Shown here piece after piece: positions 1-64,000 of a DNA stretch of 64,000 bases. Origin of the DNA: Pseudomonas sp. LS.1a (GTDB lineage: Bacteria; Pseudomonadota; Gammaproteobacteria; Pseudomonadales; Pseudomonadaceae); contig NZ_CP092827.1 of the NCBI RefSeq assembly GCF_022533585.1, positions 1,714,001 to 1,778,000 on the forward strand, read 5' to 3'. The stretch's first letter is position 1. Each line of letters opens with the position of its first letter. The notes below the pieces were generated by a model, which worked only from the letters and a program-made list of their open reading frames with translations, ran no database searches and was not told the DNA's origin. The translations under genes and the position numbers were made by a program.

Positions 1-780
<780 letters not shown>

Positions 781-790
781 TGCAGTAAAA

Positions 791-826
791 CGCGGGGGTG
801 CGTCTGGCGCACCCCGCCTGGTTTTT
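791..826 (+). terminator. Rho-independent terminator after ppsA
   Basis: GCGGGGGTGCG and CGCACCCCGC form a stem around a 4-5 nt loop, followed closely by GTTTTT. It lies about 10 bases after the ppsA stop. Confidence 0.7.
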
Positions 827-880
827 CCAGGGCGAGCTCCAGCAATGGATCCCGCCCTTTTTTGTGCACCAAGCAACCTT

Positions 881-1872
881 ATGCAAAGCAGCAGCACTCT
901 ATTCCCCGTGGCCCTGCTCAGTGCCGAACGCCGCGGCGACCTCAGCGAAGACGTGTACCGGATCAAGGCCGGCAACAGCCCTGACCCCAGCGTCGAGCTG
1001 GCTGTCACCCGTCTGGGGCTGGCCGATCAGGACCAGGCCCAGGGCGTGCCGGTCGTTCTCCTGCACGGCAGCTTCTCCAACCGCCGCTTCTGGTATTCGC
1101 CCAAAGGGGTTGGCCTGGGGGCCTATCTCGCTCGCGCGGGCTTCGATGTGTGGATCCCGGAAATGCGCGGCCATGGCCTGTCGCCGCGCAACCATGACTG
1201 GAAGCACAACAGCGTTGCTGCCTATGCCCGCGATGACCTGCCGCTGATTGCGGCTTTCGTGCGCGAGCAGTCGGGGCAGGCGCCGCACTGGGTCGGCCAC
1301 TCCTTGGGGGTACGACCTTGGTGGCAGCGCTGGGCGGTGGCTTTCTGGCTGCCGAGCAGGTGGCCAGCGTGGCGCTGTTCGGTACCCAGATCAGCCGCGT
1401 GTACTGGCCGTTGAAGGTACCGCCACTGACGTGGGGGGCGAAGCTGCTGCTCAAGCGCTGGGGGCAGATTTCCGGGCCGCGCTTCAAGCGTGGGCCGGAG
1501 GACGAGCCGATCGGCCTGGCGCTGGAGAGCATGCGCTGGCATGGCCTGTTCGGACGTTTTGGCGACAAGCAGAACGACTGGTGGGCGGGGCTGGCCGAGG
1601 TGGATGTGCCGCTGCTGGCCGTGGCTGGCGCGGGGGATTTCCAGGACCCGGTGTGGGCCTGTCGCAAGCTGTTCGAGCAGTTGGGCGGCGAGCGCAAGCA
1701 ATTTCTGCGGCTGGGGCGCGAGGAAGGGTTCGAGGCTTTCGGGCATGTCGACATGCTGGTGAGCAAGGCCGCGCAGGTGCAGGTGTGGCCGTTGGTGGAG
1801 CGTTGGCTGCGGGATCCGCTGGTGCCGGTGCATGCGTCCACGGTGATGGTGGAGCCTGTGCCCGCCGGTTGA
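881..1872 (+). pseudogene. Alpha/beta hydrolase, frameshifted at the nucleophile elbow
   Basis: Two overlapping reading frames together encode one alpha/beta-fold hydrolase of about 330 residues. The first (ATG at 881) carries VVLLHGSFSN (oxyanion region), the cap start and PHWVGHSLG, which is the GxSxG nucleophile elbow. The frame is then lost at a run of five G (about 1307-1313). Adding one G would restore SLGGTTLVAALGG and join it to the second frame (about 1313-1872), which has the VPLLAVAGAGD strand and the late His in EAFGHVDML. The intact protein would resemble the hydrolases found beside ppsA in pseudomonads; its substrate is unknown. The break is either a real single-base deletion in a G tract or a sequencing error. 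As written, the product ends with about 34 unrelated residues. Confidence 0.8.
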
Positions 1873-1881
1873 ATTTGCGTT

Positions 1882-1993
1882 GCCTGTACTGGCCCTTTCG
1901 CGGGCACGCCCGCTCCCACAGGGATCACACAGGGGCTAAATGCTGTGAGGTCCATGTGGGAGCGGGCGTGCCCGCGAAAGGGCCGAAACAGGC
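1882..1993. repeat. REP pair (inverted)
   Basis: Two facing copies of the P. putida-type REP unit (cores about 1891-1920 and 1955-1984, CGGGCACGCCCGCTCCCACA and its complement) can form one long cruciform or hairpin. It sits between the broken hydrolase and the RraA-family gene. Confidence 0.85.
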
Positions 1994-2091
1994 AAAACAC
2001 AACTGACTGCCTGGTCCCGGATGACTGCAATGGGCTCTACGGTGTAGCCTTGGACGATACCCGCTTTCGTTGTGACTGACAGGAGCTTCCC

Positions 2092-2583
2092 ATGCAGCAT
2101 TACGTAACGCCCGACCTGTGTGACGCCTACCCTGACCTGGTGCAGGTGCTGGAACCGATGTTCAGCAATTTCGGCGGCCGCGATTCGTTCGGCGGCCAGA
2201 TCGTCACCATCAAGTGCTTCGAAGACAACTCGCGGGTCAAGGAGCAGGTCGAGCTCGATGGCAAGGGCAAGGTCCTGGTCGTGGATGGTGGTGGCTCGCT
2301 GCGTCGAGCACTGCTCGGTGACATGCTTGCCGAAAAGGCTGCCAGAAACGGCTGGGAAGGCCTGGTGATCTATGGCTGCGTGCGTGACGTCGACGTGCTG
2401 ATCCAGACCAACGTCGGCGTGCAGGCCCTGGCCAGCCACCCGATGAAGACCGACAGGCGCGGCATCGGCGAGCTCAACGTGCCAGTGACCTTCGCCGGGG
2501 TGACCTTCCGCCCGGGCGAGTACGTGTATGCAGACAACAATGGCGTGCTGGTCTCGCCAAGCCCGCTGAAAATGCCGGCGTGA
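2092..2583 (+). CDS. RraA-family protein (ribonuclease regulator / HMG-type aldolase fold)
   Basis: This 163-residue protein has the length and layout of RraA, the protein that binds RNase E in E. coli and lowers its activity. Segments such as [25 protein letters not shown] and [12 protein letters not shown] are typical of the family. It also contains D-x20-R-D (from the D of LLGDM to the RD of GCVRDVD), the metal-binding and catalytic motif of class II 4-hydroxy-4-methyl-2-oxoglutarate aldolases in the same fold; E. coli RraA, as I recall it, has RQ at that place. Which activity dominates cannot be decided from sequence. The start is supported by CAGGAG six bases upstream. It stands alone, 27 bases before zntB. 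Confidence 0.88.
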
Positions 2584-2610
2584 TGCGCCGCCCGCGCTGA
2601 TGGAGCTTTG

Positions 2611-3606
2611 ATGTTCGAGGAAGACAACGCGCAGTGGGGGCTGGTACACGCCCTGGTGCTCGATGGCAAAGGCGGCGCGCGCTCTATTGCCCGTACCGAG
2701 CTGGACGACTTGCAACTGCAACCCGAGCAGAGCCTGTGGCTGCACTGGGACCGCAGCCATCCGCAAACCCGCACCTGGCTGCTGCGCGACAGCGGCCTGA
2801 GTGCGTTCGCCTGCGAGCTGTTGCTGGAAGAAAACACCCGGCCGCGCCTGCTGCCCATGGCCGATGAGCAGCTGTTGCTGTTCCTGCGCGGGGTCAACCT
2901 CAACCCGGGTGCAGAGCCCGAGGACATGGTCTCGGTGCGCATCTTCGCCGAGGCGCAGCGGGTCATCTCGCTGCGCCTGCGGCCGTTGCGCGCCAGTGAC
3001 GAGATTCTCCAGCAGCTTGAAGAGGGCAGGGGCCCGAAATCGGCTTCCGAGCTGTTGCTGCTGATGGGCGAACTGCTGACCGAAAAGGTTCAGGGCCTGG
3101 TAAGCGACCTGTCCGAACTGGTCGACCTGGAGGAAGAAAAGGTTGAATCCGACGAACGGTACACTCCGGAGAACGGCTGCCTGCAGCAGATCCGCCGGCG
3201 TGCCGCCGGTCTGCGGCGTTTCCTTGCTCCTCAGCGGGAGATCTACGCCCAGCTGTCGCGTAGCAAATGGAGCTGGTTCGTCGATGCCGACGCCGATTAC
3301 TGGAACGAGCTGAACAATAGCCTGATCCGCTACCTCGAAGAGCTGGAGCTGACCCGCGAGCGGGCCGCACTGGTGCTGGAAAGCCAGGATCGCCGGCGCA
3401 GCGAGCGGATGAACCGCACCATGTACCGCTTCGGCATCATCACCTGCATCTTCCTGCCCATGAGCTTCATCACCGGGCTGCTGGGCATCAATGTCGGGGG
3501 CATCCCGGGGGCGGAAAACCCCTATGGCTTCCTGTTTGCCTGCATCATCGTGCTGGGGCTGGCGGTGGGGCAGTGGTGGCTGTTCCGGCGGTTGCGGTGG
3601 GTCTAG
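2611..3606 (+). CDS. zntB: Zinc transporter ZntB (CorA superfamily)
   Basis: This 331-residue inner-membrane cation transporter belongs to the CorA/ZntB superfamily. A large N-terminal cytoplasmic domain (residues 1 to about 265) is followed by two C-terminal membrane segments. The first, TCIFLPMSFITGLLG, ends in GINVGGIPG, the ZntB form of the CorA GxN pore signature; the second runs from about FLFACIIVLGLAVG. The basic tail FRRLRWV is also usual. ZntB moves Zn2+ across the inner membrane, probably with protons. The start is ATG at 2611 because GGAG lies five bases before it; a TTG one codon earlier is less likely. Confidence 0.93.
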   Translation: MFEEDNAQWGLVHALVLDGKGGARSIARTELDDLQLQPEQSLWLHWDRSHPQTRTWLLRDSGLSAFACELLLEENTRPRLLPMADEQLLLFLRGVNLNPGAEPEDMVSVRIFAEAQRVISLRLRPLRASDEILQQLEEGRGPKSASELLLLMGELLTEKVQGLVSDLSELVDLEEEKVESDERYTPENGCLQQIRRRAAGLRRFLAPQREIYAQLSRSKWSWFVDADADYWNELNNSLIRYLEELELTRERAALVLESQDRRRSERMNRTMYRFGIITCIFLPMSFITGLLGINVGGIPGAENPYGFLFACIIVLGLAVGQWWLFRRLRWV

Positions 3607-3615
3607 AAATGTTCT

Positions 3616-3643
3616 GCCTGTTCTGGCCTCTTCGCGGGCACGC
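3616..3643 (+). repeat. Truncated REP element
   Basis: GGCCTCTTCGCGGGCACGC matches the left half of the REP unit, but the CCCGCTCCCACAG half is missing and no partner follows. It lies just after zntB. Confidence 0.6.
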
Positions 3644-3728
3644 ATTCATTTTGAAACACTCGTCCCAATGCGATGTGTGACCCATCGCCCGGCCATCTCG
3701 TCTCTGACTGACACTGCGCGAGGTGCCC

Positions 3729-4001
3729 ATGCACGATCCGTTTGAAGAATCCCTGCGCGACCTGCTCAAGGCGTCACCCTCCGGCAATGACCGGGATGAC
3801 CGGGACGACGCCGCTTGCCTGGGTCGCGTGCTGAAAACCGCCAACCGCCAGGTTGGCGCAGGTGATCTGTTCAGCCTGCTTGGCCGCTGGAGCCAGGCGC
3901 TGCTGATCGCCGTGAACAATGGCGCGGCGCATGTGGCGCCGGTGCGTCGACACTCTTCCCGCAACGCTGCCAACGGCAGCAAAGCAGATAAGGCCGATTG
4001 A
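3729..4001 (+). CDS. cfrX: CfrX, small conserved Pseudomonas protein
   Basis: This 90-residue hydrophilic protein begins HDPFEESLRDLLK and ends in a basic tail. Position and features match CfrX, the small protein encoded ahead of cmpX and sigX in Pseudomonas; no enzyme motif is visible and its biochemical role is not established. The start is ATG at 3729, with AGG just upstream; an in-frame GTG two codons earlier is the alternative. Its stop lies 2 bases before the cmpX ATG, so the two are very probably co-transcribed and translationally coupled. Confidence 0.8.
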   Translation: MHDPFEESLRDLLKASPSGNDRDDRDDAACLGRVLKTANRQVGAGDLFSLLGRWSQALLIAVNNGAAHVAPVRRHSSRNAANGSKADKAD

Positions 4002-4003
4002 AT

Positions 4004-4828
4004 ATGGAACTCGATCTCTGGACCCAGAGCCTGGTCACCGCCATGACTGCCCTTTGGACCAAGGTAGCGAACTTCATCCCCAACCTGTTCGGCGCGCTGG
4101 TCGTGGTGCTGCTCGGTTTCGTGGTGGCCAAGCTGCTCGACACGCTGCTGTCCAAACTGCTGGCCAAGTTCGGCCTGGACCGCCTGATGGCCGGCACCGG
4201 CCTGACCAAGATGCTCGGCCGGGTCGGTATCCAGGTACCGATCTCGACCCTGATCGGCAAGATCGTCTACTGGTTCGTGCTGCTCATCTTCCTGGTCTCG
4301 GCTGCTGAATCGCTGGGCCTGGAGCGGGTTTCGGCAACCCTCGACATGCTCGCCCTGTACCTGCCGAAGGTGTTCGGCGCAGCCCTGGTGCTGCTGGCCG
4401 GCGTGCTGCTGGCCCAGGTGGCCAACGGCCTGGTGCGCGGCGCTGCCGAAGGCATCGGCCTGGAATACTCGGCGGGCCTGGGGCGTATCACCCAGGGCCT
4501 GGTGATCATCATCAGCATCTCGGTGGCCATCAGCCAGCTGGAGGTGAAGACCGACCTGCTGAACCATGTGATCGTGATCGGGCTGATTACCGTTGGTCTG
4601 GCCGTTGCACTGGCAATGGGCCTTGGCAGCCGCGAAATCGCCGGGCAGATTCTGGCCGGCATCTACGTGCGCGAGCTGTACCAGGTGGGCCAGCAGGTGC
4701 GGATTGGAGAGGTCGAAGGGCATATCGAGGAGATCGGTACGGTGAAGACGACACTGCTGACCGATGATGGCGAACTGGTGTCGCTGTCCAACCGCGAGCT
4801 GCTTGAACAGCGAGTCAATAGCCGCTAA
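4004..4828 (+). CDS. cmpX: CmpX, small-conductance mechanosensitive channel family
   Basis: This 274-residue membrane protein has four to five hydrophobic segments: about 20-45 (FIPNLFGALVVVLLGFVVAKLL), 80-105, 115-140, 165-185 and 190-210. The last segments are followed by a short MscS-like beta domain with GSREIAGQILAGIY, VGQQVRIGEVEGHIEEIG and VSLSNREL. CmpX is known in Pseudomonas as an inner-membrane channel-like protein that affects envelope stress signalling and SigX activity. It follows cfrX directly and precedes sigX by 88 bases. A TTG at 3998 inside the cfrX stop region is an alternative start. Confidence 0.9.
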   Translation: MELDLWTQSLVTAMTALWTKVANFIPNLFGALVVVLLGFVVAKLLDTLLSKLLAKFGLDRLMAGTGLTKMLGRVGIQVPISTLIGKIVYWFVLLIFLVSAAESLGLERVSATLDMLALYLPKVFGAALVLLAGVLLAQVANGLVRGAAEGIGLEYSAGLGRITQGLVIIISISVAISQLEVKTDLLNHVIVIGLITVGLAVALAMGLGSREIAGQILAGIYVRELYQVGQQVRIGEVEGHIEEIGTVKTTLLTDDGELVSLSNRELLEQRVNSR

Positions 4829-4916
4829 CCGCACAAAGCTGTTAATGTATGCCGCCGCGAAAATCGACCCACGGGGTCGCGCGGCGACATTGACCTGACT
4901 GTCGGCCAGATCCGTT

Positions 4917-5507
4917 TTGAATAAAGTTCATTCGCCGCCCATGCGTTATGACCCCCGCGAGCTCACCGACGAAGAGTTGGTGGCGCGTTCGCATGAGGAG
5001 CTGTACCACGTTACCCGCGCCTATGAGGAGCTCATGCGGCGCTACCAACGGACCCTGTTCAACGTCTGTGCGCGTTATCTGGGGAACGACCGTGACGCGG
5101 ACGATGTCTGTCAGGAAGTCATGTTGAAAGTGCTGTACGGGCTGAAGAACTTCGAGGGTAAGTCCAAGTTCAAGACCTGGCTCTACAGCATCACCTACAA
5201 CGAATGCATTACCCAGTACCGCAAGGAGCGCCGTAAACGTCGGTTGATGGATGCCTTGAGTCTGGACCCTGTGGAAGAGGCGTCCGAAGACAAGGCTCCG
5301 AAGCCGGAAGAAAAAGGCGGGCTGGACAAATGGCTGGTGCATGTGAACCCGATTGACCGGGAAATCCTGGTGCTGCGTTTTGTCGCAGAGCTGGAATTTC
5401 AGGAAATCGCCGACATCATGCACATGGGCCTGAGCGCCACGAAAATGCGCTACAAGCGCGCGCTAGACAAGCTTCGGGAGAAATTTGCCGGCCTCGATGA
5501 AACTTAG
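4917..5507 (+). CDS. sigX: ECF sigma factor SigX
   Basis: This 196-residue sigma factor has region 2 (YLGNDRDADDVCQEVMLKVL, then FKTWLYSITYNECI) and region 4 (DREILVLRFVAELEFQEIADIM with a helix-turn-helix), joined by an acidic linker. It closely follows my recollection of P. aeruginosa SigX, including a start reading MNK, so TTG at 4917 was chosen; an ATG eight codons later is possible. SigX directs RNA polymerase to oprF and to genes for fatty-acid synthesis and membrane homeostasis. No anti-sigma gene is adjacent, as usual for SigX; cfrX and cmpX take that place. oprF starts 111 bases downstream. Confidence 0.95.
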   Translation: MNKVHSPPMRYDPRELTDEELVARSHEELYHVTRAYEELMRRYQRTLFNVCARYLGNDRDADDVCQEVMLKVLYGLKNFEGKSKFKTWLYSITYNECITQYRKERRKRRLMDALSLDPVEEASEDKAPKPEEKGGLDKWLVHVNPIDREILVLRFVAELEFQEIADIMHMGLSATKMRYKRALDKLREKFAGLDET

Positions 5508-5618
5508 TGGCCTGCAAATATCTCTAACGAACCGGCGAGTTCTGCTAGACTAGCCGTCGAGTTGTCCCCCTTGTTTGTGGTGGGACTGCTTAACTATCAC
5601 CAGATGGGGATTTAACGG
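5508..5618 (+). promoter_or_regulatory. oprF promoter region
   Basis: The 111-base gap between sigX and oprF holds TAGACT (about 5547-5552), a plausible -10 element, and an AAC-containing stretch (CTAACGAACC) where an ECF sigma factor could contact the -35. OprF synthesis is known to depend partly on SigX, but I could not fit one unambiguous SigX promoter. The ribosome-binding site is GGGGAT before the ATG at 5619. Confidence 0.45.
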
Positions 5619-6656
5619 ATGAAATTGAAAAACACCTTGGGCTTGGCCATTGGCTCGCTCGTCGCTGCTACTTCTTTCGGCGTTCTGGCTCAAGGCCAAG
5701 GCGCTGTAGAAATCGAAGGCAACGTTACCAAGCAGTACTACGACAGCGAACGTAACTTCAAGAACGACGGCACCAATCCTGGTGTTCGCCTGGGCTACTT
5801 CCTGACCGACGACGTTTCCCTGGACCTCGGCTACAACGAGACCCACAACGCTCGTGGTGAAGTCTTCAACAAAGACATCAAAGGTTCCAAGACCAAGCTC
5901 GACGCCACCTACCACTTCGGTACCGTGGGCGACGCTCTGCGTCCGTACGTTTCCGCCGGTTTCGCTCACGAGAGCCTGGGTCAGGCCACTCGTAGCGGCC
6001 GCGACCACTCCACCTTCGCCAACGTTGGCGCTGGCGCCAAGTGGTACATCACCGACATGTTCTTCGCCCGTGCCGGCGTAGAAGCCATGTACAACATCGA
6101 CAACGGCAACACCGAGTGGGGTCCGACCGTTGGTGTTGGTCTGAACTTCGGCGGTAGCCCGAAGCAAGCTGAAGTCGCTCCGGCTCCAGTTGCCGAAGTG
6201 TGCTCCGACTCCGACAACGACGGCGTTTGCGACAACGTCGACAAGTGCCCTGACACCCCGGCCAACGTTACCGTTGACGCCGATGGCTGCCCGGCTGTTG
6301 CCGAAGTCGTTCGCGTTGAGCTGGACGTCAAGTTCGACTTCGACAAGTCGGTCGTCAAGCCAAACAGCTACGGCGACATCAAGAACCTGGCTGACTTCAT
6401 GAAGCAGTACCCACAGACCACCACCACCGTGGAAGGTCACACTGACTCCGTCGGCCCAGACGCTTACAACCAGAAGCTGTCCGAGCGTCGTGCCAACGCT
6501 GTCAAGCAGGTCCTGACCCAGCAGTACGGCGTAGAATCCAGCCGTGTTGACTCGGTTGGCTACGGCGAAACCCGTCCGGTTGCCGACAACGCCACCGAAG
6601 AAGGCCGCGCTATCAACCGTCGCGTTGAAGCTCAGGTAGAAGCCCAGGCCAAGTAA
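5619..6656 (+). CDS. oprF: OprF, major outer-membrane porin / OmpA-like protein
   Basis: This 345-residue OprF homologue has a signal peptide of about 24 residues (ending GVLAQ), an N-terminal eight-stranded beta-barrel to about residue 180 (TYHFGTVGDALRPYVSAGF, MYNIDNGNTEWGPTVGVGLNF), and a hinge with thrombospondin-3-like Asp repeats and four Cys (CSDSDNDGVCDNVDKCPDTP). The C terminus is a peptidoglycan-binding OmpA domain with VEGHTDSVGPDAYNQKLSERRA and GYGETRPV. It is an abundant structural and diffusion porin that ties the outer membrane to peptidoglycan. Its codon use is richer in preferred C- and T-ending codons than neighbouring genes, as expected for high expression. An intrinsic terminator follows directly. 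Confidence 0.98.
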   Translation: MKLKNTLGLAIGSLVAATSFGVLAQGQGAVEIEGNVTKQYYDSERNFKNDGTNPGVRLGYFLTDDVSLDLGYNETHNARGEVFNKDIKGSKTKLDATYHFGTVGDALRPYVSAGFAHESLGQATRSGRDHSTFANVGAGAKWYITDMFFARAGVEAMYNIDNGNTEWGPTVGVGLNFGGSPKQAEVAPAPVAEVCSDSDNDGVCDNVDKCPDTPANVTVDADGCPAVAEVVRVELDVKFDFDKSVVKPNSYGDIKNLADFMKQYPQTTTTVEGHTDSVGPDAYNQKLSERRANAVKQVLTQQYGVESSRVDSVGYGETRPVADNATEEGRAINRRVEAQVEAQAK

Positions 6657-6675
6657 TTGGTTTGAAGCTTGATGA

Positions 6676-6702
6676 AAAACCCGGCCTCGGCCGGGTTTTT
6701 CT
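6676..6702 (+). terminator. Rho-independent terminator of oprF
   Basis: AAAACCCGGCC and GGCCGGGTTTTT pair around a short loop, ending in TTTTTC, about 20 bases after the oprF stop. Confidence 0.9.
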
Positions 6703-6726
6703 TTGCCTGGGATTTGTGGTGTGTGT

Positions 6727-6833
6727 GCCGGCCCTTTCGCGGGCTTGCCCGCTCCCACAGAGATTGCGCATAGCCTGCGGGATACGACGAACCTGTGGGA
6801 GCGGGCAAGCCCGCGAAGGGGCCTTTACAGGCA
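6727..6833. repeat. REP pair (inverted)
   Basis: Facing REP units (GGGCTTGCCCGCTCCCACAG and its complement) are separated by about 30 bases, between the convergent oprF and cobA genes. Confidence 0.85.
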
Positions 6834-6838
6834 CTGTA

Positions 6839-7579
6839 TCATCCTGCAATTGCCACCAATTCCTGAACCACCTGTTCCCCAACCACCTCCCCAATCACCA
6901 ATATCGCCGGGCTACGCAAGCCAAACCTCCGCGCATCCTCCACCATCCCCCGCACATCGCTCCTGCACTCCCGCTGCTGTGGCAACGATGCATTCTCGAT
7001 CATCGCCACCGGCATCCCCGGTGCCATGCCGCCGTCCAGCAACCCTTGGCGTACCTGCTCCAGCCTGGCCACGCCCATGTACACCACCAGCGTCGTCCCG
7101 CCCTGGGCCAAGGCCGCCCAGTTCAGCTCGCTGTCGTCCTGGGTATGTGCCGTGACCAGCGTCACGCCTCGGCTCACACCCCGTGAGGTCAGGGAAATCC
7201 CGCATTGCGTGGCGCCGGCCAGGCCGGCGGTGATGCCGTTGACCACTTCCACCTCGATGCCATGTCCCTGCAGCCACAGCGCCTCTTCACCGCCACGGCC
7301 GAAGATGCACGGGTCGCCGCCCTTGAGCCGTACCACGCAGCGCCCTTGCCGCGCATGGCGCAGCATCAGGCGCTGGATGAACGCCTGCGGCGTAGAGCGG
7401 CAGCCGCCGCGCTTGCCCACGGCAATCACCCGGGCCTGCGGGCAATGCTCCAGCACCGCCGGGTTGACCAGGTCGTCGATCATCACCACGGCGGCTTGCT
7501 GCAAGGCGCGTACAGCCTTGAGGGTGAGCAGTTCGGGGTCACCAGGGCCAGCACCAACCAGCCAGACTTTTGCATTCAT
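6839..7579 (-). CDS. cobA: Uroporphyrinogen-III C-methyltransferase (SUMT)
   Basis: This 246-residue SAM-dependent methylase makes precorrin-2 from uroporphyrinogen III, the branch point to sirohaem and cobalamin. Family signatures are visible: VGAGPGDPELLTLKA at the N terminus, VGKRGG, VVRLKGGDPCIFGRGGEE, and VNGITAGLAGATQCGISLTSRG. There is no CysG-type dehydrogenase/chelatase extension. It is the last gene of a minus-strand run nasA-kinase-cobA, 27 bases after the kinase gene. The context implies a sirohaem supply for nitrite reductase, although nirB and nirD are not here. Confidence 0.95.
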   Translation of the reverse strand: MNAKVWLVGAGPGDPELLTLKAVRALQQAAVVMIDDLVNPAVLEHCPQARVIAVGKRGGCRSTPQAFIQRLMLRHARQGRCVVRLKGGDPCIFGRGGEEALWLQGHGIEVEVVNGITAGLAGATQCGISLTSRGVSRGVTLVTAHTQDDSELNWAALAQGGTTLVVYMGVARLEQVRQGLLDGGMAPGMPVAMIENASLPQQRECRSDVRGMVEDARRFGLRSPAILVIGEVVGEQVVQELVAIAG

Positions 7580-7606
7580 CAGGGTTTCCTCATCGGCAAG
7601 GCGCGT

Positions 7607-9277
7607 TCAGCCCTTGAGCAGGGTGAGCAGCAATATCAGGTTGAACAGCAAGGACAGCAGGGCCAGGGTGCGCCAGACCTTCAACGGCTCGCGCTCCAGC
7701 AATGGCCGTGGCCGGCTGGGCAGTTCCTGGCGGTCGCCACGTTCGAGCAGCAGCAACCAGTGTTCGGCGGTTTCGAAGCGTTGCGCCGGGTCGGCTGCCA
7801 GCGCCTGCTGCAGGTTGTGCTGCAGCCACTCCGGCAGGTCGGGGCGGTAGCGTGCGGCGTTGACCGGCTGACCGAAGCGCGGCCGCTGGAAGGCCTCCAC
7901 CTCGCCGTACGGATAGTGGCCGGTCAGCAGGTGATAGAGCGTTACGCCCACGGCATACAGGTCCTGGCGTGGACTGGGCGGCAGGCCGTCGAACGCTTCC
8001 GGGGCAATGTATGACGGTGTGCCCGGCAACTCATGCTGCGGGTCTTCGGACAGGCCCGGGCAGTAAGCCAGGCCGAAGTCCAGCAGGCGCAGCTGGCCAT
8101 CGCTGCCCAGGTGCAGGTTCTCTGGCTTGATGTCGCGGTGCAGCAGGTTGCGCCGGTGCAGTACGCCGACCGCCTGCAGCAGTTGCCGGGCCAGCTCCAG
8201 CCACTGCGGCATGGGCAGCGGGCCGTGTTCGGCCAGCAGCGCCGCCAGACTCTGGCCGGGGTATTCGCGCATCACGTAGTACAGGTGCTGGCGCTGGCTG
8301 GCTGCGTGCAGTTCGGGGAAGTGCCGGCCAGCGACCCGGCGCAGGAACCACTCTTCCAGCAACAGCCCTTGTGCTGCGCCGGGCTCCTGCTCGCGTGCGG
8401 CGGGCAGGGTCTTCAGCAGCCAGGCTTGGCCCTGGCCATCGCGCACCCGGTACAGCAGTGACTGGCGGCTGTGCGAAAGCAGCTTTTCGGCTTGCCAGCC
8501 ATCGATGGCCTGGCCCTCACGCAGCGGGCCGGGCACCGGCCATTGCTGCAACTGCGCCAGGGTGTCACCCAGGTTGGCTGTGCCCAGTTGCTCGACCTGC
8601 ACCAGCAAGGCGCTGGCGTTGTCCTGGCTGCCGTTGAAGTGCGCGCTGGCGACCAGGGTGTCGACGGCCAGTTGCAGGTCGGGTTGCTCGCGCAGCACCG
8701 CCTGGATGTGCTGGTCGCCCAGGCTGGCCCATACGCCATCACTCAGCAACAGAAAACGCTCGCCTGGCTGCAGCTCGCCTTCCAGATAATCCACCAGCAG
8801 CTGCTGGTCCAGGCCCAGCGCGCGCTTGAGCACATGCTGCATGCCGGGCTGGTCCCACACATGGTCTTTACTCAGGCACTGCAGGCGCCCGGCGTGCCAG
8901 CGATACACGCGGCAGTCGCCTACGTGTGCCAGGGTAAAGCGCCGGCCACGCAGCACCAGCGCGCTGAGGGTGGTCAGCAATGGCTGGCCGTTACCTTGGG
9001 CACGCAGCCAGCGGTTCTGCGCCAGCAGCAGGCGGTCGAGAGCCTGGGGCACGCTCCAGGTTGCGGGGGTAGCGTAGTAGTCCAGGGCCAGCGCCTGCAG
9101 GCTGGCCCGGGCTGCCAGGCCGCCATCGGCACATTGGCTGACGCCGTCGGCGAGGGCGAACAGGTAGCCCTTGCTGGCGGCCAGCTCCGGCGCCGGGGTA
9201 ACCAGGCGCAGGGCGTCCTGGTTTTCCTCGCGTGGCCCGGTGGCGCTGGCCTGGGCAAAGCTCAGTTGCAGGCTCAT
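7607..9277 (-). CDS. PP2C-type phosphatase fused to Ser/Thr protein kinase, membrane-anchored
   Basis: This 556-residue two-domain protein has an N-terminal PP2C phosphatase (about 1-235) with GPREENQDALR, FALADGVS, LAHVGDCRVYR, LLSDGVW and QDNASALLV, all carrying the expected metal-binding Asp residues. A protein kinase domain follows (about 255-515): a weak glycine loop, a Lys in WLLKTLP, the catalytic loop HRDIKPENLHL, LLDFGLAY, GTPSYIAPE and DLYAVGVTLYHLLTG. One C-terminal membrane helix (about 530-552, LALLSLLFNLILLLTLL) would anchor it with both domains in the cytoplasm. It starts 9 bases after nasA stops, so it belongs to the nitrate transporter operon. Its substrate is unknown; the same gene adjoins nasA in P. 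aeruginosa. Confidence 0.92.
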   Translation of the reverse strand: MSLQLSFAQASATGPREENQDALRLVTPAPELAASKGYLFALADGVSQCADGGLAARASLQALALDYYATPATWSVPQALDRLLLAQNRWLRAQGNGQPLLTTLSALVLRGRRFTLAHVGDCRVYRWHAGRLQCLSKDHVWDQPGMQHVLKRALGLDQQLLVDYLEGELQPGERFLLLSDGVWASLGDQHIQAVLREQPDLQLAVDTLVASAHFNGSQDNASALLVQVEQLGTANLGDTLAQLQQWPVPGPLREGQAIDGWQAEKLLSHSRQSLLYRVRDGQGQAWLLKTLPAAREQEPGAAQGLLLEEWFLRRVAGRHFPELHAASQRQHLYYVMREYPGQSLAALLAEHGPLPMPQWLELARQLLQAVGVLHRRNLLHRDIKPENLHLGSDGQLRLLDFGLAYCPGLSEDPQHELPGTPSYIAPEAFDGLPPSPRQDLYAVGVTLYHLLTGHYPYGEVEAFQRPRFGQPVNAARYRPDLPEWLQHNLQQALAADPAQRFETAEHWLLLLERGDRQELPSRPRPLLEREPLKVWRTLALLSLLFNLILLLTLLKG

Positions 9278-9286
9278 GGCTGTGCC

Positions 9287-10498
9287 TCAGACCCGCGCCG
9301 CGGTAACCGCAGCCGAGCCCCAGGTGGTGCGCCAGCGCTGTTTCACGCCGTGCAGGCCGAACCAGGCCAGCAAGCCCAGGCTGGCGAACAGCCACAGCCC
9401 CAGTTGGTAGTCGCCGGTGTGCTGCTTGATGGTGCCAAGCCCGGCCGCCAGCAGGAAGCCTCCGATGCCGCCGGCCATGCCGATCAGCCCGGTCATCACC
9501 CCGATCTCCTGGCGGAAGCGTTGCGGCACCAGCTGGAACACCGCGCCATTGCCGGCGCCCAGGCCGAGCATGGCGCTGATGAACAGCGCCAGTGCGGCGG
9601 CTGCGCTGGGCAGGTTGAAGCCGACCGCCGCGATGCAGATGGCTGCCACGCTGTACATGCCCAGCAGGGTGCGGATGCCGCCGAAGCGGTCGGCCAAGGC
9701 GCCGCCGAGTGGGCGCATCAGGCTGCCGGCGAACACGCAGGCGGCGGTGTAGTAGCCGGCGGTGACCGGGCTCAGGCCATATTGGTCGCTGAAATAGCCG
9801 GGCAGGGCGCTGGCCAGGCCGATGAAGCCACCGAAGGTGACGCTGTAGAAGAACATGAACCACCAGCTGTCACGGTCGCCCAGGGCCTTGAGGTAGTCGG
9901 CCATGGCTTTTGGCTTGGGCCGCTGCGGAGCATTGCGTGCCAGCAGGGCGAATACCACCAGGGCCAGCGACAGCGGGATCAGCGCAAAGCCGAACACATT
10001 GTTCCAGCCAAAGCCTGCAGCCAGCGCCGGGGCCAGCAGGGCGGCGAACACCGTGCCGGAGTTGCCGGCACCGGCAATGCCCATGGCTTTGCCTTGGTGC
10101 TGTGGCGGGTACCACTGCGAGGCCAGCGGCAGTGACACGGCGAACGAAGCGCCGGCAAAGCCGAGAAACACGCCCAGCAGCAGCGCTTGTTCATAGCTAT
10201 GCACGCCCAGGTGCCAGGCAGCGGCGAGGGCGACGATGACTACCACCTGGCCGATCAACCCGGCGGTCTTGGGCGACAGGCGGTCGACCAGCACACCCAT
10301 GGCGAAGCGCAGCACCGCCCCGGCCAGGATCGGCGTGGCCACCATCAGGCCCCGTTGTTGTGCGCTCAGTTGCAGATCGGCGGCAATTTGCACTGCCAGT
10401 GGGCCAAGCAGGTACCAGACCATGAAGCTGAGGTCGAAGTACAGGAACGCGGCGAACAGCGTGGGCACATGCCCGGATTTCCAGAAGCTGGTACTCAT
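9287..10498 (-). CDS. nasA: Nitrate/nitrite transporter NasA (MFS, NarK type)
   Basis: This 403-residue major-facilitator protein has about twelve membrane helices. It contains the nitrate-porter glycine signatures MGIAGAGNSGTVFAAL in the fifth helix region and TGLIGMAGGIGGFLLAAGLG in the eleventh, separating NarK/NasA proteins from other MFS members. The single-unit length and the operon indicate nitrate uptake for assimilation. The start is ATG at 10498, with GAGGTG five bases upstream; the longer frame lacks a ribosome-binding site and would run into the leader terminator. Expression is probably controlled by the sigma-54-type promoter and the ANTAR-type attenuator described at 10530-10647. 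Confidence 0.94.
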   Translation of the reverse strand: MSTSFWKSGHVPTLFAAFLYFDLSFMVWYLLGPLAVQIAADLQLSAQQRGLMVATPILAGAVLRFAMGVLVDRLSPKTAGLIGQVVVIVALAAAWHLGVHSYEQALLLGVFLGFAGASFAVSLPLASQWYPPQHQGKAMGIAGAGNSGTVFAALLAPALAAGFGWNNVFGFALIPLSLALVVFALLARNAPQRPKPKAMADYLKALGDRDSWWFMFFYSVTFGGFIGLASALPGYFSDQYGLSPVTAGYYTAACVFAGSLMRPLGGALADRFGGIRTLLGMYSVAAICIAAVGFNLPSAAAALALFISAMLGLGAGNGAVFQLVPQRFRQEIGVMTGLIGMAGGIGGFLLAAGLGTIKQHTGDYQLGLWLFASLGLLAWFGLHGVKQRWRTTWGSAAVTAARV

Positions 10499-10529
10499 CG
10501 AACACCTCACTCGGCAATGCAGCGGAACG

Positions 10530-10581
10530 AAAAAGACGCCGCTACCCGCTCCACGGGGGTGGAGGGGAGAGCGACGTCTTT
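10530..10581 (-). terminator. Leader (attenuator) terminator of nasA
   Basis: On the minus strand AAAGACGUCGCU pairs with AGCGGCGUCUUU (one G-U pair), followed by UUUUUCGUU. It lies 31-83 bases before the nasA start codon, so it would stop transcription unless antitermination occurs. Its 5' arm shares bases with the second ANTAR-type hairpin. Confidence 0.85.
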
Positions 10582-10617
10582 GTCGGGGATTAAGTGGGGC
10601 AACCGCCGTTGGCTACC
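10572..10617 (-). promoter_or_regulatory. Two-hairpin ANTAR (NasT) target in nasA leader RNA
   Basis: First hairpin (10598-10617): stem GGUAGCC/GGUUGCC with hexaloop AACGGC. Second hairpin (10572-10585): stem CGAC/GUCG with hexaloop AAAGAC. Both loops have A at position 1 and G at position 4, the established recognition pattern of ANTAR-domain antiterminators. The linker is 12 nt. The second hairpin uses bases of the terminator's 5' arm, so the two structures exclude one another. Confidence 0.8.
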
Positions 10618-10631
10618 GGTGATATTTGTTC

Positions 10632-10647
10632 AGCAAGAGATGGGCCA
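10632..10647 (-). promoter_or_regulatory. Sigma-54 promoter for nasA
   Basis: The minus strand reads TGGCCC-N5-TTGCT, against the sigma-54 consensus TGGCAC-N5-TTGCW: the GG and GC doublets and their 10-base spacing are intact. The predicted transcript start is near 10621, just ahead of the two leader hairpins, and downstream of nasT. Confidence 0.65.
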
Positions 10648-10678
10648 ACTCAAGACATGGGGCAACTGTTGGCAGAGG

Positions 10679-10719
10679 CTGGCATGACATTTTTGTTGCC
10701 TGTGAAAGTCTCATGCCAG
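10679..10719. repeat. Inverted repeat between nasT and the nasA promoter
   Basis: CTGGCATGA (10679-10687) and TCATGCCAG (10711-10719) are perfect 9-base arms with a 23-base centre. It could be an activator site upstream of the sigma-54 promoter or a 3' hairpin of the nasST message; there is no T tract on the nasST strand. Confidence 0.5.
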
Positions 10720-10724
10720 TCCCG

Positions 10725-11300
10725 TCACCCCAGCATCTCGTGCATGGCAATGATCTGCTCGGCCACCTGGATCAGCTTCTGCTGCCGGCTCATGGCCTGG
10801 CGGCGCATCAGGGTGTAGGCCTGCTCTTCGTTGCAGTCCTTCATCTTCATCAGCAAACCCTTGGCCTGCTCGATGCGCTTGCGCTCGGCCAGTTGCTGGT
10901 CGCGAGCAAGCAGCTGCGCCTTCAGCGCCTGGTCACTTTCGAAACGCGCCATGGCCACGTCCAGGATCGGCTGCAGCCGCGCGGCATGGATGCCTTCGAC
11001 AATGTAGGCGCTGACCCCCGCCTGGATCGCCTGGCGCATCACCCCGGGGTCGTGCTCGTCGGTGAACAGCACGATGGGCCGCGGCTGGTCACGGCTGACC
11101 AGCACCACCTGTTCCATCACATCGCGGTCTGGTGAATCGGTATCGATCAGCACTACGTCCGGGCGCACCGTTTCGACGCAGGCGGGCAGGTCGATGGTCA
11201 GGTCTGGCGCTTCGATGACCTCGAAGCCGGCCTCGCTCAATGCCGCCTTGAGGCGGCCGAGTTTGCTCCGGGTGTCGTCGATCAGCAGGATGCGCAACAT
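10725..11300 (-). CDS. nasT: NasT, nitrate-responsive ANTAR antiterminator
   Basis: This 191-residue protein has an N-terminal receiver-like domain (LRILLIDDTRSKLGRL, VVLIDTDSPDRD, VLFTDEHDPGVM) and a C-terminal ANTAR RNA-binding domain (about 130-185: RKRIEQAKGLLMKMKDCNEEQAYTLMRR split over two helices, then LIQVAEQII). In Pseudomonas and Azotobacter NasT binds leader RNA and lets polymerase read through a terminator when nitrate frees it from NasS. The start is ATG at 11300; the long upstream extension of the frame lies inside nasS. It follows nasS by 11 bases. Confidence 0.95.
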   Translation of the reverse strand: MLRILLIDDTRSKLGRLKAALSEAGFEVIEAPDLTIDLPACVETVRPDVVLIDTDSPDRDVMEQVVLVSRDQPRPIVLFTDEHDPGVMRQAIQAGVSAYIVEGIHAARLQPILDVAMARFESDQALKAQLLARDQQLAERKRIEQAKGLLMKMKDCNEEQAYTLMRRQAMSRQQKLIQVAEQIIAMHEMLG

Positions 11301-11311
11301 GGTGGTCCCCC

Positions 11312-12526
11312 TCACGCGCCGACACGGGCATCGGGCAGGTCGCCCAGGGCATGCAGGCTGAAACTGCGGGCATAACCGTAGGGGTCGCTGCCGTCCCAGC
11401 GGTTGCCGTCGATCAACAGGCTGCTGCGCATCGGCTGCTCGGGGCAGGCCACGCCCAGGCTTTGCGCTGCCTCGCCATAGAGTGCCAACTGCTGGACCTG
11501 GCGTGCCACGCCGAGATAGTCGGGGTCTTCGCGCAGCAGGCCCCAGCGGCGGAACTGGGTCATGAACCACATGCCGTCGGACAGGTACGGCAGGTTGGCC
11601 CGGCCGTGGTCGTGCAGGCGCAGGGCGTGCGGATCTTGCCAGTGGTTGCCCAGGCCATCGTGATAGCTGCCGAGCAGGCGCGGTTCGATACTCGCCAGCG
11701 GGGTGTCCAGGTAGGCGCTGCCGCTGAGCAGTTGCGCAGTGCTGCGGCGGTTTTCCGGGCTTTGCTCAATGAAGCGGCTGGCCGCGAGGACCGCCTTGAT
11801 CAGCGCGCGGGCGCTGTTGGGGTATTGTTCGGTGAAGGTGCGGGCGCAGGCCAGGACCTTTTCCGGGTGGTCCGGCCAGATCGACTGGCTGGTGGCCAGG
11901 GTGAAGCCTTGGCCCGTGGCCACTGCATCGGCGGCCCAGGGTTCGCCCACGCAGAAGCCGTCGATGCGCCCGGCCTGGATATGCGCGGCCATTTGCGCCG
12001 GCGGCACCACCACGCTGTCGACATCGCGCAGTGGGTGGATGCCCTGGCTGGCCAGCCAGTAATACAGCCACATGGCGTGGGTGCCGGTGGGGAAGGTCTG
12101 GGCGAAGGTGAGGCGTGCGCCATGCTGGTGCACCAGGCGCGCCAATGCTTCAGGGTTGGTCACGCCTTTGCGTTGCAGGGCCGGGGACAGGTTGATGGCC
12201 TGGGCGTTCTGGTTCAGCCCCATGAGCACGGCCATGGCACTGGCCGGTACACCGCCGATGCCCAGGTGCACGGCGTAGACCAGGCCATACAGGCAGTGCG
12301 CGGCATCCAGCTCGCCGCTGACCAGCTTGTCGCGCAGCCCGGCCCAGGAACCCTGGCGCTTGAGGTTGAGGGTAAGGCCGTGCTGCTGGGCGAAGCCCTG
12401 GGTGGCGGCGACTACCACCGAGGCGCAGTCGGTCAGGGCCATGTAGCCGATGTTCAGGCTGGGCTTTTCCGGCGCGTCGCTGCCGTTGACCCAGGCCAGG
12501 GGCGTTGCTCGGGGTACAGTGTTCAC
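11312..12526 (-). CDS. nasS: NasS, cytoplasmic nitrate sensor (NrtA/CmpA family)
   Basis: This 404-residue solute-binding-fold protein of the nitrate/sulphonate-binding (NrtA/SsuA) family starts [28 protein letters not shown] and lacks a signal peptide, which fits NasS, a soluble partner that holds NasT inactive without nitrate. GTG at 12526 was chosen because GAGGA lies seven bases upstream; an in-frame ATG at 12595 has no such site and overlaps the REP element. Other family segments are [27 protein letters not shown] and [12 protein letters not shown]. It is the first gene of a nasST pair. Confidence 0.93.
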
Positions 12527-12592
12527 AAGGTTCCTCGCCCGTACTGATAAGGCTGTGGGCTTCTTCGGTGCAACCGATGTGCCATCTGGCTT

Positions 12593-12680
12593 CATCGCCG
12601 GTAAGCCAGCTCCCGCAGGTACAGCGCAGGTTTCAGCCCTTGTGTTGTCCCTGTGGGAGCCGGCTTGCCGGCGATGGGCT
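12593..12680. repeat. Variant REP pair (GCCGG-type)
   Basis: TCGCCGGTAAGCCAGCTCCC and GGGAGCCGGCTTGCCGGCGA face each other. This is the variant REP family (CCGGC...GCCGG) rather than the CGCGGG type, lying between the divergent nasS and pyrD genes. Confidence 0.75.
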
Positions 12681-12764
12681 GCGCAGCAGCCCCACGATTT
12701 GCTGTCATGCCAGCCCCACGCTGGCTATAATCGCCCCCTCACTCACCCCGAGCCTTGCCCGCCC

Positions 12765-13787
12765 ATGTATACCCTGGCCCGCCAGCTGCTGTTCAAGCTT
12801 TCCCCGGAAACCTCCCACGACCTGTCCCTGGACCTGATCGGCGCCGGTGGCCGTCTCGGCCTCAACGGCATGCTGTGCAAGCAGCCGGCGGCTTTGCCGG
12901 TTACGGTCATGGGCTTGAACTTCGCCAACCCGGTGGGCCTGGCGGCCGGCCTGGACAAGAACGGCGCGGCCATCGACGGTTTCGCCCAGCTGGGCTTCGG
13001 CTTCGTCGAAATCGGCACCGTCACCCCGCGCCCGCAGCCGGGCAACCCCAAGCCACGGCTGTTCCGCCTGCCGGAGGCTACGGCCATCATCAACCGCATG
13101 GGCTTCAACAACCTGGGCGTTGATCACCTGCTTGGCCGGGTGCGGGCTGCGCGTTACAACGGCGTGCTGGGCATCAACATCGGCAAGAATTTCGACACTC
13201 CGGTGGAGCGTGCCGTCGATGACTACCTGATCTGCCTGGACAAGGTGTACACCGCCGCCAGCTACATCACGGTCAACGTCAGTTCGCCAAACACCCCGGG
13301 CCTGCGCAGTCTGCAGTTCGGCGATTCGCTCAAGCAGTTGCTCGATGCCCTGGCCGAGCGCCGCGAGCAGCTGGCCGGCACGCATGGCAAGCGCGTGCCG
13401 CTGGCAATCAAGATTGCCCCGGACATGAGCGATGAAGAAACCGCCCTGGTGGCCGCCGCACTGATGGAATCGGGCATGGATGCGGTGATCGCCACCAACA
13501 CCACGCTGGGGCGTGAAGGTGTCGAAGGGCTGCCGTACGGTGGCGAGGCGGGCGGCCTGTCGGGCGCGCCGGTGCTGGAGAAGAGCACCCATATCGTCAA
13601 GGTGCTGGCGGGTGAGCTGGGCGGCAAGCTGCCGATCATTGCCGCGGGTGGCATTACCGAAGGCCGCCATGCCGCCGAGAAAATCGCTGCCGGGGCGAGC
13701 CTGGTGCAGATATACTCCGGCTTCATTTACAAGGGGCCGGCGTTGATTCGCGAGGCGGTGGACGCTATCGCAGCAATGTCCAGGTAA
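12765..13787 (+). CDS. pyrD: Dihydroorotate dehydrogenase (quinone), class 2
   Basis: This 340-residue flavoprotein catalyses the fourth step of pyrimidine synthesis, oxidising dihydroorotate with quinone as acceptor at the inner membrane. Class 2 features are visible: the N-terminal membrane-binding helices ([19 protein letters not shown]), [43 protein letters not shown], the catalytic Ser in [23 protein letters not shown], and the FMN-binding [19 protein letters not shown] and [14 protein letters not shown] good -10, TATAAT, is at 12726-12731; the spacer before it contains GCCAGC-N5-GCTGGC. The start ATG at 12765 gives the normal length. Confidence 0.97.
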
Positions 13788-13800
13788 CCTGACAGGCCAA

Positions 13801-13891
13801 TGCGCGGGTAAACCCGCTCCTACTGGTATTGCACAGCGCTTGAAGGCAGCAGGGCATCTGTGGGAGCGGGTTTACCCGCGAAAGGGCCGGT
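13801..13891. repeat. REP pair (inverted)
   Basis: CGCGGGTAAACCCGCTCC and its facing complement GGAGCGGGTTTACCCGCG lie between the convergent pyrD and rmf genes. Confidence 0.8.
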
Positions 13892-13917
13892 GCATTTGAT
13901 AACATTTGCCAAGGCAT

Positions 13918-13944
13918 AAAAAAGGGCCCCATCAAGGGGCCCCT
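13918..13944 (-). terminator. Rho-independent terminator of rmf
   Basis: On the minus strand AGGGGCCCC-UUGA-UGGGGCCC forms a strong stem followed by UUUUUU, about 60 bases after the rmf stop. Confidence 0.85.
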
Positions 13945-14003
13945 GGGCCTTCGCCCGCCGCCCGGATAGGGCGTGCATGGTGAATCGAATTCAGTGTCCT
14001 CGT

Positions 14004-14219
14004 TCAGCCAACGGCGTGATTTTCGTTGAGTCTATGGATGCCAGCGGTGCCAGTCATTCCGTCCCAGTTATCACCGCGACCTTCGCGCCAGCCGTTGATC
14101 CAGGCTTGGCGAACAGAAGGAAGATTGAAGGGGCAAAGTTCGCGGGATTTGCCGGTGACCCCGTATTGGTAGCCACGTGAATATGCTCTTTCCAACGGAT
14201 CACGCTTAAGTCTTCTCAT
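14004..14219 (-). CDS. rmf: Ribosome modulation factor
   Basis: This 71-residue basic protein begins MRRLKRDPLERAYSRGYQYG and continues with GKSRELCPF, RQAWINGWREGR, the typical RMF sequence. RMF joins 70S ribosomes into inactive 100S dimers in stationary phase or stress. The usual convergent partner pyrD and the following rlmL match other pseudomonads. A long, strongly folded leader precedes it (see 14258-14347), so control after transcription initiation is likely. Confidence 0.96.
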   Translation of the reverse strand: MRRLKRDPLERAYSRGYQYGVTGKSRELCPFNLPSVRQAWINGWREGRGDNWDGMTGTAGIHRLNENHAVG

Positions 14220-14257
14220 AGGGTGTTGCCCTCACTTGTTGACTGTAATGTCCCGTC

Positions 14258-14347
14258 GGCCTCTCCGAGGCCGGGCAGAGTCTTTCTGCCGGTGTGCGCT
14301 CGCTGCCGGCGTGGCGAGCTGAAAGTGCCACCTCGTTGCGAAGTGGC
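14258..14347 (-). ncRNA. Structured rmf leader (rmf RNA motif)
   Basis: Four hairpins follow each other upstream of rmf: GCCAC/GTGGC (14327-14347), GCTCGC/GCGAGC (14298-14319), GGCAGA/TCTGCC (14274-14290) and GGCCTC/GAGGCC (14258-14272). A conserved 'rmf' RNA motif has been reported upstream of rmf in Pseudomonas; location and structure fit it, but I could not compare against the covariance model. Confidence 0.65.
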
Positions 14348-14653
14348 CTGAGACCAGTTCTATCGAATGCGAGTCACGGTGTGAATGATCGATTTGTCAT
14401 AAGCACGTAACCTTTCCAAGGGTGAGGGGATAAGTAAATAAATGCGACTCAACCTTGTTTAGCGTTGAGCCCGCTATGATCGGGGTTTGCCGATCATTGA
14501 CGTCATTTCGCCAGCGGTGCTTGCAGATGACAGAAATAATTTGAAATGCGACGAAGGGTCACATCGGCCCCGGTATCGCCAGAATTTTTCGTACTGCCTG
14601 ATGATCTAAGCTGTCTTTGCCACTGGGCCAAGCGCAGATCGGTCAGGCGGCCC

Positions 14654-14748
14654 GGCCTTTCATCGCGCACTCGCGTGCCGGGAAAGGCCACCCGCACGCC
14701 TGCTGGAAAGGTGTGCGGGCAAACATCGCGGGGTGATGCGTTGCCCCG
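14654..14748 (+). other. Three consecutive hairpins ahead of rlmL
   Basis: GGCCTTTC/GAAAGGCC (14654-14689), CCCGCACGCC/GGTGTGCGGG (14691-14719, 9-base loop) and CGGGG/CCCCG (14729-14748) are packed into 95 bases ending 32 bases before the rlmL ATG. TATGAT at about 14475 could be the -10 of the rlmL promoter, placing all three in its 5' untranslated RNA. The remaining gap between the rmf leader and this element (about 14350-14650) also has a GATCGG/CCGATC hairpin at about 14478-14495 and no other recognisable feature. Confidence 0.45.
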
Positions 14749-14780
14749 TCAGTCAAATAGCCCAAGGCGCTGGATTACTC

Positions 14781-16973
14781 ATGTCGGACCGTTTCGAACT
14801 TTACCTCACTTGCCCCAAAGGCCTTGAAGGCCTGCTTGCCGAAGAGGCCCGGGGCCTCGGCCTGGACGACGTGCGTGAGCACACCTCGGCCATTCGCGGC
14901 GCCGCCGACATGGAAACCGCGTACCGCCTGTGCCTGTGGTCACGCTTGGCCAACCGAGTGCTGCTGGTACTCAAGCGCTTCTCCATGAAGAACGCCGACG
15001 ACCTCTACGACGGTGTGCATGCGGTCGACTGGGCCGATCACCTGGCAGCCGACGGCACCCTGGCGGTGGAGTTCAGCGGTCATGGTTCGGGCATCGACAA
15101 CACCCACTTCGGTGCGCTGAAGGTCAAGGATGCGATTGTCGACAAGCTGCGCAACCGCGAAGGCCTGCGCCCATCGGTGGAAAAGATCGACCCTGATGTG
15201 CGCGTGCACCTGCGCCTGGACCGTGGCGAAGCCATTCTGTCCCTCGACCTCTCCGGGCACAGCCTGCACCAGCGTGGTTACCGCCTGCAGCAAGGCGCCG
15301 CGCCGCTGAAGGAAAACCTGGCGGCGGCAGTACTGATCCGCGCCGGCTGGCCGCGCATTGCCGCTGAAGGTGGCGCACTGGCCGACCCGATGTGCGGTGT
15401 GGGTACCTTCCTGGTCGAAGCGGCGATGATCGCTGCCGATATCGCGCCCAACCTCAAGCGTGAACGCTGGGGCTTCAGTGCCTGGCTCGGCCATGTGCCG
15501 GCGTTGTGGCGCAAGGTGCATGACGAAGCGCAGGCGCGGGCACAGGCCGGCCTGGCCAAGCCACCGCTGTGGATCCGTGGCTACGAGGCCGACCCGCGGC
15601 TGATCCAGCCAGGCCGCAACAACGTCGAGCGTGCCGGCCTGGGCGACTGGGTGAAGATCTACCAGGGCGAGGTCAGCACCTTCGAGCCGCGCCCGGACCA
15701 GAACCAGAAAGGCCTGGTCATCAGCAACCCGCCCTATGGCGAGCGCCTGGGTGATGAAGCCAGCCTGCTGTACCTCTACCAGAACCTCGGCGAGCGCCTG
15801 CGCCAGGCCTGCATGGGCTGGGAGGCGGCGGTGTTCACCGGCGCGCCGCAGCTGGGCAAGCGCATGGGTATTCGCAGCCACAAGCAGTATGCATTCTGGA
15901 ACGGCGCCTTGCCGTGCAAGCTGCTGCTGTTCAAGGTGCAGCCTGACCAGTTCGTCACCGGCGAGCGCCGCGAGGCGCAGCCTGAAGGCGCGGAAATCCG
16001 CCAGCAGGCAGCGCTGGCCAGCGAGCCGGCGCGCCTGTCGGAAGGGGCGCAGATGTTCGCCAACCGCCTGCAGAAAAACCTCAGGCAACTGGGCAAGTGG
16101 GCTCGCCGCGAGCAGGTCGATTGCTACCGCTTGTACGATGCCGACATGCCCGAGTATGCCCTGGCGGTCGACCTGTACCAGGACTGGGTGCACGTACAGG
16201 AATACGCCGCGCCACGTTCGGTCGACCCGGACAAGGCCCAGGCGCGCCTGCTCGACGCGCTGGCAGCGATCCCGCAGGCCCTGGGCATTGCGCCGCAGCG
16301 TGTGGTGCTCAAGCGTCGCGAGCGGCAGAGCGGCACGCGCCAGTACGAGCGCCAGGCTACCGAGGGCCGCTTCCAGGAAGTGAGCGAAGGTGGCGTCAAG
16401 CTGCTGGTCAACCTCACCGACTACCTCGATACCGGCCTGTTCCTCGACCATCGCCCGATGCGCATGCGCATCCAGCGCGAAGCCGCTGGCAAGCGCTTCC
16501 TCAACCTGTTCTGCTACACCGCCACGGCCACCGTGCATGCAGCCAAGGGTGGCGCGCGCAGCACCACCAGCGTCGACCTGTCGAAAACCTACCTGGACTG
16601 GGCGCGGCGAAACCTGGCGCTCAATGGCTTCTCCGAGCGCAACCGCCTGGAGCAGGGCGATGTGATGGCCTGGCTGGAAGGCAACCGCGACAGCTACGAC
16701 CTGATCTTCATCGACCCGCCGACCTTCTCCAACTCCAAGCGCATGGAAGGCGTGTTCGACGTGCAGCGTGACCACGTGCAACTGCTGGACCTGGCCATGG
16801 CCCGACTGGCGCCCGGTGGCGTGCTGTACTTCTCCAACAACTTCCGCAAGTTCCAGCTGGACGAGCACCTGATGGCACGTTACGCGGTGGAGGAAATCAC
16901 GGCCCAGACGCTGGACCCCGACTTCGCCCGCAATAACCGCATCCATCGGGCCTGGCGTTTGCAGCTTCGGTGA
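14781..16973 (+). CDS. rlmL: Bifunctional 23S rRNA methyltransferase RlmKL (m2G2445 and m7G2069)
   Basis: This 730-residue fusion enzyme acts on helix 74 of 23S rRNA. The N-terminal part has a THUMP domain (about 45-155) and the RlmL methyltransferase with LADPMCGVGTFLVEAAMIA and VISNPPYGERLG, the NPPY motif of guanine-N2 methylases. The C-terminal RlmK part (about 430-730) has FLNLFCYTATATVHAAKGGA and DLIFIDPPTFSNSKRM. Start ATG at 14781 gives MSDRFELYLTCPKG, the usual start; upstream codons belong to the folded leader. It is a single gene followed by a cyclase gene 94 bases on. Confidence 0.97.
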   Translation: MSDRFELYLTCPKGLEGLLAEEARGLGLDDVREHTSAIRGAADMETAYRLCLWSRLANRVLLVLKRFSMKNADDLYDGVHAVDWADHLAADGTLAVEFSGHGSGIDNTHFGALKVKDAIVDKLRNREGLRPSVEKIDPDVRVHLRLDRGEAILSLDLSGHSLHQRGYRLQQGAAPLKENLAAAVLIRAGWPRIAAEGGALADPMCGVGTFLVEAAMIAADIAPNLKRERWGFSAWLGHVPALWRKVHDEAQARAQAGLAKPPLWIRGYEADPRLIQPGRNNVERAGLGDWVKIYQGEVSTFEPRPDQNQKGLVISNPPYGERLGDEASLLYLYQNLGERLRQACMGWEAAVFTGAPQLGKRMGIRSHKQYAFWNGALPCKLLLFKVQPDQFVTGERREAQPEGAEIRQQAALASEPARLSEGAQMFANRLQKNLRQLGKWARREQVDCYRLYDADMPEYALAVDLYQDWVHVQEYAAPRSVDPDKAQARLLDALAAIPQALGIAPQRVVLKRRERQSGTRQYERQATEGRFQEVSEGGVKLLVNLTDYLDTGLFLDHRPMRMRIQREAAGKRFLNLFCYTATATVHAAKGGARSTTSVDLSKTYLDWARRNLALNGFSERNRLEQGDVMAWLEGNRDSYDLIFIDPPTFSNSKRMEGVFDVQRDHVQLLDLAMARLAPGGVLYFSNNFRKFQLDEHLMARYAVEEITAQTLDPDFARNNRIHRAWRLQLR

Positions 16974-17067
16974 GGCGACGAGGTACATTGCGCGGCTAAT
17001 GGCCAATAGCTATAACTGAGGGCAGGGCAAGATAATCCGCAGGACGCTGACGTGACGAGATGGGTGT

Positions 17068-19458
17068 ATGTCAAAGGGTGGCGTGCGTGCGCGGTTGCTT
17101 GGCCTGTGCACAGAGGCCGTGCCCGCCTGGGGGGCGGCGTTGGTCGCCCTGGTTGCGGGCGGCCTGTTGACGAGCGTACTGGCCCTTGCCGCGCAAACCT
17201 TCTACAAGCAGCAGCTGCGTCAGCGCTTCGAGTTGCTGGCCAGCGAGCGTTTCAGCCTAATCGCCGAGCGGTTTGACGAACAGCAGCAGCGCCTGGATGG
17301 GCTGCGGCGGTTTTTCAGCTTTTCCAACGCAATCACTCCACACGAGTTCGACGGCTACGCCCGCCCATTGCTGCAGCGGACCCTGGCCTACGCCTGGGCG
17401 CCGCGTGTCGAAGCCGCGCAACGCGACGAGTTCGAGCGCCAGGCCAGTGCGCATTCCGGCCCGGGCTATGTGATCCGCGACCAGGATGAGCAAGGCCAGT
17501 GGCGCCCATCCCCCCAGCGCGACCATTACTTCCCGGTACTCTATAGCCAGTCGGGTGAATTGCCCGGGCTGCCCTATGGGCTGGACCTCGCCGGCCAGGA
17601 GGTGCCCCTGGCGGCTTTGGCGCGGGCGCTGGGGCCGGGCAGCATGGCGGTGTCCGAGCCGCTGGCCATGTTCGATACCAGCTCGGATGCGCGTGGCCTG
17701 CTGATGGTGGCGCCAGTGTTTTCCGATGCCAACCCCCGCGGCTCGGCAGTGGGCTATGTAATGGCCTTGCTGAGCATGCGTGAGCTTGCCAGTGACGGGC
17801 GCCCGGTGGCGACAGACGACAACCTGGTCGTACGCATCGTCGACCCCACCGGGCGGAATGGCCCCGAAGTGATGTTCGATTCGCAGAACCCGCTCGCACC
17901 CTTGGAGCTGGCCAGCAACCAACTGTTGCACTTGGCTGACCGCCACTTCCAACTGAGTATCCGGCCGAGCCTGGCCTTCGTGCAGGCCAACCGTTCCTCT
18001 GCGGTGTTGGCGGTGAGCCTGCTTGGCGGCTTGTTGAGCCTGCTGCTCAGCGTCTTGCTCTACAGCCTGTTCAGTCAGCGCCAGCGCGCCCTGGCCCTGG
18101 TCGAGCAGCGCACCGCCGAACTGCGGGTCAGCGAGCAGTCCCTGCGTGGCACCCACAACCAGCTGCGCAGCGTGCTGGATGCTGCAACCCAAGTGGCGAT
18201 CATCGCCACCAACCTCAAGGGTGTGGTCAGCACCTTCAACGCCGGCGCCGAGCGCATGCTCGGCTACCCGGCCAGCGAGGCGATCGGCCAGCTGCGCCTG
18301 GAGGACCTGGTGCTGCCCGAGGAGTTGAGCCGGCGTGCCCATGCATTGAGCCTGCGTTACGGCCGGCCGATTGCAGGCGGCCAGGCCATGTTTGCCGAAA
18401 CGGTGCAGGAGCATGGCGCCGAGCCGGGGGAGTGGACCTTGGTGCGCGCCGACGGCAGCCAACTGGTGGCCAACATGCTGGTCACCGCCATGCTCGATGA
18501 ACACGGATTGTGGATTGGCTACCTGGCGATCTGCATCGATGTCACTGAACGGCGTCGGGTGCATGAGGCGCTGGCGGCGCGTGACCGCCTTCTGGAGAAG
18601 CTCAGTGCCGAGGTACCGGGGGGCATCTACCAGTACCGCCTGGATGGCAACGGCCATTCCTGCTTTCCGTACGCCAGCATGGGCCTGTACGACATCTATG
18701 AAGTCGACCTGCAGCAGTTGCGCGAGGATGCCACGGTGGTGTTCGAGCGCATCCACCCGGATGACCTGGAGCGTGTGCGCCGGTCGGTGCGTTACTCGGC
18801 AGAACACCTGTCGCCCTGGCGCGAAGAATACCGTGTCTGCCTGCCGCGTGCCGGGTTGCGCTGGGTGCGTGGCGAGGCGACGCCGGAAGTGGGCGAGCAG
18901 GGCTGCACCTTGTGGCACGGCTACCTGACGGACATCTCCGACCTCAAGGGCGTGGAGGAAGAGTTGCGTGCGCTGTCGGTGACCGACTCGCTGACCGGTA
19001 TCCATAACCGCCGCTATTTCCAGGAGCGGCTCAAGTACGAACTGGAGCGGGCCCAGCGCGACGGCCTGGCGCTGGCGGTGATCATGCTTGACATCGATCA
19101 CTTCAAGCGCATCAACGACCGCTTCGGCCACGCCGCCGGCGACCACGTGCTGCGCAGCCTGTGCCTGCGTATCGGCCAGCGTCTACGGCGTACCGATGTG
19201 TTCTGCCGGTTGGGTGGCGAGGAATTCATGGTGTTGTGCCCGGGTAGCGATGCCGAGCAGGCGCGGCTGCTGGCGCTGGAACTGTGGCAAGGGGTGCGCG
19301 ATGTTCCAGTGGAAGGCGTGGGTAAGGTGACCGCGAGTTTTGGTGTGGCCGGCTGGCGACCGGGGGAAGGGGCCGATGCCTTGTTGTTGCGGGCTGATGC
19401 AGGGGTGTATGCGGCCAAGCAGGGCGGGCGGGACCGGGTGGAGGGGGAGTTGGCCTGA
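17068..19458 (+). CDS. CHASE-PAS-PAS-GGDEF diguanylate cyclase
   Basis: This 796-residue inner-membrane sensor has TM1 (about 20-42, WGAALVALVAGGLLTSVLALAA), a periplasmic CHASE domain (about 60-290), TM2 (about 312-336), two PAS-type domains (about 365-490 and 515-630) and a C-terminal GGDEF domain (about 635-795). The active site is RLGGEEF, a catalytically competent variant, and an RxxD product-inhibition site (RRTD) stands five residues before it. DSLTGIHNRRYF and LDIDHFKRINDRFGHAAGD are well conserved, so it should make c-di-GMP. No EAL domain is present. The input signal is unknown; CHASE domains often bind small molecules. It stands alone downstream of rlmL. Confidence 0.93.
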   Translation: MSKGGVRARLLGLCTEAVPAWGAALVALVAGGLLTSVLALAAQTFYKQQLRQRFELLASERFSLIAERFDEQQQRLDGLRRFFSFSNAITPHEFDGYARPLLQRTLAYAWAPRVEAAQRDEFERQASAHSGPGYVIRDQDEQGQWRPSPQRDHYFPVLYSQSGELPGLPYGLDLAGQEVPLAALARALGPGSMAVSEPLAMFDTSSDARGLLMVAPVFSDANPRGSAVGYVMALLSMRELASDGRPVATDDNLVVRIVDPTGRNGPEVMFDSQNPLAPLELASNQLLHLADRHFQLSIRPSLAFVQANRSSAVLAVSLLGGLLSLLLSVLLYSLFSQRQRALALVEQRTAELRVSEQSLRGTHNQLRSVLDAATQVAIIATNLKGVVSTFNAGAERMLGYPASEAIGQLRLEDLVLPEELSRRAHALSLRYGRPIAGGQAMFAETVQEHGAEPGEWTLVRADGSQLVANMLVTAMLDEHGLWIGYLAICIDVTERRRVHEALAARDRLLEKLSAEVPGGIYQYRLDGNGHSCFPYASMGLYDIYEVDLQQLREDATVVFERIHPDDLERVRRSVRYSAEHLSPWREEYRVCLPRAGLRWVRGEATPEVGEQGCTLWHGYLTDISDLKGVEEELRALSVTDSLTGIHNRRYFQERLKYELERAQRDGLALAVIMLDIDHFKRINDRFGHAAGDHVLRSLCLRIGQRLRRTDVFCRLGGEEFMVLCPGSDAEQARLLALELWQGVRDVPVEGVGKVTASFGVAGWRPGEGADALLLRADAGVYAAKQGGRDRVEGELA

Positions 19459-19473
19459 GCGTTCGCGGTTGTC

Positions 19474-19578
19474 GGTACCGGCCCTTTCGCGGCTAAAGCC
19501 GCTCTCACAGGTACAGCGCAGGGTTCAAGACCTGTGATGTACCTGTGGGAGCGGCTTTAGCCGCGAAGAGGCCGGTAC
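19474..19578. repeat. REP pair (inverted)
   Basis: GGCCCTTTCGCGGCTAAAGC and its facing complement, a variant with GGCTAAAGCC replacing the usual GGGTAAACCC centre, between the convergent cyclase and dacB genes. Confidence 0.8.
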
Positions 19579-19588
19579 TGGCTGACGA

Positions 19589-21046
19589 TCAGTTGGCTGC
19601 CGTGCTGCCGGCCAGTTTCGGCTGGCGGTAAAGGTCCAGCAGCACCTGGTCGAGTACCTGCGAGGCGCCCCATGGTTTCGGGTCGTTGAGGATCGCCGCC
19701 ACCGCCCAGGTATGGCCGTTGCTGTCACGGCTGAAGCCGGCAATCGCCCGCACGGTATTCAGCGTGCCGGTCTTGATGTGCCCTTCACCGGTCATGGCGG
19801 TGCGCTTCAGGCGCTTGCGCATGGTGCCGTCCATGCCCACCAGCGGCATCGAGCTCATGAACTCGGCAGCATAGGGGCTTTTCCAGGCGGCCTGCAGCAT
19901 GGCGGCCATTTCCCGGGTGCTGACCCGTTCGGCGCGCGACAGGCCGGAGCCGTTTTCCATCACCAGGTGCGGTGCGGTAATGCCTTTCTTCGCCAGCCAC
20001 TGGCGCACCACGCGCTGGGCGGCGCGGGCGTCGTCACCATCGGCATCGGTGCGGAACTGCGCGCCAAGGCTCAGGAACAGCTGCTGGGCCATGGTGTTGT
20101 TGCTGTACTTGTTGATGTCGCGGATCACTTCCACCAGGTCTGGCGAGAAGGCGCGGGCCAACAGGCGTGCGCCCTTGGGAACGTTCTCGAAGCGGTCGCC
20201 ACCCTGGATGCTGCCACCCAGTTCGTTCCAGATCGCGCGCACGGCACCGGCGGCGTAGGTCGGGTGGTCGAGCAGCGACAGGTAGGTCTGCGAGTTGCAG
20301 CCGTCACCCAGCTGGCCGCTGACCGTTACGCTGATGCCATCGGCCTGTTGCACCGGGTTGTAGCGCACATCTCCCGAGCATTGTTTGGAGGCCACGGCCT
20401 TGACCTGGTTGTCGATGCGGATGCTGGCAATCGGCGGTTCGACCGCGATGGTGACCTTGCCGCCATCGTTGCGAGCCACGAAGCGCAGGGCCTTGAGGTT
20501 GACCAGCAGCGAGTCGGGCTTGACCAGGAACGGCTTGTTCTCATCGCCGCCATCGTCGTTGAACTGCGGCAGGTTGGGCTGCACGAAGTGGCTGCGGTCC
20601 AGCACCAGGTCGCCGGTGATGGTGCGCACGCCATTGGCGCGCAGGTCACGCATCAGCAACCACAGTTTTTCCATGTTCAGTTTGGGGTCGCCGCCACCTT
20701 TGAGGTACAGGTTACCGTTGAGTACACCGTTGCTCAGGGTACCGTCGGTGTAGAACTCGGTTTTCCACTGGAAGGTCGGGCCGAGCAGTTCGAGGGCGGC
20801 GTAGGTAGTGACCAGTTTCATGGTCGAGGCCGGGTTCACCGAGACATCGGCATTGAACACGGTCGGTGTGCCGGGGCCGTCCAGTGGCAGCATCACCAGC
20901 GACAGGGCCGAATCCTGCAGCTTGTTGGCCTTGAGGGCCTGCTGCACTTTGACAGGCAGCGTGGTATTGACGGCGGCGGCCTGGCTGGGCAGGGCGAGTG
21001 GCAACAACAGGCCGGCAAGAACGAGGGGACGAAGCGTTTTGATCAT
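19589..21046 (-). CDS. dacB: D-alanyl-D-alanine carboxypeptidase/endopeptidase (PBP4)
   Basis: This 485-residue periplasmic penicillin-binding protein of peptidase family S13 has a signal peptide at residues 1 to about 26 (LVLAGLLLPLALPSQAAA). Active-site motifs are SxxK in NPASTMKLVTT, SxN in KYSNNTMAQ and KTG in HIKTGTLNTV. It trims or cleaves peptidoglycan side chains and cross-links. The ATG at 21046 starts directly at the signal peptide; the longer frame lacks any signal and overlaps the yggL terminator. It stands alone between the REP pair and yggL. Confidence 0.96.
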   Translation of the reverse strand: MIKTLRPLVLAGLLLPLALPSQAAAVNTTLPVKVQQALKANKLQDSALSLVMLPLDGPGTPTVFNADVSVNPASTMKLVTTYAALELLGPTFQWKTEFYTDGTLSNGVLNGNLYLKGGGDPKLNMEKLWLLMRDLRANGVRTITGDLVLDRSHFVQPNLPQFNDDGGDENKPFLVKPDSLLVNLKALRFVARNDGGKVTIAVEPPIASIRIDNQVKAVASKQCSGDVRYNPVQQADGISVTVSGQLGDGCNSQTYLSLLDHPTYAAGAVRAIWNELGGSIQGGDRFENVPKGARLLARAFSPDLVEVIRDINKYSNNTMAQQLFLSLGAQFRTDADGDDARAAQRVVRQWLAKKGITAPHLVMENGSGLSRAERVSTREMAAMLQAAWKSPYAAEFMSSMPLVGMDGTMRKRLKRTAMTGEGHIKTGTLNTVRAIAGFSRDSNGHTWAVAAILNDPKPWGASQVLDQVLLDLYRQPKLAGSTAAN

Positions 21047-21176
21047 AATGAATAAATACCCTACGGCGAGGGAAAAGGGCATTGGGGCTGTAAGGGATGA
21101 TGGCCCCAGGATGAAAGAATACGCATTATGCCCCAAGCGCAGCGACGATGCGCCACGTTCGACGGAAAAGCACGCC

Positions 21177-21209
21177 AATAAAAAAGGCCACCCGTAGGGG
21201 TGGCCTTTT
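21177..21209 (-). terminator. Rho-independent terminator of yggL
   Basis: On the minus strand AAGGCCACCC-CUAC-GGGUGGCCUU is followed by UUUUAUU; it lies about 25 bases after the yggL stop. The A-rich 5' flank may let it work in both directions. Confidence 0.85.
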
Positions 21210-21231
21210 CAGCGATCGAGCCGGGCCGGAA

Positions 21232-21576
21232 TTACTCGGCCTTGTTGATCGGCTTTTCCGGATACCAGGCGTCCAGCAGCGGGCTGACTTCGATCTTGGT
21301 CAGTTCGCTGCGGCCTTTGAGCCAGGCTTCAACGGCTGCACGCTGTTCTTCGCTGACCGAGCCGCGTTTGACCGAGCACACCAGGCCGAAATCGTCACCG
21401 CCTACATAGTCCAGGCCATTGGCATCCATGGCTTCTGCCAGGAACGCGTCGAGGAAAGCATCGATTGCCTGGTCGTCCAGATCTTCCTTGAACTCCAGGT
21501 TCAGCTCGAAGCCCAATTCCTGAAACTCGTCGACACACAGCTTCTTGCGTAGGCGACGGGAGCGGTTTGTGGCCAT
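21232..21576 (-). CDS. yggL: YggL-family 50S ribosome-binding protein
   Basis: This 114-residue acidic protein begins with a basic head (ATNRSRRLRKKLCVDEFQELGF) and continues with FEVNL-like NLEFKEDLDDQAIDAFLDAFL, as in YggL (DUF469). The E. coli protein associates with the 50S subunit. The C-terminal SELTKIEVSPLLDAWYPE is also usual in pseudomonads. It is a single gene with its own terminator, 41 bases downstream of the hybrid kinase gene. Confidence 0.88.
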   Translation of the reverse strand: MATNRSRRLRKKLCVDEFQELGFELNLEFKEDLDDQAIDAFLDAFLAEAMDANGLDYVGGDDFGLVCSVKRGSVSEEQRAAVEAWLKGRSELTKIEVSPLLDAWYPEKPINKAE

Positions 21577-21617
21577 GAAACAATCCTCTTAGGTAATAAC
21601 GCCGCGCAGTCTACCAG

Positions 21618-24600
21618 TTAACACGCCTGGCTGCCTGCCTGTGTGCAGGTACCTGTGGCCAGTTCCTTGGCCAGGGCGCGTTCTACCCGGCACATATGCC
21701 GCGCCAGTGCCTGGCGCCGTAGGCGTAGCTGGGCGGTGGGCAAGCCACTGGCCTCCAGGGCTTCGCAGGCCGTTATCAGCTCGGGTGCTTCCAGCATCCG
21801 CGCGGCGCTGAGCACCTTGTGCGCCTGTTCGGCAATGGCAGCGCTGTCGTGCTGCGGATGCAGTGCCATCAAAGTGGCCAGATCGGCCTGCAGGCTCTGT
21901 TGCAAGGCCTGCAGGAAGCGCTGGCGGTCGATCGGGTCATGCCCGACCACTGCGGCAAGGCCGTCCAGCTGGTACAGCTTGCGCCGCCGTTTTTGCTGAC
22001 GGCGCGGGTGGATGCCGGCCAGGCGCTGGCTGAGCGTGGCCAAGCTGATAGGCTTGAGCAGGCAGTCGTCCATGCCGGCGCTCAGGCACTTGCGGCGTAC
22101 CTCCGGCTGCGCGTTGGCGGTGTAGCCAAGAATGGTGCAGCGCGGCCGCTTGCCATGGCGTTCTTCGGTGCGCACGGCGGTGGCCAGCTGATAGCCGTTC
22201 ATGTGCGGCATGTTGCAGTCGAGCACCAGCACATCGAAATCGCCCGCCCGCCAGGTAGCCAGGCCTTCGCGACCGTCGCGGGCGCTGGTGTGCTCCAGGC
22301 CCAGGTAGCCAAGCTGCTGTGCCATCAGTTGCAGGTTGGCCGGGTGGTCGTCGACCACCAGCACGTTCAGCCGTGGGTCGGGCACGTCGAGGTTCTCGAT
22401 CAGCGGGGCCGGCTGCGCTGCGGCATCAACCCGCTGCAGCGGCATCTTCAGGCGCACCTGGGTGCCGACATCTTCCAGGCTCTTGATGGTCAGGCTGCCG
22501 CCCATCATTTCGCACAGGTTGCGACAGATGGCCAGGCCCAGGCCGGTACCCGCGCGGGCGCCTTGGCTATGCGGGTTGGCCTGGATGAACGGGTTGAACA
22601 GGCGTTGCAGGTCGTCGGGGTGGATGCCGATGCCACTGTCGCGCACTTCCAGCTCCAGCACTGCGGGGGTACTGGTGCCGTCCTCCACCACGTTGACGCA
22701 GATGCGCACCTGGCCGTGCTCGGTGAACTTGATAGCGTTGCTCACCAGGTTGCACAGTACCTGTTTGAAACGCAGGGGGTCGAGCAGCGCATGGCAGCGT
22801 GCGGCCGGCGCGATCATCACCTCCAGGGCCAGGCCTTTCTGCCGCGCCTGGCCCTCGAAAATGCGCCCTACCGATTCGACCAGGGCCGCCAGGTCGACGG
22901 CCTCCGGGGCGAGGGACAAGTGCCCGGACTCGATGCGCACGATGTCGAGGATATCGCCGATCAGGCCCAGCAGGTCCTTGGCCGAATGGTAGGCCAGCTC
23001 CAGCGCGCCGCGGTCTACCCGACCTTGGTCGGCACGTTTGACTGCCAGCTCGAGCATGCCGATGACTGCATTCATCGGGGTGCGGATTTCGTGGCTGATG
23101 GTAGCCAGGAACGTGCTTTTTGCGCGGTTGGCATCGTCGGCCTGCTGCTTGGCCCGGCGCAGCTCCATGACCAGATGGCGGCGATCGCTTATGTCGATCC
23201 AGCCACCGATGATGCCCTGCACCTCACCCAGTGAGTCGCGGTATGGCAGAATCCAGTGGTAGATGGTCATCTCGCGGCCCTTGATCCGTAGCGGCCGGTC
23301 CATGATCAGTGGCGAGCCTTCGGCCATCACCTTCAGGTAATCGGCGTGGATCTGCCGGGTCTGCTCGCAATCGGCGAACAGGCTGCCCTCCAGTTGTTTG
23401 CCGATGACCTCGTCGGAGCGGGCCTGCACGGCTTCCAGGTAGCTGTAGTTGCAGCTTTGCAGGCAGCCCTCGCGGTCACGCACGTACATGGGGTGGGGCG
23501 TGCCGTTGAGCAGGGCGCGCATGAACGCCAACTGGTCGTTCAGCGCCCGTTCGGCGCGTTGCCGCTGGCGAATCTGCAGGCGCAGGCGAGCGTTCCACAG
23601 CAAGGCCAGCAGCAACAGCACGGCGGTGCCCAGTACCACCTGTATCGCCAGCCGGCGATAACCCTGGTCGTTGCCATCCTCGTGCAGGCTGAAGCCGCGC
23701 CAGCGGTTGTTGATTACCCCCAGTTCTTCCGGCGAGATGCTCAGCAGCGCCTTGTCGAGGATCGACACCAGCGCCCGGGACGAGGCACTGGTGGCCATGG
23801 CGAAGTTGGCAGGTTCGCTGCCGACGGTGGCCCGGATGACCAGTTCGGGGTTGCCGGCCAGGGCGTGGTTGGCGTCGATCAAGGTGGTGATCACCGCATC
23901 GACGGCACCGCTGTTGAGCAACGCCATGGAATAGAACGCGCTTTCGGTCTCGACCCAGCCGATTTGTGGATAGTGCCGCGACAGCATGGCGTCCATGGCA
24001 CTGTAGCGGGTAATGGCGATGCGATGCCCCTGCAGTTGCTCGAGCGAGGTGAAGGGCTTTTTGTCCTTGCGGCTGACCAGTACATAGGCGCTTTCCAGGT
24101 AGGGCCGGCTGATTTGCAGGTCGTCTTCGCTTACCCCGCCGTTGGCCAATGCAGCGATCACATCGGCGCGGCCATCCTTTAGGCGGGCAATCATGTCGGC
24201 GAGGCCGCTGGCGCGCTGCACTTCGAAACGCAAGCCGGTGCGCAGGCGAATGAGTTCGAGCAGGTCGGCGGTGATACCGCGAAAATGCCCCGAGCCATCG
24301 AAATAGGAGACCGGTGCAGCGGTGTCGTCGATCGCCACGCGCATCACCGGGTGGTCCTGCAGCCATTGTTCTTCTGCGTCGGTCAGTTGCAGCCTGCGGT
24401 CGGTCAGCAGCAGGTCGCTACCGGCGCTCCAGCGCTTGAATATACTGGCGCGTATGGCTGGGGTCTGGCTGTCCAGGGTCGCGTTCACCAATTCCATCAG
24501 CAGCCTGTCCTGCTGGCGCAGGGCAAACCCGAAGCCGATGGCTTCGTGCTTGCCGAAACTGGCCATGCGCAGGCGCGGCAGGTGGCTGCGATTGAGCTGG

Positions 24601-25250
24601 TAGTGGGTGGAAATGGTATCGCCGATGAACACGTCGGCCTGGCCGAACGCCACGGCATTCAGGGCCTGGCTGGACGAGCCGAAGGCCAGCAGCTCGGCCT
24701 TGGGGTAGGCGCTTTTCACCTCCTGCCGGGGCAGGTAATGGTAGAGCATGCCCAGGCGCATGCCGTCCAGGCCCATGTCCAGTGCCCGGCTTTCGTCCTC
24801 CCGCGTTACCAGCACCGGTTGGTCGATGGCATAGGGGTGCGACAGCGCCAGGCCATCGCTGGCCGCTTCATAGCCGTTGGCGCTGCCAAGCAGGTCGATA
24901 TCACCGTGCCGCAGCGCCTCCACCGCCGCCTGCCGGCTGGAAAAGCGCAGCACCCGCACGGGCAACTGCAGGGCCTTGCCGATCAGGCTCGCGTACTCGG
25001 CGGTAAGGCCCTGGTAGTCGCGGCCGCCACTGGTGATGTCGAACGGCGGGTAGTCCGGTGCCGAGGTACCCAGCACCAGTTCCTGACGGCTTTCGAGCCA
25101 TTGTCGTTGTTCGTCCGTGAGCGCAGGCGGTGCCGGCCTGGCCGATGACCGTGCCAGCAGGGCATAGGACGAGGCCTCGTGATGGGTAGCCTGCGCCATG
25201 CCGCTGAACAGGAGCAGGGTGAGCAGCAGGCGAACGATAAGGCGCGCCAT
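21618..25250 (-). CDS. BvgS/EvgS-type hybrid sensor kinase
   Basis: This 1210-residue phosphorelay sensor has a signal or anchor segment (about 1-22), two tandem periplasmic Venus-flytrap (SBP_bac_3) domains (about 55-275 and 295-515), a membrane helix (about 530-550), a PAS domain (about 575-695), HisKA with FLATISHEIRTPMNAV, a HATPase with NLVSNAIKF, DSGIGIHPDD and GTGLGLAICRN, a receiver with LVVDDHPANLQ and VLDCNMPHMNGY, and a C-terminal Hpt domain with the phospho-acceptor candidate His in EQAHKVLSAAR. The double flytrap is the hallmark of BvgS, EvgS and RocS sensors. It lies 8 bases after the cognate regulator gene. The ligand is unknown; flytrap domains of this family bind small carboxylates or amino acids. 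Confidence 0.95.
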   Translation of the reverse strand: MARLIVRLLLTLLLFSGMAQATHHEASSYALLARSSARPAPPALTDEQRQWLESRQELVLGTSAPDYPPFDITSGGRDYQGLTAEYASLIGKALQLPVRVLRFSSRQAAVEALRHGDIDLLGSANGYEAASDGLALSHPYAIDQPVLVTREDESRALDMGLDGMRLGMLYHYLPRQEVKSAYPKAELLAFGSSSQALNAVAFGQADVFIGDTISTHYQLNRSHLPRLRMASFGKHEAIGFGFALRQQDRLLMELVNATLDSQTPAIRASIFKRWSAGSDLLLTDRRLQLTDAEEQWLQDHPVMRVAIDDTAAPVSYFDGSGHFRGITADLLELIRLRTGLRFEVQRASGLADMIARLKDGRADVIAALANGGVSEDDLQISRPYLESAYVLVSRKDKKPFTSLEQLQGHRIAITRYSAMDAMLSRHYPQIGWVETESAFYSMALLNSGAVDAVITTLIDANHALAGNPELVIRATVGSEPANFAMATSASSRALVSILDKALLSISPEELGVINNRWRGFSLHEDGNDQGYRRLAIQVVLGTAVLLLLALLWNARLRLQIRQRQRAERALNDQLAFMRALLNGTPHPMYVRDREGCLQSCNYSYLEAVQARSDEVIGKQLEGSLFADCEQTRQIHADYLKVMAEGSPLIMDRPLRIKGREMTIYHWILPYRDSLGEVQGIIGGWIDISDRRHLVMELRRAKQQADDANRAKSTFLATISHEIRTPMNAVIGMLELAVKRADQGRVDRGALELAYHSAKDLLGLIGDILDIVRIESGHLSLAPEAVDLAALVESVGRIFEGQARQKGLALEVMIAPAARCHALLDPLRFKQVLCNLVSNAIKFTEHGQVRICVNVVEDGTSTPAVLELEVRDSGIGIHPDDLQRLFNPFIQANPHSQGARAGTGLGLAICRNLCEMMGGSLTIKSLEDVGTQVRLKMPLQRVDAAAQPAPLIENLDVPDPRLNVLVVDDHPANLQLMAQQLGYLGLEHTSARDGREGLATWRAGDFDVLVLDCNMPHMNGYQLATAVRTEERHGKRPRCTILGYTANAQPEVRRKCLSAGMDDCLLKPISLATLSQRLAGIHPRRQQKRRRKLYQLDGLAAVVGHDPIDRQRFLQALQQSLQADLATLMALHPQHDSAAIAEQAHKVLSAARMLEAPELITACEALEASGLPTAQLRLRRQALARHMCRVERALAKELATGTCTQAGSQAC

Positions 25251-25258
25251 GACGACCC

Positions 25259-25876
25259 TCAGACCAGCGCGTTGCGTTTGGCCATTTCGATCAGGTCGAC
25301 CAGTGTATTGACCTTAAGTTTGTGCATCAGACGCTTCTTGTAGGTACTGACGGTCTTGCTGCTGAGGAACATGCCCTTGGCAATTTCCTTGTTGCTGCGG
25401 CCTTGGGCGAAGAGTTGCAGCACCATCAGTTCGCGGTCATTCACCTGACGGAAAAGTTGCAGGTCGGCATCTACCGCCTGGTTATGCTTTATTGCCTGGC
25501 TGGGGAAGTAGTTGTAACCGGCCAGCACGGCCTTGATTGCACTGAGCAGCTCGCTCAGGTCTTCCTGCTTGCACACGTAGCCCGCAGCACCCGAGTGCAT
25601 GCAGCGCACGGCAAACAATGCGGGAGACTGCGCAGTCAGTACCAGCACCTTCAGGGGCAGGGCCATGGCCTGGAAGCGGGCAAGCACCTCCAGCCCGTCT
25701 AGCTTGGGGATGCTGATGTCGAGGATGACCAGGTCAGGAGCGGTTTCGCGAATCATCTGCATGGCGTCCACGCCGTTGTCCGACTCGCCGACAACCTTGT
25801 AATTCTGGTTTTCCAGCAACATACGGACGGCCAGGCGAATGACGGGATGGTCGTCGACAATAAATATGGAATGCAT
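25259..25876 (-). CDS. LuxR/FixJ-type response regulator (BvgA/EvgA-like)
   Basis: This 205-residue regulator has a receiver domain (about 1-120) with IFIVDDHPVIR, phospho-acceptor Asp in LVILDISIPKLDG and the conserved Lys in GYVCKQED, then a LuxR helix-turn-helix (about 145-205) with NDRELMVLQLFAQGRSNKEIA and SSKTVSTYKKRLM. It is upstream of, and surely co-transcribed with, the hybrid kinase. ATG at 25876 was chosen; TTG at 25882 is an alternative. The target genes are unknown; no fimbrial genes lie nearby, unlike RocA systems. Confidence 0.94.
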   Translation of the reverse strand: MHSIFIVDDHPVIRLAVRMLLENQNYKVVGESDNGVDAMQMIRETAPDLVILDISIPKLDGLEVLARFQAMALPLKVLVLTAQSPALFAVRCMHSGAAGYVCKQEDLSELLSAIKAVLAGYNYFPSQAIKHNQAVDADLQLFRQVNDRELMVLQLFAQGRSNKEIAKGMFLSSKTVSTYKKRLMHKLKVNTLVDLIEMAKRNALV

Positions 25877-26159
25877 GTTCAACTTCCCTACGGGCGACTG
25901 AGGGTGACAGGCGGAACCTTATCGCAGTTGGAAGTCATCGGGCATGCGAGGAAGGGCTATTAGCTCTATATGGGAAATGGCTTACAAGATAAAACAAAAC
26001 GGGCTACGAAACAGGCGCGTTTAACTCGATGTCAAAGCGTGATTGGTAACTTTTCATTGATTTTTATTCGTGCTGTTTAACTTGCCGCCAGTATATGTAG
26101 GAAGTTTCCCACACTACACGGTGCAGCTCCGAGCGATGCCCGGGGCGGCACCGGCAGGC
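25877..26159 (-). other. AT-richer upstream region of the two-component operon
   Basis: The 283 bases between dgt and the regulator gene are distinctly lower in GC than the neighbourhood (about 25970-26100 especially). This is the expected place for the promoter of the kinase-regulator operon. I see no clear -35/-10 pair or dyad. Confidence 0.4.
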
Positions 26160-27491
26160 TCAGGTCGGGCTGGAGCGCCCGGTCATTTCCCGGGCCATTT
26201 CGCTGGCATAGCTGTCGGTCATTCCGGCGATGAAGTCGATCATGCGCAGGAAGGCACTGTGCAGCGAACCGTGCGGGTCGGGGGCATTGTTGCCGATCAG
26301 GTCCAGTACGCGGCGGCTCTTGAACGAGGGCGTGCGTCCACCGTGCTGTTCGAGGGCGGCACCACAGAAGGTGTTGAGCAGAATCTCCAGGGTGGTGTAG
26401 GCGCCGATCTCGTGCAGGGTCTTGCGCTTGTCCTGGAAGATCTTGTTGCGTGCCATGTCCTTGGCCTGCAGCACGCAGCGCTTGGCCGGGCCGTGCATGT
26501 GTTCGACCAGGTCGCCCGCCAGTTGCCCGGCCAGCAAGGCCTGCTGCTGCTCGACGAAGGCATGGGCGGCAGCGTTGGTCAGGTGCTCGATGGCCTTGCC
26601 ACGCAGGATTGCCAGCTTGCGTCGCCGTGAGTCGCCAGGGCCAAGCTGGCGGTAGGTTTCCGGCAGGTCATCACCGACCAGGTCGAGCAGCAGCGCTTCG
26701 ACTTCGGCATATTGCAGCAGCTCCATTTCCAGGCCGTCTTCCAGGTCGATCAGCGCGTAGCAGATGTCATCTGCGGCTTCCATCAGATAGACCAGCGGGT
26801 GGCGCGCCCAGCGCTGGTGTTCCAGTTGCGGCAGGCCGAGCTTGCGGGCGATCTGCTCGAGCAGTGGCAGTTCGCTCTGGTAACTGCCGAACTTGTGCTT
26901 CTTGTAGCCCAGGGCGTCGGCGTGGCGCGCGCTCCACGGGTACTTCAGGTAGGTGCCGAGGGTGGCATAGGTCAGCCGGGTACCGCCGTCGAACTGGTGG
27001 TACTCCAGCTGGGTGAGCACGCGAAAGCCCTGGGCGTTGCCTTCGAAGTTGAGGAAGTCGGCGCGCTCGTCGTCGCTCATGTCGTCCAGCCAGCCGCGCC
27101 CGGCGGCCTGCTGAAACCAGTGGCGGATGGCGTCTTCGCCAGAGTGGCCGAACGGTGGGTTGCCGATGTCATGGGCCAGGCAGGCCGACTGTACGATCAT
27201 CCCCAGGTCGCTGGGGGCGCACCAGTCCGGCAGGCTGTCGCGCAGGGTTTCGCCGACGCGCATGCCCAGTGAGCGGCCGACGCAGCTGACTTCCAGCGAG
27301 TGGGTCAGGCGGGTGTGGATATGGTCGTTGCTGGAAACCGGGTGCACCTGGGTCTTGCGCCCTAGGCGGCGGAAGGCACCGGAGAAGATGATGCGGTCGT
27401 GGTCTTTGTGGAAGGGGCTGCGCCCGAGTTCATCGGCGCTGTACAGGGCTTTGCCCAGGCGTTCGCGGGTGAGCAGGGTGTGCCAGTCCAA
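26160..27491 (-). CDS. dgt: Deoxyguanosinetriphosphate triphosphohydrolase-like protein
   Basis: This 443-residue HD-superfamily protein is of the dGTPase family, type 2. The metal-binding residues are visible in [10 protein letters not shown] (first His) and [16 protein letters not shown] (HD), with the second half containing [21 protein letters not shown]. It hydrolyses dNTPs to nucleosides and triphosphate, influencing nucleotide pools. The start is TTG at 27491, giving [13 protein letters not shown], with AGGAGA seven bases upstream. It stands alone on this strand, flanked by a REP pair. Confidence 0.93.
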
Positions 27492-27563
27492 GGCGCGGTC
27501 TCCTGTGGATCGAGGGGTATAGCTTCCGGTGTCCGGAAGGGCAGCGCAAGGGGTAAGCCTGCA

Positions 27564-27662
27564 ATGGCCCTATCGCCGGCAAGCCAGCGCCCACACGGAT
27601 TGCGCATGGCTTGAGGCCCATGCGGTCGAGGTGGGCGCCGGCTTGCCGGCGATAGGGCCGGT
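27564..27662. repeat. Variant REP pair (GCCGG-type)
   Basis: GGCCCTATCGCCGGCAAGCC and GGCTTGCCGGCGATAGGGCC face each other upstream of dgt. Same variant as at 12593-12680. Confidence 0.8.
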
Positions 27663-27680
27663 GCAGTCGACGGAAAACGC

Positions 27681-28010
27681 TCAGGGGCGGCGGCTGCCTT
27701 GCAGGTACAGGCGCAGCAGTGGCAGCAGGCTGGAGCCCAGGCGCACCAGCCGCGCCAGGTTGCCGCTGCGCACGCCCTTGCCGGTGAGGAAGCCCAGCGC
27801 CACCACGGCGCCAATCCCCCACAGCGGTGCATGCTTGATGCCCAGCCCGTCGTGCAGCGAGCTGCCCATGCCGCGCACGCGGCGCAGTGGCTCCAGCAGT
27901 TGCGCGGATTCGTGGCGGATTTCCTGGCGGTGCATTTCCATGCGCAGGCGCAACAGCGCCTTGCGCAGTTCGCGCGGGTTACGGGTGTTTGGCAGTTCTG
28001 GCAGGCTCAT
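27681..28010 (-). CDS. Small conserved membrane-associated protein of the yqjD-yqjE cluster
   Basis: This 109-residue basic protein has an amphipathic N-terminal half (RELRKALLRLRMEMHRQEIRHES) and a hydrophobic stretch (about 68-82, LWGIGAVVALGFLTG) that may be a membrane helix. Its ATG overlaps the stop of the preceding gene (ATGA), so they are translationally coupled. By position it matches the third gene of the yqjD-yqjE-yqjK type cluster, but I do not recognise it from sequence alone. The longer upstream reading frame lies wholly inside the neighbour and is rejected. Confidence 0.75.
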   Translation of the reverse strand: MSLPELPNTRNPRELRKALLRLRMEMHRQEIRHESAQLLEPLRRVRGMGSSLHDGLGIKHAPLWGIGAVVALGFLTGKGVRSGNLARLVRLGSSLLPLLRLYLQGSRRP

Positions 28011-28381
28011 GGCAACAGGCGCTCCCGGTCCTTGGCGAGTTCCTCGAGGGTGGCGCCAAAGGGCGACGACTCGTCGAACACTGCTGCCTTCAGGCGCAAC
28101 CCGCAGTACAGCGCGGCGATGCCGTAGAACACGCACAAGCCGATGATGCCGGCCAGGCGATAGCTGTCCCACAGCAGCACCAGCAACAGCCCGGACAGCG
28201 CCGTCAGCAGCAGCAGGGCAAAAACCAGGGCCAGGCCGGCGAACAGCAGCAGGCTCAAGGTGCGGCCCTTCTGCTCCTGCAACTCGATGCCGAACAGTTC
28301 GATATGGCTGTGCAACAGCCCCAGCGCAGCCGCGCCCAGGCGCTTGCCCGAGGCGCTGGCGCCGTTGGCGTCATTCTCCAT
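28007..28381 (-). CDS. YqjE-like phage-holin superfamily membrane protein
   Basis: This 124-residue protein has two adjacent membrane helices (about 45-68, SLLLFAGLALVFALLLLTALSG, and 76-98), preceded by HSHIELFGIELQEQKGR and followed by a hydrophilic tail ending LAKDRERLLP. This is the layout of the YqjE/DUF1469 (holin_6) family, associated in E. coli with stationary-phase and stress conditions. There is no lysis cassette here, so a holin role is unlikely. It is the middle gene of a three-gene operon. Confidence 0.85.
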   Translation of the reverse strand: MENDANGASASGKRLGAAALGLLHSHIELFGIELQEQKGRTLSLLLFAGLALVFALLLLTALSGLLLVLLWDSYRLAGIIGLCVFYGIAALYCGLRLKAAVFDESSPFGATLEELAKDRERLLP

Positions 28382-28390
28382 GGGGACCCC

Positions 28391-28705
28391 TTAGCGCCGG
28401 TTGGCCAGCAGGCCGATCAACAGGCCGACGCCAGCGGCAATGCCGATCGCCTGCCACGGTTTTTCCTGTACGTACTGCTCGGCGCTGCCCAACGCTGCCT
28501 GGCCGCGCTCCCGCACCGAGTCCTGGGTCAGTTGCAGGGTTTCGCGGGCCTGGGCCAGGCGGTCGTGGATCTGTTCACGCAACTCGTCCGCCTGGTCGCC
28601 GGCCAGGTTGGCGGTGTCGGCCAGCAGTTTCTCGGTGTCGCGGACCAGTGCCTGGAAGTCAGCCATCAATATCTCTTGTGCAGTCTTTGCCGATTTGCTG
28701 GCCAT
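28391..28705 (-). CDS. YqjD/ElaB-family (DUF883) membrane-anchored protein
   Basis: This 104-residue protein has a long helical N-terminal part with Glu/Gln/Asp-rich heptads (FQALVRDTEKLLADTANLAG) and a C-terminal membrane anchor (WQAIGIAAGVGLLIGLLANRR), the DUF883 layout. YqjD and ElaB in E. coli are inner-membrane proteins that bind ribosomes in stationary phase. Start ATG at 28705 has GGGAGA seven bases upstream; a longer frame lacks such a site. It is the first gene of the three-gene operon, a functional parallel to rmf elsewhere in the window. Confidence 0.88.
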   Translation of the reverse strand: MASKSAKTAQEILMADFQALVRDTEKLLADTANLAGDQADELREQIHDRLAQARETLQLTQDSVRERGQAALGSAEQYVQEKPWQAIGIAAGVGLLIGLLANRR

Positions 28706-28775
28706 GGGTGTCTCCCTGTCGATGAGTGTTGGTAGTTCGAGTAATAGCACGCGCCGAAGGTTCAAGTGCCGGCGC

Positions 28776-28791
28776 TGGTATGGGCCTTGCT
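28776..28791 (+). promoter_or_regulatory. Candidate sigma-54 promoter for the ammonium transporter
   Basis: TGGTAT-N5-TTGCT keeps GG, GC and their spacing but deviates at two -24 positions. It would give a leader of about 220 bases. The rest of the 314-base gap (28706-29019) holds a GGGGCGCCCC palindrome and the dyad at 28949-28963. Confidence 0.4.
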
Positions 28792-28948
28792 AAGTGCTTT
28801 GCCACGTTGCGGGGCGCCCCGGTCGGGTATTGCGCCGATTAAGGGCGCCAGCGCAGCGGATACCGATAAACCTTAACCCAATCCACGACAAACCCAAGAA
28901 AAAACCACGCAGGCTCCGCCCGGCTCACCTAAACAGGGCAGGGGGCTG

Positions 28949-28963
28949 GCACCGATTCGGTGC
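28949..28963 (+). promoter_or_regulatory. NtrC-type dyad GCACC-N5-GGTGC
   Basis: GCACC-GATTC-GGTGC is a perfect copy of the core NtrC-binding dyad, 57 bases before the transporter start. It lies downstream of the candidate sigma-54 promoter, which is unusual for an activator site. Confidence 0.45.
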
Positions 28964-29019
28964 AGGGATGCAGGTTCTTGAACTGTCCTGGTGCCTTTTT
29001 CAGCAGGTCTGCCTATTTC

Positions 29020-30228
29020 ATGGAAAACATGCACAGCGCGATGGACTCCCTGGTCCACGGTTCCAACACCCTGTTCATTCTCATGGGTGCCATTCTGGTG
29101 CTGGCCATGCATGCCGGCTTCGCGTTTCTCGAAGTGGGCACGGTACGCTACAAGAACCAGGTCAACGCCTTGTCGAAGATCCTCAGCGACTTCGCCATCT
29201 CGGCTTTGGTGTACTTCCTCATCGGCTACTGGATCGCCTACGGGGTCAACTTCTTGCAGCCAGCGGCAGCGCTGGCGGCCGACCATGGCTATGCGCTGGT
29301 CAAGTGCTTCTTCCTGCTGACCTTCGCCGCGGCGATTCCGGCAATCATCTCCGGGGGCATCGCCGAGCGGGCGCGCTTTGTGCCGCAACTGTGTGCCACG
29401 GCGTTGATCGTGGCGTTCATTTACCCGTTCTTCGAGGGTGTGGTGTGGAACGGCAACCTGGGCGTACAGGCCTGGTTGCAGGCACGCTTCGGCGCGCCGT
29501 TCCATGACTTTGCCGGTTCGGTGGTGGTGCATGCCATGGGCGGCTGGCTGGCGCTGGCGGCGGTGCTGCTGCTGGGCGCTCGCCGTGGGCGCTACCGTGA
29601 TGGTCGGCTGGTGGCGTTTGCGCCGTCGAGCATTCCCTTCCTGGCATTGGGGTCGTGGATCCTGATCATCGGCTGGTTTGGCTTCAACGTCATGAGTGCC
29701 CAGACCCTGCAGGGCGTCAGCGGCCTGGTGGCGATCAACTCGCTGATGGCCATGGTCGGTGGCACCCTGTCGGCCTTGCTGGCCGGGCGTAACGACCCGG
29801 GCTTCCTGCATAACGGGCCGCTGGCCGGGCTGGTGGCAGTGTGTGCCGGCTCCGACCTGATGCACCCGATCGGTGCGCTGGCTACCGGTCTGGTGGCGGG
29901 CGCGCTGTTTGTCTGGACCTTCACTGCGGCACAGAACCGCTGGAAGATCGACGATGTGCTGGGCGTGTGGCCGTTGCATGGCCTGTGCGGCGTATGGGGG
30001 GGCATTGCCTGCGGCGTGTTCGGCCAGGAGGCCCTGGGCGGCATGGGCGGCGTCAGTCTGGTCAGCCAGTTGCTGGGCAGCCTGATGGGCGTGCTGGTGG
30101 CATTGGCCGGTGGTTTCGCCGTCTACGGTACGATCCGCGCGCTGCATGGCCTGCGCTTGAGCCATGAGCAGGAGTTCCAGGGCGCAGACCTGTCGCTACA
30201 CCGGATCGGCGCGACCAGCCAGGATTGA
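29020..30228 (+). CDS. Ammonium transporter (Amt/MEP family)
   Basis: This 402-residue inner-membrane protein of about eleven helices is an Amt family member. The conserved Asp and first pore His are in HDFAGSVVVHAMGG, the second pore His in WPLHGLCGVWGG, and the N-terminal FAFLEVGTVRYKNQVN and SGGIAERARF are typical. It conducts ammonium or methylammonium. There is no signal peptide and no glnK gene beside it, so it is an orphan Amt; the canonical glnK-amtB pair should be elsewhere. The start at 29020 gives the family-like short N terminus; a frame extension to 28960 is unlikely. Confidence 0.93.
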   Translation: MENMHSAMDSLVHGSNTLFILMGAILVLAMHAGFAFLEVGTVRYKNQVNALSKILSDFAISALVYFLIGYWIAYGVNFLQPAAALAADHGYALVKCFFLLTFAAAIPAIISGGIAERARFVPQLCATALIVAFIYPFFEGVVWNGNLGVQAWLQARFGAPFHDFAGSVVVHAMGGWLALAAVLLLGARRGRYRDGRLVAFAPSSIPFLALGSWILIIGWFGFNVMSAQTLQGVSGLVAINSLMAMVGGTLSALLAGRNDPGFLHNGPLAGLVAVCAGSDLMHPIGALATGLVAGALFVWTFTAAQNRWKIDDVLGVWPLHGLCGVWGGIACGVFGQEALGGMGGVSLVSQLLGSLMGVLVALAGGFAVYGTIRALHGLRLSHEQEFQGADLSLHRIGATSQD

Positions 30229-30299
30229 GCCAGGTCAGGTGCACGGTGGGCAGGACAGACCTAGAATAGACTCTCTCCCTGCCAAACCGGACTTGCCCC

Positions 30300-30539
30300 A
30301 TGCTGCCTGAATGCCAACTGTTCGGTACCCTCGGCTGCCACCTGTGTGAAGTGGCCGAGGCGGTGCTGATGCCCTTCGTCGATCATGGCCTGCTGGTGGA
30401 GCTGGTCGACATTGCCGAGAACGAAGCCCTGTTCGAGCGCTATGGCCTGATCATTCCCGTGCTGCGCCGCTGTGACAACGGCGGCGAACTGCACTGGCCG
30501 TTCGATGCCGAACAGGTGGTGGCGTTTCTCGCGCAGTAA
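30300..30539 (+). CDS. Glutaredoxin-like protein (DUF836)
   Basis: This 79-residue thioredoxin-fold protein starts with a strand and a CxxC motif (LFGTLGCHLCEVAEAVL), then VDIAENEALFERYGLIIPVL with the cis-Pro expected in glutaredoxins, and ends HWPFDAEQVVAFLAQ. It is the length of the DUF836 glutaredoxin-like family, which probably serves in thiol redox reactions in the cytoplasm. No partner enzyme is adjacent. Confidence 0.87.
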   Translation: MLPECQLFGTLGCHLCEVAEAVLMPFVDHGLLVELVDIAENEALFERYGLIIPVLRRCDNGGELHWPFDAEQVVAFLAQ

Positions 30540-30626
30540 TGGCTCCAGAGGAGCTGCAACCCTGCTCCAAGGTGATGAATGTGAGCTGATGATCCGGTGC
30601 CACATTCAGTCATCGGGAGCCTCGCC

Positions 30627-31058
30627 ATGTTGATCACCCCGCATTTCACGCTTGATGAAATGATCGTTTCTCAACTCGCTGCCAGGGACGGATTCGACAA
30701 CTCACCACCTCCTGAGGCCAGGGCCAACCTGCAACTGCTGTGCTGTGCGCTGGAACAGGTGCGCGCACTGTTCAATGCCCCAGTCATCGTCAGCAGCGGT
30801 TACCGCAGTGAGCAGCTAAACCGGGCGATTGGCGGTGCCGCGAATAGCCAGCATATCCAGGGGTTGGCAGCAGACTTCACGGTGATAAAACTCAGCCCGC
30901 GGGAAACCGTGCGGCGGATCAGCGAAAGTGCCGTGCCCTTCGATCAACTCATCCTGGAATTCGACAGGTGGGTGCACCTGTCGGTAACGCGCGACACGCC
31001 GCGGCGGCAGGTGCTGACCATTCGCAAAGGTAGCGGCTACCTGCCGGGGCTGCGATGA
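30627..31058 (+). CDS. M15-type peptidoglycan peptidase, phage-endolysin-like
   Basis: This 143-residue protein is of the Peptidase M15_3 (DUF882-like) family. It begins ITPHFTLDEMIVSQLAARDG, then VIVSSGYRSEQLNRAIGG, SQHIQGLAADF (zinc-binding His and Asp) and WVHLSV (second His). Family members are D-Ala-D-Ala or L-Ala-D-Glu peptidases, often from phages. There is no signal peptide and no holin or other phage gene beside it, so export is unclear; it may be a domesticated phage gene. GGGAG before the ATG at 30627 supports this start. Confidence 0.82.
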   Translation: MLITPHFTLDEMIVSQLAARDGFDNSPPPEARANLQLLCCALEQVRALFNAPVIVSSGYRSEQLNRAIGGAANSQHIQGLAADFTVIKLSPRETVRRISESAVPFDQLILEFDRWVHLSVTRDTPRRQVLTIRKGSGYLPGLR

Positions 31059-31064
31059 AGCGCA

Positions 31065-31094
31065 TTGACGCCAGCAAGGGGATGTTCGTATGCT
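31065..31094 (+). promoter_or_regulatory. Sigma-70 promoter of the SOS-linked gene
   Basis: TTGACG (31065-31070), an 18-base spacer and TATGCT (31089-31094) form a good promoter; the LexA box overlaps its -10. Confidence 0.6.
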
Positions 31095-31108
31095 GTATAT
31101 AAGTACAG
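31093..31108 (+). promoter_or_regulatory. LexA (SOS) box
   Basis: CTGTATATAAGTACAG fits CTG-N10-CAG; extended to 20 bases it matches the E. coli consensus at 17 of 20 positions. It overlaps the -10 of the promoter and ends 15 bases before the ATG at 31124. Confidence 0.82.
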
Positions 31109-31123
31109 TATCAGGGTGAAGCC

Positions 31124-31432
31124 ATGCTCAATGTCGAGCAACTCAAGTACAGCGTCAACCGTATGCCCGTCGAGCGGGTGGCCGACGCCGTTCTGGAACT
31201 GCGTCTCGAAGGCCTGGTGACCGACGACCGCACGCCGTTTGGCAAGGTCCACTTCAATACCTGTTTCGCCGAGATCGAGGCCTTGTTCCAGCGTGCCGGC
31301 TACCACCGCGGGCTGGATGTGGTGGGTTACCAGGGGTTGCTGTATGCCCTCTACGACCCGGGCCGCTGGGAGCCCGTGCAGGTGCTGCGCTGGCTCAAGG
31401 AGCGCAGCGAGGCGATGGTCCAGGCTGGTTGA
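31124..31432 (+). CDS. Uncharacterised 102-residue protein behind a LexA box
   Basis: I do not recognise this small protein. It begins NVEQLKYSVNRMPVERVADAVLELR and ends with FAEIEALFQRAGYHRGLDVVGYQGL, WEPVQVLRWLKERS. It is mostly helical in character, has no membrane segment, signal peptide, Cys or known catalytic motif. The start has AGGGTG five bases upstream. The near-perfect LexA box over its promoter makes DNA-damage induction very likely. It does not resemble YebG, SulA, DinI or RecX as I remember them. The next gene, a pseudouridine synthase, starts 51 bases later with its own likely -10. Confidence 0.8.
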   Translation: MLNVEQLKYSVNRMPVERVADAVLELRLEGLVTDDRTPFGKVHFNTCFAEIEALFQRAGYHRGLDVVGYQGLLYALYDPGRWEPVQVLRWLKERSEAMVQAG

Positions 31433-31483
31433 GGGCGTGGGCTTGGGGGATAATGCGCGGCCGTGAACGTTTCGAGCCCTGCC

Positions 31484-32368
31484 ATGACCACGCCTTTCGA
31501 CCCCGCCCGCCAGCAAGCCAGCACGGTGTGCCTGCCACCCGGTAACTGGGCGACCGTGCTCGACTGCCTGTGTGACCATTTCAAGGCCATTGATCGGGCC
31601 CAATGGCTCGACCGCTTTGCCCGTGGTCGGGTGCTGGATGCCGAGGGGCGGGCGGTGTCGGCCGGGCTGCCGTACAAGCGCGGCATGCGTCTGCACTATT
31701 TCCGCGAAGTGCCGAACGAGCGGCCGATCCCGGTGCAGGAGGTGGTGCTGCATGTGGATGAGCACCTGGTGGTGGCCGACAAACCGCATTTCCTGCCAGT
31801 GACGCCGACCGGTGAATACGTCGAGCAGACCTTGCTGCGCCGCCTGATCCGCCGGCTGGGCAACCCGCACCTGGTGCCGTTGCACCGTATCGACCGGCAT
31901 ACCGCCGGGCTTGTGCTGTTTTCCGCCAACCCGCAGAGCCGCAGTGCCTACCAGCGGCTGTTCCCCGAACGACGCATCGACAAGCGCTACCAGGCCATTG
32001 CCGCGGCCATGCCGCAGCATGCATTTCCGTTGGTGCACAAAAGCCGTCTGGTGCATGGCGAGCCGTTTTTCCGCATGCATGAGGTAGAGGGGGAGGCCAA
32101 CAGCGAAACCCTGGCCGAAGTGCTGGAGAAGAATGGCGAGCTGTGGCGTTACGGGCTGTCGCCGGTGACCGGCAAGACCCATCAGTTGCGCGTGCACATG
32201 GCGGCATTGGGGGCGGGGATCAGCAATGACCCGTTCTATCCGCAACTGCTCAACGACGAGGACGACTACCAGCGGCCGCTGAAACTGCTGGCGCAGAGCC
32301 TGCGTTTTGCAGACCCGCTGAGTGGGGAGGAGCGCTACTTCGAGAGCCGCTTGCAGCTGGACTGGTAA
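31484..32368 (+). CDS. RluA-family pseudouridine synthase
   Basis: This 294-residue RNA pseudouridine synthase has the catalytic motif HRIDRHTAGLVLF (the Asp attacks the base), VVDEHLVVADKPHFLPVTP-like N-terminal strand and GLSPVTGKTHQLRVHMA. There is no full S4 domain, though a short N-terminal module with WLDRFARGRVLDAEGR resembles one. Its RNA target (rRNA or tRNA) cannot be read from sequence. ATG at 31484 is preferred; GTG at 31463 is possible. It probably has its own promoter (TAATGC near 31450). Confidence 0.88.
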   Translation: MTTPFDPARQQASTVCLPPGNWATVLDCLCDHFKAIDRAQWLDRFARGRVLDAEGRAVSAGLPYKRGMRLHYFREVPNERPIPVQEVVLHVDEHLVVADKPHFLPVTPTGEYVEQTLLRRLIRRLGNPHLVPLHRIDRHTAGLVLFSANPQSRSAYQRLFPERRIDKRYQAIAAAMPQHAFPLVHKSRLVHGEPFFRMHEVEGEANSETLAEVLEKNGELWRYGLSPVTGKTHQLRVHMAALGAGISNDPFYPQLLNDEDDYQRPLKLLAQSLRFADPLSGEERYFESRLQLDW

Positions 32369-32429
32369 TGCTCACGCGCTCATCGCAGGAACAACTGCTG
32401 TAAATGCACTCTGAAAGCTTGCGCGGTCC

Positions 32430-32520
32430 CCTGTGGGAGCGGGTTCACCCGCGAAGAAGCCTGCGCGGTAGATGGCACCGGCTTCGCCGGTGTTCGCGGG
32501 TGAACCCGCTCCCACAGTGA
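32430..32520. repeat. REP pair (inverted, back to back)
   Basis: CTGTGGGAGCGGGTTCACCC and GGGTGAACCCGCTCCCACAG; here the CCCACAG ends point outward, opposite to most pairs in the window. A small hairpin (CACCGGCTTCGCCGGTG) lies in the middle. Confidence 0.8.
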
Positions 32521-32609
32521 CCACGCAATCTTTTAGATCTTGAGCAAGACATTTACTCCCACAAGTACGGCGCACGTAAAAAGTGCATGCCGTACCTTTG
32601 GAAGCTGCC

Positions 32610-34175
32610 CTAGCGGTTGAACCGCTCCACCAGCGAGTACTGGGTACCCGCCGTGCTGGTCAGCTCTTCGCTGAGCAGTGCCGAGTGCTGCGCCTGTTCG
32701 GCGGTCTGGTCGGCCAGTTCGGCAATGGTGCTGATGTTGCGGCTGATCTCGTCAGCCACTGCAGTCTGCTCCTCGGTTGCGGCGGCAATCTGTGTGGCCA
32801 TGTCGGTGATGTTGGCCACCGCTTCGCTGATGCCAACCAGGGCCTCGTCGGCCTGCATCACACGGTCAACGCCTTCCTGCGCCTGGCGATGGCCGGTTTC
32901 CATGGTCAGCACGGCATTGCTGGCGGTTTGTTGCAGCTTGGCGATCAGGCCGTGGATCTGCCCGGTGGACTCGGCGGTGCGCTGGGCCAGCTGGCGTACT
33001 TCGTCAGCCACCACGGCAAAGCCACGGCCCATTTCACCGGCTCGTGCCGCTTCGATGGCTGCGTTCAGCGCCAGCAGGTTGGTCTGGTCGGCGATGCCCT
33101 TGATCACATCGACCACGCCACCAATCTCGTCGCTGTCCTTGGCCAGTTGCGTCACTGTCTGGCCGGTCTCGCCTACGGCTGCCGACAGGCGTTCGATGGC
33201 CTCGCGGGTTTCACCGGCAATCTGCCGGCCCTGGCTGGTCAGGCGGTTGGCTTCCTGGGTGGCATCGGCAGTGCGCTGCACGTGGTTGGCCACTTCCTGG
33301 GTGGTGGCGGCCATCTGGTTGACCGCAGCGGCGACCTGCTCGGTCTCCACCCGCTGGCGTTCCAGGCCCGAAGAGCTCTTGTGTGCCAGGACATCGGACT
33401 GGCGCGCCTGTTCGCTGAGGTGTTCGGCGCTGTCCTGCAGGCGGGTCAGGCAGGTTTTCATGCGCGCGTCCTGGCTGAGCATGGCCATTTCCAGGCGCGC
33501 TTGCACGCCACGGCTGTCGGTGTACATCTGCGCGATCAGCGGGTCGGAGGTGGTCTGTTCGGCCAGGCGCAGCAGGCGCTTGAGGCCGCGCTGCTGCCAG
33601 CCCAGGCCCAGCAGGCCCAGCGGTACGGAAAGCCCGGCGGCCAGGGCGAAGCCCCAGGAATGGCCCAGCCAGTTGCCGATCAGGAAGCCCACCTGGCTGA
33701 TCAGGATGAACGGCAGCCAGTCCTGCAGTATCGGCAGCCATTTGTCCCGGCGCGGTACCGGCGGCTTGCCCTGGTTGATGCGCTGGTACAGCGCCTCGGC
33801 ACGGCGGATCTGTTCGGCGGTGGGCTTGACCCGCACCGACTCGAAGCCGACGACCTGATTGTTGTCGAAGATCGGCGTGACATAGGCGTTGACCCAGTAG
33901 TGGTCGCCGGACTTGCAGCGGTTCTTGACGATGCCCATCCACGGCTGCCCTTGCTTGAGGGTTTGCCACATGTGGGCGAACACGGCAGACGGCACGTCGG
34001 GGTGGCGTACCAGGTTGTGCGGCGCACCGGTCAGCTCCTCGCGGGTGAAACCACTGATCTCGATGAAGGCATCGTTGCAGTAAGTGATCACACCTTTGGC
34101 ATTGGTGGTGGAGATCAACCGCTGCTGGGCAGGGAAAGTCCGTTCTCTCTGGGTAATCGGCTGGTTGTTACGCAT
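32610..34175 (-). CDS. aer2: Aer2-type aerotaxis / energy-taxis receptor (PAS chemoreceptor)
   Basis: This 521-residue receptor has an N-terminal PAS domain (about 10-120) with [20 protein letters not shown] and [13 protein letters not shown], as in FAD-binding Aer, then a hydrophobic hairpin anchor (about 160-205), a HAMP-like linker and a signalling domain with [37 protein letters not shown]. There is no periplasmic domain and no C-terminal CheR-binding pentapeptide. It senses oxygen or redox state for motility toward suitable energy conditions. The start ATG at 34175 is favoured because the FliA promoter's start point (about 34198) lies just ahead. The position beside acnA matches aer2 of P. 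putida. Confidence 0.93.
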
Positions 34176-34204
34176 GGGTTGATAGTCCGCAGGGCTTTCG
34201 ACAG

Positions 34205-34231
34205 GTATCGGCAAGCCGCTGGTTTTATTGA
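34205..34231 (-). promoter_or_regulatory. FliA (sigma-28) promoter of aer2
   Basis: The minus strand reads TCAA-N15-GCCGATAC, close to the flagellar sigma consensus (TAAA/TCAAG ... GCCGATAA). It ends 30 bases before the ATG. The cheV promoter has the same architecture. Confidence 0.75.
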
Positions 34232-34373
34232 ATGAATATTTAATGTGCTTGATCCGCGGCAATAAGCCATCAGTTGCTATGGGTTATCCCGCGAGCACGT
34301 TCAAGCAAGTTAGCGTCATTATTGCGTTTTTACTGCTGTTTAATGACGGATAAGTCGAATGGTGACCGATTGG

Positions 34374-35150
34374 CTAGCCAAGAGCTAGCATCGGATAACT
34401 GAAGAGGGTGAAGTGCACCAGGTTCAGGCCGAAATGGCAGAGCACCGCGGCCGCCAAACCGCCCCAGCGGTACGCCAGGCCGTAGCCGATACCGGCAAGG
34501 GTGGCCAGGTACACCCATTGCCAGCCGGCCCCCAGGTGGGCCAGGCCGAACAGCAAGGCGGCGGCGAACAATGCCAGCCCTTGGTGGCGCAACAACCGTT
34601 GCAGGCCGGCCTGGATGTAACCGCGGAACAGCAGTTCTTCGGTCAGGCTTACCAGCAGCAGGTTGTTCAGCAGCCAGAGCCAGGCCTGGTCGGGCCATTT
34701 CGGGGCCCAGGCCAGCATGCCAAGTGCCCAGGCACCACCCAGGCAGGCAAGCAGGGTCAGGGGCAGGACGTACAGCAGACTGGTCACCAGGCCCTGGCTG
34801 CGCCACAGGATCAGCCAAGGGCAGGCCAGGAGCAGCCACGCGCCGATCAGCGGTTTGTCCAGGTTCAGGTACATCGTGAAGGGTAGGGCGCCGGGGCTGA
34901 AGATGACGCCGTCGATTACCTTGGCCGCGTCGAAACCGGGCAGCCAGTGCAGGGCCAGGGCGATGGCCAGCAGGATGAACAAGGTGTGGCCCAGGGCTTG
35001 TTGCCAGCGCTGGGGACGGCGAGTGAGCAGAGCGCTGGCGAGCAGGGCGAGAAAGGTGGGCAGGGTGGCGATGCCGAGGTTGCCGTGCCTCAGGGCGAGG
35101 GTGTAGCCGAGCGCCAGGAGTAAAAGTGCGATCAGGTGGAAGCGAGGCAC
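34374..35150 (-). CDS. CPBP-family intramembrane metalloprotease
   Basis: This 258-residue polytopic membrane protein has about eight helices. The CPBP/Rce1-like glutamate motif is in SLTEELLFRGYIQ (EExxxR), followed by LFGLAHLGAGW and LCHFGLNLVHF with the two conserved His. Members cleave prenylated or other peptides, often for bacteriocin immunity or maturation, but none of those genes are here. Start GTG at 35150 has AAGGA six bases upstream; a longer frame would overlap the acnA terminator region. Confidence 0.9.
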   Translation of the reverse strand: MPRFHLIALLLLALGYTLALRHGNLGIATLPTFLALLASALLTRRPQRWQQALGHTLFILLAIALALHWLPGFDAAKVIDGVIFSPGALPFTMYLNLDKPLIGAWLLLACPWLILWRSQGLVTSLLYVLPLTLLACLGGAWALGMLAWAPKWPDQAWLWLLNNLLLVSLTEELLFRGYIQAGLQRLLRHQGLALFAAALLFGLAHLGAGWQWVYLATLAGIGYGLAYRWGGLAAAVLCHFGLNLVHFTLFSYPMLALG

Positions 35151-35226
35151 AAGTGGTCCTTCTGATTGAACAATGTTGGGTCCGCTGCGCGGTCCATCGC
35201 CGGCAGCGGACCCAAGCATACCCGCC

Positions 35227-37968
<2,742 letters not shown>

Positions 37969-38184
37969 TGCCAACTCCTTCTGCGCCGGTGCCTGGCAAG
38001 ATCTGCCGGTGGCACCGCTCTGTGTCGATCCGCACGGCACGGACCTGGCTGAAAGGTCAGGTTAGACCGCTTTGCGTCACCTGACCCTTTTCTGGACCGG
38101 CGGGGCGTGTCGCAGGTTCCGATCTTCCTTTATCATCGCCGCCCTGCCAGCGCCTGTGGTGCGCCAGCCGTAGTGGAGTGAGAG

Positions 38185-39249
38185 ATGAATACCCTGTTCA
38201 TGCATTGCCGGCCCGGTTTCGAGGGTGAGGTGTGCGCCGAAATCAGCGAACATGCCGCCCGCCTGGGCGTTGCCGGCTATGCCAAAGGCAAGCCGCAAAG
38301 TGCCAGTGCCGAGTTTGTCTGTAGCGAGGAGGGCGGTGCCGAGCGCTTGATGGGGGAACTGCGCTTCAACCAGCTGATTTTCCCGCGGCAGTGGGCCCGT
38401 GGCGGTTATGTCGAACTGCCTGAAAGCGACCGTATCAGTGTGTTGCTGGCGCACCTGGCCGACTTTCCGGTGTTCGGCAGCCTGTGGCTGGAGGTGCTGG
38501 ACAGCAACGAAGGCAAGGAACTGTCTACCTTCTGCCGCAAGTTCGAGGTGCCGCTGCGCAAGGCCCTGGAAAAGGCCGGCCGCCTGGTCGACGATGCCAG
38601 CCGCCCACGCCTGCTGCTCACCTTCATCAGCGGCCGCCGGGTGTTCGCTGGCGTTGCCCCTGCTACCAACAGCGCGCTGTGGCCCATGGGCATCCCGCGT
38701 TTGAAATTCCCCCGCGAGGCACCCAGCCGCTCGACCCTCAAGCTGGAAGAAGCCTGGCACCAGTTCATTCCGCGCGAGCAGTGGGAACAGCGCCTGGGCG
38801 ATGACATGACCGGTGTCGACCTGGGGGCTTCGCCGGGTGGCTGGACCTACCAACTGGTGCGCCGGGGCATGCTGGTGACTGCCATCGACAATGGGCCGAT
38901 GGCCGAAAGCCTGATGGACACAGGGCTGGTCCAGCACCTGATGGCCGATGGTTTCACCTGGCAACCGAAGCAGCCGGTGGACTGGATGGTGTGCGACATC
39001 GTCGAGAAGCCGGCGCGTACCACTTCGCTGATCGAGACCTGGCTGGGTGAGGGGCTGTGCCGTGAGGCGGTGGTCAACCTGAAGCTGCCGATGAAGCAGC
39101 GCTACGCCGAAGTACGCCGGCTGCTCGACCGCATGGAGGCGACGTTCAAGGCGCGCAAGATCAAGGTGTCGATTGCCTGCAAGCAGCTGTACCACGACCG
39201 TGAGGAAGTGACCTGCCATCTGCGCCGGATGGACTTGAAACCGCGCTGA
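38185..39249 (+). CDS. rlmM: 23S rRNA 2'-O-ribose C2498 methyltransferase RlmM
   Basis: This 354-residue protein starts MNTLFMHCRPGFEGE and contains a THUMP-like N-terminal region and a SAM-binding domain with TGVDLGASPGGWTYQL, then VDWMVCDIVEKPAR, and catalytic Lys in NLKLPMKQRY. It methylates the ribose of C2498 in 23S rRNA. It is a single gene divergent from acnA. Downstream is the palindromic element at 39321-39422. Confidence 0.95.
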   Translation: MNTLFMHCRPGFEGEVCAEISEHAARLGVAGYAKGKPQSASAEFVCSEEGGAERLMGELRFNQLIFPRQWARGGYVELPESDRISVLLAHLADFPVFGSLWLEVLDSNEGKELSTFCRKFEVPLRKALEKAGRLVDDASRPRLLLTFISGRRVFAGVAPATNSALWPMGIPRLKFPREAPSRSTLKLEEAWHQFIPREQWEQRLGDDMTGVDLGASPGGWTYQLVRRGMLVTAIDNGPMAESLMDTGLVQHLMADGFTWQPKQPVDWMVCDIVEKPARTTSLIETWLGEGLCREAVVNLKLPMKQRYAEVRRLLDRMEATFKARKIKVSIACKQLYHDREEVTCHLRRMDLKPR

Positions 39250-39320
39250 GCACAGCGAATCGCTTTGCTCTTGCTTCGGCTTTTGCTTCTAAGCGCGCGA
39301 TAGTTCAGGCGCCGCAGATT

Positions 39321-39422
39321 GCGACTTCAGGAGGCCGAGCGAAGGGCTTGCGGAGGGAGGTGACGGGCATCCATGCCCGTCACCTCCCTCCGCAAGCCCT
39401 TCGCTCGGCCTCCTGAAGTCGC
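39321..39422. repeat. Perfect 102-bp palindrome (50-bp arms, 2-bp centre)
   Basis: Arms 39321-39370 and 39373-39422 are exact reverse complements around CC. The arms begin GCGACTTCAGGAGGCCGAGC. It differs in sequence from the REP units and contains no stop-free gene of note. The 306-base gap between rlmM and tusA holds only this element, the array next to it and low-complexity flanks. Confidence 0.95.
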
Positions 39423-39423
39423 G

Positions 39424-39477
39424 AAGATCAAGATCAAGATCAAGATCAAGATCAAGATCAAGATCAAGATCAAGAGC
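39424..39477 (+). repeat. AAGATC hexanucleotide tandem array
   Basis: Eight exact copies of AAGATC (39424-39471) plus a degenerate ninth (AAGAGC) abut the right arm of the palindrome. On the minus strand they would read as Asp-Leu repeats in a spurious frame. Confidence 0.95.
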
Positions 39478-39555
39478 TGGCTCAGCGTGTTCGCAGGCGG
39501 TGCTTGGACCACGTCGCGCGATGCGCGACAATGACGATCATTTGCGGAGCCCCCC

Positions 39556-39798
39556 ATGACCGATTTCACCCCCGACGCCATCCTCGACGCCACTGGCCTG
39601 AACTGCCCGGAACCGGTGATGATGCTGCACCAGCACGTGCGTGACCTGGCCGCTGGCGGCCTGCTCAAGGTCATCGCCACCGACCCCTCGACCCGCCGCG
39701 ACATCCCCAAGTTCTGCAACTTCCTCGGCCACGAACTGCTGCAGCAGCAGGAGGACGCCGGTACCTTCCTGTACTGGATCCGCAAGAAAGCCGACTGA
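39556..39798 (+). CDS. tusA: Sulfurtransferase TusA
   Basis: This 80-residue sulphur-relay protein contains the CPxP motif in [10 protein letters not shown], whose Cys carries the persulphide, and [14 protein letters not shown], which is typical. TusA passes sulphur from IscS to the tRNA thiolation pathway and to other acceptors. It is encoded 60 bases upstream of pdxB. A GGAG site supports the start at 39556. Confidence 0.95.
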
Positions 39799-39858
39799 AG
39801 CGCTCTGGAACACGCCCGGCGTTGCGCCTACACTGCGTTCCCCAGACAGGAGAGCGCC

Positions 39859-41001
39859 ATGCTGATAGTTGCCGACGAGAACATCCCGCTGCTCGATGCC
39901 TTCTTCCAGGGTTTCGGCGAAATCCGCCGTTACCCGGGCCGAAGCCTCGATGCCGCCAGCGTCAAGGACGCCGACATCCTGCTGGTGCGCTCGGTGACCA
40001 AGGTCGACCGCCAGTTGCTCGAAGGCAGCCGTGTGCGCTTTGTCGGTACCTGCACCATCGGCACCGACCACCTCGACCTGAACTACTTTGCCGAGGCCGG
40101 TATCCGCTGGAGTAGCGCGCCGGGCTGCAATGCCCGCGGCGTGGTCGATTACGTGCTGGGCAGCCTGCTGACCCTGGCCGAGCTGGATGGCGTGGCACTG
40201 CCCGAGCGCGTGTATGGCGTGGTGGGCGCGGGTGAAGTGGGTGGGCGCCTGGTGCGGGTGCTGCACGGCCTGGGCTGGAAGGTACTGGTATGCGACCCGC
40301 TGCGCCAGGCCGCCGAGGGCGGCGACTACGTCAGCCTCGAGACCATCCTGCAACAGTGCGATGTTATAAGCCTGCACACCCCCTTGCAGCGTGGCGGCGA
40401 GCACCCGACCTGGCACCTGCTGGGCCAGGCGCAGCTGGCCCAGTTGCGCCCGGGTGCGTGGCTGGTCAACGCCAGCCGTGGCCCGGTGGTGGATAACGCG
40501 GCCCTGCGCGAACTGCTGCTGGACCGCGAAGACGTGCATGCGGTGCTGGATGTGTGGGAGGGTGAGCCGCAGGTCGACTTGCAACTGGCCGACCTGTGCA
40601 CGCTGGCTTCGCCGCACATTGCCGGCTACAGCCTCGACGGTCGCCAGCGTGGTACGGCGCAGATCTACCAGGCGCTGTGCGGCTTCCTCGGTGTGGATGA
40701 ACAGGTGCAACTGGCCGACCTGCTGCCTCGGCCGCCGCTTGCGCAGATCGAACTGGATGCCAGCACCGACCCGGCCTGGGCCATGGCCACCCTGTGCCGC
40801 GCGGTGTACGACCCACGCCGCGACGATGCCGATTTCCGCCGCAGCCTCAGCGACGACCCGCAGCAACAGCGTGCAGCATTCGACCAGTTGCGCAAGCAGT
40901 ACCCGCCACGGCGCGAGATCGAGGGGCTAGGGGTGCGCTTGCGTGGGGAGTCGCCGCAGTTGGCGCAGCTGGTCAGTGCCTTGGGTGGGGTGCTGGTCTG
41001 A
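39859..41001 (+). CDS. pdxB: Erythronate-4-phosphate dehydrogenase
   Basis: This 380-residue NAD-dependent enzyme acts in pyridoxal-phosphate synthesis. It has the D-isomer 2-hydroxyacid dehydrogenase fold: [25 protein letters not shown], the NAD motif [46 protein letters not shown] and catalytic His in [11 protein letters not shown], plus the PdxB-specific C-terminal domain. CAGGAGAG lies just before the ATG. The REP pair at 41019-41123 ends the unit. Confidence 0.97.
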
Positions 41002-41018
41002 CGGTATGTTGAGCGCAG

Positions 41019-41123
41019 TACCGGCCTTTTCGCGGGTAAACCCGCTCCCACAGGTGCCCCGCTGATCTCAAGGCTGGTGCAGCCCCTGTGGGAGCGGGTT
41101 TACCCGCGAAAAGGCCAGCACAG
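41019..41123. repeat. REP pair (inverted)
   Basis: CGCGGGTAAACCCGCTCCCA and its facing complement lie between the convergent pdxB and the small gene at 41178. Confidence 0.85.
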
Positions 41124-41134
41124 GATTCAGGCAA

Positions 41135-41162
41135 ATAAAAACCCGGCGCAAGCGCCGGGTTG
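41135..41162 (-). terminator. Rho-independent terminator of the 57-residue gene
   Basis: On the minus strand AACCCGGCGC-UUG-CGCCGGGUUUUUAUU; it lies 16 bases after the stop. Confidence 0.85.
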
Positions 41163-41177
41163 CAAGAAATTCGCCGA

Positions 41178-41351
41178 TCAACCTTTGCGTACGCGCTCTA
41201 CCCGGCTTTCTTCCAGGGCCTTGCAGGCCTGCTGGATCATCTGCTCGGTGATCGGTACTTCGCGCCCCTGGGCGTCGATGATCGAACCGCACACCTGCGG
41301 TTGCGGGGTGGTCCGGGGCTTCTGGTTGTCGCTGCCATGCTGCAAGCTCAT
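41178..41351 (-). CDS. Conserved 57-residue hypothetical protein
   Basis: This tiny hydrophilic protein begins SLQHGSDNQKPRTTPQPQVCG and ends IQQACKALEESRVERVRKG, with GSIIDAQGREVPITEQ between. It has two Cys, no membrane segment and no motif I can name. Support for a real gene comes from the strong GAGGAGA site before the ATG at 41351 and its own intrinsic terminator. A longer frame (to 41459) has no ribosome-binding site. Similar short proteins are common in pseudomonads, but I cannot assign a role. Confidence 0.72.
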   Translation of the reverse strand: MSLQHGSDNQKPRTTPQPQVCGSIIDAQGREVPITEQMIQQACKALEESRVERVRKG

Positions 41352-41564
41352 GTATTGTCTCCTCATCAGGTTCAAGCGCAGGGTAACCCTGTGCCGTGAC
41401 CGGCCTGTGACAGTGCCTGCAGGATCACGGCAGCCACAGTCCAGCAGAAACGGCCACAAAGCTCCATAGCCTGGTTAGACCGATAGGCTATAGCAACCTT
41501 GCAAGGGTTCCCCAGGCCTGGATGAGTGGTAGGCTGCGGATTCCCCACCATAGTGGTCCGCGCC

Positions 41565-43328
41565 ATGCCCGAATCGGTTTCCTCGCGTCAACGCCGCGCC
41601 TTGCGCCTGGGTTGGCAGTTCGTTCGCCCGTACCGTCGCCAGGTGCTGCTGGCCTTGCTGGCACTGGTTGTCACCGCCGCCATCACCTTGTCCATGGGCC
41701 AGGGCATCCGCCTGCTGGTGGACCAGGGCTTCATGACCCGCTCCGCGCATCAGCTCAACCAGACCATCGGGCTGTTCCTGCTGCTGGTGCTGGCCCTGGC
41801 GGTGGGTACCTTCAGCCGCTTCTACCTGGTGTCGTGGATCGGCGAGCGCTGCGTGGCCGATATCCGTCGGGCCGTGTTCGACCACCTGATCGGCTTGCAC
41901 CCTGGGTTTTTCGAAGACAATCGCAGCTCCGAGATCCAGTCGCGGCTGACCGCTGATACCACCTTGCTGCAATCGGTAATCGGTTCATCGCTGTCGATGT
42001 TCCTGCGCAACGCGCTGATGGTCATCGGTGGCGTGGCTTTGCTGTTCATCACCAACCCCAAGCTCACCAGCATCGTGGTGGTAGCGCTGCCGCTGGTGCT
42101 GGCGCCGATCCTGCTGTTCGGCCGCCGGGTACGTAGCCTGTCGCGGCAGAGCCAGGACCGGGTGGCCGATGTGGGCAGCTATGTGGCCGAGGCCCTCGGG
42201 CAGATCAAGACCGTGCAGGCCTACAACCATCAGGCGCACGACCGCGAGCTGTTCGCCGGCACGGTCGAAGCGGCGTTTGCCGTGGCCCGGCAGCGGATTG
42301 CCCAGCGTGCCTGGCTTATCACCCTGGTGATCGTGCTGGTGCTGGGAGCGGTGGGGGTGATGTTGTGGGTTGGCGGCATGGACGTGATCGCCGGGCGCAT
42401 TTCTGCGGGCGAACTGGCCGCCTTCGTGTTCTACAGCCTGATCGTCGGCAGTGCCTTCGGTACCCTCAGCGAGGTGATCGGCGAGCTGCAGCGGGCGGCG
42501 GGCGCGGCCGAGCGCATTGCCGAACTGTTGGCGGCGCGCAGTGCAATCCTGCCGCCCGCCGTGGCGCAGGTGCTGCCGCAGCAGCGGGCCAGTGGGCGTA
42601 TCGAGTTGCAGCAGTTGGTGTTCGCTTATCCGTCACGGCCCTCGGTGGCGGCTGTCGATGGCCTGAGCCTGGCCATCGAGCCGGGGCAGACCGTGGCGCT
42701 GGTTGGGCCATCGGGGGCGGGCAAGTCGACCTTGTTCGATTTGTTGTTGCGCTTCTACGACCCCCAGCAAGGGCGCATCCTGCTCGATGGCCGGGCGATT
42801 ACCGAACTCGACCCCGCTCAACTGCGCCAGCAGTTCGCCCTGGTGGCACAAAACCCTTCGCTGTTTCGCGGCACGGTCGAGGCCAACATCCGCTATGGCC
42901 GGCCCGAGGCGACCCTGGCCGAGGTCGAGGCAGCGGCCCGTGGTGCCCATGCCGACGCATTCATCCGGCAACTGCCGCAGGGCTACCAGACACCGCTGGG
43001 CGAGGGCGGCATCGGCCTGTCCGGCGGGCAGCGGCAACGCCTGGCCATCGCCCGTGCGTTGCTGGTCGATGCACCGATCCTGTTGCTGGACGAAGCCACC
43101 AGCGCCCTCGACGCGCAAAGCGAACACCTGATCCAGCAGGCGTTGCCCCGCCTGATGGCCGGGCGCACTACCCTGGTGATCGCCCATCGGCTGGCTACGG
43201 TACAGCATGCCGACCGTATCGCGGTCATCGACAAGGGCCGTCTGGTGGCGGTGGGGACGCATCGCCAGTTGATCGAAGAGAGCCCGTTGTATGCGCGGCT
43301 GGCGGCCTTGCAGTTCACTACGGGGTAG
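41565..43328 (+). CDS. ABC exporter, MsbA/LmrA type (fused permease-ATPase)
   Basis: This 587-residue half-transporter has six helices (about 20-310) followed by an ATPase domain with Walker A GPSGAGKST, Q-loop VAQNPSLFRGTV, signature LSGGQRQR, Walker B ILLLDEATSA and the switch His in IAHRLATV. It acts as a dimer to export lipids or hydrophobic compounds; the family includes MsbA, but an essential msbA should lie in a lipid A locus, so this is probably a multidrug-type paralogue. An intrinsic terminator follows at 43406. Confidence 0.92.
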   Translation: MPESVSSRQRRALRLGWQFVRPYRRQVLLALLALVVTAAITLSMGQGIRLLVDQGFMTRSAHQLNQTIGLFLLLVLALAVGTFSRFYLVSWIGERCVADIRRAVFDHLIGLHPGFFEDNRSSEIQSRLTADTTLLQSVIGSSLSMFLRNALMVIGGVALLFITNPKLTSIVVVALPLVLAPILLFGRRVRSLSRQSQDRVADVGSYVAEALGQIKTVQAYNHQAHDRELFAGTVEAAFAVARQRIAQRAWLITLVIVLVLGAVGVMLWVGGMDVIAGRISAGELAAFVFYSLIVGSAFGTLSEVIGELQRAAGAAERIAELLAARSAILPPAVAQVLPQQRASGRIELQQLVFAYPSRPSVAAVDGLSLAIEPGQTVALVGPSGAGKSTLFDLLLRFYDPQQGRILLDGRAITELDPAQLRQQFALVAQNPSLFRGTVEANIRYGRPEATLAEVEAAARGAHADAFIRQLPQGYQTPLGEGGIGLSGGQRQRLAIARALLVDAPILLLDEATSALDAQSEHLIQQALPRLMAGRTTLVIAHRLATVQHADRIAVIDKGRLVAVGTHRQLIEESPLYARLAALQFTTG

Positions 43329-43405
43329 CTTGTAGTGGCCTTGTAACATTTCTGTAGTATTTGCCTGAGAGTATCTAGCTCAACTGTTGCGTAAGTGCTC
43401 GACCT

Positions 43406-43436
43406 GGCTGCCATTGCTTGATGGCAGCCTTTTTTT
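43406..43436 (+). terminator. Rho-independent terminator after the ABC exporter
   Basis: GGCTGCCAT-TGCTTG-ATGGCAGCC followed by TTTTTTT. Confidence 0.92.
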
Positions 43437-43520
43437 GGCCTGCCAGTAACCGGGCTGCGTTGCACCCCATTGCCAGCTTGCGCGGCCCCCCGGTCTTCCT
43501 CCTGCTTTCCGAGATCCAAG

Positions 43521-45137
43521 ATGTTGCGTAAATCCCTCAGAGTGCAAATTCTCTCCCTGCTCGGCGGCAGTCTGGTGGCGATGTTGCTGATCGCCCTGGT
43601 GTGCTTCCAGTTCCTCTCGTCCAGCGTGCGCGGCTACGCCGAGCTGGTCGACGGGCCGCTGCGGGCCTCGCAATTGATCGACGAAGCCAACCTGCAGTTC
43701 AAGATCCAGGTGCAGGAATGGAAGAACGTACTGTTGCGCGGGCGCCAGCCGGCTGACATGGACAAGTACTGGCAGCAGTTCCAGGCTCGCGAGCAGCAGG
43801 TGCAGCAACTGCTCGGGCAATTGATCGATAGCAGCGACGCCAGGCTCAAGGCGCCGTTGCAGCAACTGCGTGACAGCCACCGGCAGCTAGGCCTGGCCTA
43901 TGCACAGGGGCGACACGCATTCCTGGCGGCGGGCGGTGACCCGGTTGCCGGCGACCAGGCGGTCAAGGGCGTGGACCGCGCCGCCAGTGAACAGATGAGC
44001 GAACTGGTCGAGCAACTGCGTGCCGATGCCCATCAGCAAGCCGCCAGCCTCAGTGCCGGTGCGGAGCGCACGGTATGGCTGGGCTTGCTGGTGATGTTGG
44101 CCTCGGCGGTGTTGGTGGGGCTGCTCAGCCTGTGGCTGGTCAACCGCAGCCTGATCGAGCCGATTCGTCAATTGATCGAGTATGTCGCGCAGCTTAGCCA
44201 GGGCCGCTTTGCCGCCCGGGTAGAAAGCCGCCGTGAGGACGAACTGGGCCGCCTGGCGCGGGCCGCCAACACCCTGCGCGACTTCCTCGCCGACACGGTC
44301 GGCCGGCTGCAGGACAACGCCCAGGAACTGGAAGGCGCCAGCGGCCGGTTGCGCAGCATCGCCGGCGACATGGCCCGTGGCACCCATGACCAGTTCCAGC
44401 GCACCGACCAGGTGGCCACGGCCATGCATGAGATGTCTGCCACCGCCCAGGAAGTCGCGCGCCACGCCGCCGAGGCCGCCCGCGCGGCGGACGACGCCGA
44501 CCACAGTGCCCAGGCGGGCGAGCAGGTGATGCAGCAGACCATCGATATCATCGGCGTGGTCAACCGCGAAATTGCCGGTACGGCGGCGGTGATTCGCGAC
44601 CTGGAGCATGACAGCACGCGCATTGGCAAAGTCCTCGAAGTGATCCGTGGCATTGCCGAGCAGACTAACCTGCTGGCGCTCAACGCGGCCATTGAAGCGG
44701 CCCGTGCCGGCGAGGCCGGGCGTGGTTTTGCGGTAGTCGCCGATGAGGTGCGCAGCCTGGCCCAGCGCACGGCGGCTTCGATTGCCGAGATCCACCAGAT
44801 CATCGAAGCAGTGCAGTCGGGGGCGGTGGAAGCGGTCAAGGCCATCGAAAGCGGCCAGCAGCGCAGCGAGGAGGGTGCCGAACAGGTGCAGCAGGCCGGG
44901 CAGATGCTGCAGCGCATCACCCTGGCGGTGGAGGCAATCCGCGACATGAACCGGCAGATCGCCACGGCGGCCGAAGAGCAGACCAGCGTGGCCGAGGACA
45001 TCTCGCGCAACCTGATCGAAATCACCCGCATCGCCACGGCCAACCAGGAGGCCGTACAGCATACCGAGCAGGCGGGGCAGCGCCTGCATGGGTTGTCGGG
45101 GCAACTGGGCGAAGTCACCTCCCGTCTCACTGCCTGA
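43521..45137 (+). CDS. Methyl-accepting chemotaxis protein
   Basis: This 538-residue receptor has TM1 (about 10-32, LSLLGGSLVAMLLIALVCFQFL), a periplasmic domain of about 150 residues predicted as four-helix bundle type, TM2 (about 190-212, WLGLLVMLASAVLVGLLSLWLV), HAMP (about 213-265) and a signalling domain with [22 protein letters not shown] and [16 protein letters not shown]. The ligand is unknown. No FliA promoter of the kind seen at aer2 and cheV was found upstream. The start ATG at 43521 puts the membrane helix near the N terminus. Confidence 0.93.
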   Translation: MLRKSLRVQILSLLGGSLVAMLLIALVCFQFLSSSVRGYAELVDGPLRASQLIDEANLQFKIQVQEWKNVLLRGRQPADMDKYWQQFQAREQQVQQLLGQLIDSSDARLKAPLQQLRDSHRQLGLAYAQGRHAFLAAGGDPVAGDQAVKGVDRAASEQMSELVEQLRADAHQQAASLSAGAERTVWLGLLVMLASAVLVGLLSLWLVNRSLIEPIRQLIEYVAQLSQGRFAARVESRREDELGRLARAANTLRDFLADTVGRLQDNAQELEGASGRLRSIAGDMARGTHDQFQRTDQVATAMHEMSATAQEVARHAAEAARAADDADHSAQAGEQVMQQTIDIIGVVNREIAGTAAVIRDLEHDSTRIGKVLEVIRGIAEQTNLLALNAAIEAARAGEAGRGFAVVADEVRSLAQRTAASIAEIHQIIEAVQSGAVEAVKAIESGQQRSEEGAEQVQQAGQMLQRITLAVEAIRDMNRQIATAAEEQTSVAEDISRNLIEITRIATANQEAVQHTEQAGQRLHGLSGQLGEVTSRLTA

Positions 45138-45142
45138 CGCAG

Positions 45143-45189
45143 TCCTTGTGGGAGTGGCCTTGTGTCGCGAAAGGCCGCTCCCACAAGGA
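45143..45189. repeat. Short palindromic REP-like element
   Basis: TCCTTGTGGGAGTGGCCTT and its near-perfect complement meet around TGTGTCGCGA; variant family with a GGCC rather than GGGC core. Confidence 0.7.
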
Positions 45190-45365
45190 AGCTGCGCCGG
45201 GCTGGTTGCTGGGGAAACCCGCCACTTTCACTGCTTCATCCTGTGCCCTGTGGCGGATTGTCGCCACGCTCCCCGTCGCGAGCCCCCGTATTCATTGCTC
45301 GATACCCAGTTGGCACATTCCCTGCTCAAGGCGGCGCGCGTGTACACAACAACTGGATAACATCA

Positions 45366-46940
45366 ATGAAGAAATTCCTGCTGACGTTCCTCTGCCTGGG
45401 CGTCATCGGCTGCTCCAAACCCGCGGAACCGGAAAAGACTGTCGACGTGCTGCTGATCGGCGGTGGCATCATGAGTGCTAGCCTGGGCACCTACCTCACC
45501 GAGCTGGAGCCCTCCTGGAAGGTCGACGTCTACGAACGCCTGGACCAGGTGGCCGAAGAAAGCTCCAACGCCTGGAACAACGCCGGTACCGGTCACTCTG
45601 CGTTCTGCGAGCTGAACTACACCAGCGTCGGCAAGGACGGCAGCATCGACATCAGCAAGGCTGTGGGGGTCAACGAGCAGTTCGAGGTATCCAAGCAGTT
45701 CTGGGCCTACCAGGTCGAGCAGGGCGTGCTGAGCAACCCGAAGTCGTTCATCAACAACGTGCCGCACATGAGCTTTGTCTGGGGTGACGACAATGTCGCC
45801 TTCCTGCACAAGCGCGTCGACGCCCTGCAGCACAGTTCGCTGTTCCGCGGCATGGAAATCTCCGAAGACCACGAGCAGATCCGTAAGTGGGCACCCCTGG
45901 TGATGGAAGGCCGTGACCCGGGGCAGAAGGTCGCCGCCACGCGCATGGCCATCGGCACCGACGTGAACTTTGGCGAAATCACTCGCCAGCTGTTCGCCGC
46001 GATGACCCGCAACCCCAACGTGTCGCTGAACCTGCGTCATGAAGTGCGCGACATCGTACGCAACGACGACGGCACCTGGCAGGTGCGGGTGGCCGACCTG
46101 GCCAACGGTGGCAAGGAAAAGGCCGTCAACGCCCGCTTCGTGTTCATTGGTGCCGGTGGTGGCGCGCTGAAGCTGCTGCAGAAGTCGGGGATCCCCGAAG
46201 CCGAAGGCTATGCCGGCTTCCCGGTCGGTGGCCAGTTCCTGATGACCGACAACCCCGACCTGGTCGCCCGCCACCAGGCCAAGCTGTACGGCAAGGCCTC
46301 GGTCGGCGCGCCGCCGATGTCGGTACCGCACCTGGACACGCGGATGATCGATGGCAAGCAGGTGCTGCTGTTCGGCCCGTTCGCCACCTTCTCCACCAAG
46401 TACCTCAAGCATGGCTCGCTGCTGGACATGTTCGCCTCGCTGAACAGCCACAACGTGCTGCCAATGGTCAATGCCGGCATCGACAACATCGACCTCAGCA
46501 CCTACCTGATGGGGCAGTTGATGCTCAGTTTCGATGACCGCATGAACGCCCTGCGCGAGTATTTCCCCAACGCCAAGAACGAGGACTGGAAGCTGCTGCA
46601 GGCCGGCCAGCGGGTGCAGGTGATCAAGAAGGACCCGGTACTGGGCGGTGTGCTGCAGTTCGGTACTGAAGTGGTGGCGGCGCAGGACGGCAGCATCGCT
46701 GCGTTGCTGGGCGCTTCGCCGGGTGCCTCGACCGCGGCGCCGATCATGCTGACCGTGCTGGAAAAGACCTTCAAGGACCGTATCCAGTCGCCAGCCTGGC
46801 AGGCCAGGCTCAAGGAAATCGTGCCGAGCTATGGGCAGAAGCTGAACAACAACCTGGCGCTGACCAACCAGACCCGTGAGTGGAGCAGCGAGCGCCTGCA
46901 GTTGCTGTATGTGCCGGTGGAGGCTGAGGTGGCGCACTGA
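45366..46940 (+). CDS. mqo: Malate:quinone oxidoreductase, lipoprotein-type
   Basis: This 524-residue FAD enzyme oxidises malate to oxaloacetate and reduces quinone. Family features are [19 protein letters not shown] (dinucleotide-binding), [48 protein letters not shown] and [20 protein letters not shown]. Unusually, the N terminus is a lipoprotein signal ([18 protein letters not shown], lipobox VIGC), which would export and lipidate the mature protein from Cys-19; Mqo is normally a cytoplasmic-side peripheral enzyme. The ATG at 45366 is the only start that makes this signal; no shorter one fits well. It is a single gene ahead of tRNA-Pro. Confidence 0.9.
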
Positions 46941-46944
46941 CACA

Positions 46945-46974
46945 TGTGGGAGCGGCCCAGGGCCGCTCCCGCAA
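46945..46974. repeat. Short palindromic element after mqo
   Basis: TGTGGGAGCGGCC and GGCCGCTCCCGCA meet around CAG; a REP-like hairpin. Confidence 0.65.
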
Positions 46975-47013
46975 GAGGGGCCGCGCTGGGGCTGGGACAC
47001 CTTCCAGGGCATA

Positions 47014-47043
47014 ACAAAAAGCCCGCACAAGGCGGGCTTTTTG
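47014..47043. terminator. Bidirectional terminator between mqo and tRNA-Pro
   Basis: AAAAAGCCCGC-ACAA-GGCGGGCTTTTT; symmetrical A and T tracts fit both the mqo and tRNA directions. Confidence 0.88.
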
Positions 47044-47052
47044 ATAAGGATT

Positions 47053-47129
47053 TGGTCGGAGAGACAGGATTCGAACCTGCGGCCTTCTCGTCCCGAACGA
47101 GACGCGCTACCTGGCTGCGCTACACTCCG
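47053..47129 (-). tRNA. tRNA-Pro (anticodon CGG)
   Basis: The minus strand folds as a 77-nt tRNA with encoded CCA. The anticodon stem is TCTCG/CGAGA with loop TTCGGGA (anticodon CGG, reading CCG); the T arm has GGTTCGAATCC and the D arm AGCGCAGCCAGGTAGCGC. The acceptor stem has one T-T mismatch at position 6-67 as read. Confidence 0.95.
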
Positions 47130-47209
47130 ATGAAGGAAATCCTACTGCATCCTTTTTTTGCACGCAAGCCCTTGTTGTTGAAAGGGCCTTTGCAAAAAAC
47201 AGGGTGCGA

Positions 47210-47431
47210 TCAGAGCTCTTTGACGGTGCGGATCTGGTCCTTGTTCAAGCGCGTGCGCTTGCCGTCCAGTTGCTCGAATTCGTAGAAGCCCGAGTCTTCA
47301 TCGTACTTCGGTGTGTCGGTGGCCTGGATTTCGCGACCGTCATTCAGGGTAATGACGGTTGGCGATGCGCAGCCAGCGAGGGCGCCCAGGCCCAAGACGA
47401 GCAGGAAGGCGGGTAGGGTCCGTTGAATCAT
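47210..47431 (-). CDS. YgdI/YgdR-family small lipoprotein
   Basis: This 73-residue lipoprotein has a signal of about 20 residues with lipobox LAGC (FLLVLGLGALAGCASP) and a short SH3-like domain of the DUF903 family: VITLNDGREIQATDTPKYDEDSGFYEFEQ, DGKRTRLNKDQIRTVKE, given here in parts. E. coli YgdI/YgdR are such proteins of unknown function. It is a single gene after tRNA-Pro. Confidence 0.9.
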   Translation of the reverse strand: MIQRTLPAFLLVLGLGALAGCASPTVITLNDGREIQATDTPKYDEDSGFYEFEQLDGKRTRLNKDQIRTVKEL

Positions 47432-47619
47432 CGTGTTTCTCCAGTGCGATGGTGCTAGATGACATTAAGACGCAGGGCGTCCACGCAAGTTCCGTCTACA
47501 GTGCAGCATAGCGGCAAACCCGGGGCATTGATCGAAGGCAAGGGTCACGGGCGTCACGCTGTGATGGGCGCGTGCTGTGTTATAACTGCGGCCATCCCAT
47601 CTTCTTGTGACGGACCCCC

Positions 47620-48159
47620 ATGAAAGCCAAGGCAGATACCCCCTTCGTGCCGCTGAACATCGCCGTGCTCACCGTCAGCGACACCCGCACCTTCGACACC
47701 GATACCTCCGGCCAGCTGTTCGTCGACCGCCTGAGCGCGGCCGGCCATCGCCTTGCCGAGCGCGTGCTGCTGAAAGACGACCTGTACAAGATTCGCGCCC
47801 AGGTTGCCACCTGGATTGCCGATGACAGCGTGCAGGTGGTGCTGATCACCGGCGGCACCGGCTTTACCGGCCGCGACAGCACGCCCGAGGCTGTGGCCTG
47901 CTTGTTGGACAAGCAGGTAGAAGGCTTTGGTGAGCTGTTCCGGCAGATTTCCGTGGCCGACATTGGCACCTCCACCGTGCAGTCGCGCGCCCTGGCCGGG
48001 CTGGCTAACGGTACCTTGGTGTGCTGCCTGCCAGGCTCGACCAACGCGGTGCGCACTGGTTGGGACGGTATCCTCGCCGAGCAGCTGGATGCCCGCCATC
48101 GCCCTTGCAACTTCGTGCCGCACCTGAAGCAGGCAGCAGCCTGTGACAGCCGTGGCTGA
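47620..48159 (+). CDS. moaB: Molybdenum cofactor biosynthesis protein MoaB
   Basis: This 179-residue protein of the MogA/MoaB fold has NIAVLTVSDTRTFDTDTSG, LITGGTGFTGRDSTPEA and CLPGSTNAVRTGWDGIL. MoaB-type proteins adenylylate molybdopterin or act with MoeA in cofactor maturation. Its 3' end overlaps moeA by 17 bases in another frame, so the two are translationally coupled. No moaA, moaC or moaE is near. Confidence 0.94.
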   Translation: MKAKADTPFVPLNIAVLTVSDTRTFDTDTSGQLFVDRLSAAGHRLAERVLLKDDLYKIRAQVATWIADDSVQVVLITGGTGFTGRDSTPEAVACLLDKQVEGFGELFRQISVADIGTSTVQSRALAGLANGTLVCCLPGSTNAVRTGWDGILAEQLDARHRPCNFVPHLKQAAACDSRG

Positions 48160-49369
48160 GGTCAGCCAGGCCCGGCCGCTGATGCCGGTGGAACAGGCCC
48201 TGGAGCAACTGCTGGCATTGGCTGAAGCGGCTCCGATCCACGACACCGAGAACCTGCCACTGGCCGAGGCCGAGGGCCGTGTGCTGGCCGCTGACCTGGT
48301 GGCCTCGCTCGACCTGCCGCCTTGGCCGAACAGTGCCATGGACGGTTACGCCCTGCGCCTGGCTGACTGGCAGGGCGAACCACTGCCGGTCAGCCAGCGG
48401 ATTTTCGCCGGCCATGCGCCGCAGCCGCTGCAAGCGGGCACCTGCGCGCGCATCTTCACCGGGGCACCGCTGCCCGAAGGTGCCGACTGCGTCGAGATGC
48501 AGGAAAACACCGAAGTGGCAGAGGATGGCCGGGTACGCTTTCTCGAGCCGTTGAAAGCCGGGCAGAACATTCGTCCCCAGGGCCAGGAAACCCGCAAGGG
48601 CGAACAGGTGATGAGCGCTGGCACCCGGCTGGGGCCGATCGAGCTGGGCCTGGCTGCGACCTTGGGCCACGGCCGCCTGGATGTGGTGCGCAAGGTGCGG
48701 GTGGCGGTGCTGTCCACCGGTGACGAACTGGTCGAGCCCGGCCTGCCGCTGGGGCCGGGGCAGATCTACAACAGCAACCGCCGGCTGCTGGTCAGCTGGT
48801 TGCAGCGGCTGGGCTGCGACGTGGTCGATGCGGGCATCCTGCCGGATGACCTGGCACGCACCCGCACCTGCCTGGCCGAGCTGGGTGATGTCGACCTGAT
48901 CCTGTCCACCGGCGGTGTCTCGGTGGGGGAAGCCGACTACCTCGGCGCCGCCCTGCGCGAAGCCGGCGAGCTGGCCTTGTGGAAGCTGGCGATCAAGCCC
49001 GGCAAGCCGCTGACCTTCGGCCACTTCCAGGGCGTGCCGGTAATCGGCCTGCCGGGCAACCCGGCCTCGACCCTGGTCACCTTCGGCCTGCTGACCCGGC
49101 CCTACCTGTTGCGGCGCCAGGGCGTGGCCGATGTCACGCCGCTGCGTTTCGACATGCCGGCCGGTTTTGACTGGCCCAAGCCCGGCACGCGCCGCGAGTA
49201 CCTGCGCGCCCGCATCGAACAGGGCCAGGTGCGCATCTACAAGAACCAGAGCTCTGGCGTGCTGCGCAGCGCGGCCTGGGCCGAGGGGCTGGTGGAAGTG
49301 CGCGAAGGCAGTACGCCGAAGCAGGGTGACAGCGTGCCGTTCATTCCCTTCAGCGAGCTACTTGGCTGA
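48143..49369 (+). CDS. moeA: Molybdopterin molybdenumtransferase MoeA
   Basis: This 408-residue protein inserts molybdate into adenylylated molybdopterin. Family segments are NSAMDGYALRLAD, RIFTGAPLPEGADCVEMQEN, VAVLSTGDELVEPG, IYNSNRRLL, ILSTGGVSVGEADYL, KPGKPLTFG and GLPGNPAS. The start is GTG at 48143 within the end of moaB. Its last 12 bases overlap the convergent glycosyltransferase gene. Confidence 0.95.
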   Translation: MTAVAEVSQARPLMPVEQALEQLLALAEAAPIHDTENLPLAEAEGRVLAADLVASLDLPPWPNSAMDGYALRLADWQGEPLPVSQRIFAGHAPQPLQAGTCARIFTGAPLPEGADCVEMQENTEVAEDGRVRFLEPLKAGQNIRPQGQETRKGEQVMSAGTRLGPIELGLAATLGHGRLDVVRKVRVAVLSTGDELVEPGLPLGPGQIYNSNRRLLVSWLQRLGCDVVDAGILPDDLARTRTCLAELGDVDLILSTGGVSVGEADYLGAALREAGELALWKLAIKPGKPLTFGHFQGVPVIGLPGNPASTLVTFGLLTRPYLLRRQGVADVTPLRFDMPAGFDWPKPGTRREYLRARIEQGQVRIYKNQSSGVLRSAAWAEGLVEVREGSTPKQGDSVPFIPFSELLG

Positions 49370-50605
49370 GCGGCCCAGCCAGGCACTGGCCAGCGGCGCG
49401 GCCTCGGCCGGTGCCGCCTGGGCCAGGCGCATGTGCACGTTCTCCAGTTGCTGGGCGGCCACGCTCCAGTCGTGGCGCTGGCGGGCGAACTGGCGCCCGG
49501 CATCGCTCAACTGGCTCATGCGCCAGGGCTGGTTGAGCAACTGGGTGATCAGCAGGGCCAACTGGTCGCCATCCTCACTGCCCAGGTAGTGCTCGCCGTT
49601 GTTCGCGGCCAGGCCTGAAACGCCTTTGCCGGTGGTGATCACTGGCAAGCCGGCGGCCATCGCTTCGAGGATTTTCACCTTGGAACCACCGGCATAGCGC
49701 AGCGGTGCGAAGAACAGTGCCGAACGCCGCTGCAGTTCACGCAGGTCGGGGCGGTAGCCGAACCATTCGATACGCGGGTCGTTCCAGTGCAGTTTCCAGC
49801 TGGCCGGCATGGCATGCCCGGCAATCGCCAGGCGCACCGCCGGATTGCTCATCCACACCTGCGGCATGATGTCTTCCAGCGCCCATTCGATGGCCTCCAG
49901 GTTGGCGCCACACTCGAAGTTACCTACGAACAGCAGGCGCTGGCTGTGCAGCGCAGGTTGCACGTGCTGGTAGAAATCACAGTCCACGCCATTGACCACC
50001 ACGTTCACCGGGCGCCCGCTGATTTGCGCGATCAACTCGGCATCGTGGGCGCTGACCGCCACCAGTTCGGTGGGTTGGCGCAATACCCGCTGTTCCCAGC
50101 GTCGATAGCGCCAGCGGTCGAAGGCGTTGAGCGGGCGCAACCACAGCGGCAGGCGATCGTGGCTGGCGCCACCCATCACCGATTCCAGGGTGTGCTCGCA
50201 GAGCATGTACGGCAGTCCGCGTGCCTGCAGGGCCTTCTCGAACGGCTGGAAGCTGTAGCTGTGTTCGATCTGGATCACGTCCCAGGGCTCGTCCAGCAAT
50301 TGCTCGAAGCGGTGCCGCAGGCGAGGGGCCAGGCCATTGATGATTGCCCGCATGGGGTAGTCCAGGATCGGCGAGGCCAGCAGGTTCAGCGGGCTGTGCA
50401 GGGGCCGACGGGGCAGCACGATCAGGCGTTCGAGCAAGGGTTCCAGGGCCTCGCGGGCAGCATCGCCGAGGGGGTTCTTCGATTGCACCAGCAGGGTAAT
50501 CCGGTGGCCACGTTGTGCCAGTGCGCGCATCAGGTGGTATTGCCGGGTCTTGCTGCCGCTGGTGGTCGGCCAGGGCAGGTACGGCAGTGTCCAGAGAATG
50601 CGCAT
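49358..50605 (-). CDS. Glycosyltransferase, GT4 family
   Basis: This 415-residue glycosyltransferase has a GT-B fold. N-terminal IEHSYSFQPFEKALQARG and AVSAHDAELIAQISGRPV, C-terminal LLFVGNFECGANLEAIEWAL, IAGHAMPASW and SKVKILEAMAAGLPVITTGKGVSGL contain the expected nucleotide-sugar-binding Glu region. It resembles glycosyltransferases of exopolysaccharide or PEP-CTERM loci, but no such genes surround it. The acceptor is unknown. It runs convergently into moeA with a 12-base overlap. Confidence 0.87.
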   Translation of the reverse strand: MRILWTLPYLPWPTTSGSKTRQYHLMRALAQRGHRITLLVQSKNPLGDAAREALEPLLERLIVLPRRPLHSPLNLLASPILDYPMRAIINGLAPRLRHRFEQLLDEPWDVIQIEHSYSFQPFEKALQARGLPYMLCEHTLESVMGGASHDRLPLWLRPLNAFDRWRYRRWEQRVLRQPTELVAVSAHDAELIAQISGRPVNVVVNGVDCDFYQHVQPALHSQRLLFVGNFECGANLEAIEWALEDIMPQVWMSNPAVRLAIAGHAMPASWKLHWNDPRIEWFGYRPDLRELQRRSALFFAPLRYAGGSKVKILEAMAAGLPVITTGKGVSGLAANNGEHYLGSEDGDQLALLITQLLNQPWRMSQLSDAGRQFARQRHDWSVAAQQLENVHMRLAQAAPAEAAPLASAWLGRSAK

Positions 50606-50774
50606 GACCCGGAATCCTCGCTAAAGGTTGCGGATAGCAAGACGCGCCCTTAGGCGGCAGTGATAAAAACCACTGCCGGGGCGCGTCCATGGCAAGAAGG
50701 GTGTATCTGCTGAGCATAGCCGTGCATTGCCACACTTGGGAAAAAGACAGGCCAACGCTTGTCGGTTAATGGCC

Positions 50775-50871
50775 GGCCAACGCGGTCACTTGTGGGAGCG
50801 GCCTTGTGTCGCGATAGGGCCGCAGAGCGGCCCCGGCAATGGCCGCTCCCACAAAATTGACCGCGTTGGCC
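50775..50871. repeat. Long compound palindrome with REP-like core
   Basis: GGCCAACGCGGTCA and TGACCGCGTTGGCC form outer arms and TGTGGGAGCGGCC / GGCCGCTCCCACA the inner arms, with a GGGCCGCAGAGCGGCCC hairpin centre. The remainder of the 346-base gap between the glycosyltransferase and yegS is featureless apart from GGAG before yegS. Confidence 0.75.
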
Positions 50872-50951
50872 CATTATTTTCTGTGGGCATGCAACGATCC
50901 GGGATTGCAGAGGGTCGAGATCTGGGGTGATCACTTCACGGAGGCGCGTAT

Positions 50952-51839
50952 ATGCAAGGGCGCAAGGCAATGCTGATCCTGCACGGCAAGCAGGCCATGA
51001 ACGAAGACTTGCGCAGCGCCGTGCACGGCCTGCGCGATAGCGGCTGGGTGCTGGATGTGCGGGTCACCTGGGAGGCCGGTGACGCTCAGCGCCTGGTCAA
51101 CGAGGCGCTGGCTGCCGGTTACGGCCATATCGTTGCCGGAGGCGGGGATGGCACGCTGCGCGATGTTGCCGAGGCCATGGGCCTGGCGGGTACCCAGGCC
51201 AGCCTGGCGTTGTTGCCACTCGGCACGGCCAACGATTTTGTCAGGGCTGCCGGCATACCCCTGGAGCCCGCCACGGCGCTGGCCTTGCTGAACATACCTG
51301 CACAGCCAATAGACCTGGGCCAGGCCGGCGACCAGTTGTTCCTCAACATGGCCACGGGCGGTTTTGGCAGCCAGGTCACGGCCAACACCTCCGAAGACCT
51401 GAAGAAAGTGCTGGGCGCCGCCGCCTACCTGTTCACCGGGTTGTCGCGCTTCAGCGAACTGCAGGCGGCCTCGGTGGCGCTGCAAGGGCCGGACTTCCAC
51501 TGGCAGGGTGACCTGCTGGCGCTGGGGATCGGCAACGGCCGCCAGGCCGGGGGCGGGCAGGTGCTGTGCCCTGAGGCGCTGGTGGACGATGGCTTGCTCG
51601 ACATCGCCATCCTGCCGGCACCACAGGAGATGGTCGGGGCGCTGCGTGACCTGTTGGCCGGTAACGGGCTGTTCGTCCGGGCCCGGTTGCCCTGGGTCGA
51701 GATCAAGTGCTCGCAGGGGCTGGACATCAACCTCGATGGTGAGCCGGCGCAGGCAGACACGTTGCGCTTCCAGGCCAGGCCCGCTGCACTGCGCCTGCAC
51801 CTGCCGGCCGGGTCGCCGTTGCTCAGTCGTCCAGGCTGA
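50952..51839 (+). CDS. yegS: YegS-type lipid kinase
   Basis: This 295-residue protein of the diacylglycerol-kinase superfamily has AMLILHGKQAMNEDLR, GGGDGTLRDVAEAMG (nucleotide-binding), LPLGTANDFVRA and FLNMATGGFGSQV, as YegS, which phosphorylates phosphatidylglycerol in vitro. Its 3' end overlaps the convergent regulator gene by 17 bases. It may modify membrane lipids at the cytoplasmic face. Confidence 0.92.
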   Translation: MQGRKAMLILHGKQAMNEDLRSAVHGLRDSGWVLDVRVTWEAGDAQRLVNEALAAGYGHIVAGGGDGTLRDVAEAMGLAGTQASLALLPLGTANDFVRAAGIPLEPATALALLNIPAQPIDLGQAGDQLFLNMATGGFGSQVTANTSEDLKKVLGAAAYLFTGLSRFSELQAASVALQGPDFHWQGDLLALGIGNGRQAGGGQVLCPEALVDDGLLDIAILPAPQEMVGALRDLLAGNGLFVRARLPWVEIKCSQGLDINLDGEPAQADTLRFQARPAALRLHLPAGSPLLSRPG

Positions 51840-52482
51840 TGATTTTCTCGCGCACGGCGAACAGCACCAGGCCGGCCACGTCATGGATCTGCAGGCGTTT
51901 CATGATTTGCGAGCGGTGGGTTTCCACGGTCTTGATCGACAGGCCCAGGCCGGTGGCGATTTCCCGGGTGGCCTTGCCGCGCACGATCAGGCGCAGGATC
52001 TCCAGCTGTCGCGCCGTGAGGTTATGCCGCTCGCCAGCGGGGTGCTTGCCCTGCCTGGCGCGCTGCAGCGCCTGGTTGATGACCGTATGGGCGATGGCTG
52101 GGCTGAGGTAGCGCTCGCCGTTGCGCACCGCGGCCAGGGCCTGCTCCAGTTCGGTGGCGCTGGTGTCCTTGAGCAGGTAGCCGTGGGCGCCACTTTCCAG
52201 GGCCCGCATGATCAGGTCCGGGTCGGTGTGCATCGACAGGATCAGCACCTTGCAGGTGCTGCCGCTGGCGCGCAGTTGGGTGAGAGCATCCAGGCCGCTG
52301 GTCGAACGCATGGAGATGTCCAGCAAGACGATGTCCGGCGCCAGTTTGCGTACCTGTTCGAGCAACTGGCTGCCATCGTCGGCTTCACCGATTACATCAT
52401 AGCCAGGGATGTCGCAGACCAGTGCGCGCACCCCGGCACGGATCAGCGAGTGGTCGTCCACCAGCAGCAGTCTACAGGTCAT
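51823..52482 (-). CDS. NarL-type response regulator
   Basis: This 219-residue regulator has a receiver with LLLVDDHSLIRAG, Asp in VLLDISMRSTSG and Lys in GYLLKDTSATE, and a LuxR-type helix-turn-helix with LTARQLEILRLIVRGKATREIA and SIKTVETHRSQIMKRL. It is encoded after its sensor kinase with an 11-base overlap, so the two are co-expressed. Targets are unknown; no nitrate-reduction or other hint gene is close. Confidence 0.94.
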   Translation of the reverse strand: MTCRLLLVDDHSLIRAGVRALVCDIPGYDVIGEADDGSQLLEQVRKLAPDIVLLDISMRSTSGLDALTQLRASGSTCKVLILSMHTDPDLIMRALESGAHGYLLKDTSATELEQALAAVRNGERYLSPAIAHTVINQALQRARQGKHPAGERHNLTARQLEILRLIVRGKATREIATGLGLSIKTVETHRSQIMKRLQIHDVAGLVLFAVREKIISLDD

Positions 52483-53368
52483 GGGTGGCAGTACTCCTGG
52501 CGCGTTGCTGGGTGCGCGGTGGCCATGGGAACACCGCCTCGATGCGCGTGCCCAGGCCGAGCTGGCTGGTGATGTCGAGGCTGCCCTGCAACGCGGTTAC
52601 CCGCTCCTGCATGCCGGCCAAGCCGCGCTGGCCAGCTTCGGCCGGTTGCCTGGCGGGTACGAAACCACGGCCATCGTCGTGGATCGACAACGCCAACCCC
52701 TCGGGGATGCGCTGCAGACGGACGACCAGGTTGTGTGCCTGTGCATGGCGCAGCATGTTGGTCACGGCTTCCTGGGTAATGCGGAACACCGCCATGGCCA
52801 CGGCCTCGTCGATGCCGCCCAGGCGCTGGTTGCACGCCAGGCTCCAGTTCACTCCGCTGTTGCCCAGGGTGCGCATCAGGTGTGCCCGCAGGCTGGCTTC
52901 CAGGCCAAGGCTGGCCAACTGCCGCGGGTTGAGCAGGGCGGAGACATCGCGCACGTTACCCAGGGTGTCATCCAGCGTGCTGCGCAGGGCGTCGCAGTGG
53001 CCTTGCAGCTCATCGGGCATGCGCCTTTGCAGCCACTGCAGCTGCAGCTTGGCGGCGGTGAGCAGCTGGCCGATGTCGTCGTGCAGTTCCCGGCTCAGGT
53101 GCTGGCGCTCGTCTTCCTGGACCTTGAGCATGCGCTCGGCCAGTTCCGCCGGGCGCAGGCTGATCGACCTGGCGCGCAGGCCCAGCTGCACGGCGGCGCC
53201 CAGCGTGGCGGCCAACTGCAGCACCAGCAGGCTGGCCGGGATCGACTGGTCGGCCAGGTACAGCAACAGGTTGGCGACCAGCGAGGCCACGCACAGCCCG
53301 ACCGTCGCCCAGCGCAGCAGGGGAGTGCGGGAGCCGCAACGCAAAGGAGTCTTCAAGCGTGGGAACAT
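52472..53368 (-). CDS. NarX-family sensor histidine kinase
   Basis: This 298-residue sensor has two N-terminal membrane segments (about 17-35 and 40-62) with almost no periplasmic loop, then HisKA_3 with EDERQHLSRELHDDIGQLL (phospho-His in ELHDD) and a HATPase with VFRITQEAVTNMLRHA and LSIHDDGRGF. It resembles MASE-free DegS/NarX type kinases, probably sensing within the membrane or through a partner. Start ATG at 53368 gives a basic, then hydrophobic N terminus; a TTG 15 codons upstream is an alternative. Confidence 0.9.
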   Translation of the reverse strand: MFPRLKTPLRCGSRTPLLRWATVGLCVASLVANLLLYLADQSIPASLLVLQLAATLGAAVQLGLRARSISLRPAELAERMLKVQEDERQHLSRELHDDIGQLLTAAKLQLQWLQRRMPDELQGHCDALRSTLDDTLGNVRDVSALLNPRQLASLGLEASLRAHLMRTLGNSGVNWSLACNQRLGGIDEAVAMAVFRITQEAVTNMLRHAQAHNLVVRLQRIPEGLALSIHDDGRGFVPARQPAEAGQRGLAGMQERVTALQGSLDITSQLGLGTRIEAVFPWPPRTQQRARSTATHDL

Positions 53369-53640
53369 AAGTAGGGAAGCCACTGAAGTATTGCTGATGG
53401 AGGCCTTGCACAATCCTTGTCAGAGGCTTTGGTGCAGTACTTTCGATTGTTTTTTTCGTACACGAGACCTTGCGACCTTGCTGCAGGTTGCAAGCGTTTG
53501 TGGGGGCGCATATTACCACTTTGCACTGCATCGGTCGCGGTCGGGTAGCGCTTTGAAACGCCTGCCAGACGGGCGCTGGCGGGTAGCAAAGTGCCACCCG
53601 GCTTGATCGCGCAACGTGCCTGGTTGCACTTCGCGTCGGG

Positions 53641-54153
53641 TCAATATCTGGGAGATGAGCGGCCTGGCTGCGTGCCGTCGGCCATCTCGGTGTGCGGGTG
53701 GATGCATACGTTGCCTTGGTCGTCGCAGGGTATGCAGGCTCGTGTAAAAGGTTGCCGCACGACCTTGGCCAGTTCACCCAGCAGCACCAGTTGCTCGCCA
53801 ATGTCCAGGTTAAGCCGCCCGGTACACGGATCGACCAGTTCCAGTTGCCAGGCCAGCAGGGTCAGGCAGGCCCCTACTGCGGGCAGGGCTTCGCGCTGCA
53901 GGCAACCACCATGGCAGGCCGGGGCCAGCAACTGCTGCAGGGCGGTGGTGTAATGGGCAACTTCGCGCAGGCCCAGGTGTGTGGCCTGTCGAGCGAGGTT
54001 GCCGAGGGTATTGTCCAGGCAGTGGCAGGCATCCGGGTCGTTATCGATCAGTTCCAGGTGCTGCAGGCATTCCTGGGCCTGGGTCAGCAGCACCTGGGCA
54101 TCCAGCAGAAACCCCTGCAGGGCGTCATCGAACGATAAGGCGCTGTCCATCAT
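53641..54153 (-). CDS. Cys-rich Hpt-like protein beside cheV
   Basis: This 170-residue protein resembles the CheA P1/Hpt four-helix fold (FDDALQGFLLDAQVLLTQAQECLQHL, then REVAHYTTALQQLL), but no HxxKG motif is present where the phospho-His should be (TLGNLARQATHLGL). It has about ten Cys, including CxxC and a following C-x-H (CIPCDDQGNVCIH) near the C terminus, unusual in a cytoplasmic protein. I do not know a name for it. It is divergent from cheV. GGGAG lies before the ATG at 54153; ATG at 54150 is equally possible. Confidence 0.72.
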   Translation of the reverse strand: MMDSALSFDDALQGFLLDAQVLLTQAQECLQHLELIDNDPDACHCLDNTLGNLARQATHLGLREVAHYTTALQQLLAPACHGGCLQREALPAVGACLTLLAWQLELVDPCTGRLNLDIGEQLVLLGELAKVVRQPFTRACIPCDDQGNVCIHPHTEMADGTQPGRSSPRY

Positions 54154-54427
54154 GATGCTCCCGCGCGTGGGGCAGGCGCAGGTGGCGGGCACGCCAAAAC
54201 GATAGCTAGCAAAAGCCTGACTCCATTCATGCAATGAGAATGGCGTCACATTAATGGCTAAAGGATATCGCGAACATCAGGTTGCACCCGATTGTGGCTA
54301 AGGGTTTCCCTGATGCTCGGCTCAGGTGGGGAACTTTTGCAGTCCCGCTGGCTCAGCCCAAGCTGCTCGCAGTAAAGCATGATGGTAAAGTGATATCAAT
54401 TGCCTTCACGGCATTTTCCCGCAAGGG

Positions 54428-54454
54428 TCAAGGTGTGCGTGAAGCCGCCGATAC
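54428..54454 (+). promoter_or_regulatory. FliA (sigma-28) promoter of cheV
   Basis: TCAA-N15-GCCGATAC, the same as at aer2. The start point is expected near 54461 and the ATG is at 54502. The rest of the 348-base divergent gap (54154-54501) holds no other clear element. Confidence 0.78.
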
Positions 54455-54501
54455 AGGGTGGATGATTTCACTTTTTCCGACTCAAGGCTGGGGGTTTTCC
54501 A

Positions 54502-55437
54502 ATGGCTGGCATTCTCGACACGGTAGACCAACGCACGCAACTGGTGGGTGAGAACCGCCTGGAAATCCTGATGTTTCGCCTGGCTGGCCGCCAGCTGTTC
54601 GCGATCAACGTGTTCAAGGTGCAGGAAGTGCTGCAGCTGCCCAAGCTGACCCTGATGCCCCAGCGCCACGCTTTCGTCTGCGGGGTGGTCAACCTGCGCG
54701 GCCAGACCCTGCCGGTGATCGACCTTTCCCAGGCGATCGGCATGCGCCCGCTGCAGCCGGGGCCGGACAGCACCATCATCGTCACCGAATACAACCGCTC
54801 TGTGCAGGCCTTCCTGGTCGGCGGTGTCGACCGCATCGTCAACATGAACTGGGAGGCGATCATGCCGCCGCCGTCCAGCGCCGGACGCCAGCATTACCTG
54901 ACCGCCATCACCAAGGTCGATGACAAGCTGGTGGAAGTGATCGACGTGGAGAAGGTGCTGGCCGAGATCGTGCCGTACAACGCGCGGGTTTCCGGCGACA
55001 AGCTCGCCGACCCGGTGCTGGCCCGGGCCCGCGGCCGCGAAGTACTGCTGGTGGACGACTCCAGCGTGGCTCTGGCGCAATTGCGCGACACGCTGTCCCA
55101 GCTGGGCGTGAAGCTGCACGTGGCCAGTGATGGCTTGAAGGCTTTGCGCATGCTCAAGGGCTGGGCCGACGCAGGCGAAGATGTGTGCGAGAAACTGCTG
55201 ATGGTGTTCACCGATGCCGAGATGCCGGAAATGGACGGCTACCGGCTGACCACCGAGATCCGTGGTGATGCCCGTTTGCGCCAGCTTTACGTGGTGCTGC
55301 ATACCTCGCTGTCCGGCAGTTTCAACGAGTCGATGGTAAAGAAGGTGGGCTGCGACAACTTCCTTTCCAAATTCCAGCCTGATCGCCTGGTCGACGTGGT
55401 CAAGCAACGCCTGTTGCTGGATATTGCCACTGCGTGA
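54502..55437 (+). CDS. cheV: Chemotaxis protein CheV (CheW-receiver fusion)
   Basis: This 311-residue protein has an N-terminal CheW-like domain (about 18-165; EILMFRLAGRQLFAINVFKV, VVNLRGQTLPVIDLSQ) and a C-terminal receiver (about 180-305) with VLLVDDSSVALAQLR, Asp in VFTDAEMPEMDGY and Lys in FLSKFQPD. CheV couples receptors to CheA and can take phosphate to adapt the response. The FliA promoter ties it to flagellar expression. No other che gene is adjacent, as usual for cheV. Confidence 0.96.
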   Translation: MAGILDTVDQRTQLVGENRLEILMFRLAGRQLFAINVFKVQEVLQLPKLTLMPQRHAFVCGVVNLRGQTLPVIDLSQAIGMRPLQPGPDSTIIVTEYNRSVQAFLVGGVDRIVNMNWEAIMPPPSSAGRQHYLTAITKVDDKLVEVIDVEKVLAEIVPYNARVSGDKLADPVLARARGREVLLVDDSSVALAQLRDTLSQLGVKLHVASDGLKALRMLKGWADAGEDVCEKLLMVFTDAEMPEMDGYRLTTEIRGDARLRQLYVVLHTSLSGSFNESMVKKVGCDNFLSKFQPDRLVDVVKQRLLLDIATA

Positions 55438-55493
55438 TCCCGGCCCCTGCCGGGTATAAGCTTGGCGTTTTGGCATGGCGCGAGGCGGCAGGG

Positions 55494-56297
55494 ATGTTTC
55501 TCAGTGAGCTGTATCGGTACCCGGTGAAGTCGGGGCAGGCGCAAAGCCTGCAGGCTTCACCGGTGGGTTTGCTAGGGTTGCAGGGCGACCGGCGCTGGAT
55601 GGTGGTGGAGGAAGAAAACGGACGCTTCCTGACCCAGCGCGCCTGGCCACGGCTTGGCCTGATCAAGGCGAGCGATGATGATCACGGCCAGTTGCTGCTG
55701 GAAACACCTGGGCAGGCACCGTTGCGGGTGCCTGTGCCACCTGCCGATGACGCCCTGCGCGGCGTGACCATCTGGCGCGATACCCTGCGCGTGCCGGATG
55801 CGGGCGATGCGGCGGCGGCCTGGCTGAGCGAGCTGTTGGACAAGGCCGTGCGCCTGGTGCATTGCCCGGAGCAGCGCGCGCGTTATCTGCCCAATGGCTA
55901 TGGCTTCAACAGTGACCGGGCGGCGTTCCCGGACGGCTTCCCCTTGTTGCTGATCGGCCAGGGTTCGCTGGACGAGCTCAACCGGCGTATCGGCCGGCCC
56001 ATGGAGATGCTGCGCTTCCGGCCCAACCTGGTGGTGCGGGGCGCGGAACCGTTTGCCGAGGATGGCTGGAAGCGGATTCGTATCGGCAGCCTGGAGTTTC
56101 GCGTGCTCAAGCCCAGTGTGCGCTGCATCTTTACCACCATCGACCCGGCTACCGGCGAGCGCAGTGAGGATCGCGAGCCGATGGCCACGCTCAGGACTTT
56201 CCGCGAGAAGGAGGGGGATGTGCTGTTCGGGCAGAACCTGGCGGTGGATGGTAGTGGGTGGCTGGAGGCAGGGATGCAGGTCGAAATTCTGGAGTAG
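55494..56297 (+). CDS. MOSC-domain protein (YcbX-like, without ferredoxin domain)
   Basis: This 267-residue protein has an N-terminal beta-barrel (LSELYRYPVKSGQAQSL, GDRRWMVVEEENGRFLTQR) and a MOSC domain with LLLIGQGSLDELNRRIGRP and the Cys that binds molybdenum cofactor in KPSVRCIFTTIDPATG. YcbX of E. coli detoxifies N-hydroxylated bases with a fused 2Fe-2S domain, which is absent here. moaB and moeA 7 kb away could supply its cofactor. The start ATG at 55494 is chosen because the longer frame overlaps cheV. Confidence 0.9.
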   Translation: MFLSELYRYPVKSGQAQSLQASPVGLLGLQGDRRWMVVEEENGRFLTQRAWPRLGLIKASDDDHGQLLLETPGQAPLRVPVPPADDALRGVTIWRDTLRVPDAGDAAAAWLSELLDKAVRLVHCPEQRARYLPNGYGFNSDRAAFPDGFPLLLIGQGSLDELNRRIGRPMEMLRFRPNLVVRGAEPFAEDGWKRIRIGSLEFRVLKPSVRCIFTTIDPATGERSEDREPMATLRTFREKEGDVLFGQNLAVDGSGWLEAGMQVEILE

Positions 56298-56304
56298 CTG
56301 TGTT

Positions 56305-56416
56305 GCCTGTGCCGGCCTCTTCGCGGGTAAACCCGCTCCCACAGGTACTGCACCGCATTCAGGATTGGTGCAATACCTGTGGGAGCGGGTTTACCCGCGA
56401 AGAGGCCGGCACAGGC
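56305..56416. repeat. REP pair (inverted)
   Basis: GCCTGTGCCGGCCTCTTCGC and its complement flank facing CGGGTAAACCCGCTCCCACA units; it separates the convergent MOSC and slt genes. Confidence 0.85.
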
Positions 56417-56426
56417 TCAGCGACAA

Positions 56427-58352
56427 TCACATGTCATCGAAGTACCGCTCATGCCAATCCACCAGCGGCTGCGGCGAGTTCAGTTTCTGCCCGTAGATCA
56501 CCGAATACGACAGCACGTTCTGCACGTACTGGCGCGTTTCGTCGAACGGGATCGACTCCACCCACACATCGAAGCTCAGGTGCTTGGCGCCTTTCAGCCA
56601 CTGGCGCACACGCCCCGGCCCCGCGTTGTAGGCCGCTGAAGCCAGCACCCGGTTGCCGTTGAACTGGCTGTGCACCTGGCTCAGGTAGGCAGCGCCCAGC
56701 TGGATGTTCTTGTCCGGGTTGAGCACCTGCGCCGGTGACGCCAGCGGAATGCTGAACTTGCGGGCGGTTTCCTTGGCCGTGGCCGGCATCAGCTGCATCA
56801 GGCCGCTGGCGCCCACCGGCGAACGGGCATCTTCCATGAAGGCACTTTCCTGACGAGTGATGGCAAATACCCAGCTCGAATGCAGGCCGCGGACCTTGGC
56901 CTCGCGCACCAGGGTGTCGCGGTGGGCCATCGGGAAGCGGATGTCCAGGTCGTCCCAGTACTGCGCCTGGCTGATGGTGCGAATGGCCGGGAAGTACCAG
57001 CGCAGGTCGTAGCCCAGGCGCGCCTGGGCGACCATTTCGTCGCGGCTGAAGTGGCGGCTGACGTGGTACCACTCGCGGCGGCCTTCGACGATCTGGCCAC
57101 GGGCGTGGAACTCCAGGGCACGGCGGATGCCCGGGGTGTTGCGTACCTTGTTGACCAGCTGCGGGCTGAGTACCAGCGGCTTGTTGTTCAACTGGTAAGG
57201 CGTCTGTGCCCGGTCGGCGGCGAGGAAGCCGTAAAAGTCACGCTCACGCGCCACGGTCTTGTACAGCAGCGGGATCTGCGGGTTGTTCGGCTGCGCCAGC
57301 TCCAGGCTGCGCGCCTGCCAGTACTTCCAGCGGCTGCTGCTGGCCAGGTCCTGGGGCAGGCGGCGGGTCAGCTCGTAGGCGTCTTCCCAGCGGCCCAGGC
57401 GCAGCAGAAGGCGCAGGCGCCATTCGCTGACGGTGTTGTCACGCAGCTCGGGGTCGTAGCGGGTCATCAGGTCGAGCGCGCGCGGGTCGTAGCGGCGCGC
57501 CAGGGTCAGGCCGATTTCGCGGGCGATGGCCACCTTCTCGTCACGGGAAAAGTGCATGCGCTGGGCGTAGTCGTCGAGCAGCGCCATGGCCCGCTCCGGG
57601 TCCTGCCGGGCCAGGCGGCGCAGGCCGAGGCTGACCACGTCGGACATGGCTTCGTTGACCGGGGTGAAACGCGACGGCTGGTTGAGCAGCTCGGGCTTCT
57701 GGGCCACATCGACCAGCAGGCGCCCCTGCGGGCCGAGCGTAGTCAGGGTGTTGACCAGGTTGTTGGCCAGGCTGTAGTTGCGCGCCTGGGCCGCCAGTTT
57801 GGTGCGTTGCCAGCGCTTGGCCTCGGTCAGCTGGCCTTCGGCCGCCCACATGCCGAACAGCGTGTCGCAGGTGGCCGGCTGCGACTTGCCGACGTTCCAC
57901 AGTTTGTCGGCCGTGGCGTAGCCCTCGGCGCGCAGGCCGTGGCTGAGCTGGTACTGGCCGTTGAGGCAGTCCAGTTCGGTGAAGTTGAGCTTGGGGTCGT
58001 AGTACTTGACGAAAGTGTTCCATTCGCCGCGCTCGGCCAGCCAGCGCAACCAGCGCAGTTTCATCCAGTTGGCCTGGGGCAGGTCGCCATGCTTGGCGAG
58101 GAAGCCTTCGATTTCCTGGTTGCTGGCGGTTTTCAGGCGGGCGGTGAGCTCGTCGTAGGCCAGGTAGGGCGTCAGCGGGTAGTCGCTGAGGGCCTGGGCA
58201 TAGCGCAGGTACGGGCCTTTGTCGCCTTTGGCCAGCGCGCGCTTGGCTTCGTCATAGTACTGGCGTTGCAGGGTAAGGTCGGCGGCCTGCGCCGCGCAGG
58301 TGGCGGCGGTAAGCAGCAGGCAGGAAGCAATATGTAACAGGCGGCTGCGCAT
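56427..58352 (-). CDS. slt: Soluble lytic murein transglycosylase
   Basis: This 641-residue periplasmic enzyme has a signal peptide (about 1-24, LLHIASCLLLTAATCAAQAA), a long helical superhelix (to about 450) and a C-terminal lysozyme-like domain with catalytic Glu in ITRQESAF, SPVGASGLMQLMPATA and AYNAGPGRVRQWL. It cleaves peptidoglycan glycan strands to form 1,6-anhydro ends for recycling. ATG at 58352 starts at the signal peptide; an ATG at 58376 is possible. Confidence 0.95.
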   Translation of the reverse strand: MRSRLLHIASCLLLTAATCAAQAADLTLQRQYYDEAKRALAKGDKGPYLRYAQALSDYPLTPYLAYDELTARLKTASNQEIEGFLAKHGDLPQANWMKLRWLRWLAERGEWNTFVKYYDPKLNFTELDCLNGQYQLSHGLRAEGYATADKLWNVGKSQPATCDTLFGMWAAEGQLTEAKRWQRTKLAAQARNYSLANNLVNTLTTLGPQGRLLVDVAQKPELLNQPSRFTPVNEAMSDVVSLGLRRLARQDPERAMALLDDYAQRMHFSRDEKVAIAREIGLTLARRYDPRALDLMTRYDPELRDNTVSEWRLRLLLRLGRWEDAYELTRRLPQDLASSSRWKYWQARSLELAQPNNPQIPLLYKTVARERDFYGFLAADRAQTPYQLNNKPLVLSPQLVNKVRNTPGIRRALEFHARGQIVEGRREWYHVSRHFSRDEMVAQARLGYDLRWYFPAIRTISQAQYWDDLDIRFPMAHRDTLVREAKVRGLHSSWVFAITRQESAFMEDARSPVGASGLMQLMPATAKETARKFSIPLASPAQVLNPDKNIQLGAAYLSQVHSQFNGNRVLASAAYNAGPGRVRQWLKGAKHLSFDVWVESIPFDETRQYVQNVLSYSVIYGQKLNSPQPLVDWHERYFDDM

Positions 58353-58573
58353 GATACGTCCGGGCAGTTGAACCATGGGAAAGTGACGGCGGAGCCAGCA
58401 CTGTTGGAAGCTATTGCCTTAGCTTAGCTGTTTGCCGGCGGCGGGTGAAAGCACTGTGCTTGTATCGGGATATTAAGTTCGACCAGATGTCGCAATACCC
58501 TCGCCGGGTGGCCAGGCGGATGCCGTCGGGGGCCAAGTCAGGTAGAATGCGCGCCCGATTTATGGAGACCAAC

Positions 58574-60502
<1,929 letters not shown>

Positions 60503-60518
60503 TTGGCGTTAGCCTGAT

Positions 60519-60617
60519 CCGGCCTCTTCGCGGGTGAACCCGCTCCCACAGGTACTGCACCGCATTCAGCAGCGGCGCGGTCCCTGTGGGAGCGGGTTCA
60601 CCCGCGAAGAGGCCGGC
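60519..60617. repeat. REP pair (inverted)
   Basis: CGCGGGTGAACCCGCTCCCA and its facing complement lie between the convergent ABC-F and universal stress protein genes. The spacer begins GGTACTGCACCGCATTCAG, shared with the pair at 56305. Confidence 0.85.
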
Positions 60618-60626
60618 CCGGTTGAA

Positions 60627-61067
60627 TCATTCCTTCTTCTGCAACCGCACCGCCAGTACATCGCACGGCGCGCCATGCAGCACGTCATTGGCCGTGGAGC
60701 CCAGCAGCAACGCCAGGCCGTGACGGCCATGGCTGCCGACCACGATCAGGTCGCACTTCTGGTCCTTGGCCAGCTGGTGGATTTCCTGGCGCGGCTGGCC
60801 ATAGGTCAGGTGCGAGTCGCCGCGGTGGATGTCCGGGTATTTGTTGAACAGGCGCTCCATGCGCTCCTTGGCCTGGTCGAACTGCTGCTGTTGCAGCTGC
60901 GACAGGTCCATCGGCACGTCACCGCCGAACGCCATGGCCATCGGCTCGACGATGTGTACCAGCGAAACCTTGGCATTCGACGGCGCGGCGAGCGCCATGG
61001 CACGTTTGATCACCGGGTCGCATTCTTCGGTCAGGTCGACGGCGACCAACAAATGTTCGTATTGCAT
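60627..61067 (-). CDS. Universal stress protein (UspA family)
   Basis: This 146-residue protein starts MQYEHLLVAVDLTEE and carries the ATP-binding motif G-x2-G-x9-G in SHGRHGLALLLGSTANDVL, followed by HGAPCDVLAVRL. These proteins help survival under starvation, oxidative stress or low oxygen. AGGAG precedes the ATG at 61067. No Anr or FNR box was found upstream. Confidence 0.92.
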   Translation of the reverse strand: MQYEHLLVAVDLTEECDPVIKRAMALAAPSNAKVSLVHIVEPMAMAFGGDVPMDLSQLQQQQFDQAKERMERLFNKYPDIHRGDSHLTYGQPRQEIHQLAKDQKCDLIVVGSHGRHGLALLLGSTANDVLHGAPCDVLAVRLQKKE

Positions 61068-61177
61068 GAGCGGAACTCCTGACAATCGCGATAGAAGAAG
61101 TATGGTCGCTTTCGGGCGGGTCTTCCGTGAAAAATGGCTAACCAGCTCATTTGCAACGTTTTATGGGAACTACTGAT

Positions 61178-61615
61178 ATGACGGTATTGCTGGTGGTGTC
61201 AATCCTTGCGCTGATTCTCAGCCCGCTTTCCTGGCTGCGCACCTCGCGCAAGCAGAGCGAGCAGATGAAGCTGCGCCTGGAGGCGCGGCGCATGGGCCTG
61301 GCCATGCAGCTGGCGCCGCAGCAGTGGCCGCACTGGCTGGAAAAGGAGCCGCCAAGCCCGTGCCCGCAATACCATCGGGCACGTCGTCGCGGGCATGAGG
61401 ATAGCTTCAGTTTCTGGCAGATCACCCCGGGGGTGTGGTTGAACCAGTGGCGTGAACCCTGCGAGGACCCGCGCTTCATGGAGCCCCTGGCGCGCTTGCC
61501 GGCAAGTGTCTACAAGGTCGAGGCCGATGCCCGGATGATCGCGCTTTACTGGACCGAGCGGGGCGATACGGGTGTATTGCAGGATGTTGCCTACGTCCTC
61601 GAAGCACTCGCCTGA
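61178..61615 (+). CDS. Uncharacterised membrane-anchored protein
   Basis: This 145-residue protein has one N-terminal membrane helix (about 2-18, VLLVVSILALILSPLSWL) and a cytoplasmic-looking remainder with QMKLRLEARRMGLAMQL and FWQITPGVWLNQWREP, EADARMIALYWTERGD. I do not recognise it from a named family; similar proteins occur in pseudomonads. ATG at 61163 is an alternative start. It is divergent from the universal stress gene and followed by REP-like palindrome. Confidence 0.75.
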   Translation: MTVLLVVSILALILSPLSWLRTSRKQSEQMKLRLEARRMGLAMQLAPQQWPHWLEKEPPSPCPQYHRARRRGHEDSFSFWQITPGVWLNQWREPCEDPRFMEPLARLPASVYKVEADARMIALYWTERGDTGVLQDVAYVLEALA

Positions 61616-61634
61616 TACCTGTCTGGCACGGTCA

Positions 61635-61664
61635 TTGTGGGAGCGGGCACGCCCGCTCCCACAG
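61635..61664. repeat. Single short REP palindrome
   Basis: TTGTGGGAGCGGGC and GCCCGCTCCCACAG meet head to head with almost no loop, just after the gene ending at 61615. Confidence 0.75.
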
Positions 61665-61695
61665 GGAATGCGGAGGTTTCAATAGCTATGAACGA

Positions 61696-61750
61696 CAAAG
61701 CGGCGGCTTGGCAGAACCCTGAAGGGGTGGGGTGCCAAGTCGCCGCTTTG
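61696..61750. repeat. 18-bp inverted repeat, not REP
   Basis: CAAAGCGGCGGCTTGGCA and TGCCAAGTCGCCGCTTTG (17 of 18 matching) are separated by 19 bases. It is unrelated to the REP families in this window. The rest of the 554-base gap up to fadB has no other gene; its right half is described as the fadB upstream region. Confidence 0.8.
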
Positions 61751-61969
61751 CGTTCTGCTGCGCAGAAAAGGCCAGGCAGGCCGGGTATGCATTCAAGCAA
61801 GTGCCAGTGTAGCCGTTCGAAGTCGCCGCGCAAGGCAAAAGCTTAAGCATTTTCCTGCGGTTGATGGTCAATCGCCGACATGAATAGTCAGCAATCACCG
61901 TCAGCATGTTTAGTACCTGGACGCTACAAAATGACCGGAAAGTCGTGTTTTCACCTTGCTTGCGAGCAT

Positions 61970-62169
61970 TTGACAACGCCGATCTTTTCGGAGAATGTGT
62001 GCACACCCAAATCAAACGGGCGTATGAATTGAGCGTTTGTATGTCATGACGCCAAGCCATACTTCCGACTAGCGCGCTGACGGGTGTGCCTGGGGCAGGG
62101 CAGCTAAACCTGCTTTTGCTGCAGCGATCGGCGTGTACAGTTCAGCTTCCATATCGTGGAGATCAGTTG
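61970..62169 (+). promoter_or_regulatory. fadB promoter and operator region
   Basis: TTGACA at about 61971 is a perfect -35 but has only a weak -10 17 bases on. CAAACG (62013-62018) and CGTTTG (62034-62039) form a perfect six-base dyad with a 16-base spacer; PsrA, the fatty-acid repressor, recognises CAAAC/GTTTG half-sites but usually closer together. GGAGA precedes the ATG at 62170. Confidence 0.4.

Positions 62170-64000
<1,831 letters not shown>

Follow-up and report, generated by a model that had tools for sequence, protein, structure and literature searches.

Romeo et al., in 2012, reportedly described NasT antitermination of the nirBD operon of Pseudomonas aeruginosa, as their title has it. 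In Paracoccus, nitrate was reported to dissociate the NasS-NasT complex, and NasT to bind the nasA leader of P. denitrificans (PMC3795266). A chromosomal change in a leader hairpin of that organism was reported to abolish growth on nitrate (PMC5424462), and P. putida without nasT was reported not to grow on nitrate (PMC7261876). The RNA target of ANTAR proteins has been defined, by a rule that came from work on EutV, as dual hairpins whose hexaloops carry A at position 1 and G at position 4 (A1/G4), with the second hairpin (P2) overlapping the terminator in attenuators. This overlap was the criterion for an attenuator and applied to about 30% of the hits of that study (PMC3369931).

We analysed a stretch of 64,000 nucleotides (the window) from a Pseudomonas whose best named NasT matches are 96-98% identical and include P. 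inefficax (98%) and P. monteilii (97%), in a search that may omit the host's own record. This places the host near the P. putida group. The genes nasS and nasT lie directly upstream of the leader studied here and run in the same direction as nasA. The genes concerned, and the promoter-type site before nasS, are as follows.

6839..7579, minus strand: cobA-type uroporphyrinogen-III C-methyltransferase, third gene of the presumed operon (TP_methylase; TIGR01469, 300.4 bits, cut-off 185)
7607..9277, minus strand: PP2C phosphatase-Ser/Thr kinase fusion, second gene of the presumed operon (Pfam PP2C_2, Pkinase)
9287..10498, minus strand: nasA, NarK-family nitrate/nitrite MFS transporter (MFS_1; TIGR00886, 317.5 bits, cut-off 311.7)
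10725..11300, minus strand: nasT, receiver-ANTAR protein of 191 aa (profile match; the genome's only ANTAR match)
11312..12526, minus strand: nasS, NrtA-like, 404 aa from its likely GTG start (Pfam NMT1_2; NrtA structure 2g29, E 6.8e-67)
12569..12584, minus strand: sigma-54-type site before nasS, TGGCAC-N5-TTGCA (11/11 positions)

The likely nasS start, GTG at 12526, was chosen by inspection; the ORF tool begins the frame at 12595, and the perfect sigma-54-type site (12584-12569) falls inside the ORF called from there. Relatives of NasT with solved structures, as found by sequence search, include AmiR (1qo0) and NasR (4akk). The PP2C-kinase fusion (9277-7607) sits between nasA and cobA, and a role for it in nitrate assimilation is unexplained.

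The leader lies in the nasT-nasA intergenic region, on the minus strand, and its parts, from upstream to downstream, are listed here.

10647-10632, minus strand: sigma-54-type promoter of the nasA operon, TGGCCC-ATCTC-TTGCT (sequence read; 10/11 scored positions)
10646-10571, minus strand: match to the Rfam narK RNA, RF03032 (Rfam search; 76.8 bits)
10621, minus strand: predicted transcription start, 12 nt past the -12 element (from promoter geometry)
10617-10598, minus strand: ANTAR-type hairpin P1, GGUAGCC-AACGGC-GGUUGCC, 7 bp, hexaloop AACGGC at 10610-10605 (fold and covariation)
10585-10572, minus strand: ANTAR-type hairpin P2, CGAC-AAAGAC-GUCG, 4 bp, hexaloop AAAGAC at 10581-10576 (truncated-leader fold)
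10581-10532, minus strand: intrinsic terminator stem-loop, whose 5' arm is the P2 loop plus the P2 3' strand (fold and covariation)
10534-10530, minus strand: terminator U tract (sequence)

The sequence-only reading had described a complete NasT-type antitermination switch here, with a TGGCCC-N5-TTGCT promoter, two hairpins with A1 and G4 in their loops, and a terminator shortly before nasA. We found each of these elements where it had placed them, the reading being correct base for base, and the U tract ending at 10530, upstream of the nasA ATG at 10498. The promoter has GG and GC at the -24/-12 spacing, its use by sigma-54 being presumed by analogy, and P1 and P2 are separated by a linker of 12 nt. 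The features used to recognise ANTAR dual-hairpin attenuators (PMC3369931) are present: tandem stems of at least 3 bp with 6-nt loops, A at position 1 and G at position 4 in both loops (AACGGC and AAAGAC), and an intrinsic terminator that overlaps P2. The genome encodes one ANTAR protein, NasT. As the P2 loop and 3' strand lie inside the 5' arm of the terminator, P2 and the terminator are mutually exclusive, as had also been claimed.

The alternative structures were obtained when the leader was folded in two lengths. At full length the leader forms P1 and the terminator (-44.8 kcal/mol, z -5.85), and none of 200 shuffles was as stable; the fold of the terminator has a z of -6.97. The leader truncated before the 3' arm of the terminator folds as P1 plus P2. 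The P2 hairpin is weak by itself (4 bp), and the stability of P1 plus P2 is no better than that of shuffled sequence (z -1.30; 20 of 200 shuffles as stable). This is expected if a protein must hold P2, yet it lends no support either. We also scanned the window on both strands for a pair of hairpins with A1/G4 hexaloops (stems of at least 4 bp) and a terminator overlapping P2 (at least 9 bp, at most 1 mismatch). The arrangement occurs in one place, the nasA leader, where the terminator has 15 bp; the same search on shuffled sequence gave 1 match in 30 shuffles of one strand.

We then compared the leader with its relatives. Two alignments (A1 and A2) each hold 48 rows: the window and 47 sites kept from 151 distinct ones on the basis of similarity and the presence of a T run. 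The sites had been picked by a regular expression that fixed the P2 core and the AANG of the P1 loop, so that the invariant columns are built in and the evidence lies in the variable pairs; the P2 core is conserved in A1, where it was also one of the selection criteria. The row labels of A1 are only approximate (NasA_L123, for instance, marks a nasS leader, and some rows labelled 'NasS' are NrtA-like), and no counts were based on them.

Across the 48 leaders of A2, P1 and the terminator covary. The P1 pairs hold in 93.7% of 221 cells (the outer P1 columns are gapped in most nasS rows), and 48 cells are changed on both sides, compared with 9.5 in shuffles. In the terminator, 91.1% of cells keep their pairing, and cells with both sides changed number 49, where shuffles give 18.8. 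For neither stem did any of 500 shuffles reach the observed number of such cells. When the partners were slid, pairing dropped to at most 67% for the terminator and at most 61% for P1. One of five covariation measures is weak for the terminator, the number of pairs with both-side change (5 versus 3.4; reached by 51 of 500 shuffles). The weaker measures for P1 are both-side-changed pairs, reached by 1 of 500 shuffles, and 'further pair types', reached by 11 of 500. In a third alignment (A3), whose loop register was guessed, A1 and G4 were found in 124 and 127 of 135 P1 loops and in 128 and 135 of 135 P2 loops; these counts hinge on the register, and positions 2 and 6 are equally conserved. The promoters of the other leaders line up with the sigma-54 site of the nasA leader.

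In many nasS leaders the P1 stem is broken after the two closing pairs, so that a simple detector requiring a perfect stem of at least 4 bp failed to find them; a model termed R1, with only 3 base pairs and rough E-values, took over. In the 85 loci picked on the basis of NasS, R1 gave 136 strong matches; 130 of these show a U tract together with at least 4 pairs linking the P2 half to the terminator 3' arm. The other six comprise one at the end of a fetched stretch, four lacking a TTTT run in the tested stretch and one lacking the pairing.

The nasA leader covers the whole Rfam narK RNA model (RF03032) at 76.8 bits, above the gathering threshold of 43.2 (E 5.4e-14). The only other Rfam match in the nasA stretch at E up to 10 was Hrs13 (E 6); P11 was not among the matches of this region at that limit. 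By sequence, the narK RNA is the nasA-type leader element. The first 15 positions of the model, GGCaCAgcucUUGCU, which Rfam leaves unpaired, are the sigma-54 site, so the 5' part of the model is a signal in the DNA rather than a piece of the RNA. P1 forms the stem of the model, and the unpaired 3' end, CGACAAAGACGUCGC, is P2, which is undrawn. The Rfam entry thus draws P1 alone as a stem, leaves promoter and P2 unpaired, and ends before the terminator.

We are confident that 10647-10530 on the minus strand is a NasT-controlled transcription attenuator of the nasA-kinase-cobA operon, working as follows. By analogy with the studied relatives, RNA polymerase with sigma-54 would start near 10621, which would provide the input from nitrogen limitation. 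When nitrate and nitrite are absent, NasS would hold NasT, the terminator would form and transcription would stop at the U tract. When either is present, NasT would be freed, and a NasT dimer would bind P1 and P2. With P2 held by NasT, the terminator would lose its 5' arm and transcription would enter nasA. The proposal of the known ANTAR mechanism, acting beside nasS and nasT, is supported by the covariation, by the adjacent NasT and by the co-occurrence of leaders and readers across genomes described below; binding by NasT itself is deduced from the relatives.

Two further leaders of this kind are present in the same genome. The first precedes a NasC-type nitrate reductase-flavoprotein fusion (G000:C1:1350704); it matches the narK model at 49.4 bits and also R1, and its fold agrees. 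The second precedes nirB (G000:C1:1354862), and its R1 match is weak (25.5 bits, E 0.0045). By eye and by fold, it has a sigma-54 site, the hexaloops AACGGC in P1 and AAAGGC in P2, and an overlapping terminator. Rfam P11 (RF00625) matches here too, at 36.9 bits (E 8.9e-7), below the gathering threshold of 70. Other narK matches in the genome score 23.2 bits and less. An R1 match at G000:C1:4148855 (L161; 27.1 bits, E 0.0018) was rejected as chance: it lies in a flagellar region, and inspection gave neither a P1/P2 pair nor a P2-overlapping terminator. As this rejected match outscores the nirB leader, the latter rests on its anatomy, fold, place and P11 match.

The leaders occur together with proteins that could read them. 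Among the matches listed, 91 of 99 Pseudomonas genomes bear a leader, 88 by narK (E up to 0.001) and G001, G018 and G041 by P11 alone. NasS or a NIT-ANTAR protein was found in 90 of these 91 genomes and in 0 of the 8 others, again among the matches listed (Fisher 5e-11). In 86 of the 90 there is a NasS match; G001, G018, G043 and G068 have a NIT-ANTAR protein. The narK match of G043 is weak (E 7.1e-4), and the assembly of G075 is 87% complete. One leaderless genome, G051, has two AmiR-type ANTAR proteins in an assembly with 9% contamination. The exception, G086, has a leader and no ANTAR match, and its nasC matches residues 1-118 and 1196-1282 only of the query; it looks as if its nitrate pathway were decaying, unless the assembly is at fault. 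The narK-type leader of this genome (L304), next to a nasC without most of its middle, is relic-like.

Across 398 genomes of the phylum, R1 matched in 37 and narK in 22 (E up to 0.001). We looked at 29 R1 loci from the phylum (L167-L195, some of them in the genus). A sigma-54-type site scoring at least 9 is present in 27, and a NasS-like, NrtA-like or NasA-like frame comes next in 27. A further leader of the class (L052, 7025-7109, minus strand, genome G008) stands before an NrtA-like gene that is 31% identical to NasS.

Leaders were also found before nasS-nasT. NasS is present in 86 of the 99 Pseudomonas genomes, and we surveyed 85 of them (G034, with a partial NasS match, was dropped), checking NasT by tblastn in the same 85. 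In the 400 bp before nasS, the R1 match was strong in 64, weak in 4 and lacking in 17. A sigma-54-type site of at least 9/11 lies upstream of nasS in 83 of the 85, the exceptions being G023 and G080. The leaders in 64 of 85 genomes suggest NasT autoregulation: NasT would antiterminate its own nasS-nasT operon through a sigma-54 promoter and a dual-hairpin leader, giving positive feedback.

The window belongs to the groups that lack this second leader. We found no narK or R1 match between the sigma-54-type site at 12584 and nasS; in its P. putida-like clade the nasS promoter is kept and the attenuator is absent. The repeats just upstream of this site are, we assume, REP-like. On the NasS tree (for which stops within the matched NasS segments were entered as X), leader presence needs 4 changes, and the starred branches force 4. 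The groups without a full nasS leader are the 14-genome clade of the window (12 with none, 2 weak), a 5-genome clade, and the tips G031 and G039, which hold remnants. We infer that the missing leaders are losses, since a different genus of the family has nasS leaders as well (L081, L082, L086). Leaders that look decayed with the sigma-54-type site kept were seen at L228, L259, L229, L112 (G039) and L140 (G031).

A comparison of 80 named loci agrees with this distribution. Upstream of nasT, R1 matched (E up to 1e-4) in 0 of 15 putida-like loci and in 58 of 65 others (L229 being weak); downstream of nasT it matched in 14 of 15 and 60 of 65. The putida-like loci are the first 15 rows, with NasT at least 90% identical, and the sequence of L204 is incomplete.

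The part of the mechanism that leaves most room for another reading is the promoter. The NasT attenuator might act as described, with transcription starting not, or not only, by sigma-54 but from another promoter or by read-through from nasST; we regard this as unlikely, though it deserves weighing. Work on P. putida KT2440 limited for nitrogen reported a nasA induction of 14.64-fold in the wild type that was largely retained, at 12.43-fold, in an rpoN mutant, and a fall of nasT induction from 7.25 to a non-significant 4.00 in that mutant (PMC7801951). The persistence of nasA induction makes sigma-54 doubtful as the sole route. Judged by a 12-position consensus, the 453 bp that precede the nasA promoter hold no NtrC-like site of at least 9/12; sites of 9/12 were found once upstream of nasS and once upstream of nasC, and 136 times window-wide. 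Against a start that bypasses sigma-54, a -24/-12 site precedes the hairpins in the nasA, nasS, nasC and nirB leader classes, and upstream of nasS it persists at loci whose attenuator is missing or decayed. In addition, 66 sigma-54 promoters have been predicted for the COG that contains NasT (PMC12316311). In the window, sites of at least 10/11 occur in 3 of 318 strand-blocks of 400 bp (nasA, nasS at 12584, and 45311 on the plus strand). The third of these, at 45311, scores 10/11 and reads TGGCACATTCCCTGCT.

Rfam P11, the family that the nirB leader matches below threshold, has matches above the gathering threshold of 70 in 58 of the 99 Pseudomonas genomes and at E up to 0.001 in 69. We aligned 18 sequences, 17 above-threshold P11 matches and the nirB leader of our own genome. 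Every one of the 18 has a sigma-54 site of 10/11 and the P2 loop AAAGGC, and 17 have AACGNN as their P1 loop. A frame like NirB (33-36% identity to our own) follows in each of the six P11 loci that were looked up (L276-L278, L282, L299, L300). P11 shares the design of the nasA leader in its sigma-54 site, its P1 and P2 loops and its P2-overlapping terminator, with a NirB-like gene downstream. It differs in a further hairpin, and Rfam pairs its promoter bases as an RNA stem. This extra A1/G4 hairpin lies between P1 and P2 in 17 of the 18 sequences, with the loop AGAGAA in 13, ATAGAA in 3 and AACGAT in 1. One P11-type leader was folded; it gave the terminator, and its truncated form gave all three hairpins. 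At L276-L290, L299 and L300, the extra hexaloop hairpin stands a few bases from P2.

Together, these comparisons incline us to a wider view, which we hold to be fairly probable: the narK RNA and P11 would form one class of NasT/ANTAR leader, nasST would be autoregulated in most of the Pseudomonas examined, with the positive feedback lost in at least four lineages including the clade of the window, and P11 would be the terminated nirB leader. P11 would then form under nitrogen limitation and become nirB mRNA once nitrate frees NasT. Among the titles and abstract openings found, in a search that did not take in Romeo 2012, Wang 2012, Weinberg 2017 or Marogi 2024, none names the narK RNA or P11 as a NasT leader, or nasST autoregulation.

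P11 has been discussed in other terms, and these bear on the nasA leader as well. It has been presented as an sRNA and credited with regulating the nitrogen assimilation operon of NirB, NirD and NasC, and was reported to be necessary and sufficient for the inherited avoidance of PA14 by C. elegans (PMC12080996). NfiR of P. stutzeri, reported as a P11 homolog, is said to be required for nitrogenase gene expression (PMC6606865). Our leaders are tied to the P11 of PA14 and to NfiR by the Rfam family name and not by sequence comparison. By this precedent, the nasA leader could be a stable trans-acting small RNA, the terminator being its 3' end and not part of an attenuator. We consider this very improbable, as the leaders stand in sense before nasA, nasS, nasC, nirB-like and NrtA-like genes, their terminator shares P2, and they co-occur with NasS or NIT-ANTAR proteins. 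The two roles are compatible, since the terminated leader of an attenuator might also work in trans. That the hairpins arose by chance near an ordinary nasT terminator can be dismissed, for, unremarkable as a terminator between nasT and nasA is in itself, this reading is refuted by conservation (z -5.85, Rfam E 5.4e-14, covariation, a single such place in the window).

The nasA switch is therefore correctly read and of a known kind, with a function that we infer from its relatives, and its surroundings are more interesting than the switch. The comparison gives the narK RNA and P11, which are catalogued apart, one mechanism, and corrects the boundaries of both models, part of each being a DNA promoter. 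If it is true, the amount of P11 should track nitrogen limitation and drop when nitrate frees NasT. This prediction bears on the disputed C. elegans behaviour, which depends on growth conditions. Pseudomonas with and without the NasT leader on nasST also offer a natural comparison.

Set beside the known systems, the closest is that of P. aeruginosa nirBD, where, going by titles, NasT antiterminates nitrate assimilation genes. Our own genome likewise has a nirB leader; the leader of the window differs in preceding nasA, and the two systems are likened by titles and not by sequence. The Klebsiella nasF leader, read by NasR, and the Enterococcus eut leaders, read by EutV, are alike in having A1/G4 hexaloop hairpins before a terminator (PMC3369931). 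They differ in the regulator, which in Klebsiella is the one-component NIT-ANTAR protein NasR and in Enterococcus the phosphorylated EutV (PMC3369931), whereas here it would be a NasT held by NasS.
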